55,057 nt of DNA from positions 1 to 55,057 of the forward strand of contig PKDD01000049.1 of assembly GCA_002862465.1 (NCBI GenBank). Reading direction: 5' to 3'. A model generated the notes under the pieces. That model did not search any database, was not told the origin of the DNA, and was given only the letters and a program-made list of their open reading frames with translations. Below, piece by piece: positions 1-55,057 of the stretch. Positions within the stretch are counted from its first letter, which is position 1. Every line of letters begins with the position of its first letter. The position numbers were made by a program, and so were the translations under genes. Source of the stretch: Haliea sp. Lineage in GTDB: Bacteria; Pseudomonadota; Gammaproteobacteria; Pseudomonadales; Halieaceae.

Positions 1-54
1 GGGCTTTGCAATGTTTTGGAGCGCCTTCGATCTGCCGGCGGCGTATGGAGTCCA

Positions 55-1113
55 ATGAAAGTAAATCAGGTGCATTATGCGTTTTTCAATCAGTTGCTGC
101 AGCTACTGGAGGACGCAGGGGTCAGCCGTGAGCAATTGGTCGCCGAGTTCGGCCGCCGAGGTGTTAATGCGTCGCCTGTTGCTGAGTCTGTGAGTTCAGG
201 TGTTGAAGGCATGGTTTTACTCGAAACCGCGTCCGACCTGTCCGGCGATCCCAGCCTGATGATCCAACTGGGACAAGAGCTTGGCATTGCCAGTTACGGC
301 AGCTACGGTTTTGCTCTGATGAGTTGCGCAAATGTGCGCGAAGTTGCCCAGCTCATGCTCCGCTATGGGCAGGTCTTAGTACAGCCGCGTTGGAAAGCGT
401 ATGAGCATGAGGGCGGCTTATGGTTGCGCGCTGGAATATCAAGGGGCACGGCTGCACAGCAGCAACTGTTAGCCGAACTGGTATTCTCAAATGTTGCTGC
501 CGCGTCGAGAACGCTATATGGAAGCACGGCAGAGCGTCGTGCAGAGGGTATCGAGTTACATCTCAGCTATTCAAGGCCTGCACATTGGGCTTGCTATAAG
601 CGTGCGTTTAACACGCCTGTCACGTTTGACTGCGAACACAACCAGTTATTCCTCCCGACGAAGGTGTTAGACATGCCTGTTAGAACGGCAAACCGCGCAC
701 AGCATGTGGTCTTTCAGCAACAATGCGAAGAAATACTGCGCGGGCTGGACAGTGCTCTAGAGACCACCGCCGCTGTGCGGCAGTTGCTGATTGAATCCGC
801 AGGGCACTTCCTCAATATCGCACAGGTAGCCGAGCGCCTGCATGTCAGCGAGCGTACCCTGAGGCGCCGGCTGGAGACTGAATCGACCAGCTTCAGATCT
901 GTCTTCGACGAAATCAGGGAGTTGCTTGCCAGAGAGTATTTAGCCAAAACCGAGCTGACCATCGCCGACATAGCACACCTGCTGGACTATGCAGAGACGG
1001 TGAGCTTTCGCCGAGCGTTTGCGCGCTGGAATGGCGTTACTCCAAGCGAGTATCGACGACAGCATATGCCGCAAGTATCTCCTGACGGATCATTACTTGG
1101 GCGTAGAGTTTAG
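55..1113 (+). CDS. AraC-family transcriptional regulator
   Basis: One-component DNA-binding regulator. The N-terminal two thirds resembles the ligand-sensing domain of OruR/ArgR-type AraC regulators (Arabinose_bd, PF12625). The last ~90 residues form the double helix-turn-helix, with helix text such as VAERLHVSERTLRRRL and a second helix ending FRRAFARWNGVTPSEYRR. An in-frame TTG lies 13 codons upstream, but the ATG at 55 is preceded by GGAG at a proper distance, so I chose 55 (352 residues). It is followed by a small membrane peptide and a hydrolase on the same strand, which it may control. Regulators of this type often govern lipid, steroid or aromatic catabolism. The ligand is unknown. The gene seems complete. 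Confidence 0.9.
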   Translation: MKVNQVHYAFFNQLLQLLEDAGVSREQLVAEFGRRGVNASPVAESVSSGVEGMVLLETASDLSGDPSLMIQLGQELGIASYGSYGFALMSCANVREVAQLMLRYGQVLVQPRWKAYEHEGGLWLRAGISRGTAAQQQLLAELVFSNVAAASRTLYGSTAERRAEGIELHLSYSRPAHWACYKRAFNTPVTFDCEHNQLFLPTKVLDMPVRTANRAQHVVFQQQCEEILRGLDSALETTAAVRQLLIESAGHFLNIAQVAERLHVSERTLRRRLETESTSFRSVFDEIRELLAREYLAKTELTIADIAHLLDYAETVSFRRAFARWNGVTPSEYRRQHMPQVSPDGSLLGRRV

Positions 1114-1139
1114 GCACTGATATTAGCAGGACTGACAAC

Positions 1140-1271
1140 ATGAAGTGGATTAGCGGAGTTACCCTGGCGCTTGTTGCGATGCTGGGCATGGGCTGGATAT
1201 TCCGGGCCCAACTCGCACTGTTGGGCGGTGCTCAGATAATGCATCATATCGAGCGAGGCCCCTATCTATAA
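1140..1271 (+). CDS. Small single-span membrane peptide (43 aa), or truncated leader
   Basis: ATG start preceded by GCAGGA about 8 bases upstream. It encodes 43 residues: Lys2, a hydrophobic stretch of about 18 residues containing three small Gly-Met steps, then a short polar tail ending ERGPYL. It ends 23 bases before the hydrolase at 1295, so the two are probably co-transcribed. I do not recognise a family. It looks like the membrane-anchor leader of a longer exported enzyme that stops after the anchor, so it may be a remnant rather than a functional peptide. Confidence 0.4.
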   Translation: MKWISGVTLALVAMLGMGWIFRAQLALLGGAQIMHHIERGPYL

Positions 1272-1294
1272 TCCGTTTGCCGGAGTATTAAATA

Positions 1295-2344
1295 GTGAAG
1301 AATTTTGTCATCCTGCTGGCCATTGCGCTGCTGGTGTCTCTCGTGTTTGTTGCAGGCATCATCCACGATGGCCGCCGTGTGACGCCCAGCGGCAATGGTA
1401 CCGTCACAGTAGATGGGGGCACATTTGAGGCATTTCCGCTTCCGGAGTACGCTGCCCGGTATATTACCGAGGACTACAAAAGCTATTTGGTTGAGGTAGC
1501 GCCGGGTATAAAACTGCACGTGCTTGAAGTCGGCACGGGTTTTCCGCTGTTTTTGCAACACGGTAATCCCACATCCGGATTCCTGTACCGAAAAGTTGCT
1601 GACGAGTTGCCTAAAGACCTTGTACGAATCATCATGCCCACACTCGTCGGCCTTGGCTTCTCAAGCAAAGTGCCAGCCAGTGAGCACACGCTGGACAATC
1701 ATGTGCGGTGGGTCAATGAGGTACTGAAACAACTCCAACTGACCGAGCTAATTTATGTCGGCCAAGACTGGGGAGGGCCTACTGGCATGGGAGCGCTCGC
1801 CCAGTCGCCGGGTTTGCTTAAAGGTGCGGTAATACTCAATACCGGCTTTAACGCGCCCACCGGTCCCATGGAATTATCGGCAGCGCACGCCGCGGTCCGT
1901 GCGCCTGTTGTTGGCGAATTACTGACCGGCGTATTTTTATCGATCTTTCAAAAGCTCCCTAACCTGCAAGGCAATCCCGACTCAATACCCGAGGACGTGC
2001 AGCAACTCTATGGCAAACCGGTGCTGGACAGCGGTAACAGCAAGGCACCCCTGGCCATGATGCGAATGGTTCCGGATGGTGTCGATCATCCGAGCGTTCC
2101 GGCTCAGCGTAATATAGAGGCGTATGTAAGTAGTTTGGATATACCGGCAGAAATTGTATGGGGTATGCAGGATCCTATTCTCGCCAAGGGCTTGCCCGAT
2201 ATGAAGCGCAACTTTCCCGATGCACCCGTTACAGAAACTGAGGCCGGGCATTTTTTACAGGAAGAAGTTCCCGCCGAGATAGCTGCTGCCTTGATGCGGG
2301 TGTTAGATCAAGTCACATCGCGGGAGGAGCTTGTGACACATTGA
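1295..2344 (+). CDS. Membrane-anchored haloalkane-dehalogenase-like alpha/beta hydrolase
   Basis: GTG start; 349 residues. An N-terminal hydrophobic helix (about residues 3-22) should anchor or export it. The fold is alpha/beta hydrolase with an HGNP oxyanion loop (H89-P92), an aspartate nucleophile in GQDWGG (D158), a candidate acid D293 after strand 7, and H319 in EAGHFLQEE. An Asp rather than Ser nucleophile points to haloalkane dehalogenases or epoxide hydrolases. N91 and W159 are the two positions that bind halide in dehalogenases, and the HxFLQEE ending also favours that group. A membrane anchor is unusual for dehalogenases, so the true substrate may be an epoxide or another compound. 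It probably shares a transcript with the small peptide upstream and the AraC regulator. Confidence 0.8.
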   Translation: MKNFVILLAIALLVSLVFVAGIIHDGRRVTPSGNGTVTVDGGTFEAFPLPEYAARYITEDYKSYLVEVAPGIKLHVLEVGTGFPLFLQHGNPTSGFLYRKVADELPKDLVRIIMPTLVGLGFSSKVPASEHTLDNHVRWVNEVLKQLQLTELIYVGQDWGGPTGMGALAQSPGLLKGAVILNTGFNAPTGPMELSAAHAAVRAPVVGELLTGVFLSIFQKLPNLQGNPDSIPEDVQQLYGKPVLDSGNSKAPLAMMRMVPDGVDHPSVPAQRNIEAYVSSLDIPAEIVWGMQDPILAKGLPDMKRNFPDAPVTETEAGHFLQEEVPAEIAAALMRVLDQVTSREELVTH

Positions 2345-2846
2345 CCGTGACCTGTCCCAGCAACATGAGTCGGACTACGAATCTACCTACATGTCGAACT
2401 GATCCGCCGGGTATGACCCGATCTGCTCGAATAAGGCCGCGATTGAAATTATTGCAAAGTCTTTCTCGTTTGGGTTCAGGGTTGTGATGGCGCTGGTAGC
2501 AGTAATCGCTCTTCTTGGCGTCCTAGTTACTTTCCGCCCTCCACAGTTAGGGGCTGGTTGCCTTCGCCTACCTTTGCGGCCTGCTCCCTTTGGCATCGTC
2601 CACAACCGAAGCAAACAGTATTCCGTCCACTTTAGATATATCGTCCACCCCCACTTGCGACAATATCGCATTTACCCTCGCGGCCGCTTCACCAGAATTA
2701 ATATCGATGTACGCGGGTAGTCATGACCCCACAATGGTATTGCGAATATTCTATTGATAAAAGAATTTCGATGATATTGCGAACTTTTGGCGACGGGCTG
2801 GGTCGTACATACGAGTAAATTTGCACTAGTAAATTGAGGAAGATGT
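2345..2846. other. Intergenic region, possible decayed coding sequence
   Basis: About 500 bases with no gene I can support. Open stretches here lack a ribosome site or recognisable protein. On the minus strand at about 2545-2710 a stop-to-stop frame reads like real protein (text such as GEAAARVNAILSQVGVDD) but has no ATG and ends in a stop, so it may be a relic. The last ~60 bases hold GAGGAAG, the ribosome site of the next gene. Confidence 0.4.
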
Positions 2847-4946
2847 ATGTTCCGAGTATCTGCGAAAGCATTAATATTTTGCGCAACAAACGTCGTAGGG
2901 TGTTTTGCCTTTTCTGGCGCGGCTTACGCCGACGGGCTTTATTCATGGGCCGCAAGCAAAGGCGTGGTCAATATTGCCCCGGACGGTAACCAAATTTCTT
3001 TGGGGGACGGTTCAGGAGTGGATGTGAATCGCGCGCAGTTGCAAAGCGTGGCTGTCAAGGCTGGGCAAGTGAACACCATCACTGCCAAAGTCAAATCCGA
3101 TGATGCGAACATGCATGTTTATATCGGCGCGGCTGGTTATGGCGAAAATGGCGGAGCCTACACTGACTGGACCGAAATCAGCTTCAACTTCACCCCGAGT
3201 TCCGGGACGGCCGCGCTTTTCGGGTCTTTTTGGAAGCAACAGCCGAGTATTGCACATGTGAAGGATTTCACTCTGAATGGCGTTTGCCTCACGTGCGACG
3301 TGAGCGATGCTCCCGGCGCGATCAACGCTACTAAGCTTAGCGACGCCTCTGAGGCCGGAGCAGTGGGGAAGATAAGTGTGGCGCTCGACTCCGCGCCAAG
3401 CTCTCGCGTGACTATCAACGTCGGCAGCTCTGACAGTGGAGAAGGTGCGGTGAACGGTGGCTCAGCGCTGACGTTCACCACCAGCGACTGGGGCATCGCG
3501 CAAATTGTGGAAGTGACCGGACAATTTGACGGGGTTTGTGATGGCGACAGTACTTTCCGCATAAACTTAAGCGCCGCGTCCAGTGACTCGGCTTATGACG
3601 GGCTTTCCGTCTCGGTTAGTATGACTAACACCGACGATTGCGCGCCGCCAACCCCGCCCTCCGCCGAGATGGAACTCAACACGTGGATACCCGACACCCC
3701 GATTCACATCGGCAACGGCTCATGGCTTTATGACGCGATGTTTCCGCTATGGACTCCGAGCAACCCCGACAGAGAGCCCTACACGCAGGCGGCGCTTTTC
3801 TCAGATGAACTGATTGCTTGGAACACCGGGGCGGGTGCTGGTAAGAAGATCAACCAGATTTTTTCTTACGGCGGCGGGCCTGAGCTTTATTGCCGTGGAT
3901 CGGGCGAATCGGCCTTAGGAGACGCCTGTGACAATTCTAATACGGTGATCCTTTACGGCCCCGTGCCGTTTGACAAAAACAATACGCTTGCCGAATTCGG
4001 CGCAACTGGGATGGAATCGGCTGCGCGATGGGAGGCGGAGATGGAGGACGCCGCAGAGCAGATGGGCGCTGAGTCGGTAATCATCCCGATTGTGGACGGG
4101 CGCCTGGATTCTGGCGCGGCGAACAACGGTACGATTGACTACCTCGATGCTTTGAACCGACTGCCGCAAGATGAGGCGTATGAACTGGCGGACAAAGTGG
4201 CCAAAATGTATTGTGCCGATGGCAAAATTGCCGGTGTACAATTTGACTTGGAGCCTTTTGACTTCACGCAATCTGGCCAAATCCACTACTACACGCGCCT
4301 TGCTAAAACCTTTGCTGGGGCCAATGTGACCAATCCCGGCGATCCGCTGGATGAGAACACGCGCAAGCAGATTCAGTGCGTCACAAAAAAGCGGCCTCAC
4401 GGGATTTCCTGGTCGGTTTTCACCTTTCCAGAGCGCGTGAACGGCGCATTTGCCGCGGTGCTCAACAGCTATGGCAATGGCTATGTGGTTATCTCCGGCT
4501 ATGATTTGGGAAGCAAGCAAGGCGGGCAAGTCAACACGCCGGCCGAATATCGAGCTCTTGTGCGAGCGAAGATTCAGGAAACCCTGAACATGGCTTCACA
4601 GCATCAGGTTTACTATCAGTTTGCGATTCCGGCTGGCGCCTCGGCGCACGAGTTCGAGGGGATTGAGGGCAAGGACAATCTCGGCATCGGCCTGCAAATT
4701 GGCGATAGTGGCCATAGCCAGCTCGAGTATGTGCAAATTGCGGTGGAAGAAATGAAGGCTGCGGGAATGGAAAATGATCCTTATTTTATCGGGACCGCCG
4801 TTTGGGGCTGGAGCGAAAAGATGATCTGGCCCCCGGGAGGCGAGACAGAATTCTTCCCCAATACGCCGCAGGCGGATGTGATTTCATATCTGCAAACCAA
4901 CATGCCTGTGCCCGCTGCCGCCCTGGCCTCAGGAGAGACGCGCTGA
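2847..4946 (+). CDS. Secreted GH18-like glycosidase-type protein, function unknown
   Basis: 699 residues. A signal peptide of about 28 residues ends near AYA-DG. Residues ~30-150 look like a beta-sandwich, possibly carbohydrate-binding. Residues ~155-265 resemble a Calx-beta-like repeat with paired cysteines, followed by a Pro-rich linker (PPTPPS). Residues ~275-690 look like a TIM barrel. The motif GVQFDLEPFD (D467, E469) matches the strand-4 catalytic motif of GH18-type enzymes, with E469 the candidate acid, although the usual leading aspartates are missing. Export plus these domains suggests a polysaccharide- or glycan-acting enzyme or binder outside the cytoplasm. GC in two 60-base lines counted by hand is 57-60%, above most neighbours, which suggests transfer. 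GAGGAAG precedes the start. Confidence 0.65.
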   Translation: MFRVSAKALIFCATNVVGCFAFSGAAYADGLYSWAASKGVVNIAPDGNQISLGDGSGVDVNRAQLQSVAVKAGQVNTITAKVKSDDANMHVYIGAAGYGENGGAYTDWTEISFNFTPSSGTAALFGSFWKQQPSIAHVKDFTLNGVCLTCDVSDAPGAINATKLSDASEAGAVGKISVALDSAPSSRVTINVGSSDSGEGAVNGGSALTFTTSDWGIAQIVEVTGQFDGVCDGDSTFRINLSAASSDSAYDGLSVSVSMTNTDDCAPPTPPSAEMELNTWIPDTPIHIGNGSWLYDAMFPLWTPSNPDREPYTQAALFSDELIAWNTGAGAGKKINQIFSYGGGPELYCRGSGESALGDACDNSNTVILYGPVPFDKNNTLAEFGATGMESAARWEAEMEDAAEQMGAESVIIPIVDGRLDSGAANNGTIDYLDALNRLPQDEAYELADKVAKMYCADGKIAGVQFDLEPFDFTQSGQIHYYTRLAKTFAGANVTNPGDPLDENTRKQIQCVTKKRPHGISWSVFTFPERVNGAFAAVLNSYGNGYVVISGYDLGSKQGGQVNTPAEYRALVRAKIQETLNMASQHQVYYQFAIPAGASAHEFEGIEGKDNLGIGLQIGDSGHSQLEYVQIAVEEMKAAGMENDPYFIGTAVWGWSEKMIWPPGGETEFFPNTPQADVISYLQTNMPVPAAALASGETR

Positions 4947-5490
4947 CTTGAGGTGCAAGGGTATCCCTGTCAGTCGAGAAGCGATATTTTATAGGTCATG
5001 CTGACTATGTGATTGCTCGACGGGGCGAGCATTCGGGCTTAATCAGGTGCTTCACCGAGATGGCTGCCGGGTATAGTCGCCCGGTGTTATCTGTTTTCAA
5101 CGTTGGCAACGAAATGTCTGCCACATCTCCTGTTCTTAAGCGGCTCTGGTGCCCTCTATCTGCGGGTTGCTTTCTGAACGCTTTATGCTCAACCGCACAC
5201 TGACATGCATTCTGTGCAATCTCGTTATTTGGCGATTTATGGCGTTGGGGTTAACATGAGCTCCACGGCCACTAAGGTGGTTGCACTCTGTGATGCCAAG
5301 ATCGGCTGAAATATAGCGAGCTCGTGCGAATGATAACGTTGAAAGGCATTAATTCGGTTCAAGTTCTGGGGGTTGATAGCGGAAGAATTTGACGAGGAGA
5401 TGGTAGAGTTATTGCTGACTCCGTTGAGACACCGCCGGCACTGAGTGACCGCACTAGACGTATTACTAACGAGTCAATGAGGAAATGATT
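4947..5490. other. Intergenic region with one hairpin
   Basis: About 540 bases without a gene I can support. A perfect hairpin, TGCTCG-ACGGGG-CGAGCA, lies at 5014-5031, some 70 bases after the secreted protein. It has no T tract, so it is at best a weak terminator. The mscL ribosome site GAGGAA lies at 5479-5484. Confidence 0.4.
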
Positions 5491-5895
5491 ATGGGTATGA
5501 TGAGTGAATTTAAAGAGTTCGCGGTAAAAGGCAATGTGGTTGATATGGCCGTCGGCATTATTATTGGTGCCGCATTTGGCAAAATTGTATCGGCGTTAGT
5601 CGGTGGGGTTATTATGCCGCCGATCGGTGTGGCCCTCGGCGGAGTTGATTTTTCTGATCTGGCGTTCACTGTTAAGGAAGCGGTGGGAGATGTACCCGCA
5701 GTTGTGATCAGCTACGGCGCGTTTATTCAAACAGTGATCGACTTTACTATTATTGCTTTTGCGATTTTTATGGTGATTAAACTGATTAATTCTTTGAAGA
5801 AAGAAGAAGAGGCAGCGCCATCTGCGCCGCCGGCTCCGAGTAAAGAAGAAGTGTTGTTGACAGAGATCCGTGATTTGTTAAAAGATCGTGCTTAA
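5491..5895 (+). CDS. mscL: Large-conductance mechanosensitive channel MscL
   Basis: Homopentameric inner-membrane pore that opens under membrane tension to release solutes during hypo-osmotic shock. The N-terminal helix and first membrane segment carry the family signature ([20 protein letters not shown], then [11 protein letters not shown]). A periplasmic loop, a second membrane segment (about residues 75-100) and a charged C-terminal helix ending [10 protein letters not shown] follow. Length (134 residues) is normal for the family. An ATG at 5485 touches the ribosome site GAGGAA (5479-5484), so the ATG at 5491, six bases beyond it, is the likely start. It appears to be a single-gene unit. 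Confidence 0.96.
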
Positions 5896-6069
5896 AAGGA
5901 ATTAGGAAAGCCCAAGCGAGGCTATGGCGTGCTTGCTGCAGTTGAAACCGCGCGACAGTGCGTTCGCATTGCCCGTTAAGGGTTGACGCATTGGCTCTTA
6001 ATTTGAACGCAAGAACAGCGCTGCGAGCTACAATATGCAGGGTGTGCCGTTAGAAGGGAGATAGAATGT

Positions 6070-7047
6070 ATGAAGGCAGCCGTATTTCAAGGTCCTGGAC
6101 AACCGCTGATGATCAAAGATGTGGCTACGCCCGCCATTGCCGATAATGAAATGCTGGTGAAAGTGCGCCGCTGCGGCATTTGTGGCACCGATATCCACGC
6201 ATCCCGAGAGGGCCCGTTTATGGCACCTGTCGATACCGTGTTTGGCCACGAGTTTATTGGTGACGTGGTGGAAGTAGGTTCTGGCGTGCCCGCAGGCATA
6301 TTTGTGCCGGGCGATCGTGTTACTTCTTTGCCATTTATCGGCGAGAAAGTTATTGGTCTTGGTGATATCACCGGCGCCTATTCCGAGTACGTCAAGGTCG
6401 GACATGAACTGGTGCTCAAAGTGCCCGACGCACTCGACGACAATCGCGGGGCTTTGATAGAACCATTAGCCGTAGGGCTGCACTCAGTGAAAATGGCCGA
6501 GGGCATCGCTGAAAAAGATGTACTAATTATTGGCGCAGGGCCTATTGGGCTCGCCTGTGCTATCTGGAGCCGTTTTTTTGGCGCGCGCTCTGTGGTGCTA
6601 AGTGAAATGTCACCGACGCGGATGGACATGGCTCGCACCCTCGGCTTCACACAGTTTGTTGACCCAGCCGGTGATGTAGGGGAGCAGTTTAATGCACTGA
6701 CTCAGGCTGCGCCTGCTGTACAGATCGAGTGTGTTGGTGCACCTGGCATATTACAGGCCTGCATTGAGCGTGCTCCGGCGAGAGGCGTTATAATGGGTAT
6801 TGGCGTTTGTGATCATCCCGATGAGATCGTTCCACTTACAGCGTTTTTGAAAGAACTTCGCATCCAATGGGCCGTGGGCTACGATAAGGATGACTTTCAG
6901 TTTGCGATCGACATGATGGTCGCTGGGCGCGTGGATGCCAGCGCTATGATTACTGATGTGGTTAGCCTAGACCAAGTGCCCGCCGCTTTTGAGGCACTCC
7001 GCAGCCCCTCTAACCAGTGCAAAGTGTTGATTGATCTTACTCGCTGA
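6070..7047 (+). CDS. Zinc-type medium-chain alcohol/polyol dehydrogenase
   Basis: MDR-superfamily NAD(P)-dependent dehydrogenase, 325 residues. The GroES-like domain carries the catalytic zinc ligands C35 (CGICGTDIH), H60 and E61 (GHEF). E131 is in place, and the Rossmann motif GAGPIG lies at 155-160. The lobe that normally holds four structural-zinc cysteines (about residues 85-105) has none, so it binds only the catalytic zinc or is stabilised differently. Closest by eye to threonine/sorbitol-dehydrogenase-like enzymes; substrate unknown. GAAGGGAG precedes the start. It converges with the small SgcJ-like gene 9 bases downstream. Confidence 0.87.
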   Translation: MKAAVFQGPGQPLMIKDVATPAIADNEMLVKVRRCGICGTDIHASREGPFMAPVDTVFGHEFIGDVVEVGSGVPAGIFVPGDRVTSLPFIGEKVIGLGDITGAYSEYVKVGHELVLKVPDALDDNRGALIEPLAVGLHSVKMAEGIAEKDVLIIGAGPIGLACAIWSRFFGARSVVLSEMSPTRMDMARTLGFTQFVDPAGDVGEQFNALTQAAPAVQIECVGAPGILQACIERAPARGVIMGIGVCDHPDEIVPLTAFLKELRIQWAVGYDKDDFQFAIDMMVAGRVDASAMITDVVSLDQVPAAFEALRSPSNQCKVLIDLTR

Positions 7048-7056
7048 CTTATCGGG

Positions 7057-7461
7057 CTATATCGACGTTTCGGGCATCTGCGAGGAATGATGTTCGATGA
7101 TTTGCCAGACCGTGCCATTCCAATGATAGACGAAAGTAAACCGTGCCTGTACTTGAGACGTGTCAGTAAAGCTGAACGTATAAATACCTGAGTGTATGGC
7201 AATATCGCCAAAGGTGCGCACATCGGATTCATTGATGGTGCCACTTGGACCCCTAGCGAGAAAACCTATGAAGTAATCCTCGATTTCCGTGGGGGTCCTG
7301 CGCACTTTGTTGGATACCGTGGGAAGAAGAACGGCATCGGCCGCGTATAGCGTTACCACCTCTGCCGGGTTCTGCGTTTGCAATGCGGTATTCCATTCGT
7401 CAAACAACGCTCTGATGGAACCCTGCTGATCATTTGTATTGTTTGAACCTGCCATAGTCAT
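7057..7461 (-). CDS. SgcJ/EcaC-like (SnoaL-fold, DUF4440-type) protein
   Basis: About 134 residues of NTF2/SnoaL cone fold. Recognisable elements are the N-terminal helix (IRALFDEWNTALQTQNPAEV), the YAADAVLLPT segment, FTFVYHWNGTVWQIIEHHSS and the SSQMPE ending, as in the SgcJ/EcaC/oxidoreductase family. An upstream ATG exists at 7506, but AAGGGGA lies directly before the ATG at 7461, which I take as the start. Members of this fold include isomerases, hydrolases and non-catalytic dimers, so no reaction can be assigned. It converges on the dehydrogenase at 6070. Confidence 0.75.
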   Translation of the reverse strand: MTMAGSNNTNDQQGSIRALFDEWNTALQTQNPAEVVTLYAADAVLLPTVSNKVRRTPTEIEDYFIGFLARGPSGTINESDVRTFGDIAIHSGIYTFSFTDTSQVQARFTFVYHWNGTVWQIIEHHSSQMPETSI

Positions 7462-7710
7462 AGTTAATCCCCTTACCTTCATTACCAAAGACCTTAGCGA
7501 AACCATTCGTCGATGTCGACCTTATAGAAAAGAGAAGTCATCCTGCCGGCATCGGTAGTAAGCATCTGCCGATGGACGGCGACTAATTTTTTAACAATAC
7601 CCTATTTGTTTGTCCTATACTTTGCCATGCTTTTTTTAAACGAATAGTCGGCCTCTGTGCGGTTGTGCAGGAGCATAAAGATTAAATTTTCTTCATAGGA
7701 ATAGACAAAA

Positions 7711-9270
7711 ATGAATGGCGCCGAAAGTCTAATTACTACGCTAGTCAATAGTGATATCGAGGTCTGCTTTGCAAATCCAGGTACTTCTGAGATGCACTTT
7801 GTGGCAGCGCTAGATGAAGTCAAAGGTATGCGTTGTGTGCTGTGTCTTTTCGAAGGTGTGCTCAGTGGTGCCGCTGATGGTTACGCCCGCATGGCGCGAA
7901 AGCCCGCGTCAACCTTGCTGCATCTGGGCCCCGGTCTGGGGAACGCCCTAGCTAATTTGCATAACGCCAAAAAGGGCCATGTACCGGTGGTCAATATAGT
8001 CGGTGATCACGCCACCTATCATTTGGAACACGACGCACCGCTCACCGCCGATATTGAAGGAATCGCGAATGCCGTTTCGCATTGGGTGCATACATCAAAA
8101 TCATCGGAGGATATTGCCAAAGATGGAGCTGAGGCAGTTTTTCAGGCCGGCGAGGGGTTGATATCGACGTTGATACTGCCAGCTGATGTCTCATGGGGTG
8201 AAAATCCCGCCGGCGCGGCAGCTGCAATCCGAATTCCCACGCCTAGACAAGTGCCTCAAAGCCGCATTGATGCGGCTGTGTCGCGGCTACAATCTGGCAA
8301 GAACTGTAAAATTATTGCCGGTGGTCGAGAGATCGATCAGCGTCGAGGACTGATGCTGGGGCAGCTGGCTAAGGCTACGGGAGCGAGTCTTTGCACTGAC
8401 GTATTCCCCACTCGATTGGCCCGCGGTGCTGGCACAGTTGTCATTGATCGTATGCCGTATTTGGCAGAGGCCGCGATTGATTACCTAAAGGATGTTGATC
8501 ACCTTATACTCATTGGCGCCGCTCCCCCTGTTTCTTTTTTTGCCTATCCCAATTTACCTAGCATGATGGCGCGGCAGGATTGTGAGCAGTTTGTACTCGC
8601 CAGTCCGGGTGATGATATTGATGAAGCTTTGGAAAACCTATTACGACGCTTTGGTGCCCTAGATATCGAACCGGAAGTGCACCCACTTGCACTGCCTGAG
8701 CTGCCTAGTGGCGGACTGGATGTTAGTACAGCGGCTCAAGCCTTGGCCGTTTTGATACCAGAAAATGCGATTATTGTCGATGAAGCAGCAACGTCGGGTA
8801 TGCCGCTATTCCCGATAACGGCCGCATCTCGTCCCCATGACTGGTTGAACCTCACTGGAGGGAGTATCGGATTTGGGTTGCCTGCGTCTGTGGGTGCGGC
8901 CATTGCATGCCCGGATCGAAAAGTGATTTGTTTAGAAGGGGATGGCAGCGCAATGTACACTATTCAGTCTTTGTGGACGATGGCTAGAGAAGATCTTGAT
9001 ATCGTTGTGATCATCTACAACAACTGCAAATATAGCATTCTTGAACTTGAGTTCAGCCGCACCGGCGCAAGAGGCGGTGTGCCTGGACCAAAGGCTGCCA
9101 GCATGTTGGATATTGGCAGTCCGAAGATGGATTTTGTGTCCATTGCACAGGGCATGGGTGTTGCAGCCACGAGAGCGACGACTGCGGAAGAATTCATCAC
9201 ACAGCTAAACAAAGCTATTCAGGACCCTGGCCCGCATTTAATTGACGCTTTAGTTCCCCCACTTTTTTAG
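7711..9270 (+). CDS. ThDP-dependent acetolactate-synthase-like enzyme
   Basis: 519 residues with the three-domain layout of thiamine-diphosphate enzymes. The PYR domain has the activating glutamate E48 in FEGVLSGAADGYAR. A middle domain follows. The PP domain has the Mg/ThDP motif GDGS (410-413) ending at N437-N438. Of this group it looks most like catabolic 'acetolactate synthase large subunit' or benzoylformate-decarboxylase-like proteins rather than biosynthetic IlvB/IlvI: there is no small-subunit gene next to it and it is shorter than IlvB. Likely a 2-oxoacid decarboxylase or carboligase; substrate unknown. AGGA lies 9 bases before the ATG. The stop codon sits inside a short hairpin. Confidence 0.85.
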   Translation: MNGAESLITTLVNSDIEVCFANPGTSEMHFVAALDEVKGMRCVLCLFEGVLSGAADGYARMARKPASTLLHLGPGLGNALANLHNAKKGHVPVVNIVGDHATYHLEHDAPLTADIEGIANAVSHWVHTSKSSEDIAKDGAEAVFQAGEGLISTLILPADVSWGENPAGAAAAIRIPTPRQVPQSRIDAAVSRLQSGKNCKIIAGGREIDQRRGLMLGQLAKATGASLCTDVFPTRLARGAGTVVIDRMPYLAEAAIDYLKDVDHLILIGAAPPVSFFAYPNLPSMMARQDCEQFVLASPGDDIDEALENLLRRFGALDIEPEVHPLALPELPSGGLDVSTAAQALAVLIPENAIIVDEAATSGMPLFPITAASRPHDWLNLTGGSIGFGLPASVGAAIACPDRKVICLEGDGSAMYTIQSLWTMAREDLDIVVIIYNNCKYSILELEFSRTGARGGVPGPKAASMLDIGSPKMDFVSIAQGMGVAATRATTAEEFITQLNKAIQDPGPHLIDALVPPLF

Positions 9271-9274
9271 TGGG
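9258..9274. other. Hairpin over stop codon
   Basis: CCCACT-TTTTT-AGTGGG, a perfect 6-bp stem covering the TAG of the ThDP-enzyme gene. There is no T run after it on either strand, so its role as a terminator is doubtful. Confidence 0.4.
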
Positions 9275-9332
9275 TGCCCCCAAGCTCGAGTATCGATTTC
9301 CGACGGTGTTATTGCTGCAGCCCCGATGACCG

Positions 9333-9989
9333 TCAATGGTTGGGCTTTTGCTGCTCGGTTTTTTTATTCTCGCCTCTAAAGCGGCTCATCAATTGTAGCA
9401 TTGTCCATGCAAAGCCACCGAGGTAGGCGCGTGGGATGGTGGCAGGATCGCGAGGTCCACTCGGCTTGCGGAGCTTTAATGTTTCCCATGCTTCACCAGC
9501 TTGGAGCCGCTGCCATAGGTCTTCGGGGTCGAAGTCAACGCCAATTGGGTTCGATTGAAAATCGTCACTAAGAAGAAACGTGTTGACTTCATCGATACAG
9601 TTGAAAACATCAACCTGCGTTTCGACGACATTGTTATCCCGGTCTTGATAATAAATGGAGATCGTGCCGCCGTGGTGAGTGCACCACACAGCATCGTGTC
9701 CATTGGACTTCATTCGCCGCCATGTGACGAGTAAGTCTTCGAGAGTATCATAAGTGTATGCATGGTGATCGATGCCGACCATGTTCTTAAGCTTGGGTAG
9801 GAGACCCGGACGTTCCATAATAGCTAGGCGATGATGCTCATCGTCGTAACTTAAGAAAATCATGCCGGGTGCTTCGTGTACAATACGCGCGCCTAACAGT
9901 TCTTGATAGAATTTCTGTTGTTCCCTAAAACGACTGGTCTTCAGTACGAGATGTGCGAACTTAGTAGGGACGGGAATGGCTTCATTCAT
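9333..9989 (-). CDS. VOC-family (glyoxalase/extradiol-dioxygenase fold) protein
   Basis: 218 residues. It begins with the typical vicinal-oxygen-chelate pattern FAHLVLKTSRF followed by QQKFYQELLGARIVHE. Later VGIDHHAYTY and NNVVETQVD supply the candidate metal ligands (first-strand His, middle His, C-terminal-strand Glu). The C-terminal ~80 residues extend beyond the core. Members are extradiol dioxygenases, glyoxalases and related metal enzymes; a ring-cleaving or isomerising role on an aromatic or terpenoid intermediate would suit the P450 and GST genes upstream on the same strand, but this is inference. It lies 118 bases downstream of the P450 and may share its transcript. Confidence 0.8.
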   Translation of the reverse strand: MNEAIPVPTKFAHLVLKTSRFREQQKFYQELLGARIVHEAPGMIFLSYDDEHHRLAIMERPGLLPKLKNMVGIDHHAYTYDTLEDLLVTWRRMKSNGHDAVWCTHHGGTISIYYQDRDNNVVETQVDVFNCIDEVNTFLLSDDFQSNPIGVDFDPEDLWQRLQAGEAWETLKLRKPSGPRDPATIPRAYLGGFAWTMLQLMSRFRGENKKTEQQKPNH

Positions 9990-10107
9990 CGGTTCTGCTT
10001 TCCTTGATAGTTTGGCAATATCCTCGCGGATTACCTATGATCCGTCTGCGGTTTGCACTGCCATCCGCGGATACAGCGCATGGCAAAGCAATGCATTAGA
10101 CAGGTAT

Positions 10108-11283
10108 TTAATCAATGCTTCCTCTCATTGCAGAGAACCCCTGCAACACATTGTTGAGCAGCATAATGGGTTCCTCGGTCGTCAACCGTCTAGCATGACG
10201 TAGTAGCGCGATTAGCAATTGCTCCATTTCCATGCGTGCAAGATGCATTCCAACACAGGTATGCGCACCATGTCCCCAGGCCATCTGATCGCGCGGATTG
10301 CGATGCAGTTGGAACTCGTTGGGCTGGATATAGTGCGCTTCATCGCGATTGGCGCTGGCATACAAGATCAGAGCGCGGCTTCCAGCAGGTATGCAGCAGC
10401 CATCAAATTTGAAATCCGACTGAGCATAGCGAGTAAATGCGCGTATCGGTGACGCCAGCCGCACGGATTCGTTGACTACGCTTGGCACTAAAGTAGGATT
10501 CTTGCGAACTTCTTCGAAGGCGTCAGGCGTTATCGCCAGACGCCAGAACATATGAGCAGAAGCAAGAATGGTCGTGTCTAGACTCGGTGCTATATAGTCT
10601 GTGACCATGGCTCCGGCCTCTTCCTTGCTGAGGCGCCCATCCTCGCCCGCTGACAAAACATTTGCCGCCCAGCCGTTTGGGTCGAGTTGCTCTGGGGTAA
10701 GTGTTTCGATGTAGCCGACCATTTCCAGTGCAGTGGGCAGAGCTTGCTCGCCCAGAGGATTCAGGGGTCCCATCATGTTGAAAGTGGCTGCGGCCCAATC
10801 TAACATATGTTCTCTGCCGTACTCGGAAAGTCCTACTAAATTCGACACGATGGTGACGGGTAGATGCGTAGCAAAGTCTGCCACCACGCAAAAACTGTCG
10901 CGCGCAGTCAAGTCGGCAATCAGTGTTTCTGCACTGGACTGAATCTGGGTTTTTACGTTGTCCAGTGACCTAGGCTTAAGCGGCTGCATTAGTACGTTGC
11001 GTCTGCGCATGTGCGTTTCGCCATCACTCATCAAGGCAATGGCTGGTCGGTTAGTGTTTAGTAGCTCATTGGCGCTAACACCTTCCCCACTGATTAGAAT
11101 ATCGTCAGCTCTCAATGCTGCGCGAACAGCTTCATAAGTCGTTACGGCGTGCATCGCATTCTGTGGCAGATAGACGATGGGGGCGATATTTCGCAGCTTT
11201 TTGTAGTGCTCATCAGAGTTGCGCAGGGCCTCTGGGCTGTACAAATCGATATCGTATTGTCTTGTAGTGTTGGATGAATGCAA
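10108..11283 (-). CDS. Cytochrome P450 (TTG start)
   Basis: Soluble bacterial P450 of 391 residues. The oxygen-binding helix has APSLDTT (232-238, where AGxDTT is usual), the ExxR pair is E272/R275, and the heme loop is WGHGAHTCVG with Cys343 as the iron ligand (Trp replaces the usual Phe). An upstream ATG at 11565 overlaps the stop of the GST gene, but the extra 94 residues are low-complexity and unlike any P450. A clear AAGGAG (11291-11296) sits 7 bases before a TTG at 11283, giving a typical length, so I chose that. Substrate unknown. No ferredoxin or reductase is adjacent. It is probably in an operon with two GST genes upstream. Confidence 0.88.
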   Translation of the reverse strand: MHSSNTTRQYDIDLYSPEALRNSDEHYKKLRNIAPIVYLPQNAMHAVTTYEAVRAALRADDILISGEGVSANELLNTNRPAIALMSDGETHMRRRNVLMQPLKPRSLDNVKTQIQSSAETLIADLTARDSFCVVADFATHLPVTIVSNLVGLSEYGREHMLDWAAATFNMMGPLNPLGEQALPTALEMVGYIETLTPEQLDPNGWAANVLSAGEDGRLSKEEAGAMVTDYIAPSLDTTILASAHMFWRLAITPDAFEEVRKNPTLVPSVVNESVRLASPIRAFTRYAQSDFKFDGCCIPAGSRALILYASANRDEAHYIQPNEFQLHRNPRDQMAWGHGAHTCVGMHLARMEMEQLLIALLRHARRLTTEEPIMLLNNVLQGFSAMRGSID

Positions 11284-11290
11284 GTTCGTG

Positions 11291-11296
11291 CTCCTT
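11291..11296 (-). promoter_or_regulatory. Ribosome binding site deciding the P450 TTG start
   Basis: AAGGAG on the minus strand, 7 bases from TTG at 11283. It is the strongest such site in this stretch and argues against the longer reading from 11565. Confidence 0.7.
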
Positions 11297-11561
11297 GTGT
11301 CAAAGCGTGCTGATTCAAGTGAGAAATTCTCTATAGTTTTTTTTTGCTTTTGATCCGCACCTGAGCTGCTCGCTGTCGGCTCAGTGGTGACGGCTGCTTT
11401 TAGTATTTCATTAGCGCTCGCCCTGTGCCCATTGGTATAAGCCTTGATGTTGTTCTGGCAAGACATTTCGTATGCGTGGCAGTGATAGCAGACAATGAGC
11501 CATAAGCGTGATAGTTTCGACGTCCACAATGGCAGCGGAATATGCTCCAATCCTATGCTTA

Positions 11562-12572
11562 TCATCGTTCCAGAGACGCTCTAAACGCCGGATTATCTCG
11601 CTTGTAGAATTTGAGCCTCTGTATAGCAGCATCCATCACCGTTGATTGAAACTCTACGATGCCAATCTTGTAACCGCGGCTTTGTTGAAGAAGTTGCCAG
11701 TAACGTTGGACGTTAGGGCGCTGATCGTCGCCCAAAAAGAAGTCTATCCAGTCAGCTTCCACCAGTCTTTCCAGAATGACCAGCCAGCTGACGTCGGCCA
11801 GAGTGAGTTGCTCGCCGACAATATAGGGCCCTTGATCTTTTAGGTGTGCGTCCAGCGCCTCCAGATGTAATTCCATGTTGTTGCGCGCCTGTCGCAGTGC
11901 TTTCATCAGTGGCTTTACCTTGGTGAAACCACTTAAGCCTCTGAGCTTCATTAGCATAAAAATTGCCGCACGAGATCGAATTCTATGAAACAGCAGGCCT
12001 TCGAGAATGAGTCGTATCGGGATGTCTTGCAGCGCGGAGGCCATCACTGGTGTTGTCAGTAAACCAGCGCAATTGGCTGCACTACGTTTTATGTTGGTGG
12101 TGGGGTCATCGCCAATGAGAGAGGCCTTGTCTATCCATGTTTGCATTATGACTTGCTCTGCTGCATCAGTTGGAACGAGTTTATTTCCGTCACTTCCGTC
12201 TTTTTGTGTGGCTAAATAGGCGATAATTGCATGCGATTCATAAACTGGGTGACCATTGTGAACAAGTGTGGGTACCAGGCCGCCCGGGTTGACTGCCAGA
12301 TAGTCCCGGCCAATATTTTCGTAGCTGCCGGTTTCAATCAGTTCAATAGGGTGGGCCTTATAGTCGATATTTAGTTCTGCTAGGCATGCACGTACCTTCT
12401 TCGAGCACAGTGACAGATTGTTGTGATAGAGCTCGTACTGCTGTGTAAAAGGCAGAGATATATCCTGATGGATGCCGGCGGGCATATCGCGTGTTTTTCG
12501 GTGGCTCTTTTCCCAGAGAAACCAGTACAAGAGACCCGCCAGTAGGGTTATACAAAAAATCATTGGAATCAT
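11562..12572 (-). CDS. Membrane-anchored glutathione S-transferase-like protein
   Basis: 336 residues. Residues ~2-20 form a hydrophobic membrane helix. A linker leads into a thioredoxin-fold GST domain starting YELYHNNLSLCSKKVRACL, with the candidate site Cys in the LCSKK motif, then NPGGLVPTLVHNG and the GSH-contact ESHAI. The C-terminal all-helical GST domain follows (LTLADVSWLVILERL). Length is well above the usual ~210-230 because of the anchor and a long inter-domain insert. Likely glutathione transfer or reduction on a membrane-soluble substrate. It lies 18 bases after the second GST gene, so the two are co-transcribed. Confidence 0.85.
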   Translation of the reverse strand: MIPMIFCITLLAGLLYWFLWEKSHRKTRDMPAGIHQDISLPFTQQYELYHNNLSLCSKKVRACLAELNIDYKAHPIELIETGSYENIGRDYLAVNPGGLVPTLVHNGHPVYESHAIIAYLATQKDGSDGNKLVPTDAAEQVIMQTWIDKASLIGDDPTTNIKRSAANCAGLLTTPVMASALQDIPIRLILEGLLFHRIRSRAAIFMLMKLRGLSGFTKVKPLMKALRQARNNMELHLEALDAHLKDQGPYIVGEQLTLADVSWLVILERLVEADWIDFFLGDDQRPNVQRYWQLLQQSRGYKIGIVEFQSTVMDAAIQRLKFYKRDNPAFRASLER

Positions 12573-12590
12573 TTCAGTTCTCAGTGTTCT

Positions 12591-13460
12591 TCATTTGTCT
12601 GCGAAGCCAGCAACGTGACACAGGGTATTTTTTTTCAGGCGTTGCGTCAGGTGCAGGACTGCGGTTATCATTTTTAGTGGCGGCGGCGATTGCACTTCTT
12701 TGGCAAACTCTGGCCTAGCGAGCAAAGTCTGATACCACACTGTGGTCTGCGGATGCTGTTGCGCAAACGGATAGCCAGCTTCCTTCAACCTGTGTGTGTA
12801 AATAAACCATGCGATATCCAGTAAGGTTATCTCCGAGCCGCACAGATAAGACTGGCCGACGAGACGTTGCTCTAATTTTTTATAGACTGCATGAAACCTT
12901 CGAGCACTTTTACGGGCGCCATCATCAGTAATTCCTTGTTTTGCGTAATCGTGCCAGAAGTTAAGCTCTATTTTCTTGTGTGTGTCTTTTTGCCCTCTGA
13001 TGGTACCTGCGTCGCGGTCTAGCGCTGCCAGCGATTTGAGCTTCTTCTGGGCCAGAAATTTTGGCAGAACAAAGCGCATCGTCAGTGCGCGTAAATCCAG
13101 ATGCAGATTGTCTTCTTCTTGCAGGCTGTCAGTGATCTCATCGCGTAAAGCGGCAGGGATTAAGTTTGGTTCAGGAAAGTACTCTTCTAGATACTGCAAA
13201 ATATCGTTGCTTTCAATATGCACGGTACCGTCGTGCACTAACACTGGCACGAGGCCACGTGGATTAATGCCGAGGAACCATGGTTCAAAGTTCTCCTGTG
13301 TTGCCAAATTGAGTGGATGGGGCTCCCAATTGATACCTTTTAAGTTCAGGAAGATACGCGTTTTCTGCGAGCAGGCAGAGCCTTGAAAATGGATCAGGTG
13401 AACACCTTGCCACTTCAGTACTTCCTTAGTTGTAGTGTCAGTTGCCAGTAATTGAACCAT
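12591..13460 (-). CDS. Glutathione S-transferase-like protein
   Basis: 289 residues. The thioredoxin-like domain begins near residue 20 with LIHFQGSACSQKTRIFLNLKG (candidate Cys in the SACSQK motif). It includes NPRGLVPVLVHDG and the ESNDI glutathione-contact segment. The helical C-terminal domain ends with LLDIAWFIYTHRL. It is longer than classical GSTs, with a ~70-residue insert between domains, as in the neighbouring GST; the pair probably arose by duplication and divergence. It is the first gene of a GST, GST, P450 group. Its promoter should lie in the ~95 bases up to 13555. Confidence 0.85.
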   Translation of the reverse strand: MVQLLATDTTTKEVLKWQGVHLIHFQGSACSQKTRIFLNLKGINWEPHPLNLATQENFEPWFLGINPRGLVPVLVHDGTVHIESNDILQYLEEYFPEPNLIPAALRDEITDSLQEEDNLHLDLRALTMRFVLPKFLAQKKLKSLAALDRDAGTIRGQKDTHKKIELNFWHDYAKQGITDDGARKSARRFHAVYKKLEQRLVGQSYLCGSEITLLDIAWFIYTHRLKEAGYPFAQQHPQTTVWYQTLLARPEFAKEVQSPPPLKMITAVLHLTQRLKKNTLCHVAGFADK

Positions 13461-13555
13461 TTTTTTACTCTTTAGTGCTTTATAGGCACTTTCTCAGTTT
13501 ACAACCGTGGGCTACCAAGAAAATCCGGTTCAGTCTTCAGTCTGTGCAGTATTTT

Positions 13556-13858
13556 TTAATTCGATCTGCACTGATTTGAGGGCGCAAACTGCGCGATCAT
13601 TTGATTAAGACTGTTACGCAGACGCATAGTGTGCGGTGCATCATTGCCCCAGACCAATGCTATCGATTTTTTAGCCGTTTGCTGTAATTGAACTTCAGCG
13701 TCGAAGTAGTCGAACTCGTCGTCTTTATAAATAACGGCATTGCCGTTGCAGGCCTGACGCTTTTTTCCCGAACTTACGCTCACTACGCTCCACTCTTGAA
13801 GCACCCAAGTGACAGCGAGTCGCCGTGTTTCTTTGTTCATTTCTAAGGTGTTCCGCAT
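13556..13858 (-). CDS. Hypothetical protein, about 100 residues
   Basis: I do not recognise the family. From the ATG at 13858 it reads as a mixed basic protein with segments RRLAVTWVLQEWSVVSVSSGKK and a C-terminal amphipathic helix (MRLRNSLNQMIAQF); no signal peptide or membrane span. The frame is open further upstream to 13960, but that part overlaps the palindrome cluster at 13890-13926 and is probably untranslated. An ATG at 13840 is an equal candidate; neither has a good ribosome site. It is the nearest gene to the palindromes, so it may be controlled through them. Confidence 0.5.
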   Translation of the reverse strand: MRNTLEMNKETRRLAVTWVLQEWSVVSVSSGKKRQACNGNAVIYKDDEFDYFDAEVQLQQTAKKSIALVWGNDAPHTMRLRNSLNQMIAQFAPSNQCRSN

Positions 13859-14147
13859 GGAATGTAATTGAATTAAATTAGCGAAAGTTAAGTATAGTCT
13901 ATCTATACTTGAATATCGACAAGTATTAAATGGTTGGTGGTGCGGCTTATATTGAAACAAAAAGATCAGATACGGAGATGCTCTGGTAGCCGCCGTTGTG
14001 GAGACGCTGCCAATGGAGCGAAGCGAGTACCACGGACAATAGTCTACCGCGCGTTAGCTTGCGCTCTGACCCTTCAAGCCTCATACAAGCTTCTGAGATT
14101 TAGGCAGTCGTGCTACGCTAGCAAAATAAGTCTAGGGAGGTCTGTTG
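13859..14147. other. Intergenic region with overlapping palindromes
   Basis: About 290 bases between divergent genes. The interesting part is 13890-13926 (separate entry). The remainder, including a stretch at 13981-14060 with weak pairing, contains no gene I can support. AGGGAGG at 14134-14140 serves the next gene. Confidence 0.5.
13890..13926. promoter_or_regulatory. Operator-like array of three half-sites
   Basis: AAGTATAG, 5 bases, CTATACTT(G), 8 bases, CAAGTAT. The first and second elements form a perfect 8-bp inverted repeat (13890-13910), and the second and third form a perfect 7-bp inverted repeat (13905-13926). The middle element is shared. The array sits just upstream of the small gene at 13858. 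A dimeric repressor could bind either palindrome exclusively. The binding protein is unknown. Confidence 0.55.
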
Positions 14148-15086
14148 ATGAGACTTGCGGTCAAATCTTTTGTCCTACTGGTGGTGTTTGTTTTAGCGCT
14201 CGCAGCAGTCAGCTTCGGGGTGACGCGCGCTGGTTTGAAGGATTTAGATCACGCAGCTCGAAACGAACATGGCGGCAGTTACCTGCGGACGGATTACGGC
14301 GTCCTATCTTATACCCGTGAGGGACCCGTTGACGCACCTGTAGTGATACTCGTTCACGGATTTAGCACGCCTAAGTTTGTTTGGGAGCAGGCGATACCTG
14401 CTGTTTTGGCGGCCGGCTATCAAGTTATTAGCTTTGACCATTTAGGAAGAGGGTTTTCCGATAGACCCGAAGGCCCGTATGATTCTGCCTTGTACAACAG
14501 CGAGCTCGCAGGCCTGATTGAAGGCCTAAATCTGAATACGCCTTTGACGTTGGTCGGCTACTCGATGGGTGGCGCTAATGTAGTTGACTTTGCGGCCTCA
14601 TATCCCGATCAAGTTAGTCGGCTAGTACTTATCGCCCCCGCCGGATATATGCGTAATTCGCCTGAGGCCTCGCCGCTGGCGATGCCAGTCGTTGGAGAGT
14701 GGCTGGCAACCGTTTTTGGTACGCGTTATGCGCGCCGGGGTATTGAGTCTGAAATTAATGCCGGTAGAGCGCCGGAAAGTATGCTAGAAAAATTTGACGA
14801 GCAGGCAGCCTTTGCAGGCTATACTGATTCTCTACTCTCTACATTGCGATATTTTCCAATGGCAGATTTGTCGGAGCGCTATCGTATAGTCGGTGGCACT
14901 GACATTGATGTGTGGACTATCTGGGGTACTGCTGACGAAGTCGTTCCCTTTGACGGCGCTGGCCTTATGAAAGAGGATATTCCCCATATGAAATTAACTG
15001 CAATTAAAAACGCTAACCACAATATGACCTTTGGGCAGGCCGATGATGTTGCTGCGGCGCTGGTGCATGCATTGGGGGAGGGCTAA
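14148..15086 (+). CDS. Exported or anchored alpha/beta-hydrolase (serine esterase/lipase type)
   Basis: 312 residues. An N-terminal hydrophobic helix (about residues 5-24) acts as signal or anchor. The core has the HGFS oxyanion loop, the nucleophile elbow GYSMGG (S139), the candidate acid in WGTADEVVP, and the His in NANHNMTF, so it is a serine hydrolase unlike the Asp-type one at 1295. A TTG one codon earlier is open, but AGGGAGG seven bases before the ATG fixes 14148. The carboxylesterase at 15152 follows 65 bases later on the same strand; together they likely hydrolyse esters in the periplasm or at the membrane. Substrate unknown. Confidence 0.88.
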   Translation: MRLAVKSFVLLVVFVLALAAVSFGVTRAGLKDLDHAARNEHGGSYLRTDYGVLSYTREGPVDAPVVILVHGFSTPKFVWEQAIPAVLAAGYQVISFDHLGRGFSDRPEGPYDSALYNSELAGLIEGLNLNTPLTLVGYSMGGANVVDFAASYPDQVSRLVLIAPAGYMRNSPEASPLAMPVVGEWLATVFGTRYARRGIESEINAGRAPESMLEKFDEQAAFAGYTDSLLSTLRYFPMADLSERYRIVGGTDIDVWTIWGTADEVVPFDGAGLMKEDIPHMKLTAIKNANHNMTFGQADDVAAALVHALGEG

Positions 15087-15110
15087 TTGACATATTCTGC
15101 CCCAGAAAGA

Positions 15111-15127
15111 TTCAGCATGCTGCTGAA
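15111..15127. other. Perfect stem-loop between the two esterase genes
   Basis: TTCAGCA-TGC-TGCTGAA, a 7-bp stem with a 3-base loop, 25 bases upstream of the carboxylesterase ATG. No T run follows, so it is more likely a regulatory or RNA-stability element than a terminator. Confidence 0.45.
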
Positions 15128-15151
15128 ACTAGCCTATTAGGATAACGCTTA

Positions 15152-16963
15152 ATGAAGACTGTGTTGACTATACTAACTTCCGTGATCGCTTTGGTTTTAC
15201 TGGTTGGTGTCGCTGGATACATGTGGCTCGCTCCAGATGACTTAGCGGCATACGTACCTGCTCAAGAGACAGTAAGAACAGTTGAAGGTGGTGAAATAAT
15301 CGGCTATCAGAATGATTTGGGTGTGTCAGTGTGGCAGGGGATTCCGTATGCGGAGGCGCCCGTAGGAGGACTACGCTGGAGAGCACCGCGTCCCGTCGTG
15401 CCCTGGGAGGGGCAATTGCAGACGCTCGTCGCCGGCAATGAATGCGCCACCCAGCCTCGCTCCGCGTCGAGTGAAAATCTGTCGGTGGATGGTAACGAGG
15501 ATTGCTTATTTCTTAACGTATTTGCGCCTGCGAATGCCAACAACTTGCCCGTCATGTATTGGATTCATGGTGGTGCCAATACCCGTGGCAGTGGTAGCAC
15601 GATTCTCTATGAGGGCTCACAGTTGGCCTCGCGTTATCGGGTGGTTTTGGTAAGTATTAATTATCGTTTGGGTAACTTTGGCTGGCTGTCGCACCCTGCG
15701 CTGCGTTCAGCAGATACATCGCTTGAAGATAGTTCAGGTAATTACGGTACACTTGATCAGATTCAAGGGCTTGAATGGGTCAGAGACAATATCGCCCGCT
15801 TTGGCGGGAATCCTAACAAGGTTACTATTTTTGGCGAATCGGCTGGTGGCTGGAATGTCCTTGCTTTGATGGCTTCACCGCTTGCTACAGGACTATTTCA
15901 CGGTGCGATCGTGCAGAGCGGTGGGCTGGATATTGAGCCTCTATCGACAGCTGAAAACTACGTTGATGACGAACACGCCGGTAGCCGTCTCAGCTCGCGT
16001 GAGATTGTCAATCAATTGTTCATCCTTGACGGCTCTGCGGAGGACGCGACGGACGCTAGAGCTAGACAGGAAGCAATGTCCGCAACAGCGCTAGCTCAGT
16101 ATCTGCGAGAAAAATCTACGGCTCAAATAATGGCCGCTTATCGCAATGAAGACGGCGGTCCTATCACCACGCTGCCGGACTTAATTGGCGATGGCTATGT
16201 GTTACCCGCGGCTATTAACTCCGAACAGCTGTTCTCTGATCCAGCCAATTACAATGCGGTTCCAGTAATGCTGGGTACCAATCTCGATGAAATGAAGTTG
16301 TTCCTCAGTTTTAATCCTGACATGGTCAACATGCTGATGGGTATTCCCATTGGTATTAAAGATCTGCAGCGTTATGACAAGTTCAATCGTTACAGTACTG
16401 ATCGTTGGAAAGTCATCGGCGTGGATCGACTGGCCACAGTAATGCGCTCTGGTCAGGGAGACAATGTTTTCGCTTACCGTTTTGACGCCAAGGATCTACG
16501 TGATTTTGGGTTGCTCGATTTGCGCGACTTATTGGGTGCTGCCCATGCCCTGGAATTGCCCTATGTTTTTGGTAACTTCCCCAAGCCCTTCAGCGTGATG
16601 TATCCGCCGGAAACTCACGCGGCTCGGGATGCACTGTCTGCCAGTATGATGTCTTACTGGGCCGAGTTCGCATACAACGGTAAGCCCGGCAGCGGCCGTG
16701 ATGGAGAGGAGCAGGAGTGGACCAGTTGGACAAACGGGGAAGATGGCAATCAACGTTTGATGATTCTCGACAGTGTGCTGGGCGACGGCATTCGTATGTC
16801 GTCAGAGCAGATTAGCATTGATGACCTGAAGCAACGCCTGTTTTCCGATAAAAGCTTTGCCGATCAAGATGAGTATTGCATGGCATATAAGACCTTATTC
16901 CTTGGAGACGATTTCAATCCCCAAGAATATGAGAACCTAGGTGTGGATGGTTGTTCTTCATAG
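15152..16963 (+). CDS. Carboxylesterase type B, exported
   Basis: 603 residues. An N-terminal hydrophobic segment (about residues 4-24) is followed by the family's opening domain with IPYAEAPVGGLRWRAP. The signature EDCLFLNVFAP, the oxyanion region YWIHGGANTRGSG and the nucleophile elbow GESAGG (S230) are all present. A Glu in GTNLDEMK and a His near AAHALELPYVFG complete the expected triad. Length is slightly above bacterial type-B esterases because of the anchor and an insertion around residues 270-330. It hydrolyses carboxylic esters, probably outside the cytoplasm, and pairs with the esterase upstream. Confidence 0.9.
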   Translation: MKTVLTILTSVIALVLLVGVAGYMWLAPDDLAAYVPAQETVRTVEGGEIIGYQNDLGVSVWQGIPYAEAPVGGLRWRAPRPVVPWEGQLQTLVAGNECATQPRSASSENLSVDGNEDCLFLNVFAPANANNLPVMYWIHGGANTRGSGSTILYEGSQLASRYRVVLVSINYRLGNFGWLSHPALRSADTSLEDSSGNYGTLDQIQGLEWVRDNIARFGGNPNKVTIFGESAGGWNVLALMASPLATGLFHGAIVQSGGLDIEPLSTAENYVDDEHAGSRLSSREIVNQLFILDGSAEDATDARARQEAMSATALAQYLREKSTAQIMAAYRNEDGGPITTLPDLIGDGYVLPAAINSEQLFSDPANYNAVPVMLGTNLDEMKLFLSFNPDMVNMLMGIPIGIKDLQRYDKFNRYSTDRWKVIGVDRLATVMRSGQGDNVFAYRFDAKDLRDFGLLDLRDLLGAAHALELPYVFGNFPKPFSVMYPPETHAARDALSASMMSYWAEFAYNGKPGSGRDGEEQEWTSWTNGEDGNQRLMILDSVLGDGIRMSSEQISIDDLKQRLFSDKSFADQDEYCMAYKTLFLGDDFNPQEYENLGVDGCSS

Positions 16964-17155
16964 TGAGTTCATCAAGACATGAGGATGGGTTGCTAAGATA
17001 GACTTATACTTCTTGAATGTAACGAGGGATGTTTTAGGTTAACGGGTGCAATCTTCGCGCCGCAGAGCACTACCGAATGAATAGCGATGGACGAGCCGGC
17101 TTTGCGCGGTATCCCCGAAGCAATTGCTTTAGTCTATGCAGAATGCCAATTATGA

Positions 17156-20100
17156 TTAAACCGTAATCTTTTGACTGTCGTCCGATTCACGTTCGACTCT
17201 GCCGAAAAACTTGCTGATATCTCTCCCTATAAAATATAAGACCGGCACCAGAAATAGCGTTATGAATGTGGCAAATAGCACACCAAAGGCGATGGATATT
17301 GCCATTGGTTTGACAAATTGTGCCTGTAACGAAGTCTCAAGCTGAATAGGCAATAAGCCCATGAAGGTTGTCACTGAAGTCAGCACAACGGGACGGAATC
17401 GACGTACTCCACCGTCGATAACCGCGTCCCGCCAATGCTGTCCGTCGGCGCTGATGCGCGAGCGGATGTGGTCCACCATGACTAAGCTATCATTGACAAC
17501 AATGCCACTCAATCCGATCATCCCAATGGCAGACAGTACGCTTACGCTGTTGCCTAGAATGAGGTGCCCCAATATGGCGCCCACTAAACCGAAGGGTATT
17601 ACCGACATGATAATGAGAGGCAGAGCATAGCTTCGCAGTGGTATTGCCAGCGCGGCATAAATCATCAGTAAGACTGCGACAAGGCCCAAGCCTAAAGTAT
17701 CTGTGGTCTCCGCTTGTTCTTCTGCCTCACCGCTTAAGCGTGGTGAAATGCCCGGATAACGCTGTAAGATCTTAGGTAATAAATCGTTAGTAATGGCCTG
17801 ATTGACTTGGCTCGGTTCCACAACGGATTTGTCGATATCTGCTTCGACGTTGACCACACGCTGTCGATTGAAGCGATTAATGACACTGACTCCGGTTCGT
17901 TCTGTTGCTTTGCCGACTACCTCAAACGGCACTTTGCCTCGACCGGGCACATCAATCCACATGGATCGCAACGACTCCAGAGTCGCTCTTTCTGCTGCTG
18001 GAAAGCGCACGTATACTCTAACCTCATCGCGACCACGCTGCAGGCGTTGAATTTCTGCACCGAAAAAAGCGTGGCGCACTTGTGTTGCGAGTTCAACCTG
18101 GCCTAGCCCAAGAGCGTCGCCTTGGGGAGTTACGCTTATGTCGAGTTCCGGTCCGCCCGCATCAAAACTGTCTCTGATATCATAGACGCCTTGATAGGTA
18201 AGCAATGCCGCCTTCAGTGCTCTCGCTGCTTCACGCAACATACCAAGATCCTGACCCGCGAGTTCGACATTAACGGCAGATCCGGAAGGCCCGGCGTTAG
18301 CATCGAAGGTCAGTGACTGTATGCCACTAAGTCCCCCTAGGCTTTCCCGCAGCCAACGGGCGAGTTCAACAGACGTGATAGTCCGCTCAGTGCTCGGTAG
18401 TAACTCTACCGTTACTCGTGATTCTGTATCCTCTGTCGACAGTGACATCAACTGCAAAATAACACCTTCTTCGGAGTTAGTCTGTTGTTGATAGCGCATG
18501 TTCATATCTACTGCAGCCTGCTCGATGCGCAGCGTATAATCATGGGTTTTCTGCCACGGTGTACCCTGTGGCATTTTCAGGTTAATAGTGATCGAGTCAG
18601 AGGGGATATTGGGGAAAAATACGAATCTGACAATGCCTGCCGGGACCAGCGCCAGACAAATGATCAAACCGCCGAAAAACAGTGATAGAGTGATATAGCG
18701 ATAGTGCACCGCGAGGTTTAGTGCCGATCGATAATGGGTACCTGCAAATTTTTGTAACGCAGTGGTGCAGGCCTGCTGCACAGCTGAGAATTTCGCGCCT
18801 AGGGTAGGGCGGGGCTTGGGTTTAGAAGATATACGGATATGTCGCAAGTGTGACGGCAGTATCAATTTTGTTTCCAGTAGCGAAAACAGTAGACTCAATA
18901 TCACGACAGGCACAATGTGCGAGAGAATCATCGAAAAACCTTCCTGCACGAACCAAGCTGGTGCAAAAGCCAGCATTGTCGTCATCGCGCCAAAAATTGT
19001 TGCTACTGTGACCTTTCTTACACCTCTAACAATGCTGTCTAGACCCTGATCTTCCTCCTCTAGCTGGGCATAAGCGCTTTCTGCCGTGACGATGCCATCA
19101 TCTACGAGCATGCCTAGGACAAGGATGAACCCAAACACCGAGATTACATTAATAGAAACGGGTAGGCCCATTAGGTTGATGATTAAGAGCGCGCCCAGAA
19201 ATGAAAAAGGCACCCCCAGAATCACCCAAAATGCCAGCGATATGTTTAAGAACAATGCAAGTGTAAGCATAACCAATACGGCGCCCTGCAATGCACTTTT
19301 GAGCATTAACTGAATCCGCCCATGAAGAATCACGCTTTGATCAGACCAAGCTGTTAGTTTTACACCCGCAGGAAGCTGTGCCTGTTTGCGTTTGACAAAT
19401 AAGCGTAAATCTTTAGTCATTGCCAGTACGTCCTGATCACCTACTCGGTCCACTTCTAGAGTAAGGGCAGGTTGGCCGTTGAAACGGCTCAGCACCGGTT
19501 GTTCAGCAAACGTATCACGCACCGTCGCAACATCTCCCAGCGTTACTCGGGTGCCATTGCTTCGGCTGACCAATGTTAATGCTGCGAAATCATCACCATT
19601 ATAGGCTTGTCCAACAGAGCGCAGTGTGATCGAGCCGGTTTCTGTTCGTAACTTTCCTCCCGGGAGGTCGCGGGATCTCGCCTGCACGGCTTGTGCTACA
19701 TCACTGAAAGACAGGCCGTAGCGACGCAGTTCGGGGTCAGACACTTCTATGGATATTTCATAGTCGCGTGCACCGGTGATCGTAACTTGAGTAATGCCAG
19801 GAAGCAGCAGCACTTCATCCCGCAGCTGTTCAGCAAGATCTTTCAGTTGCCGCTCTTCGAGTGCGCCGAACAGTGTGAGTCGCATCGCTCTCGTCCGCAC
19901 AAGTACTTCATCTACTACGGGTCTTTCGGCATCCAACGGAAATGCGGCGATGCTATCTACTCTGGTTTTAATCTGCCCGACTGCCCTGTCCATTGGCGTT
20001 CCGGGTTCAAGCAGTACTGTTACTACGCCGACGCCTTCAGCCGAGACAGAGCGGATCTCATCCACGCCGACGATATCTTGTACTGCCTCCTCAATCTTGC

Positions 20101-20311
20101 GCACAATCCCTTCTTCCACTTCTTCCGGAGAGCTTCCCGGATAAGGGACTGTGATCGTTACGGTATCAGTGGAAAAAGTTGGGAATACCTCTTTAGTAAT
20201 ACCGTCTATAGAGGCCAAACCACCAACCATAATCACCAACATAAGGAGATTTGCAGCCACCGAGTTATTGGCCATCCAGGCAATAAGGCCTCTCTCTTGG
20301 GGAGAGTCCAT
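17156..20311 (-). CDS. RND-family efflux permease
   Basis: Proton-driven inner-membrane pump of 1051 residues with the two-fold RND layout: a first membrane helix (SVAANLLMLVIMVGG), two large periplasmic loops and twelve membrane helices. The proton-relay pair lies in GMLVDDGIVTAES (about residues 400-412), and the second-half motif GLSGIVVNDSLVMVDHI is present. It belongs to the AcrB-like/HAE type rather than the metal (CusA) type. The adaptor gene lies 1 base upstream, so both are co-translated. No outer-membrane channel gene is adjacent; a TolC elsewhere would be needed. The substrate cannot be read from the sequence. Expelling hydrophobic compounds would suit the neighbourhood. Confidence 0.93.
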   Translation of the reverse strand: MDSPQERGLIAWMANNSVAANLLMLVIMVGGLASIDGITKEVFPTFSTDTVTITVPYPGSSPEEVEEGIVRKIEEAVQDIVGVDEIRSVSAEGVGVVTVLLEPGTPMDRAVGQIKTRVDSIAAFPLDAERPVVDEVLVRTRAMRLTLFGALEERQLKDLAEQLRDEVLLLPGITQVTITGARDYEISIEVSDPELRRYGLSFSDVAQAVQARSRDLPGGKLRTETGSITLRSVGQAYNGDDFAALTLVSRSNGTRVTLGDVATVRDTFAEQPVLSRFNGQPALTLEVDRVGDQDVLAMTKDLRLFVKRKQAQLPAGVKLTAWSDQSVILHGRIQLMLKSALQGAVLVMLTLALFLNISLAFWVILGVPFSFLGALLIINLMGLPVSINVISVFGFILVLGMLVDDGIVTAESAYAQLEEEDQGLDSIVRGVRKVTVATIFGAMTTMLAFAPAWFVQEGFSMILSHIVPVVILSLLFSLLETKLILPSHLRHIRISSKPKPRPTLGAKFSAVQQACTTALQKFAGTHYRSALNLAVHYRYITLSLFFGGLIICLALVPAGIVRFVFFPNIPSDSITINLKMPQGTPWQKTHDYTLRIEQAAVDMNMRYQQQTNSEEGVILQLMSLSTEDTESRVTVELLPSTERTITSVELARWLRESLGGLSGIQSLTFDANAGPSGSAVNVELAGQDLGMLREAARALKAALLTYQGVYDIRDSFDAGGPELDISVTPQGDALGLGQVELATQVRHAFFGAEIQRLQRGRDEVRVYVRFPAAERATLESLRSMWIDVPGRGKVPFEVVGKATERTGVSVINRFNRQRVVNVEADIDKSVVEPSQVNQAITNDLLPKILQRYPGISPRLSGEAEEQAETTDTLGLGLVAVLLMIYAALAIPLRSYALPLIIMSVIPFGLVGAILGHLILGNSVSVLSAIGMIGLSGIVVNDSLVMVDHIRSRISADGQHWRDAVIDGGVRRFRPVVLTSVTTFMGLLPIQLETSLQAQFVKPMAISIAFGVLFATFITLFLVPVLYFIGRDISKFFGRVERESDDSQKITV

Positions 20312-20312
20312 A

Positions 20313-21392
20313 CTACTGCGCCACGTCCACAGGCATGCCGTCTACCATAGTATCGAGGCGTGAAAGCACGAGTTGATCGCCGGCGGATAGGCCGTCACCT
20401 ACGATGATGCTGTCTTGAGTTCTCCGTAACACGGCCACATGCTGTCTTCGCAAACTGCCCTGCTCAATTACAAAAACAGTGTTATCACCGTACAAAGCTG
20501 ATCTAGGGATCGCGACGGCATTAGGAATAGGTTTTCCTTCAATGTCAGCTTCCACGAATAATCCAACAGTCAATGGATTTGGGTGGCGACTGGTATCATA
20601 GGGGCTATCGACCTCAGCAACCAGATAGAATACTCTAGTCTCCTCGTCAACACGTTGCTCTAGCCGCACTAGTCGGGCTATCCACTGCGTGTCAATATTG
20701 CCGAAATTGGCCGTTAATAGAGCTTTTGGCCAACTGCCATCAGCAGACTTCCCATAGCTTAAAAAGCCAATATCGGATGCGAGCACCGGTAATCTGATCT
20801 CTACACTGCCGGTGCTTAGCAGGCGCATGATAGCGGTTCCGGCTTGCACGTACTGCCCGAGATCAACCCGCTTACTGTCAATAATGGCATCGAAAGGCGC
20901 TGCTATGGTGGTGTTTTGGAGGTCTACCTCTGCCTGACGCAGTCTATCTTTGGACGCCTGCACCTGAGCCTTGCCCTCATCAATCGCTGCACGCATTAAT
21001 ACCACCTGAACCTCTGCTAAAGATAATTCGGCACTGGCTAACCCCGCTTTCGCCACCGACAATGCAACTTCATAATCTATGGGGTCAATACGTAACAGCG
21101 GGAGCCCCTGCAGCACTGCGCCTCCCTCGACAAACTCTGGTGCTACCTCAATAACACGCCCCGATACTTCACTGACAAGTTCGATATCGTGCTTGGCACG
21201 CACGGTTCCTCTGGACACTATGGTAACGGTAACTGACCCTGGCTCGACGGTTAACACTTCAACGAGTGGCGGTATCGCCACAGTATCGCGCTGCGGTAAT
21301 TCTGATCTGCTGGCAACCATGAGAAAAGCAACCGCGATACAACCCGCTAACACCAGCACCGGAATAGAGCGCCTTAAAATTGCTTTCTGCAT
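20313..21392 (-). CDS. RND periplasmic adaptor (membrane fusion protein)
   Basis: 359 residues. An N-terminal membrane anchor precedes the paired lipoyl/barrel-sandwich halves (VSEVSGRVIEVAPEFVEGGA and later TIAAPFDAIIDSKRVDLGQYV). They are separated by an alpha-helical hairpin (about residues 105-155). The beta-barrel and membrane-proximal domains follow, ending with VVGDGLSAGDQLVLSRL. It bridges the pump at 17156 to an outer-membrane channel. The stop codon lies one base before the pump's ATG, typical of an adaptor-pump operon. No regulator gene is adjacent. Confidence 0.92.
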   Translation of the reverse strand: MQKAILRRSIPVLVLAGCIAVAFLMVASRSELPQRDTVAIPPLVEVLTVEPGSVTVTIVSRGTVRAKHDIELVSEVSGRVIEVAPEFVEGGAVLQGLPLLRIDPIDYEVALSVAKAGLASAELSLAEVQVVLMRAAIDEGKAQVQASKDRLRQAEVDLQNTTIAAPFDAIIDSKRVDLGQYVQAGTAIMRLLSTGSVEIRLPVLASDIGFLSYGKSADGSWPKALLTANFGNIDTQWIARLVRLEQRVDEETRVFYLVAEVDSPYDTSRHPNPLTVGLFVEADIEGKPIPNAVAIPRSALYGDNTVFVIEQGSLRRQHVAVLRRTQDSIIVGDGLSAGDQLVLSRLDTMVDGMPVDVAQ

Positions 21393-21782
21393 TGGTAACT
21401 ATCTACCTTAGTGGCCCGCGTATGGGAACATGAAACCTGTTTTGGAACACATTTTACTATAAGACAAGTCCTTTCTGCACGTCCTGTCTAATAGTCGACT
21501 TAGGGGTTAGTCGTTAGAAGTGGGCGAATGGTGATTGAATTTTCTTGATTCTATATTGGTTAGAAACATGCGTTGTGTTGTCCCATACATGACATGATCG
21601 ATGAGAGTATTTCATTGATGCTCTTGACTGATTTTTCGGCATGCTACATGCTCAAATATCAGTATTAGTCTGCTATGTCGTCATTATACTGTCGGTGTGT
21701 AGTATGATGTTTTTTTTTAGTTGCTGTGATGGCTGGCGGGCAGTGGTGTCAGCATCCAGATGAAATCGTTGAATAGCGCTTT
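21393..21782. other. Intergenic region between divergent genes
   Basis: About 390 bases holding the promoters of the RND operon (leftward) and the lipoprotein (rightward). A short inverted repeat CGACT-N8-AGTCG lies near 21495. I see no strong operator or gene. Confidence 0.4.
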
Positions 21783-22175
21783 ATGAAAATATTGTCTTAT
21801 TTGCTGCTCCTTTCTTTCGCTCTGATGACTAGTTCATGTGCTCGTGATCAGATGACCCTGGAGGTAGTCGGAACCGCCTATAATGCCTTGCCTGGTCAGA
21901 CACAAGGCAATCCAGAGATTGGGGCGTGGGGTGACAAACTTGACGTGACTGTTCCCTCCATCGCTGTTTCGCGCGATCTGATCAAACGCGGATTAGTGCA
22001 CAATACGAAAGTCAGAATTGATGGTTTTCCCGGATATTATCTGGTGCGCGACAAACTGAATAAACGATTCACCGAACGCATTGATATTTTTATGGGATTG
22101 GATCGCGACGCAGCGATAGCGTTTGGCAAGAAAACTGTGCGCATCTACTGGACCCCGATTCCCGTGGAGGACTAA
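21783..22175 (+). CDS. 3D-domain lipoprotein
   Basis: 130 residues. A lipoprotein signal ends with the lipobox-like MTSSC (Cys at about residue 19), so the mature protein is lipid-anchored. The rest is a single 3D domain as found at the end of MltA and related cell-wall proteins: a first Asp-containing strand with GTAYNA, then the middle segment GLVHNTKVRIDGFPGYYLVRD and the closing FTERIDIFMGLD with AIAFGKKTVRIYW. The three conserved Asp residues suggest a lytic-transglycosylase-like or RlpA-like double-psi barrel site. A peptidoglycan-related role is likely; activity is untested. It converges on the photolyase operon. Confidence 0.85.
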   Translation: MKILSYLLLLSFALMTSSCARDQMTLEVVGTAYNALPGQTQGNPEIGAWGDKLDVTVPSIAVSRDLIKRGLVHNTKVRIDGFPGYYLVRDKLNKRFTERIDIFMGLDRDAAIAFGKKTVRIYWTPIPVED

Positions 22176-22248
22176 AAAAAGGCATGTTATTGGCTACGCA
22201 ATCAATATTTACCATTACTAGAATTGCGTGGTTGTGCATGCTGTCGGG

Positions 22249-23802
22249 TTATAGGCTTTCTATGTTCTCTAAGCAGTGCTCAGCCCGCGCTAAAATATTG
22301 CTCTTAACCTCTGAATCCATTTTCTCCCATGTGCGATAGGCCATTGCAGTTCTGGGGTTGCGAGAGAAGATGTCTCCATGGCGCTGCATAAAATCCCAAT
22401 ACAAACTGTTGAAAGGGCAGGCCTCTTCAGTAAAACGTTCTTTGACGCTGTAATGACAGTCACCGCAGTAATCACTCATTTTGTTGATATAGCTCCCACT
22501 AGCGGCATAGGGCTTGGTAGCAACGAGGCCTCCATCAGAAAATTGACTCATACCTCTGGTGTTGGGCATTTCTACCCATTCAATGGCATCTATATAAATG
22601 CCTAAGTACCAGTTGTCGATTTGATTGGGATTCACGCCAGCAAGCATAGCGAAATTTCCCGTCACCATCAGTCGCTGAATATGATGTGCATACGCATAAT
22701 CCAGCGATTGATCTATGGCTTGCTGCATACAGGCCATTTTAGTTTTTCCCGTCCAATAGTAATCGGGCAGCTTACGCTGAGCATTAAGTTCGTTGCGCTT
22801 AGAATAATCAGGCATGTTCACCCAATAAACGGCTCGAATATATTCGCGCCACCCAAGAATCTGGCGCACGAAACCTTCAACTTGAGCTAAGTCAACACTG
22901 CCGTCTGCGCGCTGAAAGTATTCAATGGCTGTTTCAATTACCTGCATGGGATGCAATATCTTACTGTTCAGCGCGAAAGAAAGCCGAGAATGGTAGAGGC
23001 TCCAGCGGCTTTCACCATGCTTAGTCATGGCGTCTTGAAAGCGCCCGAAGTTTGGTAGGCAGATCTCGCAAAAAAAGTGTAGCAACTGCATGGCTTGCGA
23101 CTGATTTATAGGCCAGGGTAAATTGTCGGTTGCTTTCCCTAAAGATTTTATCTTGTGTTTCTCAATACGCTGCAGGATTCCGGCGACATCATTGCTAAAC
23201 AGCAACGGCTCTGGAACTACCGCGGCGTCCGCAGGCTTGAGTTTTTTCCGATTATCGCCATCGAAATTCCAACGGTCGCCAAGCGGCTGATCTTTCGCCA
23301 TCAGAATATTGAAGCGCTTGCGCATCTTGCGATAAAAAGATTCCATGCGGTTATGCTTGCCCGCGTTGATATATTTTTTAAACTCCCCTCTCGGCAGCAA
23401 AAAATGCTCACTGTCATAGCAAGTTATGCGGACTTTAGGTCCTAAGTCCAAGCTTTGTATCTCCTCCATCAAACGAAATTCATCGGGAGCCTGATAGTCA
23501 AAACTATCGACGTTGTGATGTTCACATAAACTGACAATCATTTGGTTGAGACTGTCATACTTTACGGTGTCATCCAGGCTGAAGTGCTTAACAGTATGGC
23601 AATCTTCTGTTAGAGATTGGGCAAAATCAGTCATAGCGGCGAAGAAGCTGCAAAGCTTTTGGATGTGATGAGTAACGTAAGTCGCCTCTTGGTGAAGTTC
23701 AGCAATAACATAGAGAATGCCGTCATCTGTTCTTTCATACCAAGAGTGGTTGCGATTTAGCTGATCGCCGAGGATAAGCCTGATAGTGTGGAATTTATTC
23801 AT
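22249..23802 (-). CDS. phrB: FeS-cluster (6-4) photolyase / cryptochrome-like (FeS-BCP family)
   Basis: 517 residues. It opens with the family's TIRLILGDQLNRNHSW. Four cysteines, C358, C446, C449 and C462, have the same spacing (88, 3, 13) as the [4Fe-4S] ligands of Agrobacterium PhrB, so it belongs to the FeS-BCP/CryPro class. Members bind FAD and usually a lumazine antenna and repair (6-4) photoproducts with light, or act as photoreceptors. The open frame continues upstream to 23889, but the ATG at 23802 overlaps the stop of the cryptochrome-DASH gene as ATGA, and homologues begin here. It is last in the four-gene operon starting at 28082. Confidence 0.92.
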   Translation of the reverse strand: MNKFHTIRLILGDQLNRNHSWYERTDDGILYVIAELHQEATYVTHHIQKLCSFFAAMTDFAQSLTEDCHTVKHFSLDDTVKYDSLNQMIVSLCEHHNVDSFDYQAPDEFRLMEEIQSLDLGPKVRITCYDSEHFLLPRGEFKKYINAGKHNRMESFYRKMRKRFNILMAKDQPLGDRWNFDGDNRKKLKPADAAVVPEPLLFSNDVAGILQRIEKHKIKSLGKATDNLPWPINQSQAMQLLHFFCEICLPNFGRFQDAMTKHGESRWSLYHSRLSFALNSKILHPMQVIETAIEYFQRADGSVDLAQVEGFVRQILGWREYIRAVYWVNMPDYSKRNELNAQRKLPDYYWTGKTKMACMQQAIDQSLDYAYAHHIQRLMVTGNFAMLAGVNPNQIDNWYLGIYIDAIEWVEMPNTRGMSQFSDGGLVATKPYAASGSYINKMSDYCGDCHYSVKERFTEEACPFNSLYWDFMQRHGDIFSRNPRTAMAYRTWEKMDSEVKSNILARAEHCLENIESL

Positions 23803-25136
23803 ATTCGTTCTGCTGTAGCGGAGTCTGATATTGGCCAGTCGGCAGCATCTACCGAGTCGAGTATTGCCGAGCAATTCTCTCCGGCCCATTTTTTTATAAA
23901 AACATTGCCTGGATCATAAACTTTAGCTTGCTTAGAAAGATCAAATTGACGGTGTCCTCTGGGGTCAGATCCGACTCCGGCTAGATATTGCCAGTTACCC
24001 CAGTTAGAAGCGACATCATAGTCGATCAGTTGTCGTTCTAAATAGGCAGCTCCATAGCGCCAATCCAAATTAAGTTCATGAACAAAGCAACTAGCCACGA
24101 GTTGCCGTCCACGATTCGACAAGTAACCGGTGCTATTAAGCTGATTCATGCAAGCGTTTACAATAGGGTAGGGCGTATTGCCCTGACACCATTTCTGGTA
24201 GCGCTCGGCATAATAACTTGTGCTTGGCTTCTGTCGTTTAATCCCATCAAAAGAAAATAGCCGAACGCCGTATTTCAAAGCATAAAAATGAAAGTAGTCT
24301 CGCCATAAAAGTTCAAAGTAAATCCAGTAGGTCGATTCATTTTTTTCTACAGACTGTTCATAGTGTGATAGCGCCGTCATCACTGTCCTTGCAGATAAGC
24401 ACCCATTGGCTAACCAAGGACTAAATTTGGTTGAATAATCCATACCGTCTAGTTCGTTCCGAGTTTGCTTATAGCTGCTGGCTAAATTTCGGCCAAAGTA
24501 ATTACATAAATGCTTTGTTCCCTGAACTTCACCACCGCTGAAGAGCGAACTAGGATTCTTTCTGAATGCTGGAAAATTTCGCTGCCATTGACTAGTTGTA
24601 ATACGTGTTGGGGGTCGAGGTAGCGACGTCGGAGCGGCAACAGCGTCATTGATCTGAATAGACTCTACCTTACGTCGAAATTTGGTAAAGCTAGTGGGAA
24701 GCTCTTCGAGAGGAAAAGTCAATTGAGCCGGGCTAATTAAGCTGCTGCTGCCTTGTTGAACAAATTTTATCATCGAGTAGCGTTCCTTGAGCAACCTCCA
24801 GTCTTCATTGATGGAATAATCTGGGGAGGAACTCCGGTAGATTGCACTGATGTCATGGAGTGTTATTAGCTGCGCAATTGCTTCTGGAGCAGACTCATAA
24901 ATGACCTGTAGCTTTTGTCCAAGCTGTTGTAGGTTACTGTCCAATTCTGTCAGGCTTTCTTGAAGAAACTGTAGTCGATGCGCGGATAACGAATTTGGTG
25001 ATGTTTTTTCGCGGGAAACTGGTGATAGGCAGTAAAAGCAGATTAGGTGCTCCACTTCACGGGAAGCTTGCACAAGTGCAGGATTATCGACCATGCGTAA
25101 ATCTGTATTAAACCAAAATAAACCAGTCTTATGCAT
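23799..25136 (-). CDS. Cryptochrome-DASH / single-strand CPD photolyase
   Basis: 445 residues from the ATG at 25136, which begins in the standard way (HKTGLFWFNTDLRMVDN). The antenna-binding domain is followed by an FAD domain with the DASH signatures WIYFELLWRDYFHF, GYLSNRGRQLVAS, LDWRYGAAYLE and SNWGNWQYLAGVGSDPRG. These enzymes repair pyrimidine dimers, mainly in single-stranded DNA, or act as blue-light receptors. A start at 25238, overlapping the GMC stop as TAATG, would add 34 unfamiliar residues and would be translationally coupled, so it remains possible. The stop overlaps the next start as ATGA. Sampled GC is only about 32-35%, below neighbouring operons. Confidence 0.93.
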   Translation of the reverse strand: MHKTGLFWFNTDLRMVDNPALVQASREVEHLICFYCLSPVSREKTSPNSLSAHRLQFLQESLTELDSNLQQLGQKLQVIYESAPEAIAQLITLHDISAIYRSSSPDYSINEDWRLLKERYSMIKFVQQGSSSLISPAQLTFPLEELPTSFTKFRRKVESIQINDAVAAPTSLPRPPTRITTSQWQRNFPAFRKNPSSLFSGGEVQGTKHLCNYFGRNLASSYKQTRNELDGMDYSTKFSPWLANGCLSARTVMTALSHYEQSVEKNESTYWIYFELLWRDYFHFYALKYGVRLFSFDGIKRQKPSTSYYAERYQKWCQGNTPYPIVNACMNQLNSTGYLSNRGRQLVASCFVHELNLDWRYGAAYLERQLIDYDVASNWGNWQYLAGVGSDPRGHRQFDLSKQAKVYDPGNVFIKKWAGENCSAILDSVDAADWPISDSATAERI

Positions 25137-25237
25137 AAATGCTTCTTTTAGAGATATGAATAGGTGATGCGGCAGCGTACTTATAAGTGTTACCGTACGC
25201 TCCATGAGTGCCTTTGGATCAACTTCTTGATGAGGCA

Positions 25238-26926
25238 TTAACGCATCGCTGCGCACTCTCTTTGTTGGATACGCCACAACTCATCAATGTAGACAGCTAC
25301 TGATATTGAAGGCTTTCTGGCGCCTTTGATTAAATCTGCGCCGCGCTCAGCGAGCATCATAGTTGGTGCATTAAGATTTCCGTTAGGAATTGTGGGAAAT
25401 ACAGACGAGTCAATTACGCGCAAGTTTGTAAGGCCTTTGACTTTGAGATCTGAATCTACGACCGCCATAGCGTCAGTCCCGATTTTACAGGTACCAGCAG
25501 GGTGATAGGCACTATCAACTGACTCTCGTATGAAGGCGTCAATTTGTTCATTATTTTGAACCTTATTCGAAGGCTGTATCACCTCCCCTCGATAAGGATC
25601 CATCGCGGGTTGGTTCATGATTTCTCGCGTTAAGTGCACGCAGTCGCGAAATCCTTGCCTGTCATTTTCTGTCGCCAGATAGTTAAACAGTATTTTGGGG
25701 TGCTGCGTCACATCCGCTGACATTGCTCGCACGTGACCGCGGCTGGTGGGCTTGTTGTGGCCAACATGCACTTGAAATCCGTGCCCTTTAAATGCGACCC
25801 CACCGTCATAGGTAATCGCCCCTGGTAAAAAATGATATTGAATGTCGGGCCACATAACTCCTGCCCTCGAGCGGATAAAGGCACAAGATTCAAAATGGTT
25901 GCTTCTGCCTAACCCTGTTTTAAATAACAGCCATCGTGAGCCGATCAGGGCTTTACTGAATAACCCCAATTGGCTGTTAAGGGTTATGGGCTGTTCACAG
26001 CGGTACTGAAAATTGAACTCAAGGTGGTCTTGCAAATTTTCACCAACTCCAGGCAAAGCATGTATAAGCTCGATTCCAGCTGCTCGTAACACGGCCTCTG
26101 GCCCCACTCCTGATACCTGTAGTAAATGTGGTGATCCGATTGCCCCAGCGCTGAGGACTACCTCCCGCCGCGCAGTAAATTCATGAGTCGAGCCGGAAAT
26201 TTCGCAACGAATCCCGGTTGCGACTTTGCCAGCAAACATAATCTTTTTTACCAAAGCATGCTTTATTAAAGTAAAATTACTGCGCTTTCTAGCTTTTTTT
26301 AAATAAGCATGACTAGTGGATGCACGGATTCCACTATCCACATTCATGAATTTTTGACCGAATCCTTCTTGCCGATAACCATTATAATCGCTTGTTTCAC
26401 GATAGCCTGCGTTGACACCAGCATCAATAAACGCTCGGTAAAGCGGATTGCTCATATTATTGCCGCCGCTGATCGCGACAGGTCCCTCGCGGCCGCTGTA
26501 TTCACTGTCAACGCATGTATGGTTTTCTAGCTTTTTAAAGTACGGTAGGCAGCTTTGATAGTTCCAACCCGCAGCACCACATGACTCCCATTCGTCATAG
26601 TCGTGTGCATGTCCCCTGACGTAAACCATCCCGTTTATTGATGACGTACCGCCGAGTACTTTCCCCCGTGGACAATTCATACGTCGGTTATTTAAATGCG
26701 GCTCCGGGACAGACTCAAACCCCCAGTTGTATTTTTTACTGTTCATTGGGATGCCCAGTGCAGAGGGCATGCGAATAAAAACGCTACGATCGCTGCCGCC
26801 GCATTCCACAAGTAAAACAGTGCAGTTTGGGTCTTCGCTGAGGCGGGATGCCACAATCGCGCCAGCAGAGCCAGCGCCGATAACGATATAATCGTATTGC
26901 GTAATTTTTCTTTTTATTCTTATCAT
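25238..26926 (-). CDS. GMC-family flavin oxidoreductase (choline-dehydrogenase-like)
   Basis: 562 residues. The dinucleotide fold has GAGSAG (17-22), and the GMC signatures [19 protein letters not shown] and [18 protein letters not shown] are present. The catalytic pair is H475 (HPAGTCKIG) and N519 (NLNAPT). It oxidises an alcohol or aldehyde using FAD. The frame is open to 26968, but the ATG at 26926 follows the previous stop by one base (TAA-G-ATG), so I chose it. A BCCT-like transporter upstream would suit choline or another quaternary amine. However, the gene sits in one operon with two photolyases. The light-driven fatty-acid photodecarboxylase is also a GMC protein, an alternative that cannot be judged here. 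Confidence 0.87.
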
Positions 26927-26927
26927 C

Positions 26928-28082
26928 TTAATTTTGCGGACGATTTTTTGCGAAGATAAAGCTTTCACGAAGCTTTCTTCTATTCTTGAAAAGCAGAATA
27001 TAAATAGCGAGATATAAACCGATTACTATTAAACCCACCCACTCAATTTTAAGCGGGGTCAGCTGATAGAGTAATACTAGACAGCCGAGTAGTAAAAAAT
27101 TCCCCCCAACGTATCGGGTGAGTCCTAGACCCTCTGTGTTGACACCTAAGTTGTCGGTATACAGGCGTATGAGCGAGTCCAGTGAGTTGATTACAAAAAT
27201 GACGCCCAGTACCACCATCGCCCAGCGCAGCAGACCTGTCACGGGAATTTCGTTCGAAAAATAGTAGTAGAGTGTTGAAAACCAGAGTGCTATGGCAACG
27301 GAGGGTATTACCAACAGGGCAATCAGTAACTGCCAGGTTTTTATTCCACTGACAAATCGAGCTACAAACTGGCCGATCATAATACTCCAAGCGAACCACC
27401 AGAATAAGTACCAGCCATGATAGTCACTTACAGGTCCTACGAAATAGTGAATATTTTCAAAATAGCCAGTGAGGTTTGCCGCCGATTCTACAAAGGCGGG
27501 AACCGACGCTCCAGATGCGCCCAGCATAACTATTGTTAGCAGCAGGAATAAAGCGCTAGAGGTTAGGCTGAGGAACTTTATATAGCGGACATGTGTGCTT
27601 GAAAAAACCGCCATAAAAATAATCAAACCTACTAGTAGGTACTGCTGGAGTGACGAAATTCCCTCAATATAAGTGGGCGCATAACTGAGGAACAAATACG
27701 CTGTGAATGCGCACGTGGCGATAATAATGAGGTTGTTTACCCAGCGGATAGCTCGGTACTGAAAGAGTCCTATTTTGGGCTCAACAATGCAAAAATAAAA
27801 AGTGGTTAAAAAATAGAAGGCCCAAACGAGAAAGCCCCAAAAACCAAATTCAATTGCCAAAGGATTGGTGAAGTTGTAAGCCTCTTCCGTGGCATAGATC
27901 GGAAACTCCACGAGGGGGAACATGATTAAGCCAACATCTAGTCCAGAAGTGAATAAAATCGCAGAAAAAGCCAGCAGCGACACTGGCGTTTTTCCAACAC
28001 AGATCACATTACCCCATTTGACACAAATAAATACAGAGGTCGATAGGGTAATCGCAATTGCTATAGAAAGAATTTCGTACAT
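26928..28082 (-). CDS. BCCT-like transporter, short divergent form
   Basis: 384 residues, almost wholly membrane, with about 10 predicted spans. Segments match betaine/choline/carnitine transporters: [21 protein letters not shown] (first family motif) and [21 protein letters not shown] followed by SGIKTW, close to the BCCT signature on membrane segment 8. It is shorter than the usual ~500-680 residues and lacks the family's first and last helices, yet the frame is clean and it starts next to GAGAGTT, so it seems a real compact member rather than a broken gene. The substrate is unknown; a quaternary amine would fit the GMC gene that follows. It is first in the photolyase operon. Confidence 0.75.
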
Positions 28083-28599
28083 CTAACTCTCACTTATCAA
28101 CCCGCCGAACCTGCGTTAAGGGCCTGCGGATACATGCATACAAGAATACTTCTATTATCTTAACATTGTTGTCATTGGAAAGTGAGTGGTGTCATTGATA
28201 GACCTCAACGATACAGGAGTGGACTCACTCGGCGTAAGCGTTTGAGAGCTATGCTCGCTCCGGTTGCGGCTGGTGCGACACCGCGATCAGTGATTTTTCT
28301 GTCTGTCTGCTTGAACGATTCGATTCAGTCGTCGCACAAAGGCCATAGTCACTTATATCCTGAGGGGCCCCTGAACCATAATGCGACCAGGTCGCGGCAA
28401 AGCTTGAATGCCTGCCAGATCGGTAGCCGGTATTTGCGTGAATTAGTTTCCGGTAGCGGCGTTAAGGGCGAGGTACTGTTTGTCAGGTAGGAAAAAGCTC
28501 AAGCGGCTCAAGATCGTTAGCCAGCCAGCAGGAAAACTTATTACTAAAAAGTATCCGCTGCCGCTTTGTAAGGCGATTGGACCGATTGCAGAGCGCGCA
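28083..28599. other. Intergenic region, promoter of the photolyase operon
   Basis: About 520 bases. The left end should hold the leftward promoter of the BCCT-GMC-photolyase operon; no regulator gene is next to it. A perfect palindrome AGGGGCCCCT lies at 28363-28372. Open frames here lack a ribosome site and recognisable protein, so I call no gene. Confidence 0.4.
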
Positions 28600-29274
28600 C
28601 TATTTAAAGGTTTCCTGACTCTGAATTGTGATGTCTACCCGACGATTTTTAGCCCGCCCTGCAAGGTCGTCGCTACCATCGGCTTTAACGTTTGGAGCGA
28701 TAGGCTGAGTTTCGCCTAGCCCTTCTGTCTTAATCACTTCAGTATTAATTTGGGCATATTGAATAAGCCAGTTTTTGACGGCCTTGGCGCGGCGATCGGA
28801 CAGTCTCATATTATAGCTCTGACTGCCTGTGGCGTCAGTGTGGCCAATGATAACAACGTGGCCCGTGCGTTTTTCTCGTATAATGAGCCCTAATTTTTCT
28901 AGCTCAGTTGCCGCTATTGGCTTGATTTCGGCTTTATCAAAATCAAAAAGTATGTCGTTGGATAGGGCCACAGTGATCTCTGTTTCGTTCACATTGGCGC
29001 CTAGGTCGGTGATAGCCTGATTCAGTTCAACGACGGTGCTAAGAAGAGTCAGGCCTTGGCCATCGATTGGAGTATCCAAGCCCTCTATGGTGCGAATGTC
29101 CTCAATAAGCGACCGCGCACCGTGATTGGCTCCCATTGTCATTAGCGATGCCTTGGCGGCCTCGTGCGCAAGGGGGTCGTCTGACTGTTCTATCTCCCAT
29201 GCGATAGCGCCTATGCTGAGAATTGCCGAAGCGACTGCAGCGCTGGAAGCGGTCCGCCTCAGCAACGTGCTCAT
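28600..29274 (-). CDS. OmpA-family peptidoglycan-binding protein
   Basis: 224 residues. An N-terminal signal or anchor (about residues 8-27) is followed by a helical linker. An OmpA C-terminal domain spans about residues 100-215: LFDFDKAEIKP, then the ligand core GHTDATGSQSYNMRLSDRRA and the ending RAKNRRVDITI. It binds diaminopimelate peptidoglycan and tethers the envelope. The start ATG overlaps the stop of the upstream gene as ATGA, so the two are translated together. There is no beta-barrel, so it is a Pal-like or anchor-type protein, not a porin. Confidence 0.9.
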   Translation of the reverse strand: MSTLLRRTASSAAVASAILSIGAIAWEIEQSDDPLAHEAAKASLMTMGANHGARSLIEDIRTIEGLDTPIDGQGLTLLSTVVELNQAITDLGANVNETEITVALSNDILFDFDKAEIKPIAATELEKLGLIIREKRTGHVVIIGHTDATGSQSYNMRLSDRRAKAVKNWLIQYAQINTEVIKTEGLGETQPIAPNVKADGSDDLAGRAKNRRVDITIQSQETFK

Positions 29275-29735
29275 CGCGTGACGGCCAATTCCTCAAACGG
29301 CAGTACGTTTGGTATTACTAAGTTTACGGAGTTGACGGTTGCCGGTGGGGCAGGGAATTTAAACCATACTAATTGTTTGCCGCCAACAGCAATTTTCTTA
29401 CTGATATCGCCTGCACTGTTCATGGGTGCACCTAGCCACTTATTTTTACTGTCTCGTAGTACATGATATTTTTTCTTTTCGGTATCGTCTATGTAGTAGA
29501 CTTCACCAAAATTGTAATAAAGTTTAGCCCTGTCTTCGCCATTATTGCGATAGACCAGCACGACCGTGAATATATTATCGCGAATGTTGGCCCTTATGAC
29601 GTCTACGTCCATATCTCCTGACATACTCATTTGTGTCTGGAGTGTTTGCGGTTCTGCTGCCCAACCTCGGCCACAGCTAAAAACACCTAATAATGCGAAA
29701 AGTATCAGTGCGCGCGATAAGTCATGATTTTTCAT
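29271..29735 (-). CDS. Exported hypothetical protein, partner of the OmpA-like protein
   Basis: 154 residues. A signal peptide of about 26 residues ends near GWA-AE. The mature part is beta-rich, with segments DVDVIRANIRDNIFTVVLVYRNNG, KLYYNFGEVYYIDDTEKKK and QLVWFKFPAPP, resembling a small immunoglobulin-like fold with YIDD, as in DUF4352-like exported proteins. AGGGAGG precedes its start and its stop overlaps the OmpA-like start (ATGA). No function is assigned; the coupling suggests it works with the OmpA-like protein in the periplasm. Confidence 0.7.
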   Translation of the reverse strand: MKNHDLSRALILFALLGVFSCGRGWAAEPQTLQTQMSMSGDMDVDVIRANIRDNIFTVVLVYRNNGEDRAKLYYNFGEVYYIDDTEKKKYHVLRDSKNKWLGAPMNSAGDISKKIAVGGKQLVWFKFPAPPATVNSVNLVIPNVLPFEELAVTR

Positions 29736-29880
29736 TTAATGCCTCCCTGATCTAGCTACTTATAATAGTTGAGTGTAGCGAATGGTTTCTCATTGGCAAG
29801 TGTCCGTATTCGCTACGGTGGCGATTACCCTTGCTGAAGTCGATCGCCCATAGTCTGCACACGCTATTACCGCATTCGAT

Positions 29881-30729
29881 TTATTCCGTATGAGTGCCTT
29901 CGCTGTGGCTCGCGTTGTGTGGGTGCCAGTTTCGAGGGTCCAGTTGGTAATACTGGCAAAGTTCCTCAAAGAGGTCAGGACGTCTATGATGCAACTGATG
30001 AGGCTCTTCAAAAAACGTCTCAGTAGCGACCGCAAAAAACTCTGCTGGATTAGTCGCTCCATAGGTATCCATAACTGTATTTTGCTGCCTTCGACTGCGC
30101 TCTTTTAAGTCCTCGAAATTTTCCGTAAATACTTTAGACCAACTTTTATAGGTATTGTGACGCAGTGGAGGCGCCCCATTAGTAGTCCCGGATTCGGCGT
30201 CTAGTTGATGCGCAAACTCATGCAACACCACATTGTGACCATCGGTAAAATCTGTCGCACCGTTTTCAACGTCGTCCCAGGAAAGAATGACTCGGCCACT
30301 GCCCCATGACTCCCCGAGTAGATGGTGTTCTGAAGAGGCCACAACCCCATCCGTTTGCAGTTCTTCGCGCGTTACTCGGAATGCAGACGGATAAATGAGA
30401 ATAGAAGATAGTTTTGGGTATACCGCCCAGCCGTGATTCAACAGCAGTAGACATGCCTCTGCCGCAATAATGATTCGCATTTGGTCGGTCACAATTAGTC
30501 CCGCGCACCCGTAAAATTTTTTACGGGCCAAAAATATGAGAATCAGCTGACGCAGTCGATGCTGTTGTTGCGGGGACAAGCAGGAATAAATATTCAGGCT
30601 CTCGCTCAGGACTGCCAGCCATGCGTCGGGAAAAGGGCGACTGCGAACCCACTGGTCGCGCCATTTCAGGTAATAGAAGTATACAAAAATAGCAACAATA
30701 ACGACCGCGAGTGGTAGTAACGCAATCAT
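29881..30729 (-). CDS. mtfA: M90-family zinc peptidase, MtfA-like
   Basis: 282 residues. A membrane anchor lies at about residues 3-20. The zinc site HEFAH is at H170-H174, with the following QLD and later TYGATNPAEFFAVATETFFE (third ligand region), as in MtfA. E. coli MtfA regulates the glucose PTS by binding Mlc and is an aminopeptidase; here an extra membrane anchor makes a peripheral role likely. The frame is open to 30777, but AAGGAG next to the ATG at 30729 decides the start. No neighbour seems functionally linked. The symbol follows family resemblance only. Confidence 0.85.
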   Translation of the reverse strand: MIALLPLAVVIVAIFVYFYYLKWRDQWVRSRPFPDAWLAVLSESLNIYSCLSPQQQHRLRQLILIFLARKKFYGCAGLIVTDQMRIIIAAEACLLLLNHGWAVYPKLSSILIYPSAFRVTREELQTDGVVASSEHHLLGESWGSGRVILSWDDVENGATDFTDGHNVVLHEFAHQLDAESGTTNGAPPLRHNTYKSWSKVFTENFEDLKERSRRQQNTVMDTYGATNPAEFFAVATETFFEEPHQLHHRRPDLFEELCQYYQLDPRNWHPHNASHSEGTHTE

Positions 30730-31080
30730 TGTTTCTCCTTGTAGTGATGCAACATGCGCAACAATGTGAAAGGTCAATATGTGATCGCCAAACGCTTCAG
30801 CTTGAAAACGTCAGCGCTCCGCCGGTGCGATACTACCATCGATGAGCGTGTTTGCAGTATTTAGCTCGATGCAGCAGTGAGTATCGCTCGGTGAAGCCCG
30901 CGAGCTGTCGAGCACGGTGGCGTGCCATTTTTAATTTGCTTATACACGCGTTTTGGGAGCAGAGCGACCCGCACGGGAAGACCACAGCGAGCCGATTAAT
31001 AACAGTAATGAGAATCATTTGCATTTATAAATTGTTTCGGATACTGTTACTTCAATAATTAATACATTAGGAGATGAAAT
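30730..31080. other. Intergenic region with Fur-like box
   Basis: About 350 bases between divergent genes. The Fur-like box at 31004-31022 is listed separately, and AGGAG lies shortly before the ATG at 31081. I see no gene here. Confidence 0.5.
31004..31022 (+). promoter_or_regulatory. Fur-like iron box
   Basis: The 19 bases AGTAATGAGAATCATTTGC match 14 of 19 positions of the classical Fur consensus GATAATGATAATCATTATC, with the inner AATGA-N-AATCATT intact. It lies about 60 bases before the ATG at 31081, where a promoter would be. This suggests iron-starvation induction of the following three genes. Confidence 0.6.
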
Positions 31081-31560
31081 ATGAAGCTGAAGTTCTTATG
31101 TGGAAATCATCGCGAGTGGCTGCACAGTCGACCTGACCAGGCGCTCCACTGGTGCACCAACTCTTATGATACGGGTCGCTTACTGATGACTGAGCGCGAG
31201 TATTTGGGGGAGGCACTGATGCACATGGGGTGCGCGTTCGAAACAGCAGAAATTATCCTGACAACTCGGGCGATCCCGCCTGCAATGGGGCTTGAGTGGT
31301 TTATGCAGACCCTAGAGGGATTTACACAAGTGCTTGAGAAAATGGGCCGCGCTGATGCGATCACGGAAATCCGCCAGGCCGCAATCTATCGACTCCGCAA
31401 TGAAGCGATGTCAAAAATTGGGCCGGAGCTTGAAGCGCGTATTTACGTGGATATTCTTCTGCTTAATGCGCAAAACAGGCAACGTACCGCCACGCCACAA
31501 GCCTCTCGTACAGCACCTATTGGGGCGGAGAGGGTTACGGCAGAGCCGGTTTATCACTAG
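31081..31560 (+). CDS. Hypothetical protein, possibly iron-regulated
   Basis: 159 residues. It is a soluble, largely helical protein with Trp/Cys/His-rich N-terminal text (GNHREWLHSRPDQALHWC), a central helix pair and a polar tail. I do not recognise the family with certainty. The order here recalls the fagA-fumC-orfX-sodA iron operon of Pseudomonas, where small unknown proteins of this kind occur, but this is memory only. AGGAG lies about 7 bases before the ATG, a Fur-like box lies upstream, and the next gene starts 20 bases after it. Confidence 0.55.
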   Translation: MKLKFLCGNHREWLHSRPDQALHWCTNSYDTGRLLMTEREYLGEALMHMGCAFETAEIILTTRAIPPAMGLEWFMQTLEGFTQVLEKMGRADAITEIRQAAIYRLRNEAMSKIGPELEARIYVDILLLNAQNRQRTATPQASRTAPIGAERVTAEPVYH

Positions 31561-31580
31561 TCCCACGGAGGTGGCCATAA

Positions 31581-31847
31581 ATGACAGTCTTCGACGCTGA
31601 AATTGCAGTCCAGGTAGCAGTCGCGGATAGCAGGCCGACTGCCGAACGTGGCGGTGTGGCTATCGCTAATTTGAGTCGTCCGGCCAGCGCGTCTAACGAG
31701 CATCAGCTTATTCGTCTTGAAATACGGTCGGAGACTTTGAGCGCATTAATCCAGAACAGAGCGATTATGATCGAAGATCTGTATGGGTTGGACAGAAAAG
31801 CTAAGTATTATTTGAAGAAAATTCTTTTGGAATCTCTGCTGCGATGA
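31581..31847 (+). CDS. Small hypothetical protein (FagA-like?)
   Basis: 88 residues. The C-terminal half (LIRLEIRSETLSALIQNRAI then EDLYGLDRKAKYYLKKILLESLLR) is a compact helical unit. It resembles my recollection of the Fur-associated FagA proteins of pseudomonads, with low certainty. The first 40 residues are low-complexity and basic. GGAGGTGG lies upstream of the ATG. It is in the same orientation as the gene before it (20-base gap) and probably shares the Fur-regulated transcript. Confidence 0.5.
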   Translation: MTVFDAEIAVQVAVADSRPTAERGGVAIANLSRPASASNEHQLIRLEIRSETLSALIQNRAIMIEDLYGLDRKAKYYLKKILLESLLR

Positions 31848-31895
31848 GGGCTGAAACCGCAATGTGGCGGCAGAGCTAAGAGCTACTGGAATTGT

Positions 31896-32429
31896 ATGTT
31901 AGACGTAAATAACCACAATGACGATGACTACGGCCTATCGCGCATTGATGACGAGGTATATCGAGCGCATGCATGGCGCGTAAGTTTGCGCCGGCATGGC
32001 AAGGGATATGTGAAAAATTTTCCGGATCGAAAATATGGTGGGCAGTTACAAGCCTTGCAGGCAGCCAGACGCTGCCGCGACTACATTGTCTATGAAAATC
32101 CGCCTATGACACGCTCGGAGTTTTGCGATATCAAGCGCTCTAACAACACATCGGGTATCAGTGGGGTCTGCAATTACGCCAAGCGCTATAAGCGTCGTGA
32201 TGGCAGCATCAAAGAAAACTGGTACTGGGAGGCCAGTTGGCCCAACGATCGCGGTGAAAGTGTCAAAAAGAGATTCTCTGTAGATAGCCATGGTGAGGTC
32301 GTGGCGAAGCAGTTGGCAGTCCATGCAAGACAGCTCGGGCTGGCTATGCTTAAAGGCGTTTTTTGGCGCTCTGAGCGCGGGTTATCAATGAGTAGCACAG
32401 CAACGAAAAGCAATGCAGCGAGTACCTGA
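31896..32429 (+). CDS. AP2/ERF-like DNA-binding domain protein
   Basis: 177 residues. The central part matches a bacterial AP2 domain: NTSGISGVCNYAKRYKRRDG, then WYWEASW and KKRFSVDSHGEVVAKQLAVHAR, giving the three-stranded sheet plus helix. An N-terminal region (about residues 25-55) has a similar pattern (WRVSLRRHGKGYVKNF) and may be a second, degenerate copy. Bacterial AP2 proteins are typical of mobile-element HNH endonucleases, but no HNH motif is present here. It lies 48 bases after the small protein, perhaps in the same iron-regulated unit. No RNA or DNA target is known. Confidence 0.65.
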   Translation: MLDVNNHNDDDYGLSRIDDEVYRAHAWRVSLRRHGKGYVKNFPDRKYGGQLQALQAARRCRDYIVYENPPMTRSEFCDIKRSNNTSGISGVCNYAKRYKRRDGSIKENWYWEASWPNDRGESVKKRFSVDSHGEVVAKQLAVHARQLGLAMLKGVFWRSERGLSMSSTATKSNAAST

Positions 32430-32475
32430 AACCTAGTAAGACGTACTCCTTTTGCTACCGAGTTGAGAAGTTGGC

Positions 32476-33915
32476 TTAGGGCAGTTGGGTGCTGCCCATC
32501 AAGTCGCGATCAATTTCACGAGCTGCCTCTCGTCCTTCATTGATTGCGCGTACCACAAGGTCTTGACCTCGACGGCAGTCAGATGCAGCATAAACCTTTG
32601 GCACGCTGGTTCGATAGTCCTGCTTGGTCGCTTTGAAATTGCCTCGTCCATCAACGTCCATGCTGAGTGCGTCGTTGATATAGTGCTCTGGCTGCAAGAA
32701 CCCCATCGACAACATGATGAGGTCTGCCTCCCACGTCTTCTCGCTATCCGGAATTTCTTTAAGCTGGTCGTCGACATTGACTGTAACAATACCGGTCAGA
32801 TTACCCTTATCATCTTGGATGAATTTTTTGCTCATGATGGAGTAAACCCTGGGGTCATCGCCAAATTTTTCTTCTGCTTCGGCATGGCCATAATCGACGC
32901 GATAAATACGTGGCCAAAGAGGCCAAGGATTATTGTCTGCGCGTTCTGCGGGCGGTTTTGGTAATAGCTCAAAGTTTACCAGTGATTTGCATCCGTGGCG
33001 TAAAGACGTGCCTATACAGTCAGTGCCGGTATCACCACCACCAATAACGATGACGTTTTTGCCCTTCGCTGAAATATAATTATCGTCTTCTAGGCCTGAA
33101 TCGAGAAGACTTTTGGTGTTGGCGGTTAGGAATTCCATGGCCAAGTGCACGCCCTTGGCATCGCGACCGGGGATGGGCAGATCACGCGCCAAAGTCGCTC
33201 CGGTAGCGAGCAACACGGCATCATTTTCCGCGACGAGCGCGGCGGGATCTATATCTTTTCCAACATTGGCATTGACTATGAACTCGACGCCTGCATCACG
33301 CATAAGCTGTACACGGCGCTCCACCACATCTTTCTCGAGTTTCATGTTAGGAATACCATACATCAAAAGACCACCGAGTCGGTCGGCTCGCTCATAAACT
33401 GTAATCTTGTGTCCAGCAGTATTTAACTGCTCTGCTGCGGCTAGCCCACAGGGGCCGGAGCCGATAATGGCAATAGTTTTCCCTGTACTGTCACCCGCTA
33501 CTTTTGGCGTTACCCAGCCTTCTTCAAAGCCTCGATCGATGATGGCGCATTCAATATTCTTGATGGTGACTGCCGGACTAGTTATGCCAAGTACGCACGC
33601 ACCTTCGCAGGGAGCTGGACAGACACGACCGGTAAATTCCGGGAAATTATTCGTTGTGTGCAGACGCTCAAGGGCATCCTGCCACCTTCCGTTGTAAACT
33701 AAATCATTCCACTCAGGGATTAGGTTATAAACTGGACAACCATTGTTTGATTGGCAGAAAGGCACTCCGCAATCCATACAGCGTGCACCTTGAGTCTGAA
33801 GGCGTGATTCATTGTGCTCGGTATACAGCTCTTTAAAATCGATAATACGGAGAGCAGGGTCACGGTAGGGTTCCGTCTCTCGATTGTACTCTTTAAATCC
33901 GGTTACTTTTCCCAT
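32476..33915 (-). CDS. gltD: Glutamate synthase (NADPH) small subunit
   Basis: 479 residues. The N-terminal region holds two [4Fe-4S] clusters ([10 protein letters not shown]...GCP and CPAPCEGAC). An FAD-binding Rossmann motif follows ([13 protein letters not shown]) and then an NADPH-binding one (GGGDTGTDC). The protein oxidises NADPH and passes electrons to GltB in ammonia assimilation: glutamine plus 2-oxoglutarate to two glutamate. Length agrees with E. coli GltD (472). It starts 14 bases after gltB in the same operon. Ribosome site GGAAG precedes the ATG. Confidence 0.97.
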
Positions 33916-33929
33916 AATAAATAATCTTC

Positions 33930-36900
33930 CTAGGAACCCACTGCAGCGGTTGCTATATTTTCTCGTGACATCTCTTCGAGAACCCGTTTGTAGTCAGTTG
34001 GCATGACTTTGACGAATCGGGTGACCTCAGTTTTCCAGTTATTTAGAATATCCTTCGCAACTGCGGAGCCTGTGTAATTTTTGTGATTTTCTATGAGAAT
34101 TCGCAGCTCATTGATATCCTCGTCGGTATCCATCGCCTCAAGTTCGAAAGTTTCCGAATTACACATCCGCTCGAAATCTCCATTCTTATTCCAGACATAG
34201 GCAATACCGCCACTCATGCCGGCCCCGAAGTTTCGGCCGGTTTCTCCCAGTACGACTACGCGTCCACCAGTCATATACTCACAGCCGTGATCGCCAATAC
34301 CTTCAACGACAGCGGTGGCACCGCTGTTGCGAACACAGAAACGCTCCGCTGCAATACCGTTAAAGTAGGATTCCCCGGAGGTAGCTCCGTACATTATAAC
34401 GTTACCAACAAGGATATTGTCCTCAGATTTAAACGTACTGGATTTCGGTGGATAGACAATAATCCTTCCCCCCGACTGACCTTTCCCAACGTAGTCGTTG
34501 CAGTCGCCCTCAACTTCAAGAGTGATACCTTTGGCCAGCCACGCGCCAAGGCTTTGTCCTGCTGACCCATTGAGCTTTATGTGGATAGTGTCATCAGGCA
34601 GAAGCTCTCCATTCGTTGCTTTGGCAACTTCGTGAGACAGCATAGTGCCGACAACTCGGTTAATATTAATAATATCATGTTCGATATTCACCTTCTGTCC
34701 GCTTTTTAACGCAGGCTGTGCTAGTTCGATCAATACATTATCAAGAGCCTTATCGAGTCCATGATCTTGTTCTATTGTTTGATAAACCTGCGTTCCCTCA
34801 TAAGTGATTTCTGCGGGTGTAAGAATGCTACTGAGATCAAGCCCGCTGGTCTTCCAGTGATCAACCGCATGGCGCATCTCGAGCAGCTCGGCACGTCCGA
34901 CCATTTCGTTGACAGTTCGAATTCCGAGGCTTGCCATTATTAGGCGCAGTTCCTGAGCCACCATAAAGAAATAGTTCACTACAGAGTCTGGGCTGCCAGA
35001 AAATTTCTTGCGTAATTCTGGATCTTGGGTAGCAATGCCCACTGGGCAGGTATTGAGATGGCATTTACGCATCATGATGCAACCCAGCGTCACTAGGGGT
35101 GCGGTTGCAAAGCCTATCTCTTCCGCGCCTAATAGGATTGCTACAGCAATATCGCGGCCAGTCTTCATTTGTCCGTCCGTTTGCAGAACGACGCGCGACC
35201 GTAAGTTGTTCTTTACAAGCGTCTGATGAGTCTCAGCAATACCGAGTTCCCACGGTAGACCTGCATGTTTAATCGAGGTGATGGCAGATGCACCGGTGCC
35301 GCCGTCATGCCCCGCAATCACTAGGTGATCCGCTTTTGCCTTGGTGACGCCTGCAGCAATGGTTCCTACTCCAATCTCTGAACCAAGTTTGACGCTGATT
35401 CTTGCGCCTGGATTAGCATTCTTCAGGTCGTGGATTAGCTGCGCGATGTCCTCGATAGAATAAATGTCATGGTGCGGCGGAGGGCTTATAAGGCCCACGC
35501 CAGGTGTTGAGTGCCTGATACTGGCAATGGTCTGGTCTACCTTTGTACCGGGAAGCTCTCCACCCTCTCCCGGCTTAGCGCCTTGGACGATTTTTATCTG
35601 CAGTTCGTCTGCATTGGTGAGGTACCAGATGGTGACACCAAAGCGGCCAGAAGCGATCTGTTTGATAGCTGACCGTTTTGAATCACCATTGGTCATGGGT
35701 GTAAAGCGTGCGACATCTTCACCTCCTTCTCCCGTGTTTGATTTCCCACCGATGCGATTCATTGCAACTGCCAGCATCTCATGACTTTCGGACGAAATAG
35801 AGCCAAAGCTCATCGCCCCTGTGCAGAATCGTTTTACAATTTCTGATGACGGTTCAACATCATCAATATTGCACGGATCGCTGATTTTTTTGAAATCCAT
35901 AAGTCCACGCAGTGTGGAACGCTGCGTGGAATCAGAATTCGCATGATCAGCGAATTTCCAGTATGCCTTCTCGTCGTTAGTTCGACTCGCGACCTGCAGA
36001 TTAGAAATAGTTTCAGGATCCCACATGTGAGTATCACCGCCTCGACGCCAGTGGATTTCTCCAGGGTTTGGCAGGACAGGGATAAGGTTTTGGTCACGTG
36101 CGGGAAAGCCGACTTCGTGACGCAGTTTCATTTCTTCAAACAGGACTGAGAAGTTAACGCCCTGTACCCGACTAGCTGTTCCAATAAAGCATCGGTTGAT
36201 GATTTCATCGGCAAGACCAACGGCTTCGAAAATTTGTGCACCTTTGTAGGATTGTAGAGTGGAGATACCCATTTTGGCCATCACCTTTAACATGCTCTTG
36301 CCGACGCCCTTTTTGTAGCCTTTGACAATTGAAGAACTGTTGGGAAATCTATTTTTGTCTAATAGTCCATCCTCTAAAGACTGCCAAATCGCCTCAAAGG
36401 CAAGATAAGGATTAATCGCATCAGCGCCGTAACCCACGAGTAGGCAATGATGATGTACTTCTCGTGCCTCGCCTGTTTCCACAATGATGCCAATACGAGT
36501 GCGCTCGTGACTGGCCACCAAGTGATGGTGGACTGCGCCACAGGCAACAAGGGCGCTAAGTGGCATTCGGCCTGCACTGATATCACGGTCGGAGAGAATG
36601 ATGAAGGAATAACCGTCCTTGATGGCTTGGGAAGCTTCGTCGCAAATCCGGTCAATTGCCGCTAACATGCCCTTGCAATCGCTGTCTTTTTCAAACGTGA
36701 TGTCGATGGTCTTGGTTCCCCAGCCATCTCTACCGATATTTCTGATATTCTTAAGCTCGTCGTTAGAAATTATAGGATGATGTAGCTCTAGCCGATGGAC
36801 ATGCTCCGGTGTTGTCTCGAGCAAATTTCTCTCCGGGCCGATAAAGCACGTGAGAGACATCACCACTTCCTCACGAATCGAATCTATCGGTGGATTTGTA

Positions 36901-38495
36901 ATCTGAGCAAACAATTGCTTGAAATAATCGTAAATCATACGTGACTTGTCAGATAGGCAGGCCAAAGCGCTGTCATTGCCCATCGACCCTAGTGGGTCAC
37001 GAGCCTCAGACACCATTGGTAATAACATAAACTGCATGGTCTCAGTCGTGTAACCGAAGGACTGCATGCGTGCCACCAGTGTCTCAGGCGCATAATGCAG
37101 CTCAGTATGGTCTGCCGGTAGGTCGGACAATTCCAGTTTCTGCTGTTCCAGCCACTTACCATAAGGTCGCTGTTTTGCAAATTCCATTTTTAATTCTTCG
37201 TCAGGGATGAGACGTCCTGCAAAAAAATCGACCAAAAACATTTTTCCGGGCTGCAACCTTCCTTTTTCTTTGACATTTCCCGGGTCTATCGGCAGTACGC
37301 CAACCTCAGAGGCCATGATGACTTTGTCGTCATGTGTTAGGTAATATCTAGATGGCCTCAGACCATTGCGATCAAGCACCGCACCGATGTAATGACCATC
37401 CGTGAAAACGATAGATGCTGGGCCGTCCCACGGTTCCATCAGTGCAGAGTGGTATTCATAAAAATCCCGCTTTTCCTTCGGCATGTTTTTATCAGATTGC
37501 CATGCTTCAGGAATCATCATCATGACAGACTCTTGAAGCGTTCGGCCCGACATGAGGAGAAACTCCAGTACATTGTCGAATGAACCTGAATCAGAAAATT
37601 CTGGCTCAACGATAGGAAATAGGTCGCTGATATCGTCACCAAAGCGCTCACTGGCAGCAACACCCTGGCGAGCCATCATCCAGTTCTTATTGCCCCGCAG
37701 CGTGTTAATTTCACCATTGTGGCTCATAAAACGATTAGGTTGCGCTCTATCCCAAGATGGGAAAGTATTGGTTGAAAATCTAGAGTGCACCATAGCAAAG
37801 TGGCTTTCATAGTCCTGATCTTCAAGGTCAGCGTAAAACGGAAAAAGTTGTGCAGGCGTCAGCATGCCTTTATAGACGAGAATTCTTGAATTGAGGCTGC
37901 AGACATAAACCAGTTCACCTGGATGACTAATGCTGGCGGAGCGGATGAACCGTTTGCGCGCAAAATACAGACCGTGATCGAGTGTATGATCGCCGGGGCT
38001 GCCGCCGGCGACAACGACCTGCTCGATACAGGGCATCGCATCACGAGCGGCAGGTCCTATGTTGGCCTCATCAGGTCGCACGTGCACCATCCGGTAACCC
38101 AGTGGCGTCAGGCCCACTTTGATTAACTCAGCATCGAGGGCTGCCTTGAGAGCGGCGCGTTGCGCTTCATCATGCGGTAAAAAGACGTTTCCTACGGCAT
38201 AATCGCCAACATCAGGAAGTGTAATATCCCAGTCGGCGGTAACCTTTCGCATAAATTTGTGGGGGATGGCTGTCATGATTCCAGCGCCATCACCCGTATT
38301 TTCTTCGAATCCACAGCCACCGCGATGGTCCATCCGAGAGTTGATATGGTAGGCGTCTGTCAAGATTTCATGGCTAGGAGTGCCTTTAACGTGAGCTACG
38401 AAGCCAACGCCACAAGAATCTTTTTCGAAGGCCGGGTCGTAGAGACCGTGCTTAGCCGGGAACCCGGTTTTGCCATCAATTCTGTTGTTCATCAT
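33930..38495 (-). CDS. gltB: Glutamate synthase (NADPH) large subunit
   Basis: 1521 residues. The N-terminal glutaminase domain begins at C28 (KDSCGVGF), exposed after removal of a 27-residue propeptide. A central domain, an FMN-binding synthase domain and a [3Fe-4S] site (C-x5-C-x4-C within [15 protein letters not shown], near residue 1145) follow. The C-terminal GXGXG-type beta-helix holds GEGGEL-like repeats. Glutamine is hydrolysed at C28, ammonia is channelled, and glutamate forms on FMN. It precedes gltD by 14 bases. The promoter should lie in the dyad-rich region at 38713-38777. Confidence 0.97.
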
Positions 38496-38712
38496 GCCTT
38501 CAACTCATTCGGTAGCGCGATATTAAACCGCCAGATAATCTTGCCCAGCAAAAAGAAGCCCTCATAGGTGTTTCGGCTGGTCGCTTTGGCCTCACAGTCT
38601 TGAGCCAGCCATAAACGGTAATTGTTTACAATTAAGCAGGGCGCAGACAATACCATCCGACGAATTAATGTCAATAGTTCGACTATGCAAAACACCGACT
38701 AAAATTTTTTAA

Positions 38713-38731
38713 AGTGTTGTATTTAAACACT
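38713..38731. promoter_or_regulatory. Inverted repeat upstream of gltB
   Basis: AGTGTT-N7-AACACT, perfect 6-bp arms. It is an operator-like dyad of dimeric-regulator size. The binding protein is unknown. Confidence 0.4.
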
Positions 38732-38755
38732 ATTTTAGGAAAATGATCTAAGCCT

Positions 38756-38777
38756 AAAAACGTATTATAACGTTTTT
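38756..38777. promoter_or_regulatory. Second inverted repeat upstream of gltB
   Basis: AAAAACGT-N6-ACGTTTTT, perfect 8-bp arms. The A and T runs also allow a bidirectional terminator hairpin, which could end the leftward P450 transcript. Either reading is possible. Confidence 0.4.
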
Positions 38778-39003
38778 TCCGGCCCTTCGAGTGAGGACGG
38801 TTAAAAGCAAGGCTAAAAGAGGTGACTCTGAGCGTCAACCTAATTTGCGCGGCTCTTATGCCCCCATCGCATCTGCACAATAACGGCTAGATTGTTAAGC
38901 ATTCAGAGCCGTCCTGTAGGTATGACAAGCGGATAACTGTAACGACACAGGTTGACCTGTATTCACGGCTTTGAGTCACTCTGAACTGGTAACTCCTTGA
39001 CCT

Positions 39004-40239
39004 CTATCGGTTAAAGGCATATTGCACTGGCATCGACTTAAGACCACCGACAAAAATTGCCTGAACCCATTCAGGGTCAGCAGCAAATTCAATATGGCTG
39101 AGCCGCGGCAGCAATTCCTTAAAAAATAACTCTACTTCCAGTATTGCCAGATGCTGGCCAAGACACATATGCCCGCCAAAGCCAAAGGCCAGCTGATTTT
39201 GGTTGTCACGCTCGATATCGAACGTATCGGGGTCTTCGATAGCATCACGATCTCTATTGGCGGATGGGTACCAAAGGCACAAACTGTCTCCAGCCTTAAT
39301 GGTTTTCCCATGCAGTACCGTGTCTTCAGTGGAGGTGCGCATCATGTGGCGTACAGGCGATACCCAGCGAATCATTTCTTTAGCAGCCTGTTTGGCAAGT
39401 TCTGGATGTTTCCGCAATTTTGCAAACTGGTCGGGGTGCTCGAGCAAGGCCTTCATTCCCCCACTAATCGTGGCCGACGTTGTGTCATGCCCTGCCGTCG
39501 CAGTGATAATGAAGTAGCTGATCTGATCGAGTTGCTCCATCGGTTCACCGTCGACCAAAGCGTTTGCCAGTATGGATGCCAGGTCATCGCAAGGATTCTT
39601 TTTACGGTCCTCAACGACCGCAGTAAAGTAGTTGAAAAAATCCATTAGTACCGCAAGACCGTCACCCACCTCGTCCCCTCTCGATTGCGTGGGATCTTGG
39701 CCACCAAATAATTCTTGGGTGAGTTTTAGCATCATAGCCTCCTCTTCAGGAGCGACACCGATGATCGACATTATCACCCGCAGTGGATACAGCAGCGCAA
39801 TATCTTTGACAAAGTCACATTTGCCATTCATGGCTTCCATCTTATCGACGTATTGTTTGGCAATTGTCTCAATGTCCACCCTTAATTTGTCGATCGCCCG
39901 GGGTTTGAACCACTCCCGCGTCACATTGCGTAATTTCTTATGCTTGGGGTTGTCCATGTGAATAAGTGTTTCTACTCCATTGCGTGTTCCGAACTTTTCG
40001 AGTAGCGCTTTTTCGAATTCCTCTTGGAGCAATACCGTTCGAGGGCTGCTAATGAAGGCCGCGTTATTTTGACTGATGGCCTTTATGTCTTCGTACTTAG
40101 TGATAGCCCAGAATGACTCAAACTCCGGGTGCTCCACGCGGCTCACTGGATCATTTTCACGTAAGTGCTGCAGCAATTGATACATAGAGGCCTCATCGCC
40201 CATTACTGTAGGGTCTAGTAAATCCCAGGATGGCTTCAT
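39004..40239 (-). CDS. Cytochrome P450
   Basis: 411 residues. The oxygen-binding helix has AGHDTT (249-254), the ExxR is E288/R291, and the heme loop FGFGGHMCLG carries Cys359. Soluble bacterial class I type; it needs ferredoxin and reductase from elsewhere. It opens MKPSWDLLDPTVM, with HMDNPKHKKLRNVTREWF typical of CYPs acting on terpenoid or steroid-like substrates, but the substrate cannot be fixed. It is a single-gene unit, leftward, well away from the other P450s. Confidence 0.93.
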   Translation of the reverse strand: MKPSWDLLDPTVMGDEASMYQLLQHLRENDPVSRVEHPEFESFWAITKYEDIKAISQNNAAFISSPRTVLLQEEFEKALLEKFGTRNGVETLIHMDNPKHKKLRNVTREWFKPRAIDKLRVDIETIAKQYVDKMEAMNGKCDFVKDIALLYPLRVIMSIIGVAPEEEAMMLKLTQELFGGQDPTQSRGDEVGDGLAVLMDFFNYFTAVVEDRKKNPCDDLASILANALVDGEPMEQLDQISYFIITATAGHDTTSATISGGMKALLEHPDQFAKLRKHPELAKQAAKEMIRWVSPVRHMMRTSTEDTVLHGKTIKAGDSLCLWYPSANRDRDAIEDPDTFDIERDNQNQLAFGFGGHMCLGQHLAILEVELFFKELLPRLSHIEFAADPEWVQAIFVGGLKSMPVQYAFNR

Positions 40240-40394
40240 ATTGTGACGCTCAATTTATAAAAAAACTTAGTGTATACAGCGCCCACTGAATTATCTACCA
40301 ATGAGTATGCTGAAGCGTTTATTTGATCTTGCTGCGACGCGCGCGCTGGCTGGTAGGCTTGTTTTTACCCCCAATACTGCATTATCGTTAGCGC

Positions 40395-41306
40395 ATGAAA
40401 CGCCTCGCGATTTTCTTGTCATTCTCATTCTCCACTGCTGTCATGGCGGAGACCTTCGATTTGCCATCTGAGCATTTTGGTGTCATCGGTTCGATGCGCA
40501 CAGTGCAGTCAACATATGAGGATACGTTGCTAGACATCGCGCGGCGGGCGAATATCGGTCAGAATCAGATGGAGCGCGTTAACCCTGAGGTGGATCGATG
40601 GATACCTGGAGAAGGGACGTTGATTACGGTTCCATCGCATTATGTGCTGCCGCGCGCTGAACGAAAAGGCGTCGTATTGAATCTCCCTGAAATGCGTATG
40701 TACTATTTTCCACCGAAGAAGCCCGGTCAGCCCGCGCAGGTGCAAACTTACCCGATTAGTATTGGGAGAATGGATTGGGCGACCCCGCTAGGTATGACTA
40801 AAATTACCAGTAAAACAAAAGACCCCTCTTGGCGTCCTACGGAATCTATTCGTCGAGAACATGCGGAAAAAGGTGATCCGTTGCCAAGGGTTGTGCCTGC
40901 CGGTCCGAATAATCCCTTGGGTGCTTATGCCATGCGCTTGAGTATGCCTACCTATTTAATACATGGCACTAACAAGCCTCTAGGGGTAGGGATGAGAGTG
41001 TCTCACGGATGTATTCGCATGCTGCCTGAGGATATTGAGTATCTGTTTTCGCAGCTGCCAGTCGGCACGCAGGTGAATATTATAAATCAACCGGTCAAAG
41101 CTGGTTGGTACGGCGGCAAACTCTATCTTGAGGTGCATCCTGGGCTGGAGGAGTATCCGAATGATCGGGGAGCAATGGTAGAAGCGGTCATGGTGGCGTT
41201 GGATGATGCCATGTACAGGCGGTCAGCTGATTTGGACAACGCTGTTATAGATGAAGCAGTCGACGAACAAAATGGATTGCCACAAGTAATAACAATAGGC
41301 GGTTAA
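40395..41306 (+). CDS. L,D-transpeptidase of the ErfK/YbiS/YcfS type
   Basis: 303 residues. A signal peptide (about residues 1-18, ending VMA) is followed by a LysM-like module (YEDTLLDIARRANIGQNQME, then NPEVDRWIPGEGTLITVP). The YkuD domain carries the catalytic core HGTNKP and SHGCIRM, with Cys as nucleophile. This layout and the text LPRAERKGVVLNLPEMRMYYFPP match the E. coli enzymes that attach Braun lipoprotein to peptidoglycan. An Lpp-like gene lies 81 bases away, converging, which supports that task. It acts in the periplasm. Confidence 0.93.
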   Translation: MKRLAIFLSFSFSTAVMAETFDLPSEHFGVIGSMRTVQSTYEDTLLDIARRANIGQNQMERVNPEVDRWIPGEGTLITVPSHYVLPRAERKGVVLNLPEMRMYYFPPKKPGQPAQVQTYPISIGRMDWATPLGMTKITSKTKDPSWRPTESIRREHAEKGDPLPRVVPAGPNNPLGAYAMRLSMPTYLIHGTNKPLGVGMRVSHGCIRMLPEDIEYLFSQLPVGTQVNIINQPVKAGWYGGKLYLEVHPGLEEYPNDRGAMVEAVMVALDDAMYRRSADLDNAVIDEAVDEQNGLPQVITIGG

Positions 41307-41387
41307 GTTGTAAGGAAGTAACCGAGACAATCTAACATGGGTTTTGCTCCAGTGTGAGACTGCCCCGGCAAGGAGGTGCTTTCGCTA

Positions 41388-41633
41388 CTACTTGTTCATA
41401 GACTGTTTAAACATACGGTCCATTTTTTCAGTGTTAGCTTTGCAGCATGCTTGTGCTGCATCGGCGCCAGACTGCGCGTTTGCAGCAGCGGCGTTAGCGG
41501 CATCGGCAGTGCTTTGTGCTTGTTCTACTGCTAACTTCAAGGTGTCCAGATCCCTAGTTGTAGCACAACCAGTCAGTCCAGTCAGGGCTACCAGCATGAA
41601 GGCTGCAGCAGTGGTTTTCAGCGAATTACGCAT
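41388..41633 (-). CDS. lpp: Lpp/OprI-like murein lipoprotein
   Basis: 81 residues. The signal ends in the lipobox LTGC (Cys23). The mature 59 residues form an alanine-rich coiled coil with heptad pattern (AVEQAQSTADAANAAAANAQ) and finish with Lys81, the residue cross-linked to peptidoglycan in Braun lipoprotein. Length is nearly that of mature E. coli Lpp (58). The frame is open to 41684, but GAGGA next to the ATG at 41633 decides the start. An unusual Cys-Cys pair lies near residue 62. Its neighbours are two L,D-transpeptidases. Confidence 0.85.
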   Translation of the reverse strand: MRNSLKTTAAAFMLVALTGLTGCATTRDLDTLKLAVEQAQSTADAANAAAANAQSGADAAQACCKANTEKMDRMFKQSMNK

Positions 41634-41765
41634 AATATCGTCCTCTAGATGTTCAGCCATTGTCGGCGTATTAGATGTTTCCATGTGAACAGCGTACCCC
41701 TTTGAATGCAGGGCTGGCCTGTTCGTTTTAAGGCAATGTCGCCAACTTTACTCAGCGAACACCTC

Positions 41766-41809
41766 CAACCCCTATTTTCAGAGATACTGAGCCTAATCGC
41801 AAGGGGTTG
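41766..41809 (-). terminator. Possible terminator after the second L,D-transpeptidase
   Basis: CAACCCCT and AGGGGTTG form a perfect 8-bp stem enclosing a 28-base loop, just downstream of the transpeptidase at 41830 and upstream of lpp. The loop is long and there is no T run, so it is a weak call; an operator for lpp is an alternative. Confidence 0.35.
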
Positions 41810-41829
41810 TTTACCTGACTTTTTGCCAG

Positions 41830-42441
41830 TTAGTGGACATTTACACGAGTACCGACCTCTACCCAGTCGGCTAACTCCATCAATTGCTCGTTGTTTATAG
41901 CTATGCAGCCATCGGTCCAGTTGATAGATTCGTGTATTTTCTTGTCACCGTCGCCGATACCGTGAATGCCTAAGTTGCCTCCTAGGCTAGTTCCTTGGGG
42001 GGGCGTATTGCCACGATCAAGGTCGTATCGTAAGGCTCTGTATTCTTGCGCGTCAATCCGTTTATCTTCAAAAGCCCTCTCGGTATGGTCCAGATTGGGA
42101 TAATCAAAGGCCATAAACAGCTCAAAACGCTCACTGTGCCTGATTTCGGTGATAATAAAATCACCTAAGGGTGTCGTTTGGTCGCCCATTTGTCTTTCTA
42201 GCGCCGAACCACGGCTTCCGATGGCAATATTCTCGAATAGATGCAACTCCGTATCACCGCGCATGACGGCAAGACTGAGTTGCTGTGTGTCGACGGACAG
42301 CCATATAACTGAAGGGGTGGGGGCCGCCATCACACCTTGAAACGGTAACATCGTTGATAGTACTAGACAGCACGACAGCGTCAATATTTGTATCAGATGT
42401 AGCGCAGATTTACGTGCTTGCCTTGTTGGTGGTAGAACCAT
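41830..42441 (-). CDS. L,D-transpeptidase, YkuD-domain, short form
   Basis: 203 residues. A signal peptide (about residues 10-38) is followed by the YkuD domain alone, without LysM. The motif HGIGDG and NWTDGCIAINN holds the His and nucleophile Cys. An in-frame GTG two codons upstream is an alternative start. It cross-links peptidoglycan stems or couples lipoprotein to it. With the ErfK-type enzyme at 40395 it flanks the Lpp-like gene; the domain difference suggests a different task, such as stem cross-links. Confidence 0.85.
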   Translation of the reverse strand: MVLPPTRQARKSALHLIQILTLSCCLVLSTMLPFQGVMAAPTPSVIWLSVDTQQLSLAVMRGDTELHLFENIAIGSRGSALERQMGDQTTPLGDFIITEIRHSERFELFMAFDYPNLDHTERAFEDKRIDAQEYRALRYDLDRGNTPPQGTSLGGNLGIHGIGDGDKKIHESINWTDGCIAINNEQLMELADWVEVGTRVNVH

Positions 42442-42590
42442 TGCCACTTTATGTCCGCGCTAGGGGGATTTACAAAGATAATAGCTGCCACAACTGTGGG
42501 ACTCAACTGCCAGCTTCTGGTAATCTACCACAAGGGTATGCATTTGGGGTCAAATAGTATGTGGCCCAAAAAAAAAGACCATGAGGCATT

Positions 42591-43343
42591 ATGCGAGGAA
42601 GAGCGAAGGTTACTGCTGGGTTGAGCAGTGTGCTTGTGCTCTACCTCTGTTGGTTGGCTTGGCAATTATGGGGAGAGATACAGAAGGCGCAGAGCGAGGA
42701 TCCTTTAGTCTGGACTGAGACAATCAGTGCGTTAGAGTCAAAAACTCGAGGCTTGTATGGTCCGGGACAAGGCGTCGTTTTCATAGGCAGTTCCAGTATC
42801 CGGAGGTGGCGTAGTTTAGTGGATGACATGGCACCCTTGCCAGTCATCCAGCATGGCTTTGGAGGGGCGAAGCTTAACGATATCGTTCACTACTGTGAGC
42901 GTCTAGTAAACGTTTATCATCCGCGCGCGGTCGTTGTATTTGCAGGGACAAATGACATCACTCCCGGCGGGAGTAAAACGCCTGAAGCGCTGCTGGCTAG
43001 TTATCAGGAGTTTGTTAGAAAAGTTCGTGTTGATCAGCCAGCCTTACTCATTTTTTACATTGGTATCACGCCGTCCCCTCGACGCTGGACGGTCTGGCCG
43101 ACTGCTCAGTCCGCTAATGAGCTGATAGAAGCATGGTCTGATGCTGATCCCAATCTGTATTTCATTGACACTTCTGGTGTTTTAATTGGCATTGACGGCG
43201 AGCCGAATACGGACAACTATAGCTTCGATGGTTTACACTTGAGTAGCCGCGGCTATGACTTGTGGCGCCAAATTATCCGAAGGCAATTAGAGGATGTACT
43301 TGGAGACTTCTCTCTCACGGCGGGGTCGCCTGTGTCTGGTTGA
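42591..43343 (+). CDS. SGNH/GDSL-type hydrolase, anchored
   Basis: 250 residues. An N-terminal hydrophobic anchor (about residues 9-28) is followed by the SGNH fold. The catalytic serine lies in IGSSSIRRW (S67), the Gly in HGFGGAKLND, the Asn in FAGTNDI, and the Asp/His in SFDGLHLSSRGY. Family members are lipases, esterases or acetylhydrolases, including carbohydrate deacetylases and platelet-activating-factor acetylhydrolase relatives. The P450 that starts 43 bases later may share its transcript. Confidence 0.88.
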   Translation: MRGRAKVTAGLSSVLVLYLCWLAWQLWGEIQKAQSEDPLVWTETISALESKTRGLYGPGQGVVFIGSSSIRRWRSLVDDMAPLPVIQHGFGGAKLNDIVHYCERLVNVYHPRAVVVFAGTNDITPGGSKTPEALLASYQEFVRKVRVDQPALLIFYIGITPSPRRWTVWPTAQSANELIEAWSDADPNLYFIDTSGVLIGIDGEPNTDNYSFDGLHLSSRGYDLWRQIIRRQLEDVLGDFSLTAGSPVSG

Positions 43344-43386
43344 GACCGCAGCAATATAGCTGGAGCCGAAACTGACGTGATGTGAA

Positions 43387-44700
43387 GTGAAAAAATGGTC
43401 CTTTGTTGCGTTGTCTGCACCTCACATAAATAGATTACTGGAGAACACTATTAGTAAAGGCACTGTGCAATCGTCTCCGGCTGACTATCAGTTGCTTGAC
43501 CCTAGCGTGATAGAGGATCCTTATCCCTTTTATCGTGCGCTGGTTGATGAAATGCCGGTCTACAAGGTACCTGAGGCGGAGGTCTACTTAGTGTCGTCTT
43601 GGGAACTGATTCATCAGGTCTTAAAGAATCAGCAGGACTACTCTGCCAATTTGACAGGAATTTTGGTGACGGGCGCCAATGGTCAGCCGGAATTATTCGA
43701 TTTCACCGAGTTTGGCGGCACTGTTAATGCCATTGCCAATGCGGACGAACCTTTTCATGCGGTGCACCGCAAGTTAGTGCTGCCTCAACTTAACGCCCGA
43801 AAGGTCGCCGCAATGGAGGCTGAGGTGCGCGATTGGGCGCGCTGCGGAGTCCAAAAACTGGTCGCTGCAGGACAGGGCGACTGTGTTGGCGAGTTGGCCA
43901 ATGCGATTCCAGTGAAGGTGATGGCGCGCCTGGTGGGTTTACCCGTTGATGATGTCGATCAATTGTTGGCATGGGCGTTCAGTGGCGGCGATATTCTCGC
44001 GGGGACTCCCACTCTGGAGCGGATGCTAGAGTTGAGTATTTCTACTGGGGAGATGAGCGAGTATCTGAAGCAGCATTTTGACGTCAGGCTACAAAATCAG
44101 GCTCCGGAAAGCCCGAGTGACGTGATGGATGAACTGGTGAGGGGTGTTAGCGAGGGACTGATTTCTCAGCAGGACGCAGTCTCCATCATCATTGTTCTGG
44201 TGGGAGCAGCGGGTGAGTCGACCTCGAGTTTAGTGGGGAGTGCGGTTCGGATACTAGCGCAGGATAGTGCGCTACAGCACCGCCTCAGGGAACAGCCGCA
44301 ACTCATAAGCCGTTATGTCGAAGAAGTCGTGCGGTTGGAGTCTCCCTTCCGTGGGCACTATCGAGCGGTTTTGAAGGAGACAAAGCTGAACGGCGTGGTT
44401 ATTCCAACCAGCGCGAGAATTTTTCTGCTTTGGGCCGCGGCGAATCGTGATCCTACAGTGTTCTCTGAGCCAGATAGACTGGACATCGATCGCCACAACA
44501 CTAATGAGCATCTCGGCTTCGGTCACGGTATCCATTTTTGCATTGGCGCGCGATTAGCGCGGCTGGAGGCTAAGGTGATTTTGGAGGAGCTGTTACAACA
44601 AACGAGCAGCTTCAGTTTGGATGATGCGTTTTCTGTGAGACATGTATCCAGCATCTTCGTGCGGCGACTGGATCAATTGAATCTGAAACTGAGCGCTTAG
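43387..44700 (+). CDS. Cytochrome P450
   Basis: 437 residues from GTG at 43387. I-helix AAGESTS (274-280), ExxR E313/R316, heme loop LGFGHGIHFCIG with Cys385. Soluble class I type. There is no good ribosome site at this GTG; an in-frame GTG at codon 27, near TAAAGG, is an alternative start. It lies 43 bases after the SGNH hydrolase and converges with the TetR gene. Substrate unknown, but its position at the edge of the sterol-like cluster suggests a related hydrophobic substrate. Confidence 0.9.
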   Translation: MKKWSFVALSAPHINRLLENTISKGTVQSSPADYQLLDPSVIEDPYPFYRALVDEMPVYKVPEAEVYLVSSWELIHQVLKNQQDYSANLTGILVTGANGQPELFDFTEFGGTVNAIANADEPFHAVHRKLVLPQLNARKVAAMEAEVRDWARCGVQKLVAAGQGDCVGELANAIPVKVMARLVGLPVDDVDQLLAWAFSGGDILAGTPTLERMLELSISTGEMSEYLKQHFDVRLQNQAPESPSDVMDELVRGVSEGLISQQDAVSIIIVLVGAAGESTSSLVGSAVRILAQDSALQHRLREQPQLISRYVEEVVRLESPFRGHYRAVLKETKLNGVVIPTSARIFLLWAAANRDPTVFSEPDRLDIDRHNTNEHLGFGHGIHFCIGARLARLEAKVILEELLQQTSSFSLDDAFSVRHVSSIFVRRLDQLNLKLSA

Positions 44701-44810
44701 CGGACTTCTCGGGATGCTTAGCTCGCTTACAGTGAAAAGTTGAGGACCTGTGTGAAAGGTTCATTCATGACATCAAAAAAATGCCGATTTAATTTTAGCG
44801 GATGTGAGGC

Positions 44811-45407
44811 CTAAGTTTTTCTGAGCAAAAAGGTTATTGCTTCACTGAGAGCATCGCATTCCTGTTTGATCGCATTTTTTGTCTTAATATTGCGCGGATT
44901 GATCTCATCGACCATGCCCCGAAGCGTGGCAAACAAAAGATGACGAGCAATGTCACTCTCCCGCGGTTCCTGAAGATTCCCCTCAAAAAGATCGTCCCAG
45001 AGTTGCGAGGTTTTTTTTGCCCACCGTGACAGCTGTTTCTGCCCATTGATTGCAGAACCATCGTCTTTTCCGGCATTGCGCAGTATGGCTATGCTCACAC
45101 GATATTCTTTTTTTCTAACCAATGCCCATATGACATCTATCAACTGCCTCACTCGTTGTTGAAGATCGTCGCCTTTGAGAGATGTTGATTCCAGAGTCGT
45201 AGAAAAATCGTCAAAAATATAATCAATCACAGCCTGTAGCAGCCCATCTTTATCGCTGAAGTGGTACTGAATTACACCCCAGCTTACCCCTGCTTCCTCT
45301 GCTATGCGATTAGTATGCGCTGCATTGAATCCATCGCGGTAGATACAGTCTATAGCAGATTTTATGACTTTTTCTCGTGTGATGGCTCGCTTGGTCTCTT
45401 TTACCAT
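44811..45407 (-). CDS. TetR-family regulator
   Basis: 198 residues. The N-terminal helix-turn-helix is typical (NRIAEEAGVSWGVIQYHFSDKD), and the C-terminal ligand domain is unassigned. An upstream ATG at 45476 exists, but it would place the promoter and operator inside the gene, so I chose the ATG at 45407. A near-perfect operator lies exactly between its own -35 and -10 (45448-45476), and the same site recurs at 47676, so it likely represses itself and the neighbouring catabolic genes until a hydrophobic ligand binds. Confidence 0.9.
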   Translation of the reverse strand: MVKETKRAITREKVIKSAIDCIYRDGFNAAHTNRIAEEAGVSWGVIQYHFSDKDGLLQAVIDYIFDDFSTTLESTSLKGDDLQQRVRQLIDVIWALVRKKEYRVSIAILRNAGKDDGSAINGQKQLSRWAKKTSQLWDDLFEGNLQEPRESDIARHLLFATLRGMVDEINPRNIKTKNAIKQECDALSEAITFLLRKT

Positions 45408-45447
45408 TTTTAAATCCGAAAGGTTAAGATTTACACTGCCACTGATT

Positions 45448-45476
45448 AGTATAAAATAGTGGCAACTATAAAACAA
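45448..45476 (-). promoter_or_regulatory. tetR promoter with embedded operator
   Basis: On the minus strand, TTGTTT (-35), 17 bases, TATACT (-10), some 40 bases before the TetR start. The spacer holds TATAGTTGCCACTATT, matching 14 of 16 bases of the palindrome at 47676-47691. A repressor there would block polymerase, the standard TetR autoregulation layout. Confidence 0.65.
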
Positions 45477-45535
45477 TGGCTATATATTGACGCATCACTG
45501 AGGCTATAGTCTTTGCGCGTTTAAGGGAGTATGCA

Positions 45536-46789
45536 TTGATAAAAAGAAAATTAGCAGAGTTTAGTCGGCTGCAGCTCGCCCAACTGGGTCGTGAATATAT
45601 GCTATTTGCGCAGTTCAATAGTCGGACTGGCTATGCCGCGCTGCGTATCAATCATGGTGACGAGGCCTACAAGGATGTCGCTATAGCGAATTGGATGGGT
45701 GCGAGTCCGGTCTATACGCGACGAATGCAAAGGGCCATGGGCTTTGCTGGTGGCACCGACGTTGCGACGATTTTTAAAGGGTTACAGTTGGAATGTGGTT
45801 TTACGCATCAGTACTTTGATGTGCATTTTGAAGTGCTGGCTGCCGATAGTGGTCGATTCTGGCTCGATAGCTGTGGCGCGTTATTGGAAACTGAGCCGCG
45901 TGGCGCGGATGCGGTCAAGGTGATGTGTCATGATATAGAAGATCCCACTTTTAATGCGACCGCCGTCGCGACCAACGCTCGTGCGCGAATGGTGCCGATT
46001 CATCGGCCACCGCGTGTAAGGACTGATCAAGAACCACACTGTGAATGGACAGTAGATATTGATCCTGATGCTACACCGGTGACGGAGCCAGACATTACGC
46101 GCGCAATGAGTGGCACAAGGCTCGCAAATTTAGCAATCGAACGTCCGGCGAGTGGTGAGACCGGCGGTATGGATGATTATTCGGGGCCCGTGTTTGAGCA
46201 ATTGCAACTGGAGCAGCTCTCTCATGGGGCTCTGGTGGTTGTATGCAGTGAACTGGCTGTGCAAATTCATCTGTTGATTGATGGACTAATACGCTCTGTC
46301 GCCGATCGTTATGGCGAGACTGCGGCCCATGCGGTTGGGGAGTTTCAGATGGAGGGGAGCTGTTGGGTGATGAGCAACCGATTGCGCGAGTGGCTGGGTT
46401 GCACCGGTTCGGGTATAGACGACGTTATCGATGTTCTAGAAATTCATCCGGCCTTCCAGCCGCTGGAATATTGGTCTATCAAAGTCAGCCGACTAAACGA
46501 TCACCAAGCACTTGTTGAATTACTTGACTGCCCAGCTGGAGAGGAGGAAATGCCCTACGGTTGGCATTCTTTGCTGGCCCAACACATGGATGGTGGACTA
46601 CGAGGGCTTGTCAAAGGGGTAGATCCGCATGCACGTGTTATCCGCGTCGACGACTCAAGGTTAGCCTGGAAAATCAGTATTGATGAACTCGATAACATAG
46701 GGGACGAGCCGTTATCTGTGCAGGTAGCCAAGGGTACCGTGCTCTATCAAACACGCCTAAAGGACCATATACCTTTATTGCAACTGTGA
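45536..46789 (+). CDS. Unrecognised 417-residue protein
   Basis: TTG start fixed by AAGGGAG six bases upstream; the nearby ATG at 45531 reads straight into a stop. No signal peptide or membrane span. It is a globular alpha/beta protein with a Cys/His-bearing segment (VMCHDIEDPTFNATA) and HRPPR soon after, which could be a metal or cofactor site, and FDVHFEVL before it. I do not recognise a family; similar text occurs, by memory, in unknown proteins beside P450 genes in actinobacteria. It is divergent from tetR, shares its operator region, and ends 1 base from the convergent LLM gene. A role in the cluster's catabolism is inference. Confidence 0.75.
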   Translation: MIKRKLAEFSRLQLAQLGREYMLFAQFNSRTGYAALRINHGDEAYKDVAIANWMGASPVYTRRMQRAMGFAGGTDVATIFKGLQLECGFTHQYFDVHFEVLAADSGRFWLDSCGALLETEPRGADAVKVMCHDIEDPTFNATAVATNARARMVPIHRPPRVRTDQEPHCEWTVDIDPDATPVTEPDITRAMSGTRLANLAIERPASGETGGMDDYSGPVFEQLQLEQLSHGALVVVCSELAVQIHLLIDGLIRSVADRYGETAAHAVGEFQMEGSCWVMSNRLREWLGCTGSGIDDVIDVLEIHPAFQPLEYWSIKVSRLNDHQALVELLDCPAGEEEMPYGWHSLLAQHMDGGLRGLVKGVDPHARVIRVDDSRLAWKISIDELDNIGDEPLSVQVAKGTVLYQTRLKDHIPLLQL

Positions 46790-46790
46790 T

Positions 46791-47657
46791 CTAAAAAGTG
46801 TTGAGGAAGCGTGTCGCGAACTCCTCAAGTCTCCTTTTTTTATCGTCAATGCTCGATAGAGCGGTACGTCCATCCTCGTTCAGGAAGTTACACCCGTTGA
46901 CCATGGTGACCCCTGCTGCTGCCAGCCTTTCATGGGTGCCGTCGTCAGGATTTTTAACGCCTGTCCAGACATCAAACGGTCTATCAGCACCGCCCTGTTC
47001 TTTGCGAATTGTGCTGAGCGTGTCGAGCAGGGGGTAGACCTCGGCTTCTTCATGCGAGGTTGCCATCCATCCATCAAAACGACAGGCTCTGTGCATCGCG
47101 GCGGGTGCATAGCCTCCAATCATAATCGGTATTGGCTTTCTAGTGCCGGGTGACATTTTGACCGGCGGGATGTCATAGTAGGTGCCCCGATACTCCGTCG
47201 TTTCACCCGACAGTAATTGGGGAATAATTTCCAGCATCTCATCCGCCCGCTTGCCACGCGTATGGAAGTCTTGCCCAGCCATCTCAAACTCTGCTTTTTG
47301 CCATCCCACGCCAGCCCCGAGTGTCACTCTGTCCTGTGACATAAACGCGGCAGTAGACAGGGCTTTTGCCGCACTCAGTGGTTCCCGTAATGGCAGAATA
47401 TAAATGGTGGACAGAAACTGTAAGCGTGTTGTCGCTTGTGCTAAGGCAGCGGTAACCACCCAAGGGTCCGGCCAATGGGTCTGCGGATTCCAGAAAATGT
47501 TGCCGCCATCGCGATAAAGGTATTCATCAACCTGATCTTGCGTGGTGACTAGATGATCGCCATAAGAAACGCCGTGAAACCCAAGTGCTTCGCAAAAGAC
47601 TGCCAGTTCCACCATTTGGTCCATTTCCACAAAGGCAAGAGACTGCCAAAATTTCAT
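46791..47657 (-). CDS. LLM-class (luciferase-like) flavin oxidoreductase
   Basis: 288 residues of the luciferase-like TIM-barrel fold, TIGR03619/F420-type by eye: FHGVSYGDHLV near the start, LGAGVGWQKAEFEMAG in the middle and PIPIMIGGYAPAAMHRA later. These enzymes use FMN or F420 for monooxygenation or hydride transfer. GGAGG precedes the ATG. It is transcribed away from the operator at 47676, divergent from the SnoaL-CYP51 operon, and so shares its control region. Substrate unknown. Confidence 0.87.
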   Translation of the reverse strand: MKFWQSLAFVEMDQMVELAVFCEALGFHGVSYGDHLVTTQDQVDEYLYRDGGNIFWNPQTHWPDPWVVTAALAQATTRLQFLSTIYILPLREPLSAAKALSTAAFMSQDRVTLGAGVGWQKAEFEMAGQDFHTRGKRADEMLEIIPQLLSGETTEYRGTYYDIPPVKMSPGTRKPIPIMIGGYAPAAMHRACRFDGWMATSHEEAEVYPLLDTLSTIRKEQGGADRPFDVWTGVKNPDDGTHERLAAAGVTMVNGCNFLNEDGRTALSSIDDKKRRLEEFATRFLNTF

Positions 47658-47675
47658 ATTGCGCGCCCTCCTATT

Positions 47676-47691
47676 TATAGTTGCAACTATA
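47676..47691. promoter_or_regulatory. Perfect 16-bp palindrome, probable TetR operator
   Basis: TATAGTTGCAACTATA. It lies between the divergent LLM and SnoaL genes, ~20 bases before the LLM ATG. TTGCAA inside it (47681-47686), followed after 17 bases by TATGGT (47704-47709), could be the -35/-10 of the rightward operon. It matches 14 of 16 bases of the site in the tetR promoter. Confidence 0.7.
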
Positions 47692-47763
47692 TAATAACTT
47701 GGCTATGGTAAGTTTAATAGTGTGGTTTCAGCAATTTTGAACCGAATTACAAGGGGTGTTTAA

Positions 47764-48270
47764 ATGTCAGGATATAGCCGTGAAGAAATGGAAGAGATGA
47801 TGCGCCGCTGGCTGGCGGTGAATGAAAAGTCAGAAAAGGAGGGTAACTGGCGTCATCTCGCAGACTTTTTTTCTGAAGACTGCCTTTATGGTTGGGACAC
47901 ACCGAATGGCAAGTATGAGTACAGGGGCCGAGAAACCATTCGCGAGACCTGTGTGGGCTTAGCGATGGATCCCTATCAAGGCTGGACTTATCCGTATGAG
48001 CGAATTGTAATTGATGAAACGCGGGGAAGTGCTATGGCGATATGGTGGCAGACTCCGCCAGGTGCACCATTGCGTGAAGATGGCACCGCGATGAAGGTGA
48101 TAGGGGCGTCTTATTTTCAGTACGGTGGTAATTATGAGTGGTGTGAGCAATTAGATTTGTATGATTACACCCAAATTACCAACCTCATTAAAGAATGTGT
48201 TGAGAAGGGTATATTGAAAGAGATGCCTACGATGTCCAGCGATCAAGTTTCAGCGGGGCAAATAGGATGA
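47764..48270 (+). CDS. SnoaL/NTF2-like protein
   Basis: 168 residues of cone-fold type. It starts SGYSREEMEEMMRRWL, then WRHLADFFSEDCLYGWDTPNG and YRGRETIRETC, closing with a Cys/Trp-rich strand and a helical tail. Relatives in steroid and terpenoid catabolism include isomerases and hydratases such as limonene-epoxide hydrolase and ketosteroid isomerase, so isomerisation or hydration of the CYP51 product or substrate is possible. Its stop overlaps the CYP51 start as ATGA, so the two are coupled. First gene of the operon and downstream of the operator. Confidence 0.8.
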   Translation: MSGYSREEMEEMMRRWLAVNEKSEKEGNWRHLADFFSEDCLYGWDTPNGKYEYRGRETIRETCVGLAMDPYQGWTYPYERIVIDETRGSAMAIWWQTPPGAPLREDGTAMKVIGASYFQYGGNYEWCEQLDLYDYTQITNLIKECVEKGILKEMPTMSSDQVSAGQIG

Positions 48271-49610
48271 GCCAGAGTGCAACTGCACCATTGGCACTGC
48301 CATCTAAGGTCAGTGGTGAGAAACCGAGCATCGGCCACATGGAGGAGTTTAGCGCTAACTTTGCGCGTTTTTTAATGCGTTGTAACTCAGAGTGCGGAGA
48401 GCTAGCAGAGTTTAATATGGGTGGGCAACAGACCGTTTTGATGAGTGGCCCCGAGGCTCAAGAAGCGTTTCTTAAAACTCTGGATCAAAAGCTAAGCAGG
48501 GCAGCAGCCTATCAAGCGACTGTGCCTGTGTTTGGCAAGGGAGTGATCTTCGATGCGCCGCCTGACAAGATGAAAGCGCAACTGAAAATTCAGGTGGATG
48601 CGCTGCGGTACCAGAAAATGAAAAACTATTCGACGGTCATCTCCCAGGAGGTCGAGGATTGGGTGGCTGACTGGGGCGATGAAGGTGAATTAGACTTCCT
48701 TGATGAATTCTTGAGGCTGACTCTGCATACGGCAACACATTGTTTATTAGGTAAGGACTTTCGTGACCAGATGACCGAAGAGTTCAGAGAGTTGTATCAC
48801 GACTTAGAAAAGGGCCTGCAGGCAATTGCGTTTGTAGATCCCTATATGCAGCAGCCGATCTTCGAGGCTCGTGATAAGGCTCGTGCGCGACTGCAAGAAT
48901 TGATCGGTGGCATTATTGCAGAGCGACGCGCCAACAGCGGGGTAGTATACGGTGATGCATTGGAAACCTTTATTGCAGGTACTTATGCCGATGGAAGCCA
49001 CCTCACCGATAATGAAATCACTGGGCTTGTAATTGCCACAATGTTCGCTGGCCACCATACTAGCTCAGGCACTGCGACATGGACCTTGACCGAGTTAGCC
49101 CGTCAAAAAGAATACTCTGCAGACGTGCTGCAGGAACTGCGGGCCCTATACAACGAAGACAGTGAGATTACGTTTGAGTCGTTGCGGGAAATCCCTAGGT
49201 TGGAGCGCTTTATCGAGGAAGTGCTTCGTCTGCATCCACCGTTAATATTGTTGATGCGTCGGGTGATAGAGGACATTGATTACAAGGGGACTTTAATCGA
49301 AGCCGGCAAGACCGTTGCCATTTCTACTTATGGTTCGCATCGTAATACAGATTATTTTCCCGATCCAGAGCGTTTTAATCCAAACCGTCCGGAGCCTGAT
49401 ACGCTGTTTGCTTACATTCCTTTTGGCGGTGGTCCACACAAGTGCGCGGGCAATGCATTCGCTATGATGCAGTTGAAAGCAATTTTTGCAGCACTTTTGC
49501 CGCGATACGAGTTTGAGTTAGTTGATCCTGATGAGACTTACCAAGACGATTTTTCTGCGATAGTGCTGAAGCCAAGTGGCCCTTGTCGATTGCGCTATAA
49601 AAAGCGTTAA
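48267..49610 (+). CDS. CYP51-family cytochrome P450 (sterol 14alpha-demethylase-like)
   Basis: 447 residues. Both CYP51 hallmarks are present: the B-prime signature Y82-x5-PVFGKGV-x2-D96 type (YQATVPVFGKGVIFD) and the I-helix AGHHTSS (261-267), in place of the AGxDTT of other P450s. ExxR is E318/R321, heme loop FGGGPHKCAG with Cys393. Soluble, without a membrane anchor, like Methylococcus and mycobacterial CYP51. CYP51 removes the 14alpha-methyl group of sterols. The next gene is a ferredoxin, as in Methylococcus where it is fused to CYP51. Sterol or triterpenoid substrate is inference. ATG overlaps the SnoaL stop (ATGA). Confidence 0.92.
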   Translation: MSQSATAPLALPSKVSGEKPSIGHMEEFSANFARFLMRCNSECGELAEFNMGGQQTVLMSGPEAQEAFLKTLDQKLSRAAAYQATVPVFGKGVIFDAPPDKMKAQLKIQVDALRYQKMKNYSTVISQEVEDWVADWGDEGELDFLDEFLRLTLHTATHCLLGKDFRDQMTEEFRELYHDLEKGLQAIAFVDPYMQQPIFEARDKARARLQELIGGIIAERRANSGVVYGDALETFIAGTYADGSHLTDNEITGLVIATMFAGHHTSSGTATWTLTELARQKEYSADVLQELRALYNEDSEITFESLREIPRLERFIEEVLRLHPPLILLMRRVIEDIDYKGTLIEAGKTVAISTYGSHRNTDYFPDPERFNPNRPEPDTLFAYIPFGGGPHKCAGNAFAMMQLKAIFAALLPRYEFELVDPDETYQDDFSAIVLKPSGPCRLRYKKR

Positions 49611-49624
49611 TAGCGCTGGGGAAT

Positions 49625-49837
49625 ATGGACGTGAAAATAAAAATCGATTTGGCGTTGTGCCAAGGACATAGTGTTTGTCTGGGGGAAGCGCCTGAGGTGT
49701 TCAATGTGATCGATCAAGATGATGGTTATCCTCATGTCAAAGTGCTGCTGGACAGCCCGCCGGAAGCGCTGCGCGCAAAGGTCATGAAGGCGGCTAAATA
49801 CTGTCCCAATAGTGTTATTACCGTGCTTGAAGACTGA
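49625..49837 (+). CDS. Ferredoxin, His-type, P450 partner
   Basis: 70 residues. Cluster ligands C12, C18 and C60 with His15 where a fourth cysteine would be (LCQGHSVCLG and YCPNSV). This His-type arrangement is that of P450-linked [3Fe-4S] or His-ligated [4Fe-4S] ferredoxins, such as the one fused to Methylococcus CYP51. It lies 14 bases after CYP51, so it almost certainly delivers electrons to it, and perhaps to the other P450s, since no other ferredoxin is in the window. No reductase gene is nearby. Confidence 0.93.
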   Translation: MDVKIKIDLALCQGHSVCLGEAPEVFNVIDQDDGYPHVKVLLDSPPEALRAKVMKAAKYCPNSVITVLED

Positions 49838-49848
49838 CTAGAATTGCG

Positions 49849-50868
49849 ATGAAGACGTTAATTACAGGCGGGACCGGCTTCGTAGGGTCACATATTTGTC
49901 GACAGCAGATGGCGGCCGGTCACGCGGTGCGTCTGTTGGTCCGTGATATTGACAAAGCGTCTGCTTATTATCGTTACCTAGGAGAGGATACTCCTGAATT
50001 GGTGGTCGGTGATGTTACCGATAGTGTGTCAGTGAAAATGGCGCTAGAGGAGTGTGACGCGGTTGTGCATGCTGCTGCTGGCACACCGATGCAAACTGAC
50101 TCAATAGAAAAACTGTTCCGAGTCAATGTTGATGGTGTGAAGTATGTCGTAGACAGTGCGTTGGAGCGCGGTATTGATCGCATAGTGTGTATTTCCAGTA
50201 TCACTGCCATCTTTAATTCAGATGGCGCTAAAGTTACCTCCTCGGCACCTCTAGTGCAATCAAGTTTGCCATATGGCCAAAGTAAGGTCGAAGCAGAAAC
50301 GTATCTGCGGTCGTTGCAGGCGCAGGGTTTCCCTATCTCAATTATCTATCCCGGTGGCGTCATTGGCCCGGACGACCCCGGATTTTCAGACTCATTTAAA
50401 GCCCTAAAGCATCGAATGGAGAATGGTTTTCGAATCTTCGGTGATGGCGGTATGCAGTACGTCGATGTGCGTGATCTTGCTGCATTCGTATGTTCTCTGA
50501 TTCAAGGTGGCGGTTCTGGACGCTTCCTGATGCCAGGTGTTTACTGCTCCTGGAGTGAGCTAGCTGATATCATCGAGACTGTATCAGGCTGCCAACTTCA
50601 GCGTATCCCGGCTCAGGGCTGGAAGCTTCGTCTAGTCGGGCGAGTGACGGATTTTTTAAGGCACTTTCGGACGATCGATTCACCTATTTCTGCTGAAACG
50701 ATGCGATATGCGACGCTGTGGCCCAATATTTCTAATACCGACGAACTTCCGCTGCGGGGACTCGCCTTGCGCAGTGCAAGTGACACATTTTCAGATGCCA
50801 TTGCGTGGATGGTTAAGGCGGGGCATTTAGAGGCGAGTCAGTGTCCAAAATTAAGTGTAAGCGATTAA
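49849..50868 (+). CDS. 3beta-HSD/NSDHL-like extended SDR
   Basis: 339 residues. Rossmann motif TGGTGFVGSH and the catalytic S116/Y142/K146 (YGQSK) of extended SDRs. By eye it is nearest to 3beta-hydroxysteroid dehydrogenases and to NSDHL-type sterol C4-decarboxylating dehydrogenases, also to dihydroflavonol-reductase-like proteins. Beside CYP51 and its ferredoxin, NAD(P)-dependent oxidation of a sterol or triterpenoid 3-hydroxyl is the natural guess. It starts 11 bases after the ferredoxin gene. Confidence 0.85.
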   Translation: MKTLITGGTGFVGSHICRQQMAAGHAVRLLVRDIDKASAYYRYLGEDTPELVVGDVTDSVSVKMALEECDAVVHAAAGTPMQTDSIEKLFRVNVDGVKYVVDSALERGIDRIVCISSITAIFNSDGAKVTSSAPLVQSSLPYGQSKVEAETYLRSLQAQGFPISIIYPGGVIGPDDPGFSDSFKALKHRMENGFRIFGDGGMQYVDVRDLAAFVCSLIQGGGSGRFLMPGVYCSWSELADIIETVSGCQLQRIPAQGWKLRLVGRVTDFLRHFRTIDSPISAETMRYATLWPNISNTDELPLRGLALRSASDTFSDAIAWMVKAGHLEASQCPKLSVSD

Positions 50869-50884
50869 CGATATGAGAGTATAA

Positions 50885-51361
50885 ATGCCGGCACAATTAC
50901 AGGGACAGCCATTTTATTTTGATGATCTCGTGGTTGGCGCGGAACATGCAGCGGCAACACATGTCGTTACAGCACAGGCAATAATTGAGTTTGCAAAAAT
51001 CTGGGATCCGCAACCTTGGCATGTCGATGAGGCGTTCGCCGCCACATCCATTTTTGGTGGTCTCACCGCTTGTTCGGCGCATATCTTCTCCATTTTTTGC
51101 ATTACCAGTCAGCGTTGGCAGAGTGGCGTCGTGCAGCAGGTCATAGCGGGTCTGGGTTTTGATGAGATGCGCATGCATAGGCCCGTTTATGCCGGTGATA
51201 CGCTGCGGTCTTTGTCTATTGTAGAGAAGGCAAGACGTTCGAAGAGTAAGCCCGATCGCGGTATCGTAACCTACAATACACAACTTATAAATCAAAACGA
51301 TGAGTTGGTTTTTAGTGTCAAGGCATCGACTCTAATGGCTAGAGATCCGGCGAGGCAATAA
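50885..51361 (+). CDS. MaoC-like (R)-enoyl-hydratase-fold protein
   Basis: 158 residues, hot-dog fold. FYFDDLVVGAEHAA opening; WDPQPWHVDEAFAA supplies the Asp/His dyad region and GGLTACSAHIF the second helix, as in MaoC hydratases. It hydrates or dehydrates enoyl compounds, probably acyl-CoA side chains. Starts 16 bases after the SDR and ends the operon; the TonB receptor follows 147 bases later on its own promoter. Confidence 0.87.
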   Translation: MPAQLQGQPFYFDDLVVGAEHAAATHVVTAQAIIEFAKIWDPQPWHVDEAFAATSIFGGLTACSAHIFSIFCITSQRWQSGVVQQVIAGLGFDEMRMHRPVYAGDTLRSLSIVEKARRSKSKPDRGIVTYNTQLINQNDELVFSVKASTLMARDPARQ

Positions 51362-51508
51362 GCAATTTTTTAAGGCGAGGTATACTCGTGCGCAGTTCTC
51401 TTATGACGTATTCAGCTTCATGCGATAGTTAAAATGTCGTAAGTCTTTCAGTGCATATATTGCGATACTTTACGCATGCAAGAATTTAAAAACCGAGGAT
51501 AACTAAAC

Positions 51509-54007
51509 ATGAAGATAAGAAATAAGAATAATCGCCCTCATTATGTCCTAGCCATGCTTATCTCGGTAGCGGTTTTTACGCCAGTTTTGCCGGCCAAAGT
51601 TTGGGGCTTACAGGTGCTGGAAGAAGTTATTGTCACTGCCCGAAAGCGTGCCGAAAGCCTGCAGGAAACGCCAGTTGCAGTGTCCTTTCTCAGTGGCGCA
51701 GATCTTGCTCAGTCTGGTATGCGTGACGTTCTGAAACTGGCAGAAGTGGTTCCTAACCTTACCTTTACTACAGGGGGTTCCGGAGGCAGCGCGGCGCCCA
51801 ATATTCGCGGTGTAGGAGCCCGTAATAATGGGGCAAATTTTGATAGTGGCGTTGCTCTTTACCTTGACGGTGTCTATGCATCCCGTGCGGATGGGGCCAT
51901 TATCGATAGTGTCGATATCCGCAGCGTGCAGGTCGTGAGGGGGCCTCAGGGCACGCTATTTGGAAAAAACGCTACGGGTGGCGCCATTATTTACGCGACG
52001 AACAAACCCACGGAACTTTTTGAAGGTAATGTCGAGGTGGATATTGGTAATTATGATCGCCAGAACGGACAAATAACGGTCAACGTTCCACTAATTGAAA
52101 ATACGCTATACTCGAGAGCGTCCCTATATCGTACGGCACGTGATGGTTATCTTGATGACGTCGAAACTGGGGAGAATCTTGGCAATATAGACCGTTGGGG
52201 CGGCCAAATGCAGCTAAGGTTTATTGCGGGAGATAGCCTGTTAGTCGACGTTAATGGCGTCTACGGCAAAGTAGATCAAACTACCAAGGGTTTCCAATGT
52301 CAGCCTGCGCTGGGTGTTCCTGGATCGGGTTGGTTAAGTGGTCTTCAGAATGACGCGATATTAATTCCATCGACTGGAAAATCGTTTCTGCAGCATTGTC
52401 AGGACTCCTATGTGCTAGACAAAGATCAGGCTTTAACTCCGTGGTCTGATGATCTCCCGCCAAAATATGAAGCAACCACGAAGACGATTGCCGCTACCGT
52501 AGACTGGGAAATTAACGATATTTTCAGCCTTAAAAGTATCACCGCATGGCGCAATACAAATGCGGGAGAAGCCAATGATATTTTTGGCATTGGGATTCCA
52601 TTCCAAACGCGGACTAATTTTGGGCGCTCTATTACGGCCAATAGGAATACGGACTGGTACAGCGAGGAACTGCAGTTAAGCGGATCTGCGTTTGAGCAAA
52701 AGGTTGATTACATTGTCGGGCTGTTTGCCTCGAGGGAAAAGACCGATCAGGGTAATGCAGCAGGGGTAGCTGGTCCGTTTTTTGGTGCACTAGGACAGCC
52801 ACTACTTGCATCTTATTTGGCTCAGGGTACCGAATTACGCACTGACAATAAGTCTTATGCGGTATTCAGCCAAGCTGACTGGAACCTAACGGACACATGG
52901 CGACTTAGCCTAGGCCTTCGGTACACGTGGGAGGAACGGTTGCTGCGCAGAGCCACCTATGACCCCGACGTCTCTTCCCTTTCCTCAGGAGCGGCAGCGA
53001 GCAGCGCATTCGATCCCTTTTATAACTTTCCAGACGGTCCTGAAAGCTTCAATGCCGATCACGGATATGTTCTCGGTGATGCTCAGGATAAAAAAATCGA
53101 TAATGATGACTGGAACCCGATGGGTAGTATCCAATATCTATTTGAGCGCGGTGATATGCTAGATAATGGAACTGCGTATTTCACGATATCCACTGGGTTT
53201 CTTTCAGGCGGTCTTTCCGAGAGTCTCGATTTTGAGACTGGCGGGATTCCTGAATACAAGCCCGAGGAAGCAACCAACTATGAGATTGGACTCAAAGCCG
53301 ATATTTTCGATAGAACGCTGCGAATTAACACTGCGTTATTTCACACTCAATATGACAACCGTCAATTGACCGGTATCGGTGTTAACCCCGAAACTGGAAC
53401 GATTTCATCGGTCACGACCAATGCAGCGGAATCTAGTATTTCTGGTTTAGAAATCGAGGCGCTATGGTTGCCGATGACAAATCTTGATATCACTCTTAAT
53501 GTAGCGCTTAATCATGGCGACATAGAAAAGTTTGAGGATACTACGGTAGCCGTTCCCGGACAGCTGCCGGCGGCAGACTGCACGCTTGCGACGATAGGCC
53601 CCGGTACAACGGTGGATGGTTGTAATGTTGATCGCAGTGATGAAGATCTTCCTCGGCTGCCCAAACAAACTTATTATGTGGCGGTGCAATATTTTTGGGA
53701 AACGAACGTTGGTTCGTTTACTCCCCGCTTAGACGCCACCTATAAAAAAGACCTTAACAACTGTTTTGACTGGGCCAGTTGCCAGTGGGAAAACGGTAAA
53801 GGTATGGAGTATGACTTTTATGCTTTGAACGCACGGCTCACTTGGCGTTCTAAAAGTGAAGCAATTCGCGTAACTGCCTATGGTAATAACCTTACGGATA
53901 ATCAGTCCGCGGAAGGCGGGAATCCTCTCATTGGTTCGACGGAATCACGAGCCGTGGATTGGAGTGCACCTAGAAGCTATGGCGTCGAGCTTGCATACAC
54001 TTGGTAA
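51509..54007 (+). CDS. TonB-dependent outer-membrane receptor
   Basis: 832 residues. Signal peptide (about residues 12-33), TonB-box-like EEVIVTARKRAES, plug domain with QETPVAVSFLSGADL and RGPQGTLFGKNATGGAI, then a 22-strand barrel ending in the outer-membrane signature YGVELAYTW. It imports a bulky ligand across the outer membrane. Its place after a sterol-type operon, and the absence of a Fur box here, suggest an organic substrate rather than iron-siderophore. GAGGATAAC lies before the ATG. Confidence 0.95.
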   Translation: MKIRNKNNRPHYVLAMLISVAVFTPVLPAKVWGLQVLEEVIVTARKRAESLQETPVAVSFLSGADLAQSGMRDVLKLAEVVPNLTFTTGGSGGSAAPNIRGVGARNNGANFDSGVALYLDGVYASRADGAIIDSVDIRSVQVVRGPQGTLFGKNATGGAIIYATNKPTELFEGNVEVDIGNYDRQNGQITVNVPLIENTLYSRASLYRTARDGYLDDVETGENLGNIDRWGGQMQLRFIAGDSLLVDVNGVYGKVDQTTKGFQCQPALGVPGSGWLSGLQNDAILIPSTGKSFLQHCQDSYVLDKDQALTPWSDDLPPKYEATTKTIAATVDWEINDIFSLKSITAWRNTNAGEANDIFGIGIPFQTRTNFGRSITANRNTDWYSEELQLSGSAFEQKVDYIVGLFASREKTDQGNAAGVAGPFFGALGQPLLASYLAQGTELRTDNKSYAVFSQADWNLTDTWRLSLGLRYTWEERLLRRATYDPDVSSLSSGAAASSAFDPFYNFPDGPESFNADHGYVLGDAQDKKIDNDDWNPMGSIQYLFERGDMLDNGTAYFTISTGFLSGGLSESLDFETGGIPEYKPEEATNYEIGLKADIFDRTLRINTALFHTQYDNRQLTGIGVNPETGTISSVTTNAAESSISGLEIEALWLPMTNLDITLNVALNHGDIEKFEDTTVAVPGQLPAADCTLATIGPGTTVDGCNVDRSDEDLPRLPKQTYYVAVQYFWETNVGSFTPRLDATYKKDLNNCFDWASCQWENGKGMEYDFYALNARLTWRSKSEAIRVTAYGNNLTDNQSAEGGNPLIGSTESRAVDWSAPRSYGVELAYTW

Positions 54008-54035
54008 AGCTTTCGTGCCGCTGACGGGATGAGTT

Positions 54036-54821
54036 TTACATTGCGGCGAAAATGCTGGGGATGTTCGGCTGATTATTGCTGCTGCCAAGGCCGCCATCAA
54101 TGACGATTTCGGTGCCGGTAATATAGCTGGACGCAGGGGAGAGCAGGAATACAATGAGTTGAGCAACCTCTTCAGCTGTTCCTGGGCGCGCCAGGGGAAT
54201 ACGCTCTAACCAGTTGTCGTGAATTGCATCAACAGAGCCAGCTGCTGCGGTGAGCGGCGTTGCAATATACCCTGGGCATACAGCGGTTGCTCGAATATTT
54301 TCTTGCGCATGATCGAGAGCAAGCGTTCGGGTAAGGTTGATCACACCGGCCTTGGCGGCGTTGTATGCTGCAAAGCCATAATCTGCGCGCATGCCGCTGA
54401 GAGAGGCAATGTTTACGATTGTCCCTCCATCGCGCCTGCGCAGGAGCGGGATAGCGGCTCGACAGGCGTTGAACACGCCGTGTAAGTCAACGCTGATGAC
54501 CTTGTGCCATTCCTCCGTTGGCATGTCCGCGACGGTGCCCAAGCTACCAATTCCAGCGCTGTTTACGGCGCCGTCGAGGCCGCCAAATATTTTCTCCGCC
54601 GCCTCGCAGGCGGCCTCAAGCTGAGCTAATTGCGTCACGTCGGCCTTTACGTACCGCAGTTGTTGTGGATATTGTGCAACGAGCGCCTCGCCATCCTGAT
54701 CATTGATATCTGCTATAACTGCGCAACCGTTATGTTCTGCAAGATAGTGCACTACCGCGGCGCCGATACCGGAAGCGCCTCCTGTGACGAGGTAAACCTT
54801 CTCGCTAAAATCGATATCCAT
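54036..54821 (-). CDS. Short-chain dehydrogenase/reductase (FabG-like)
   Basis: 261 residues. Cofactor motif TGGASGIG (13-20), with D38 of ADIN suggesting NAD preference. Catalytic S140, Y153 and K157 (YNAAK), closing IVIDGGL. Classical SDR, oxidises or reduces a hydroxyl/keto group, likely on the cluster's substrate. It converges with the TonB receptor and follows the amidohydrolase 28 bases upstream, so both may share a transcript. Confidence 0.9.
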   Translation of the reverse strand: MDIDFSEKVYLVTGGASGIGAAVVHYLAEHNGCAVIADINDQDGEALVAQYPQQLRYVKADVTQLAQLEAACEAAEKIFGGLDGAVNSAGIGSLGTVADMPTEEWHKVISVDLHGVFNACRAAIPLLRRRDGGTIVNIASLSGMRADYGFAAYNAAKAGVINLTRTLALDHAQENIRATAVCPGYIATPLTAAAGSVDAIHDNWLERIPLARPGTAEEVAQLIVFLLSPASSYITGTEIVIDGGLGSSNNQPNIPSIFAAM

Positions 54822-54849
54822 GCTTGTTCAGAGCCTCCCCATGTCAGTT

Positions 54850-55057
54850 TTACGCCTGTTTCCGGTTAGCCGGTTGCTTGATAGCGCTGATATCAGGTCC
54901 GATCCGAGCCGCAGTCTTTTCCATCAACGCCAGGTCAAAACCAAATACGTCGATAGCAGTGTTGCCAAGTATATTTCGAATTTCATCTTCTTCTACATCA
55001 TGAAACGTTTCACGCAGTTTGTTCTCGGTGTCCGGCCACGTTCCTTCCATATGCGGG
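54850..55057 (-). CDS. Amidohydrolase family 2 protein, C-terminal part (cut by window edge)
   Basis: Only the last ~68 residues are in the window; the gene continues past 55057. The visible text (PHMEGTWPDTENKLRETF and EEDEIRNILGNTAIDVFGFD) matches the end of amidohydrolase-2/LigW-type proteins, with the S/D-Y-PH-GTWP motif and the NILGxNA helix. These metal enzymes decarboxylate or hydrolyse aromatic and cyclic compounds. It precedes the SDR by 28 bases on the same strand. Confidence 0.85.
   Translation of the reverse strand, partial: PHMEGTWPDTENKLRETFHDVEEDEIRNILGNTAIDVFGFDLALMEKTAARIGPDISAIKQPANRKQA

Follow-up and report, generated by a model that had tools for sequence, protein, structure and literature searches.

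A CYP51 operon in Haliea sp. and its probable role in the catabolism of imported 14alpha-methylsterols

Introduction

The presence of CYP51, the sterol 14alpha-demethylase family of P450s, is commonly taken to mark an organism that makes sterols. In the sterol-making methanotroph Methylococcus capsulatus, CYP51 is fused to a CxxHxxC-type ferredoxin, and its product is the substrate of a newly described bacterial 8,14-sterol reductase (8,14-Bsr) of the NTF2 family (PMC13277303). Mycobacterium tuberculosis degrades sterols without producing them, and nevertheless has an active 8,14-Bsr homologue and a CYP51 (CYP51B1, Rv0764c) beside an unfused ferredoxin (Fdx, Rv0763c) (PMC13277303, PMC9868604). 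The role of CYP51 in such non-producers is an open question (PMC13277303), and a Mycobacterium is cited there as converting lanosterol to an 8(14)-unsaturated C19 steroid. Two further systems are relevant: the SdmAB C-4 demethylation of methanotrophs, and the 9,10-seco steroid degradation of Halieaceae and other Cellvibrionales (PMC5790920), where the accessible part of the report describes growth of the Halieaceae isolate BC51 on cholesterol and makes no mention of CYP51 or 14-demethylation.

Here we describe a variant of the CYP51-ferredoxin-Bsr set known from methanotrophs and mycobacteria. It lies in a 55,057-nucleotide stretch of Haliea sp. DNA (contig PKDD01000049.1), the whole of which we refer to as the window.

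Results

The window contains a compact operon of five genes. Five open reading frames, all on the plus strand, occupy positions 47764-51361 and encode proteins of 168, 447, 70, 339 and 158 amino acids, in that order. The first two overlap at an ATGA, and the remaining junctions are 14, 11 and 16 bases. The coordinates, strand and spacing given in the initial annotation, which was made from the sequence alone, were all reproduced.

The P450 encoded by the second gene (48267..49610, +) is, by its sequence, a CYP51-family enzyme. Family membership is set at more than 40% identity to a characterised CYP51. The window protein exceeds this with both the M. capsulatus enzyme (47.8% identity, 437 bits) and the M. 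tuberculosis enzyme (44.7%, 383 bits). It has YQATVPVFGKGVIFD from residue 82 in the B' helix and AGHHTSS in the I helix, the two signatures that had been claimed for it, as well as FGGGPHKCAG around the heme cysteine. In a tree of the kind that the initial annotation had proposed as a check, 42 CYP51-type rows separated with support of 100/100 from two long-branched P450s of the same genome, and the window P450 was not placed outside CYP51; this tree is a weak test, as it holds bacterial sequences only and lacks both eukaryotic CYP51s and P450s from families close to CYP51. CYP51 was found in 17 of the 18 genomes of the genus, and the statement that bacterial CYP51s are rare fails inside this group.

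The first gene (47764..48270, +) encodes a protein that we identify from its pocket residues as an 8,14-Bsr homologue. It had been labeled SnoaL, and we dropped a generic SnoaL cyclase as a candidate: the match to Pfam SnoaL_2 was 18.8 bits, under the cut-off, and the description of 8,14-Bsr (PMC13277303) replaced it. The pocket of 8,14-Bsr consists of Y37, Y43, Y78, Y80, D133 and D136, and the Y37F variant is still active (PMC13277303). The window protein has F36, Y42, Y76, Y78, D131 and D134; five of the six residues are kept, and the sixth, F36 at the position of Tyr37, is the tolerated Tyr-to-Phe change. The other five are invariant across 26 homologues. The protein is 40% identical (130 bits) to one from genome G304, a methanotroph-type reference rather than the M. 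capsulatus Bsr itself; in G304 this Bsr homologue and a fused CYP51-ferredoxin adjoin squalene epoxidase and oxidosqualene cyclase. The structural model has an NTF2 fold (pLDDT 91.2), and a PDB sequence search gave no match at E up to 10. Identification as a Bsr homologue names the reaction that would follow CYP51.

Genes for Bsr homologues were almost always found near CYP51. At a cut-off of 110 bits, which we chose, there were 22 matches in 57 relatives; 21 had CYP51 within 1.2 kb and the other was cut by a contig end. Two observations count against the interpretation given below: G192 has a Bsr with no CYP51 inside its 20-kb stretch, and several paralogous CYP51s have no adjacent Bsr. A class sample supplied methanotroph-type Bsr: 4 of its 369 genomes gave a match at E up to 1e-4, our own genome included and with a weak match in G217. 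A scan of named genomes returned 35 loci (30 gammaproteobacterial and 5 from Acidimicrobiia or Terriglobia) and did not reach the Bsr of Methylococcus or Mycobacterium.

The third gene (49625..49837, +) encodes a ferredoxin that is the probable electron donor to CYP51. In addition to a profile match, its motif, CQGHSVC...CP, fits the CxxHxxC(X)nCP motif described for ferredoxins next to CYP genes (PMC9868604), and its best PDB matches are the top-ranked 8amp, which is the CYP51 ferredoxin (Fdx) of M. tuberculosis, and the ferredoxin domain of McCYP51. These findings point to a putative 3Fe-4S type and agree with the dedicated His-type ferredoxin proposed initially. The gene is unfused, as in M. 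tuberculosis and in contrast to M. capsulatus.

The fourth and fifth genes could be assigned at the family level. The fourth (49849..50868, +) encodes an extended SDR that is 3beta-HSD/NSDHL/HpnA-like in its profile matches, and the 3beta-HSD/NSDHL assignment made before is weak, holding at this level. The specific assignments were not supported: for SdmB, the score was 94 bits where NCBIfam NF052578 requires 600, and for NSDHL, PDB entry 6jkg scored 54 bits and was outranked by another match. The SDR thus shares the broad extended-SDR group of SdmB, and the operon, unlike SdmAB, has no SdmA-type gene. The fifth (50885..51361, +) encodes a MaoC-like hotdog hydratase (PF01575, 44.1 bits). The relation of the SDR and MaoC proteins to sterols is weak.

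The arrangement is conserved in relatives. Other genomes gave 32 matches to CYP51; in the 19 best-scoring of these, in loci extending about 1.5 kb past CYP51, the gene was accompanied by the ferredoxin in 19, the NTF2/SnoaL gene in 17 and the SDR in 17; the missing partners are explained by contig ends (L024 and L016) and a paralogue (L027). MaoC was present in 9 of these 19 short loci. Because the partners recur beside CYP51, the arrangement is not due to chance.

Three genes upstream and a common palindrome appear to belong to the same unit. We counted 27 distinct neighbourhoods, with the pairs L035/L080 and L047/L079 each counted once. An LLM-class oxidoreductase of the F420-associated TIGR03619 family (46791..47657, -; 168.5 bits, cut-off 166.9) was found in 13 of them. 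A conserved 417-amino-acid protein (45536..46789, +) and a TetR-family regulator (44811..45476, -; PF00440, 41.5 bits; likely ATG start near 45407) were each found in 8. The 417-residue protein has no Pfam or NCBIfam match; its model (pLDDT 85.4) is weakly TRAPP/Bet3- and H-NOX-like, with a best Foldseek E of 0.075. A perfect palindrome, ATAGTTGCAACTAT, lies between the LLM gene and the operon (47677..47690), and a copy with one mismatch lies upstream of the TetR coding region (45456..45469), with a corresponding site in G004. Based on this conservation and the common palindrome, the unit is larger than the five genes of the initial annotation.

The palindrome is probably the operator of the TetR protein, which in turn is probably a local repressor. 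The 12-base core, with up to one mismatch, occurs in 13 of 19 relatives' loci. Across the whole of G000 and G004, sites with up to one mismatch were limited to two local ones per genome, and this confinement, together with the TetR gene, suggests dedicated control. A common steroid regulon was not supported: matches with two mismatches in G000 and G004 did not exceed those of a reversed-pattern control (11 versus 17 and 6 versus 13). The core, at up to one mismatch, was absent from nine of ten stretches with steroid-type genes or a stray NTF2 match; the tenth, from G016, has one site, with a KshA match approximately 0.4 kb away (L144:62).

A TonB-dependent receptor gene (51509..54007, +), identified by profile matches, is a looser member of the unit and may possibly function in substrate uptake. 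A close homologue is downstream in L028 (88.7%), other such receptors occupy the equivalent place in L029, L037 and L072 (27-29%), and L030 has one in antisense orientation. Further P450s also occur near the operon, alongside the LLM, SDR and MaoC genes.

The genome encodes homologues from the 9,10-seco pathway. KshA adjoins KstD, an HsaC-like gene is near ChsH2-type and thiolase genes, and an HsaA-like gene is also present; the KstD-, HsaA- and HsaC-like matches fall under the curated NCBIfam equivalog cut-offs. Such homologues also occur in the genus, as in the Halieaceae/Cellvibrionales pathway of PMC5790920. The steroid genes found in this genome are on other contigs, in stretches without the palindrome, and so give no support to co-regulation. 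KshA_C was present in all 25 CYP51-bearing relatives and in 13 of 32 others (p 5.7e-7, with relatives that are not independent); counted by genus, the proportions were 9/9 and 12/31 (p 0.0014). In G008, HsaA- and KshA-type genes are approximately 6-9 kb upstream of its operon-type CYP51, and the operon is carried by a member of the genus named 'Halioglobus japonicus isolate BC5_1'.

There was no sign of a cyclase for sterol synthesis in the genus. The squalene/oxidosqualene-cyclase domain PF13243, a search for which had been suggested at the outset, was found in none of the 18 genus genomes (our own and 17 congeners), and PF13249 had no match in our genome, which is 97.8% complete. Four of the 57 relatives (G022, G023, G042 and G056), all outside the genus, had partial, weak PF13243 matches (20-31 bits) over the Pfam cut-off. 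One of these, G022, carries CYP51, which counts against a catabolic role.

Discussion

Based on the gene set, the protein families, the conserved residues, the lack of a cyclase match, the degradation-type genes and the candidate operators, we believe that the operon is a locally regulated catabolic module for 14-demethylation of imported 14alpha-methylsterols in a sterol-degrading Halieaceae bacterium (probability roughly 0.75). A catabolic or modifying role had been proposed from the window; the search of the whole genome, in which no cyclase but several steroid genes were found, strengthens that proposal, which had missed the Bsr, LLM and TetR genes and the operator candidates.

In the route that we infer, each reaction, the substrate, the order of the steps and the regulation are predicted from sequence. 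Imported sterols of the lanosterol or cycloartenol type, possibly partly degraded, would lose the 14-methyl group to CYP51, for which the neighbouring ferredoxin would provide the electrons, yielding a Delta8,14-diene that the 8,14-Bsr homologue would reduce and isomerise to a Delta8(14) sterol. The SDR would probably oxidise C-3 and perhaps help at C-4, and the product would enter the 9,10-seco pathway (KstD, KshA, HsaA and HsaC) encoded elsewhere. In the presence of substrate, the TetR protein would free the operon, the LLM gene and its own gene.

The alternatives differ in how much of this they would change. We rejected de novo sterol biosynthesis, which is largely refuted: a CYP51/Bsr pair does occur in a methanotroph-type biosynthesis cluster, and yet there is no cyclase domain in our nearly complete genome or in its 17 congeners. 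Secondary metabolism or detoxification outside sterols, as the mixed tailoring enzymes nearby (LLM, SDR, MaoC and further P450s) might suggest, is very improbable given CYP51 signatures, a Bsr pocket and a ferredoxin partner that are all of the sterol demethylation type. Imported sterols could instead be remodelled for the cell's own membrane or for signaling, a use of exogenous sterols that PMC13277303 allows for and that would suit an operon that is near-universal in the genus and has its own regulator; we consider this unlikely, since KshA-, HsaA- and HsaC-type genes are associated with CYP51 and a Halieaceae isolate grows on cholesterol (PMC5790920).

A different substrate is a more serious possibility, although still a tentative one. 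It overlaps with the catabolic module and differs in substrate alone: in place of a free lanosterol-type sterol, CYP51 and its partners would act on some other triterpenoid with a 14-methyl group or on a steroid that is already partly degraded. Examples are a lanostane aglycone and a 3-keto intermediate with a shortened side chain. The B'-helix gating residue within the first signature, which faces sterol C-4 (PMC11089504), is Ala84 in the window enzyme, compared to Ile in Methylococcus and Phe in M. tuberculosis; in an alignment of 29 unfused-operon rows it is Ala in 24, Val in 2 and Gly in 3. The substrate may therefore differ from lanosterol. On the other side, lanosterol is a substrate of the Methylococcus CYP51-ferredoxin expressed in Escherichia coli, where the Bsr then takes the resulting product (PMC13277303).

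If imported 14alpha-methylsterols are indeed degraded by this module, it would be a route for recycling 14-methylsterols in the sea. A marine group in which at least one cultured member grows on cholesterol, in which almost all species keep CYP51, ferredoxin and Bsr under a probable regulator of their own, and in which no cyclase was found would make a catabolic role of CYP51 directly testable. The module has SDR, MaoC, LLM and TetR genes added to those of M. capsulatus. We consider it a long shot that the reduction beside 8,14-Bsr is supplied or completed by the LLM protein by means of F420, in a dedicated TetR-gated funnel for 14-methylsterols with a CYP51 pocket opened at C-4 for non-lanosterol substrates; if so, marine Gammaproteobacteria would have turned CYP51 to catabolism and paired it with F420 chemistry. 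The LLM gene is divergent from the operon, and the genome encodes CofH.

An 8,14-Bsr homologue in the CYP51 operon

Judged by its sequence, the key to the operon's role is the gene that the initial annotation called SnoaL, a homologue of the bacterial 8,14-sterol reductase (8,14-Bsr). As described in PMC13277303, 8,14-Bsr is an NTF2-family protein that converts the CYP51 product to an 8(14)-sterol. Its gene often neighbors those for CYP51 and the CYP51 ferredoxin, an arrangement that the paper describes for methanotrophs, Mycobacteriales, alpha- and gammaproteobacteria, and myxobacteria. The same text gives Y37, Y43, Y78, Y80, D133, and D136 as pocket residues, with activity kept in Y37F and with Y43 and D133 mattering.

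We found Bsr homologues in two genomes of the gammaproteobacterial class sample, G304 and G192. The G304 protein has the published pocket residues at identical numbering and the G192 protein aligns with them, with no CYP51 in the 20-kb stretch around its gene. The window protein is 40% identical to G304 Bsr, and its aligned pocket is F36, Y42, Y76, Y78, D131, and D134, of which all but F36 are invariant across 26 homologues. Its model has an NTF2 fold (pLDDT 91.2; best Foldseek E 3e-7), and ketosteroid isomerases are among the 50 Foldseek matches listed.

We found 43 Bsr-like places in the 57 relatives, 22 above 110 bits (a threshold that we chose) and 21 weaker (48-73 bits). Twenty-one of the stronger matches were no more than 1.2 kb from CYP51 and the remaining one was interrupted by a contig end; one of the weaker places, in G021, was near CYP51. 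Several second-copy CYP51s had no Bsr neighbor. Bsr homologues 35-39% identical also occurred in Acidimicrobiia and Terriglobia MAGs (L058-L062), with no CYP51 match of at least 300 bits in the stretches examined.

CYP51, its ferredoxin, and the SDR

The five ORFs proposed as an operon were all found where annotated (47764-51361, plus strand), with the spacing reported. The assignment of the P450 to CYP51 also held: its top PDB matches (phmmer) were the CYP51s of M. capsulatus (437 bits) and M. tuberculosis (383 bits), followed at 172-275 bits by entries annotated as sterol or lanosterol 14-alpha demethylase, among which 9wat, named merely "Cytochrome P450", ranked at 189 bits; other P450s came next among the best 60 matches listed, at about 115 bits. 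Identity was 47.8% to the Methylococcus enzyme, 44.7% to that of M. tuberculosis, and 52.4% to that of G304. In a 44-row tree, 42 CYP51-type rows were apart from two other P450s of the same genome and the window CYP51 fell within its genus, a weak test with two very long-branched outgroup rows (of 17 further genome P450 matches) and no eukaryotic CYP51.

CYP51 (E up to 1e-60) was present in 25 of the 57 relatives, own genome included, and in 17 of 18 genomes of the genus; the exception is G010, an assembly of 74% completeness in which the Bsr gene is truncated by the end of its contig. Some relatives had two or three copies. One genome, G052, has both a fused CYP51-ferredoxin with Bsr (L074, G052:C2) and the unfused operon (L026, G052:C11). 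A second CYP51-like group, with FD of the signature replaced by YG, was seen at loci L027, L073, L075-L079, L044:4453-5748, and L144; L076-L078 additionally carry KstD-like, SDR, and LLM genes.

The CYP51 B'-helix gating position faces sterol C-4 (as described in PMC11089504). The residue is Ile in Methylococcus, Phe in M. tuberculosis, and Met, Phe, or Tyr in second-copy rows; in 29 unfused-operon rows it was Ala (24), Val (2), or Gly (3). The C-4 side of the unfused-operon enzymes is predicted to be roomier and so may admit 4,4-dimethyl substrates or ones altered in other ways.

The ferredoxin (CQGHSVC...CP) had its best PDB matches in 8amp, the M. tuberculosis Fdx (Rv0763c) deposited by PMC9868604, and in the ferredoxin domain of the Methylococcus CYP51 fusion. 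PMC9868604 sets out the CxxHxxC(X)nCP motif and reports that Fdx supports CYP51. The SDR is of the extended type, with Pfam scores of 102 (Epimerase) and 75.7 (3Beta_HSD) and scores below cut-off for HpnA (144 bits; cut-off 367) and SdmB (94 bits; cut-off 600). Its best PDB match was 3wj7, and the NSDHL-type 6jkg scored 54 bits. A role as sterol 3-dehydrogenase is plausible.

Probable sterol degradation rather than sterol synthesis

The window is the complete contig G000:C11 of a 3.3-Mb genome (182 contigs, 97.8% complete), and its closest named relatives are Halioglobus/Haliea MAGs (Halieaceae). The initial annotation saw no sterol-synthesis genes in the window. In the search of whole genomes, SQHop_cyclase_C was found in none of the 18 genomes of the genus, and PF13249 was absent from the own genome. 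The methanotroph-type G304 Bsr gene stands next to genes for squalene epoxidase (PF08491, 269.6 bits), for squalene/oxidosqualene cyclase (TIGR01787, 685 bits), and for a CYP51 that, unlike that of the window, is fused to its ferredoxin. Partial, weak SQHop_cyclase_C matches marked over cut-off occurred in four relatives outside the genus, including the CYP51 carrier G022.

Steroid degradation-type genes occur in genomes with CYP51. KshA_C was found in 38 of 57 relatives, 25/25 with CYP51 versus 13/32 without (p 5.7e-7), or by genus 9/9 versus 12/31 (p 0.0014), in relatives that are not independent. HsaC-like matches (TIGR03213, E up to 1e-20, all below cut-off) occurred in 24/25 carriers versus 13/32 others, and HsaA-like matches (NF045629, E up to 1e-50, all below cut-off) in 35/57 relatives, missing among carriers from G017 and G052 only. 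The own genome has four KshA_C matches, one of which (best PDB match a 3-ketosteroid 9alpha-hydroxylase, 201 bits) adjoins a KstD (435 bits to 3-oxosteroid 1-dehydrogenase); an HsaC-like dioxygenase (169 bits to its best PDB match, 2zi8) with a pair each of ChsH2-type OB-fold and thiolase-type genes nearby; and an HsaA-like gene at G000:C132. These KshA, KstD, HsaC-like, and HsaA-like genes are on contigs other than the window's. In the relative G008, the region about 6-9 kb upstream of CYP51 contains HsaA- and KshA-type genes.

The Halieaceae sponge isolate BC51 grows on cholesterol, as reported in PMC5790920. A contig of "Halioglobus japonicus isolate BC5_1", which from its name we take to be that strain, carries the operon, with a CYP51 88% identical to the window's. 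PMC13277303 cites a Mycobacterium that converts lanosterol to a C19 steroid with 8(14) unsaturation. We believe that the hosts of the operon are probably sterol degraders.

Two further P450s are encoded in the window. That at 39004-40239 best matched, among solved structures, 3tkt, P450terp, and then an entry named CYP125MRCA, and could be a sterol side-chain hydroxylase; that at 43387-44700 best matched CYP144.

Full-text searches, with subscription papers largely outside their coverage, returned no paper with CYP51 and Halieaceae together, or with Halioglobus plus "steroid degradation". A survey of gammaproteobacterial P450s (PMC7998510) reports two CYP51B members. The text of PMC13277303 lists gammaproteobacteria, unnamed, among Bsr/CYP51 holders, and its tree may therefore already include operons of this kind. 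Within the known CYP51-ferredoxin-Bsr type, the unit appears to be a variant marked by an unfused ferredoxin, by SDR, MaoC, LLM, and TetR genes, by operator candidates, and by hosts that are probable sterol degraders.

A larger, probably self-regulated unit

The CYP51 unit is larger than five genes and probably self-regulated. In 27 distinct neighborhoods, a set that takes in paralogue, methanotroph-type, and Acidimicrobiia loci, the LLM gene (46791-47657, minus strand) was present in 13, and the genes for a 417-aa protein (45536-46789, plus strand) and TetR (44811-45476, minus strand) in 8 each. A perfect palindrome, ATAGTTGCAACTAT, lies between the LLM and Bsr genes (47677-47690), with a one-mismatch copy upstream of the TetR gene (45456-45469). 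With two mismatches allowed, the window alone had 3 sites against a mean of 1.8, which is not unusual, so the evidence for an operator comes from conservation and from the search of whole genomes. The 12-base core (up to one mismatch) was in 13 of 19 relatives' CYP51 loci and was not found in L015, L016, L025, L026, the paralogue L027, or L024, which is interrupted by a contig end. The whole genomes G000 and G004 each had two sites with up to one mismatch, all at the CYP51 locus; two-mismatch sites there were not above the reversed-pattern control.

CofH (TIGR03551) was over cut-off in 39 of 57 relatives and in the own genome (506 bits; G000:C2:2770-5046), there in a frame of 854 aa that also has other weak matches and is probably an F420-biosynthesis CofG-CofH fusion; sub-cut-off matches were common, control genomes included. 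F420 use in these marine Gammaproteobacteria is plausible, and its use by the LLM protein is speculation.

The 417-aa protein, conserved beside the operon, had no Pfam or NCBIfam match. Its model suggests a duplicated fold, weakly TRAPP/Bet3- or H-NOX-like (best E 0.075), and the protein is perhaps a lipid or ligand binder.
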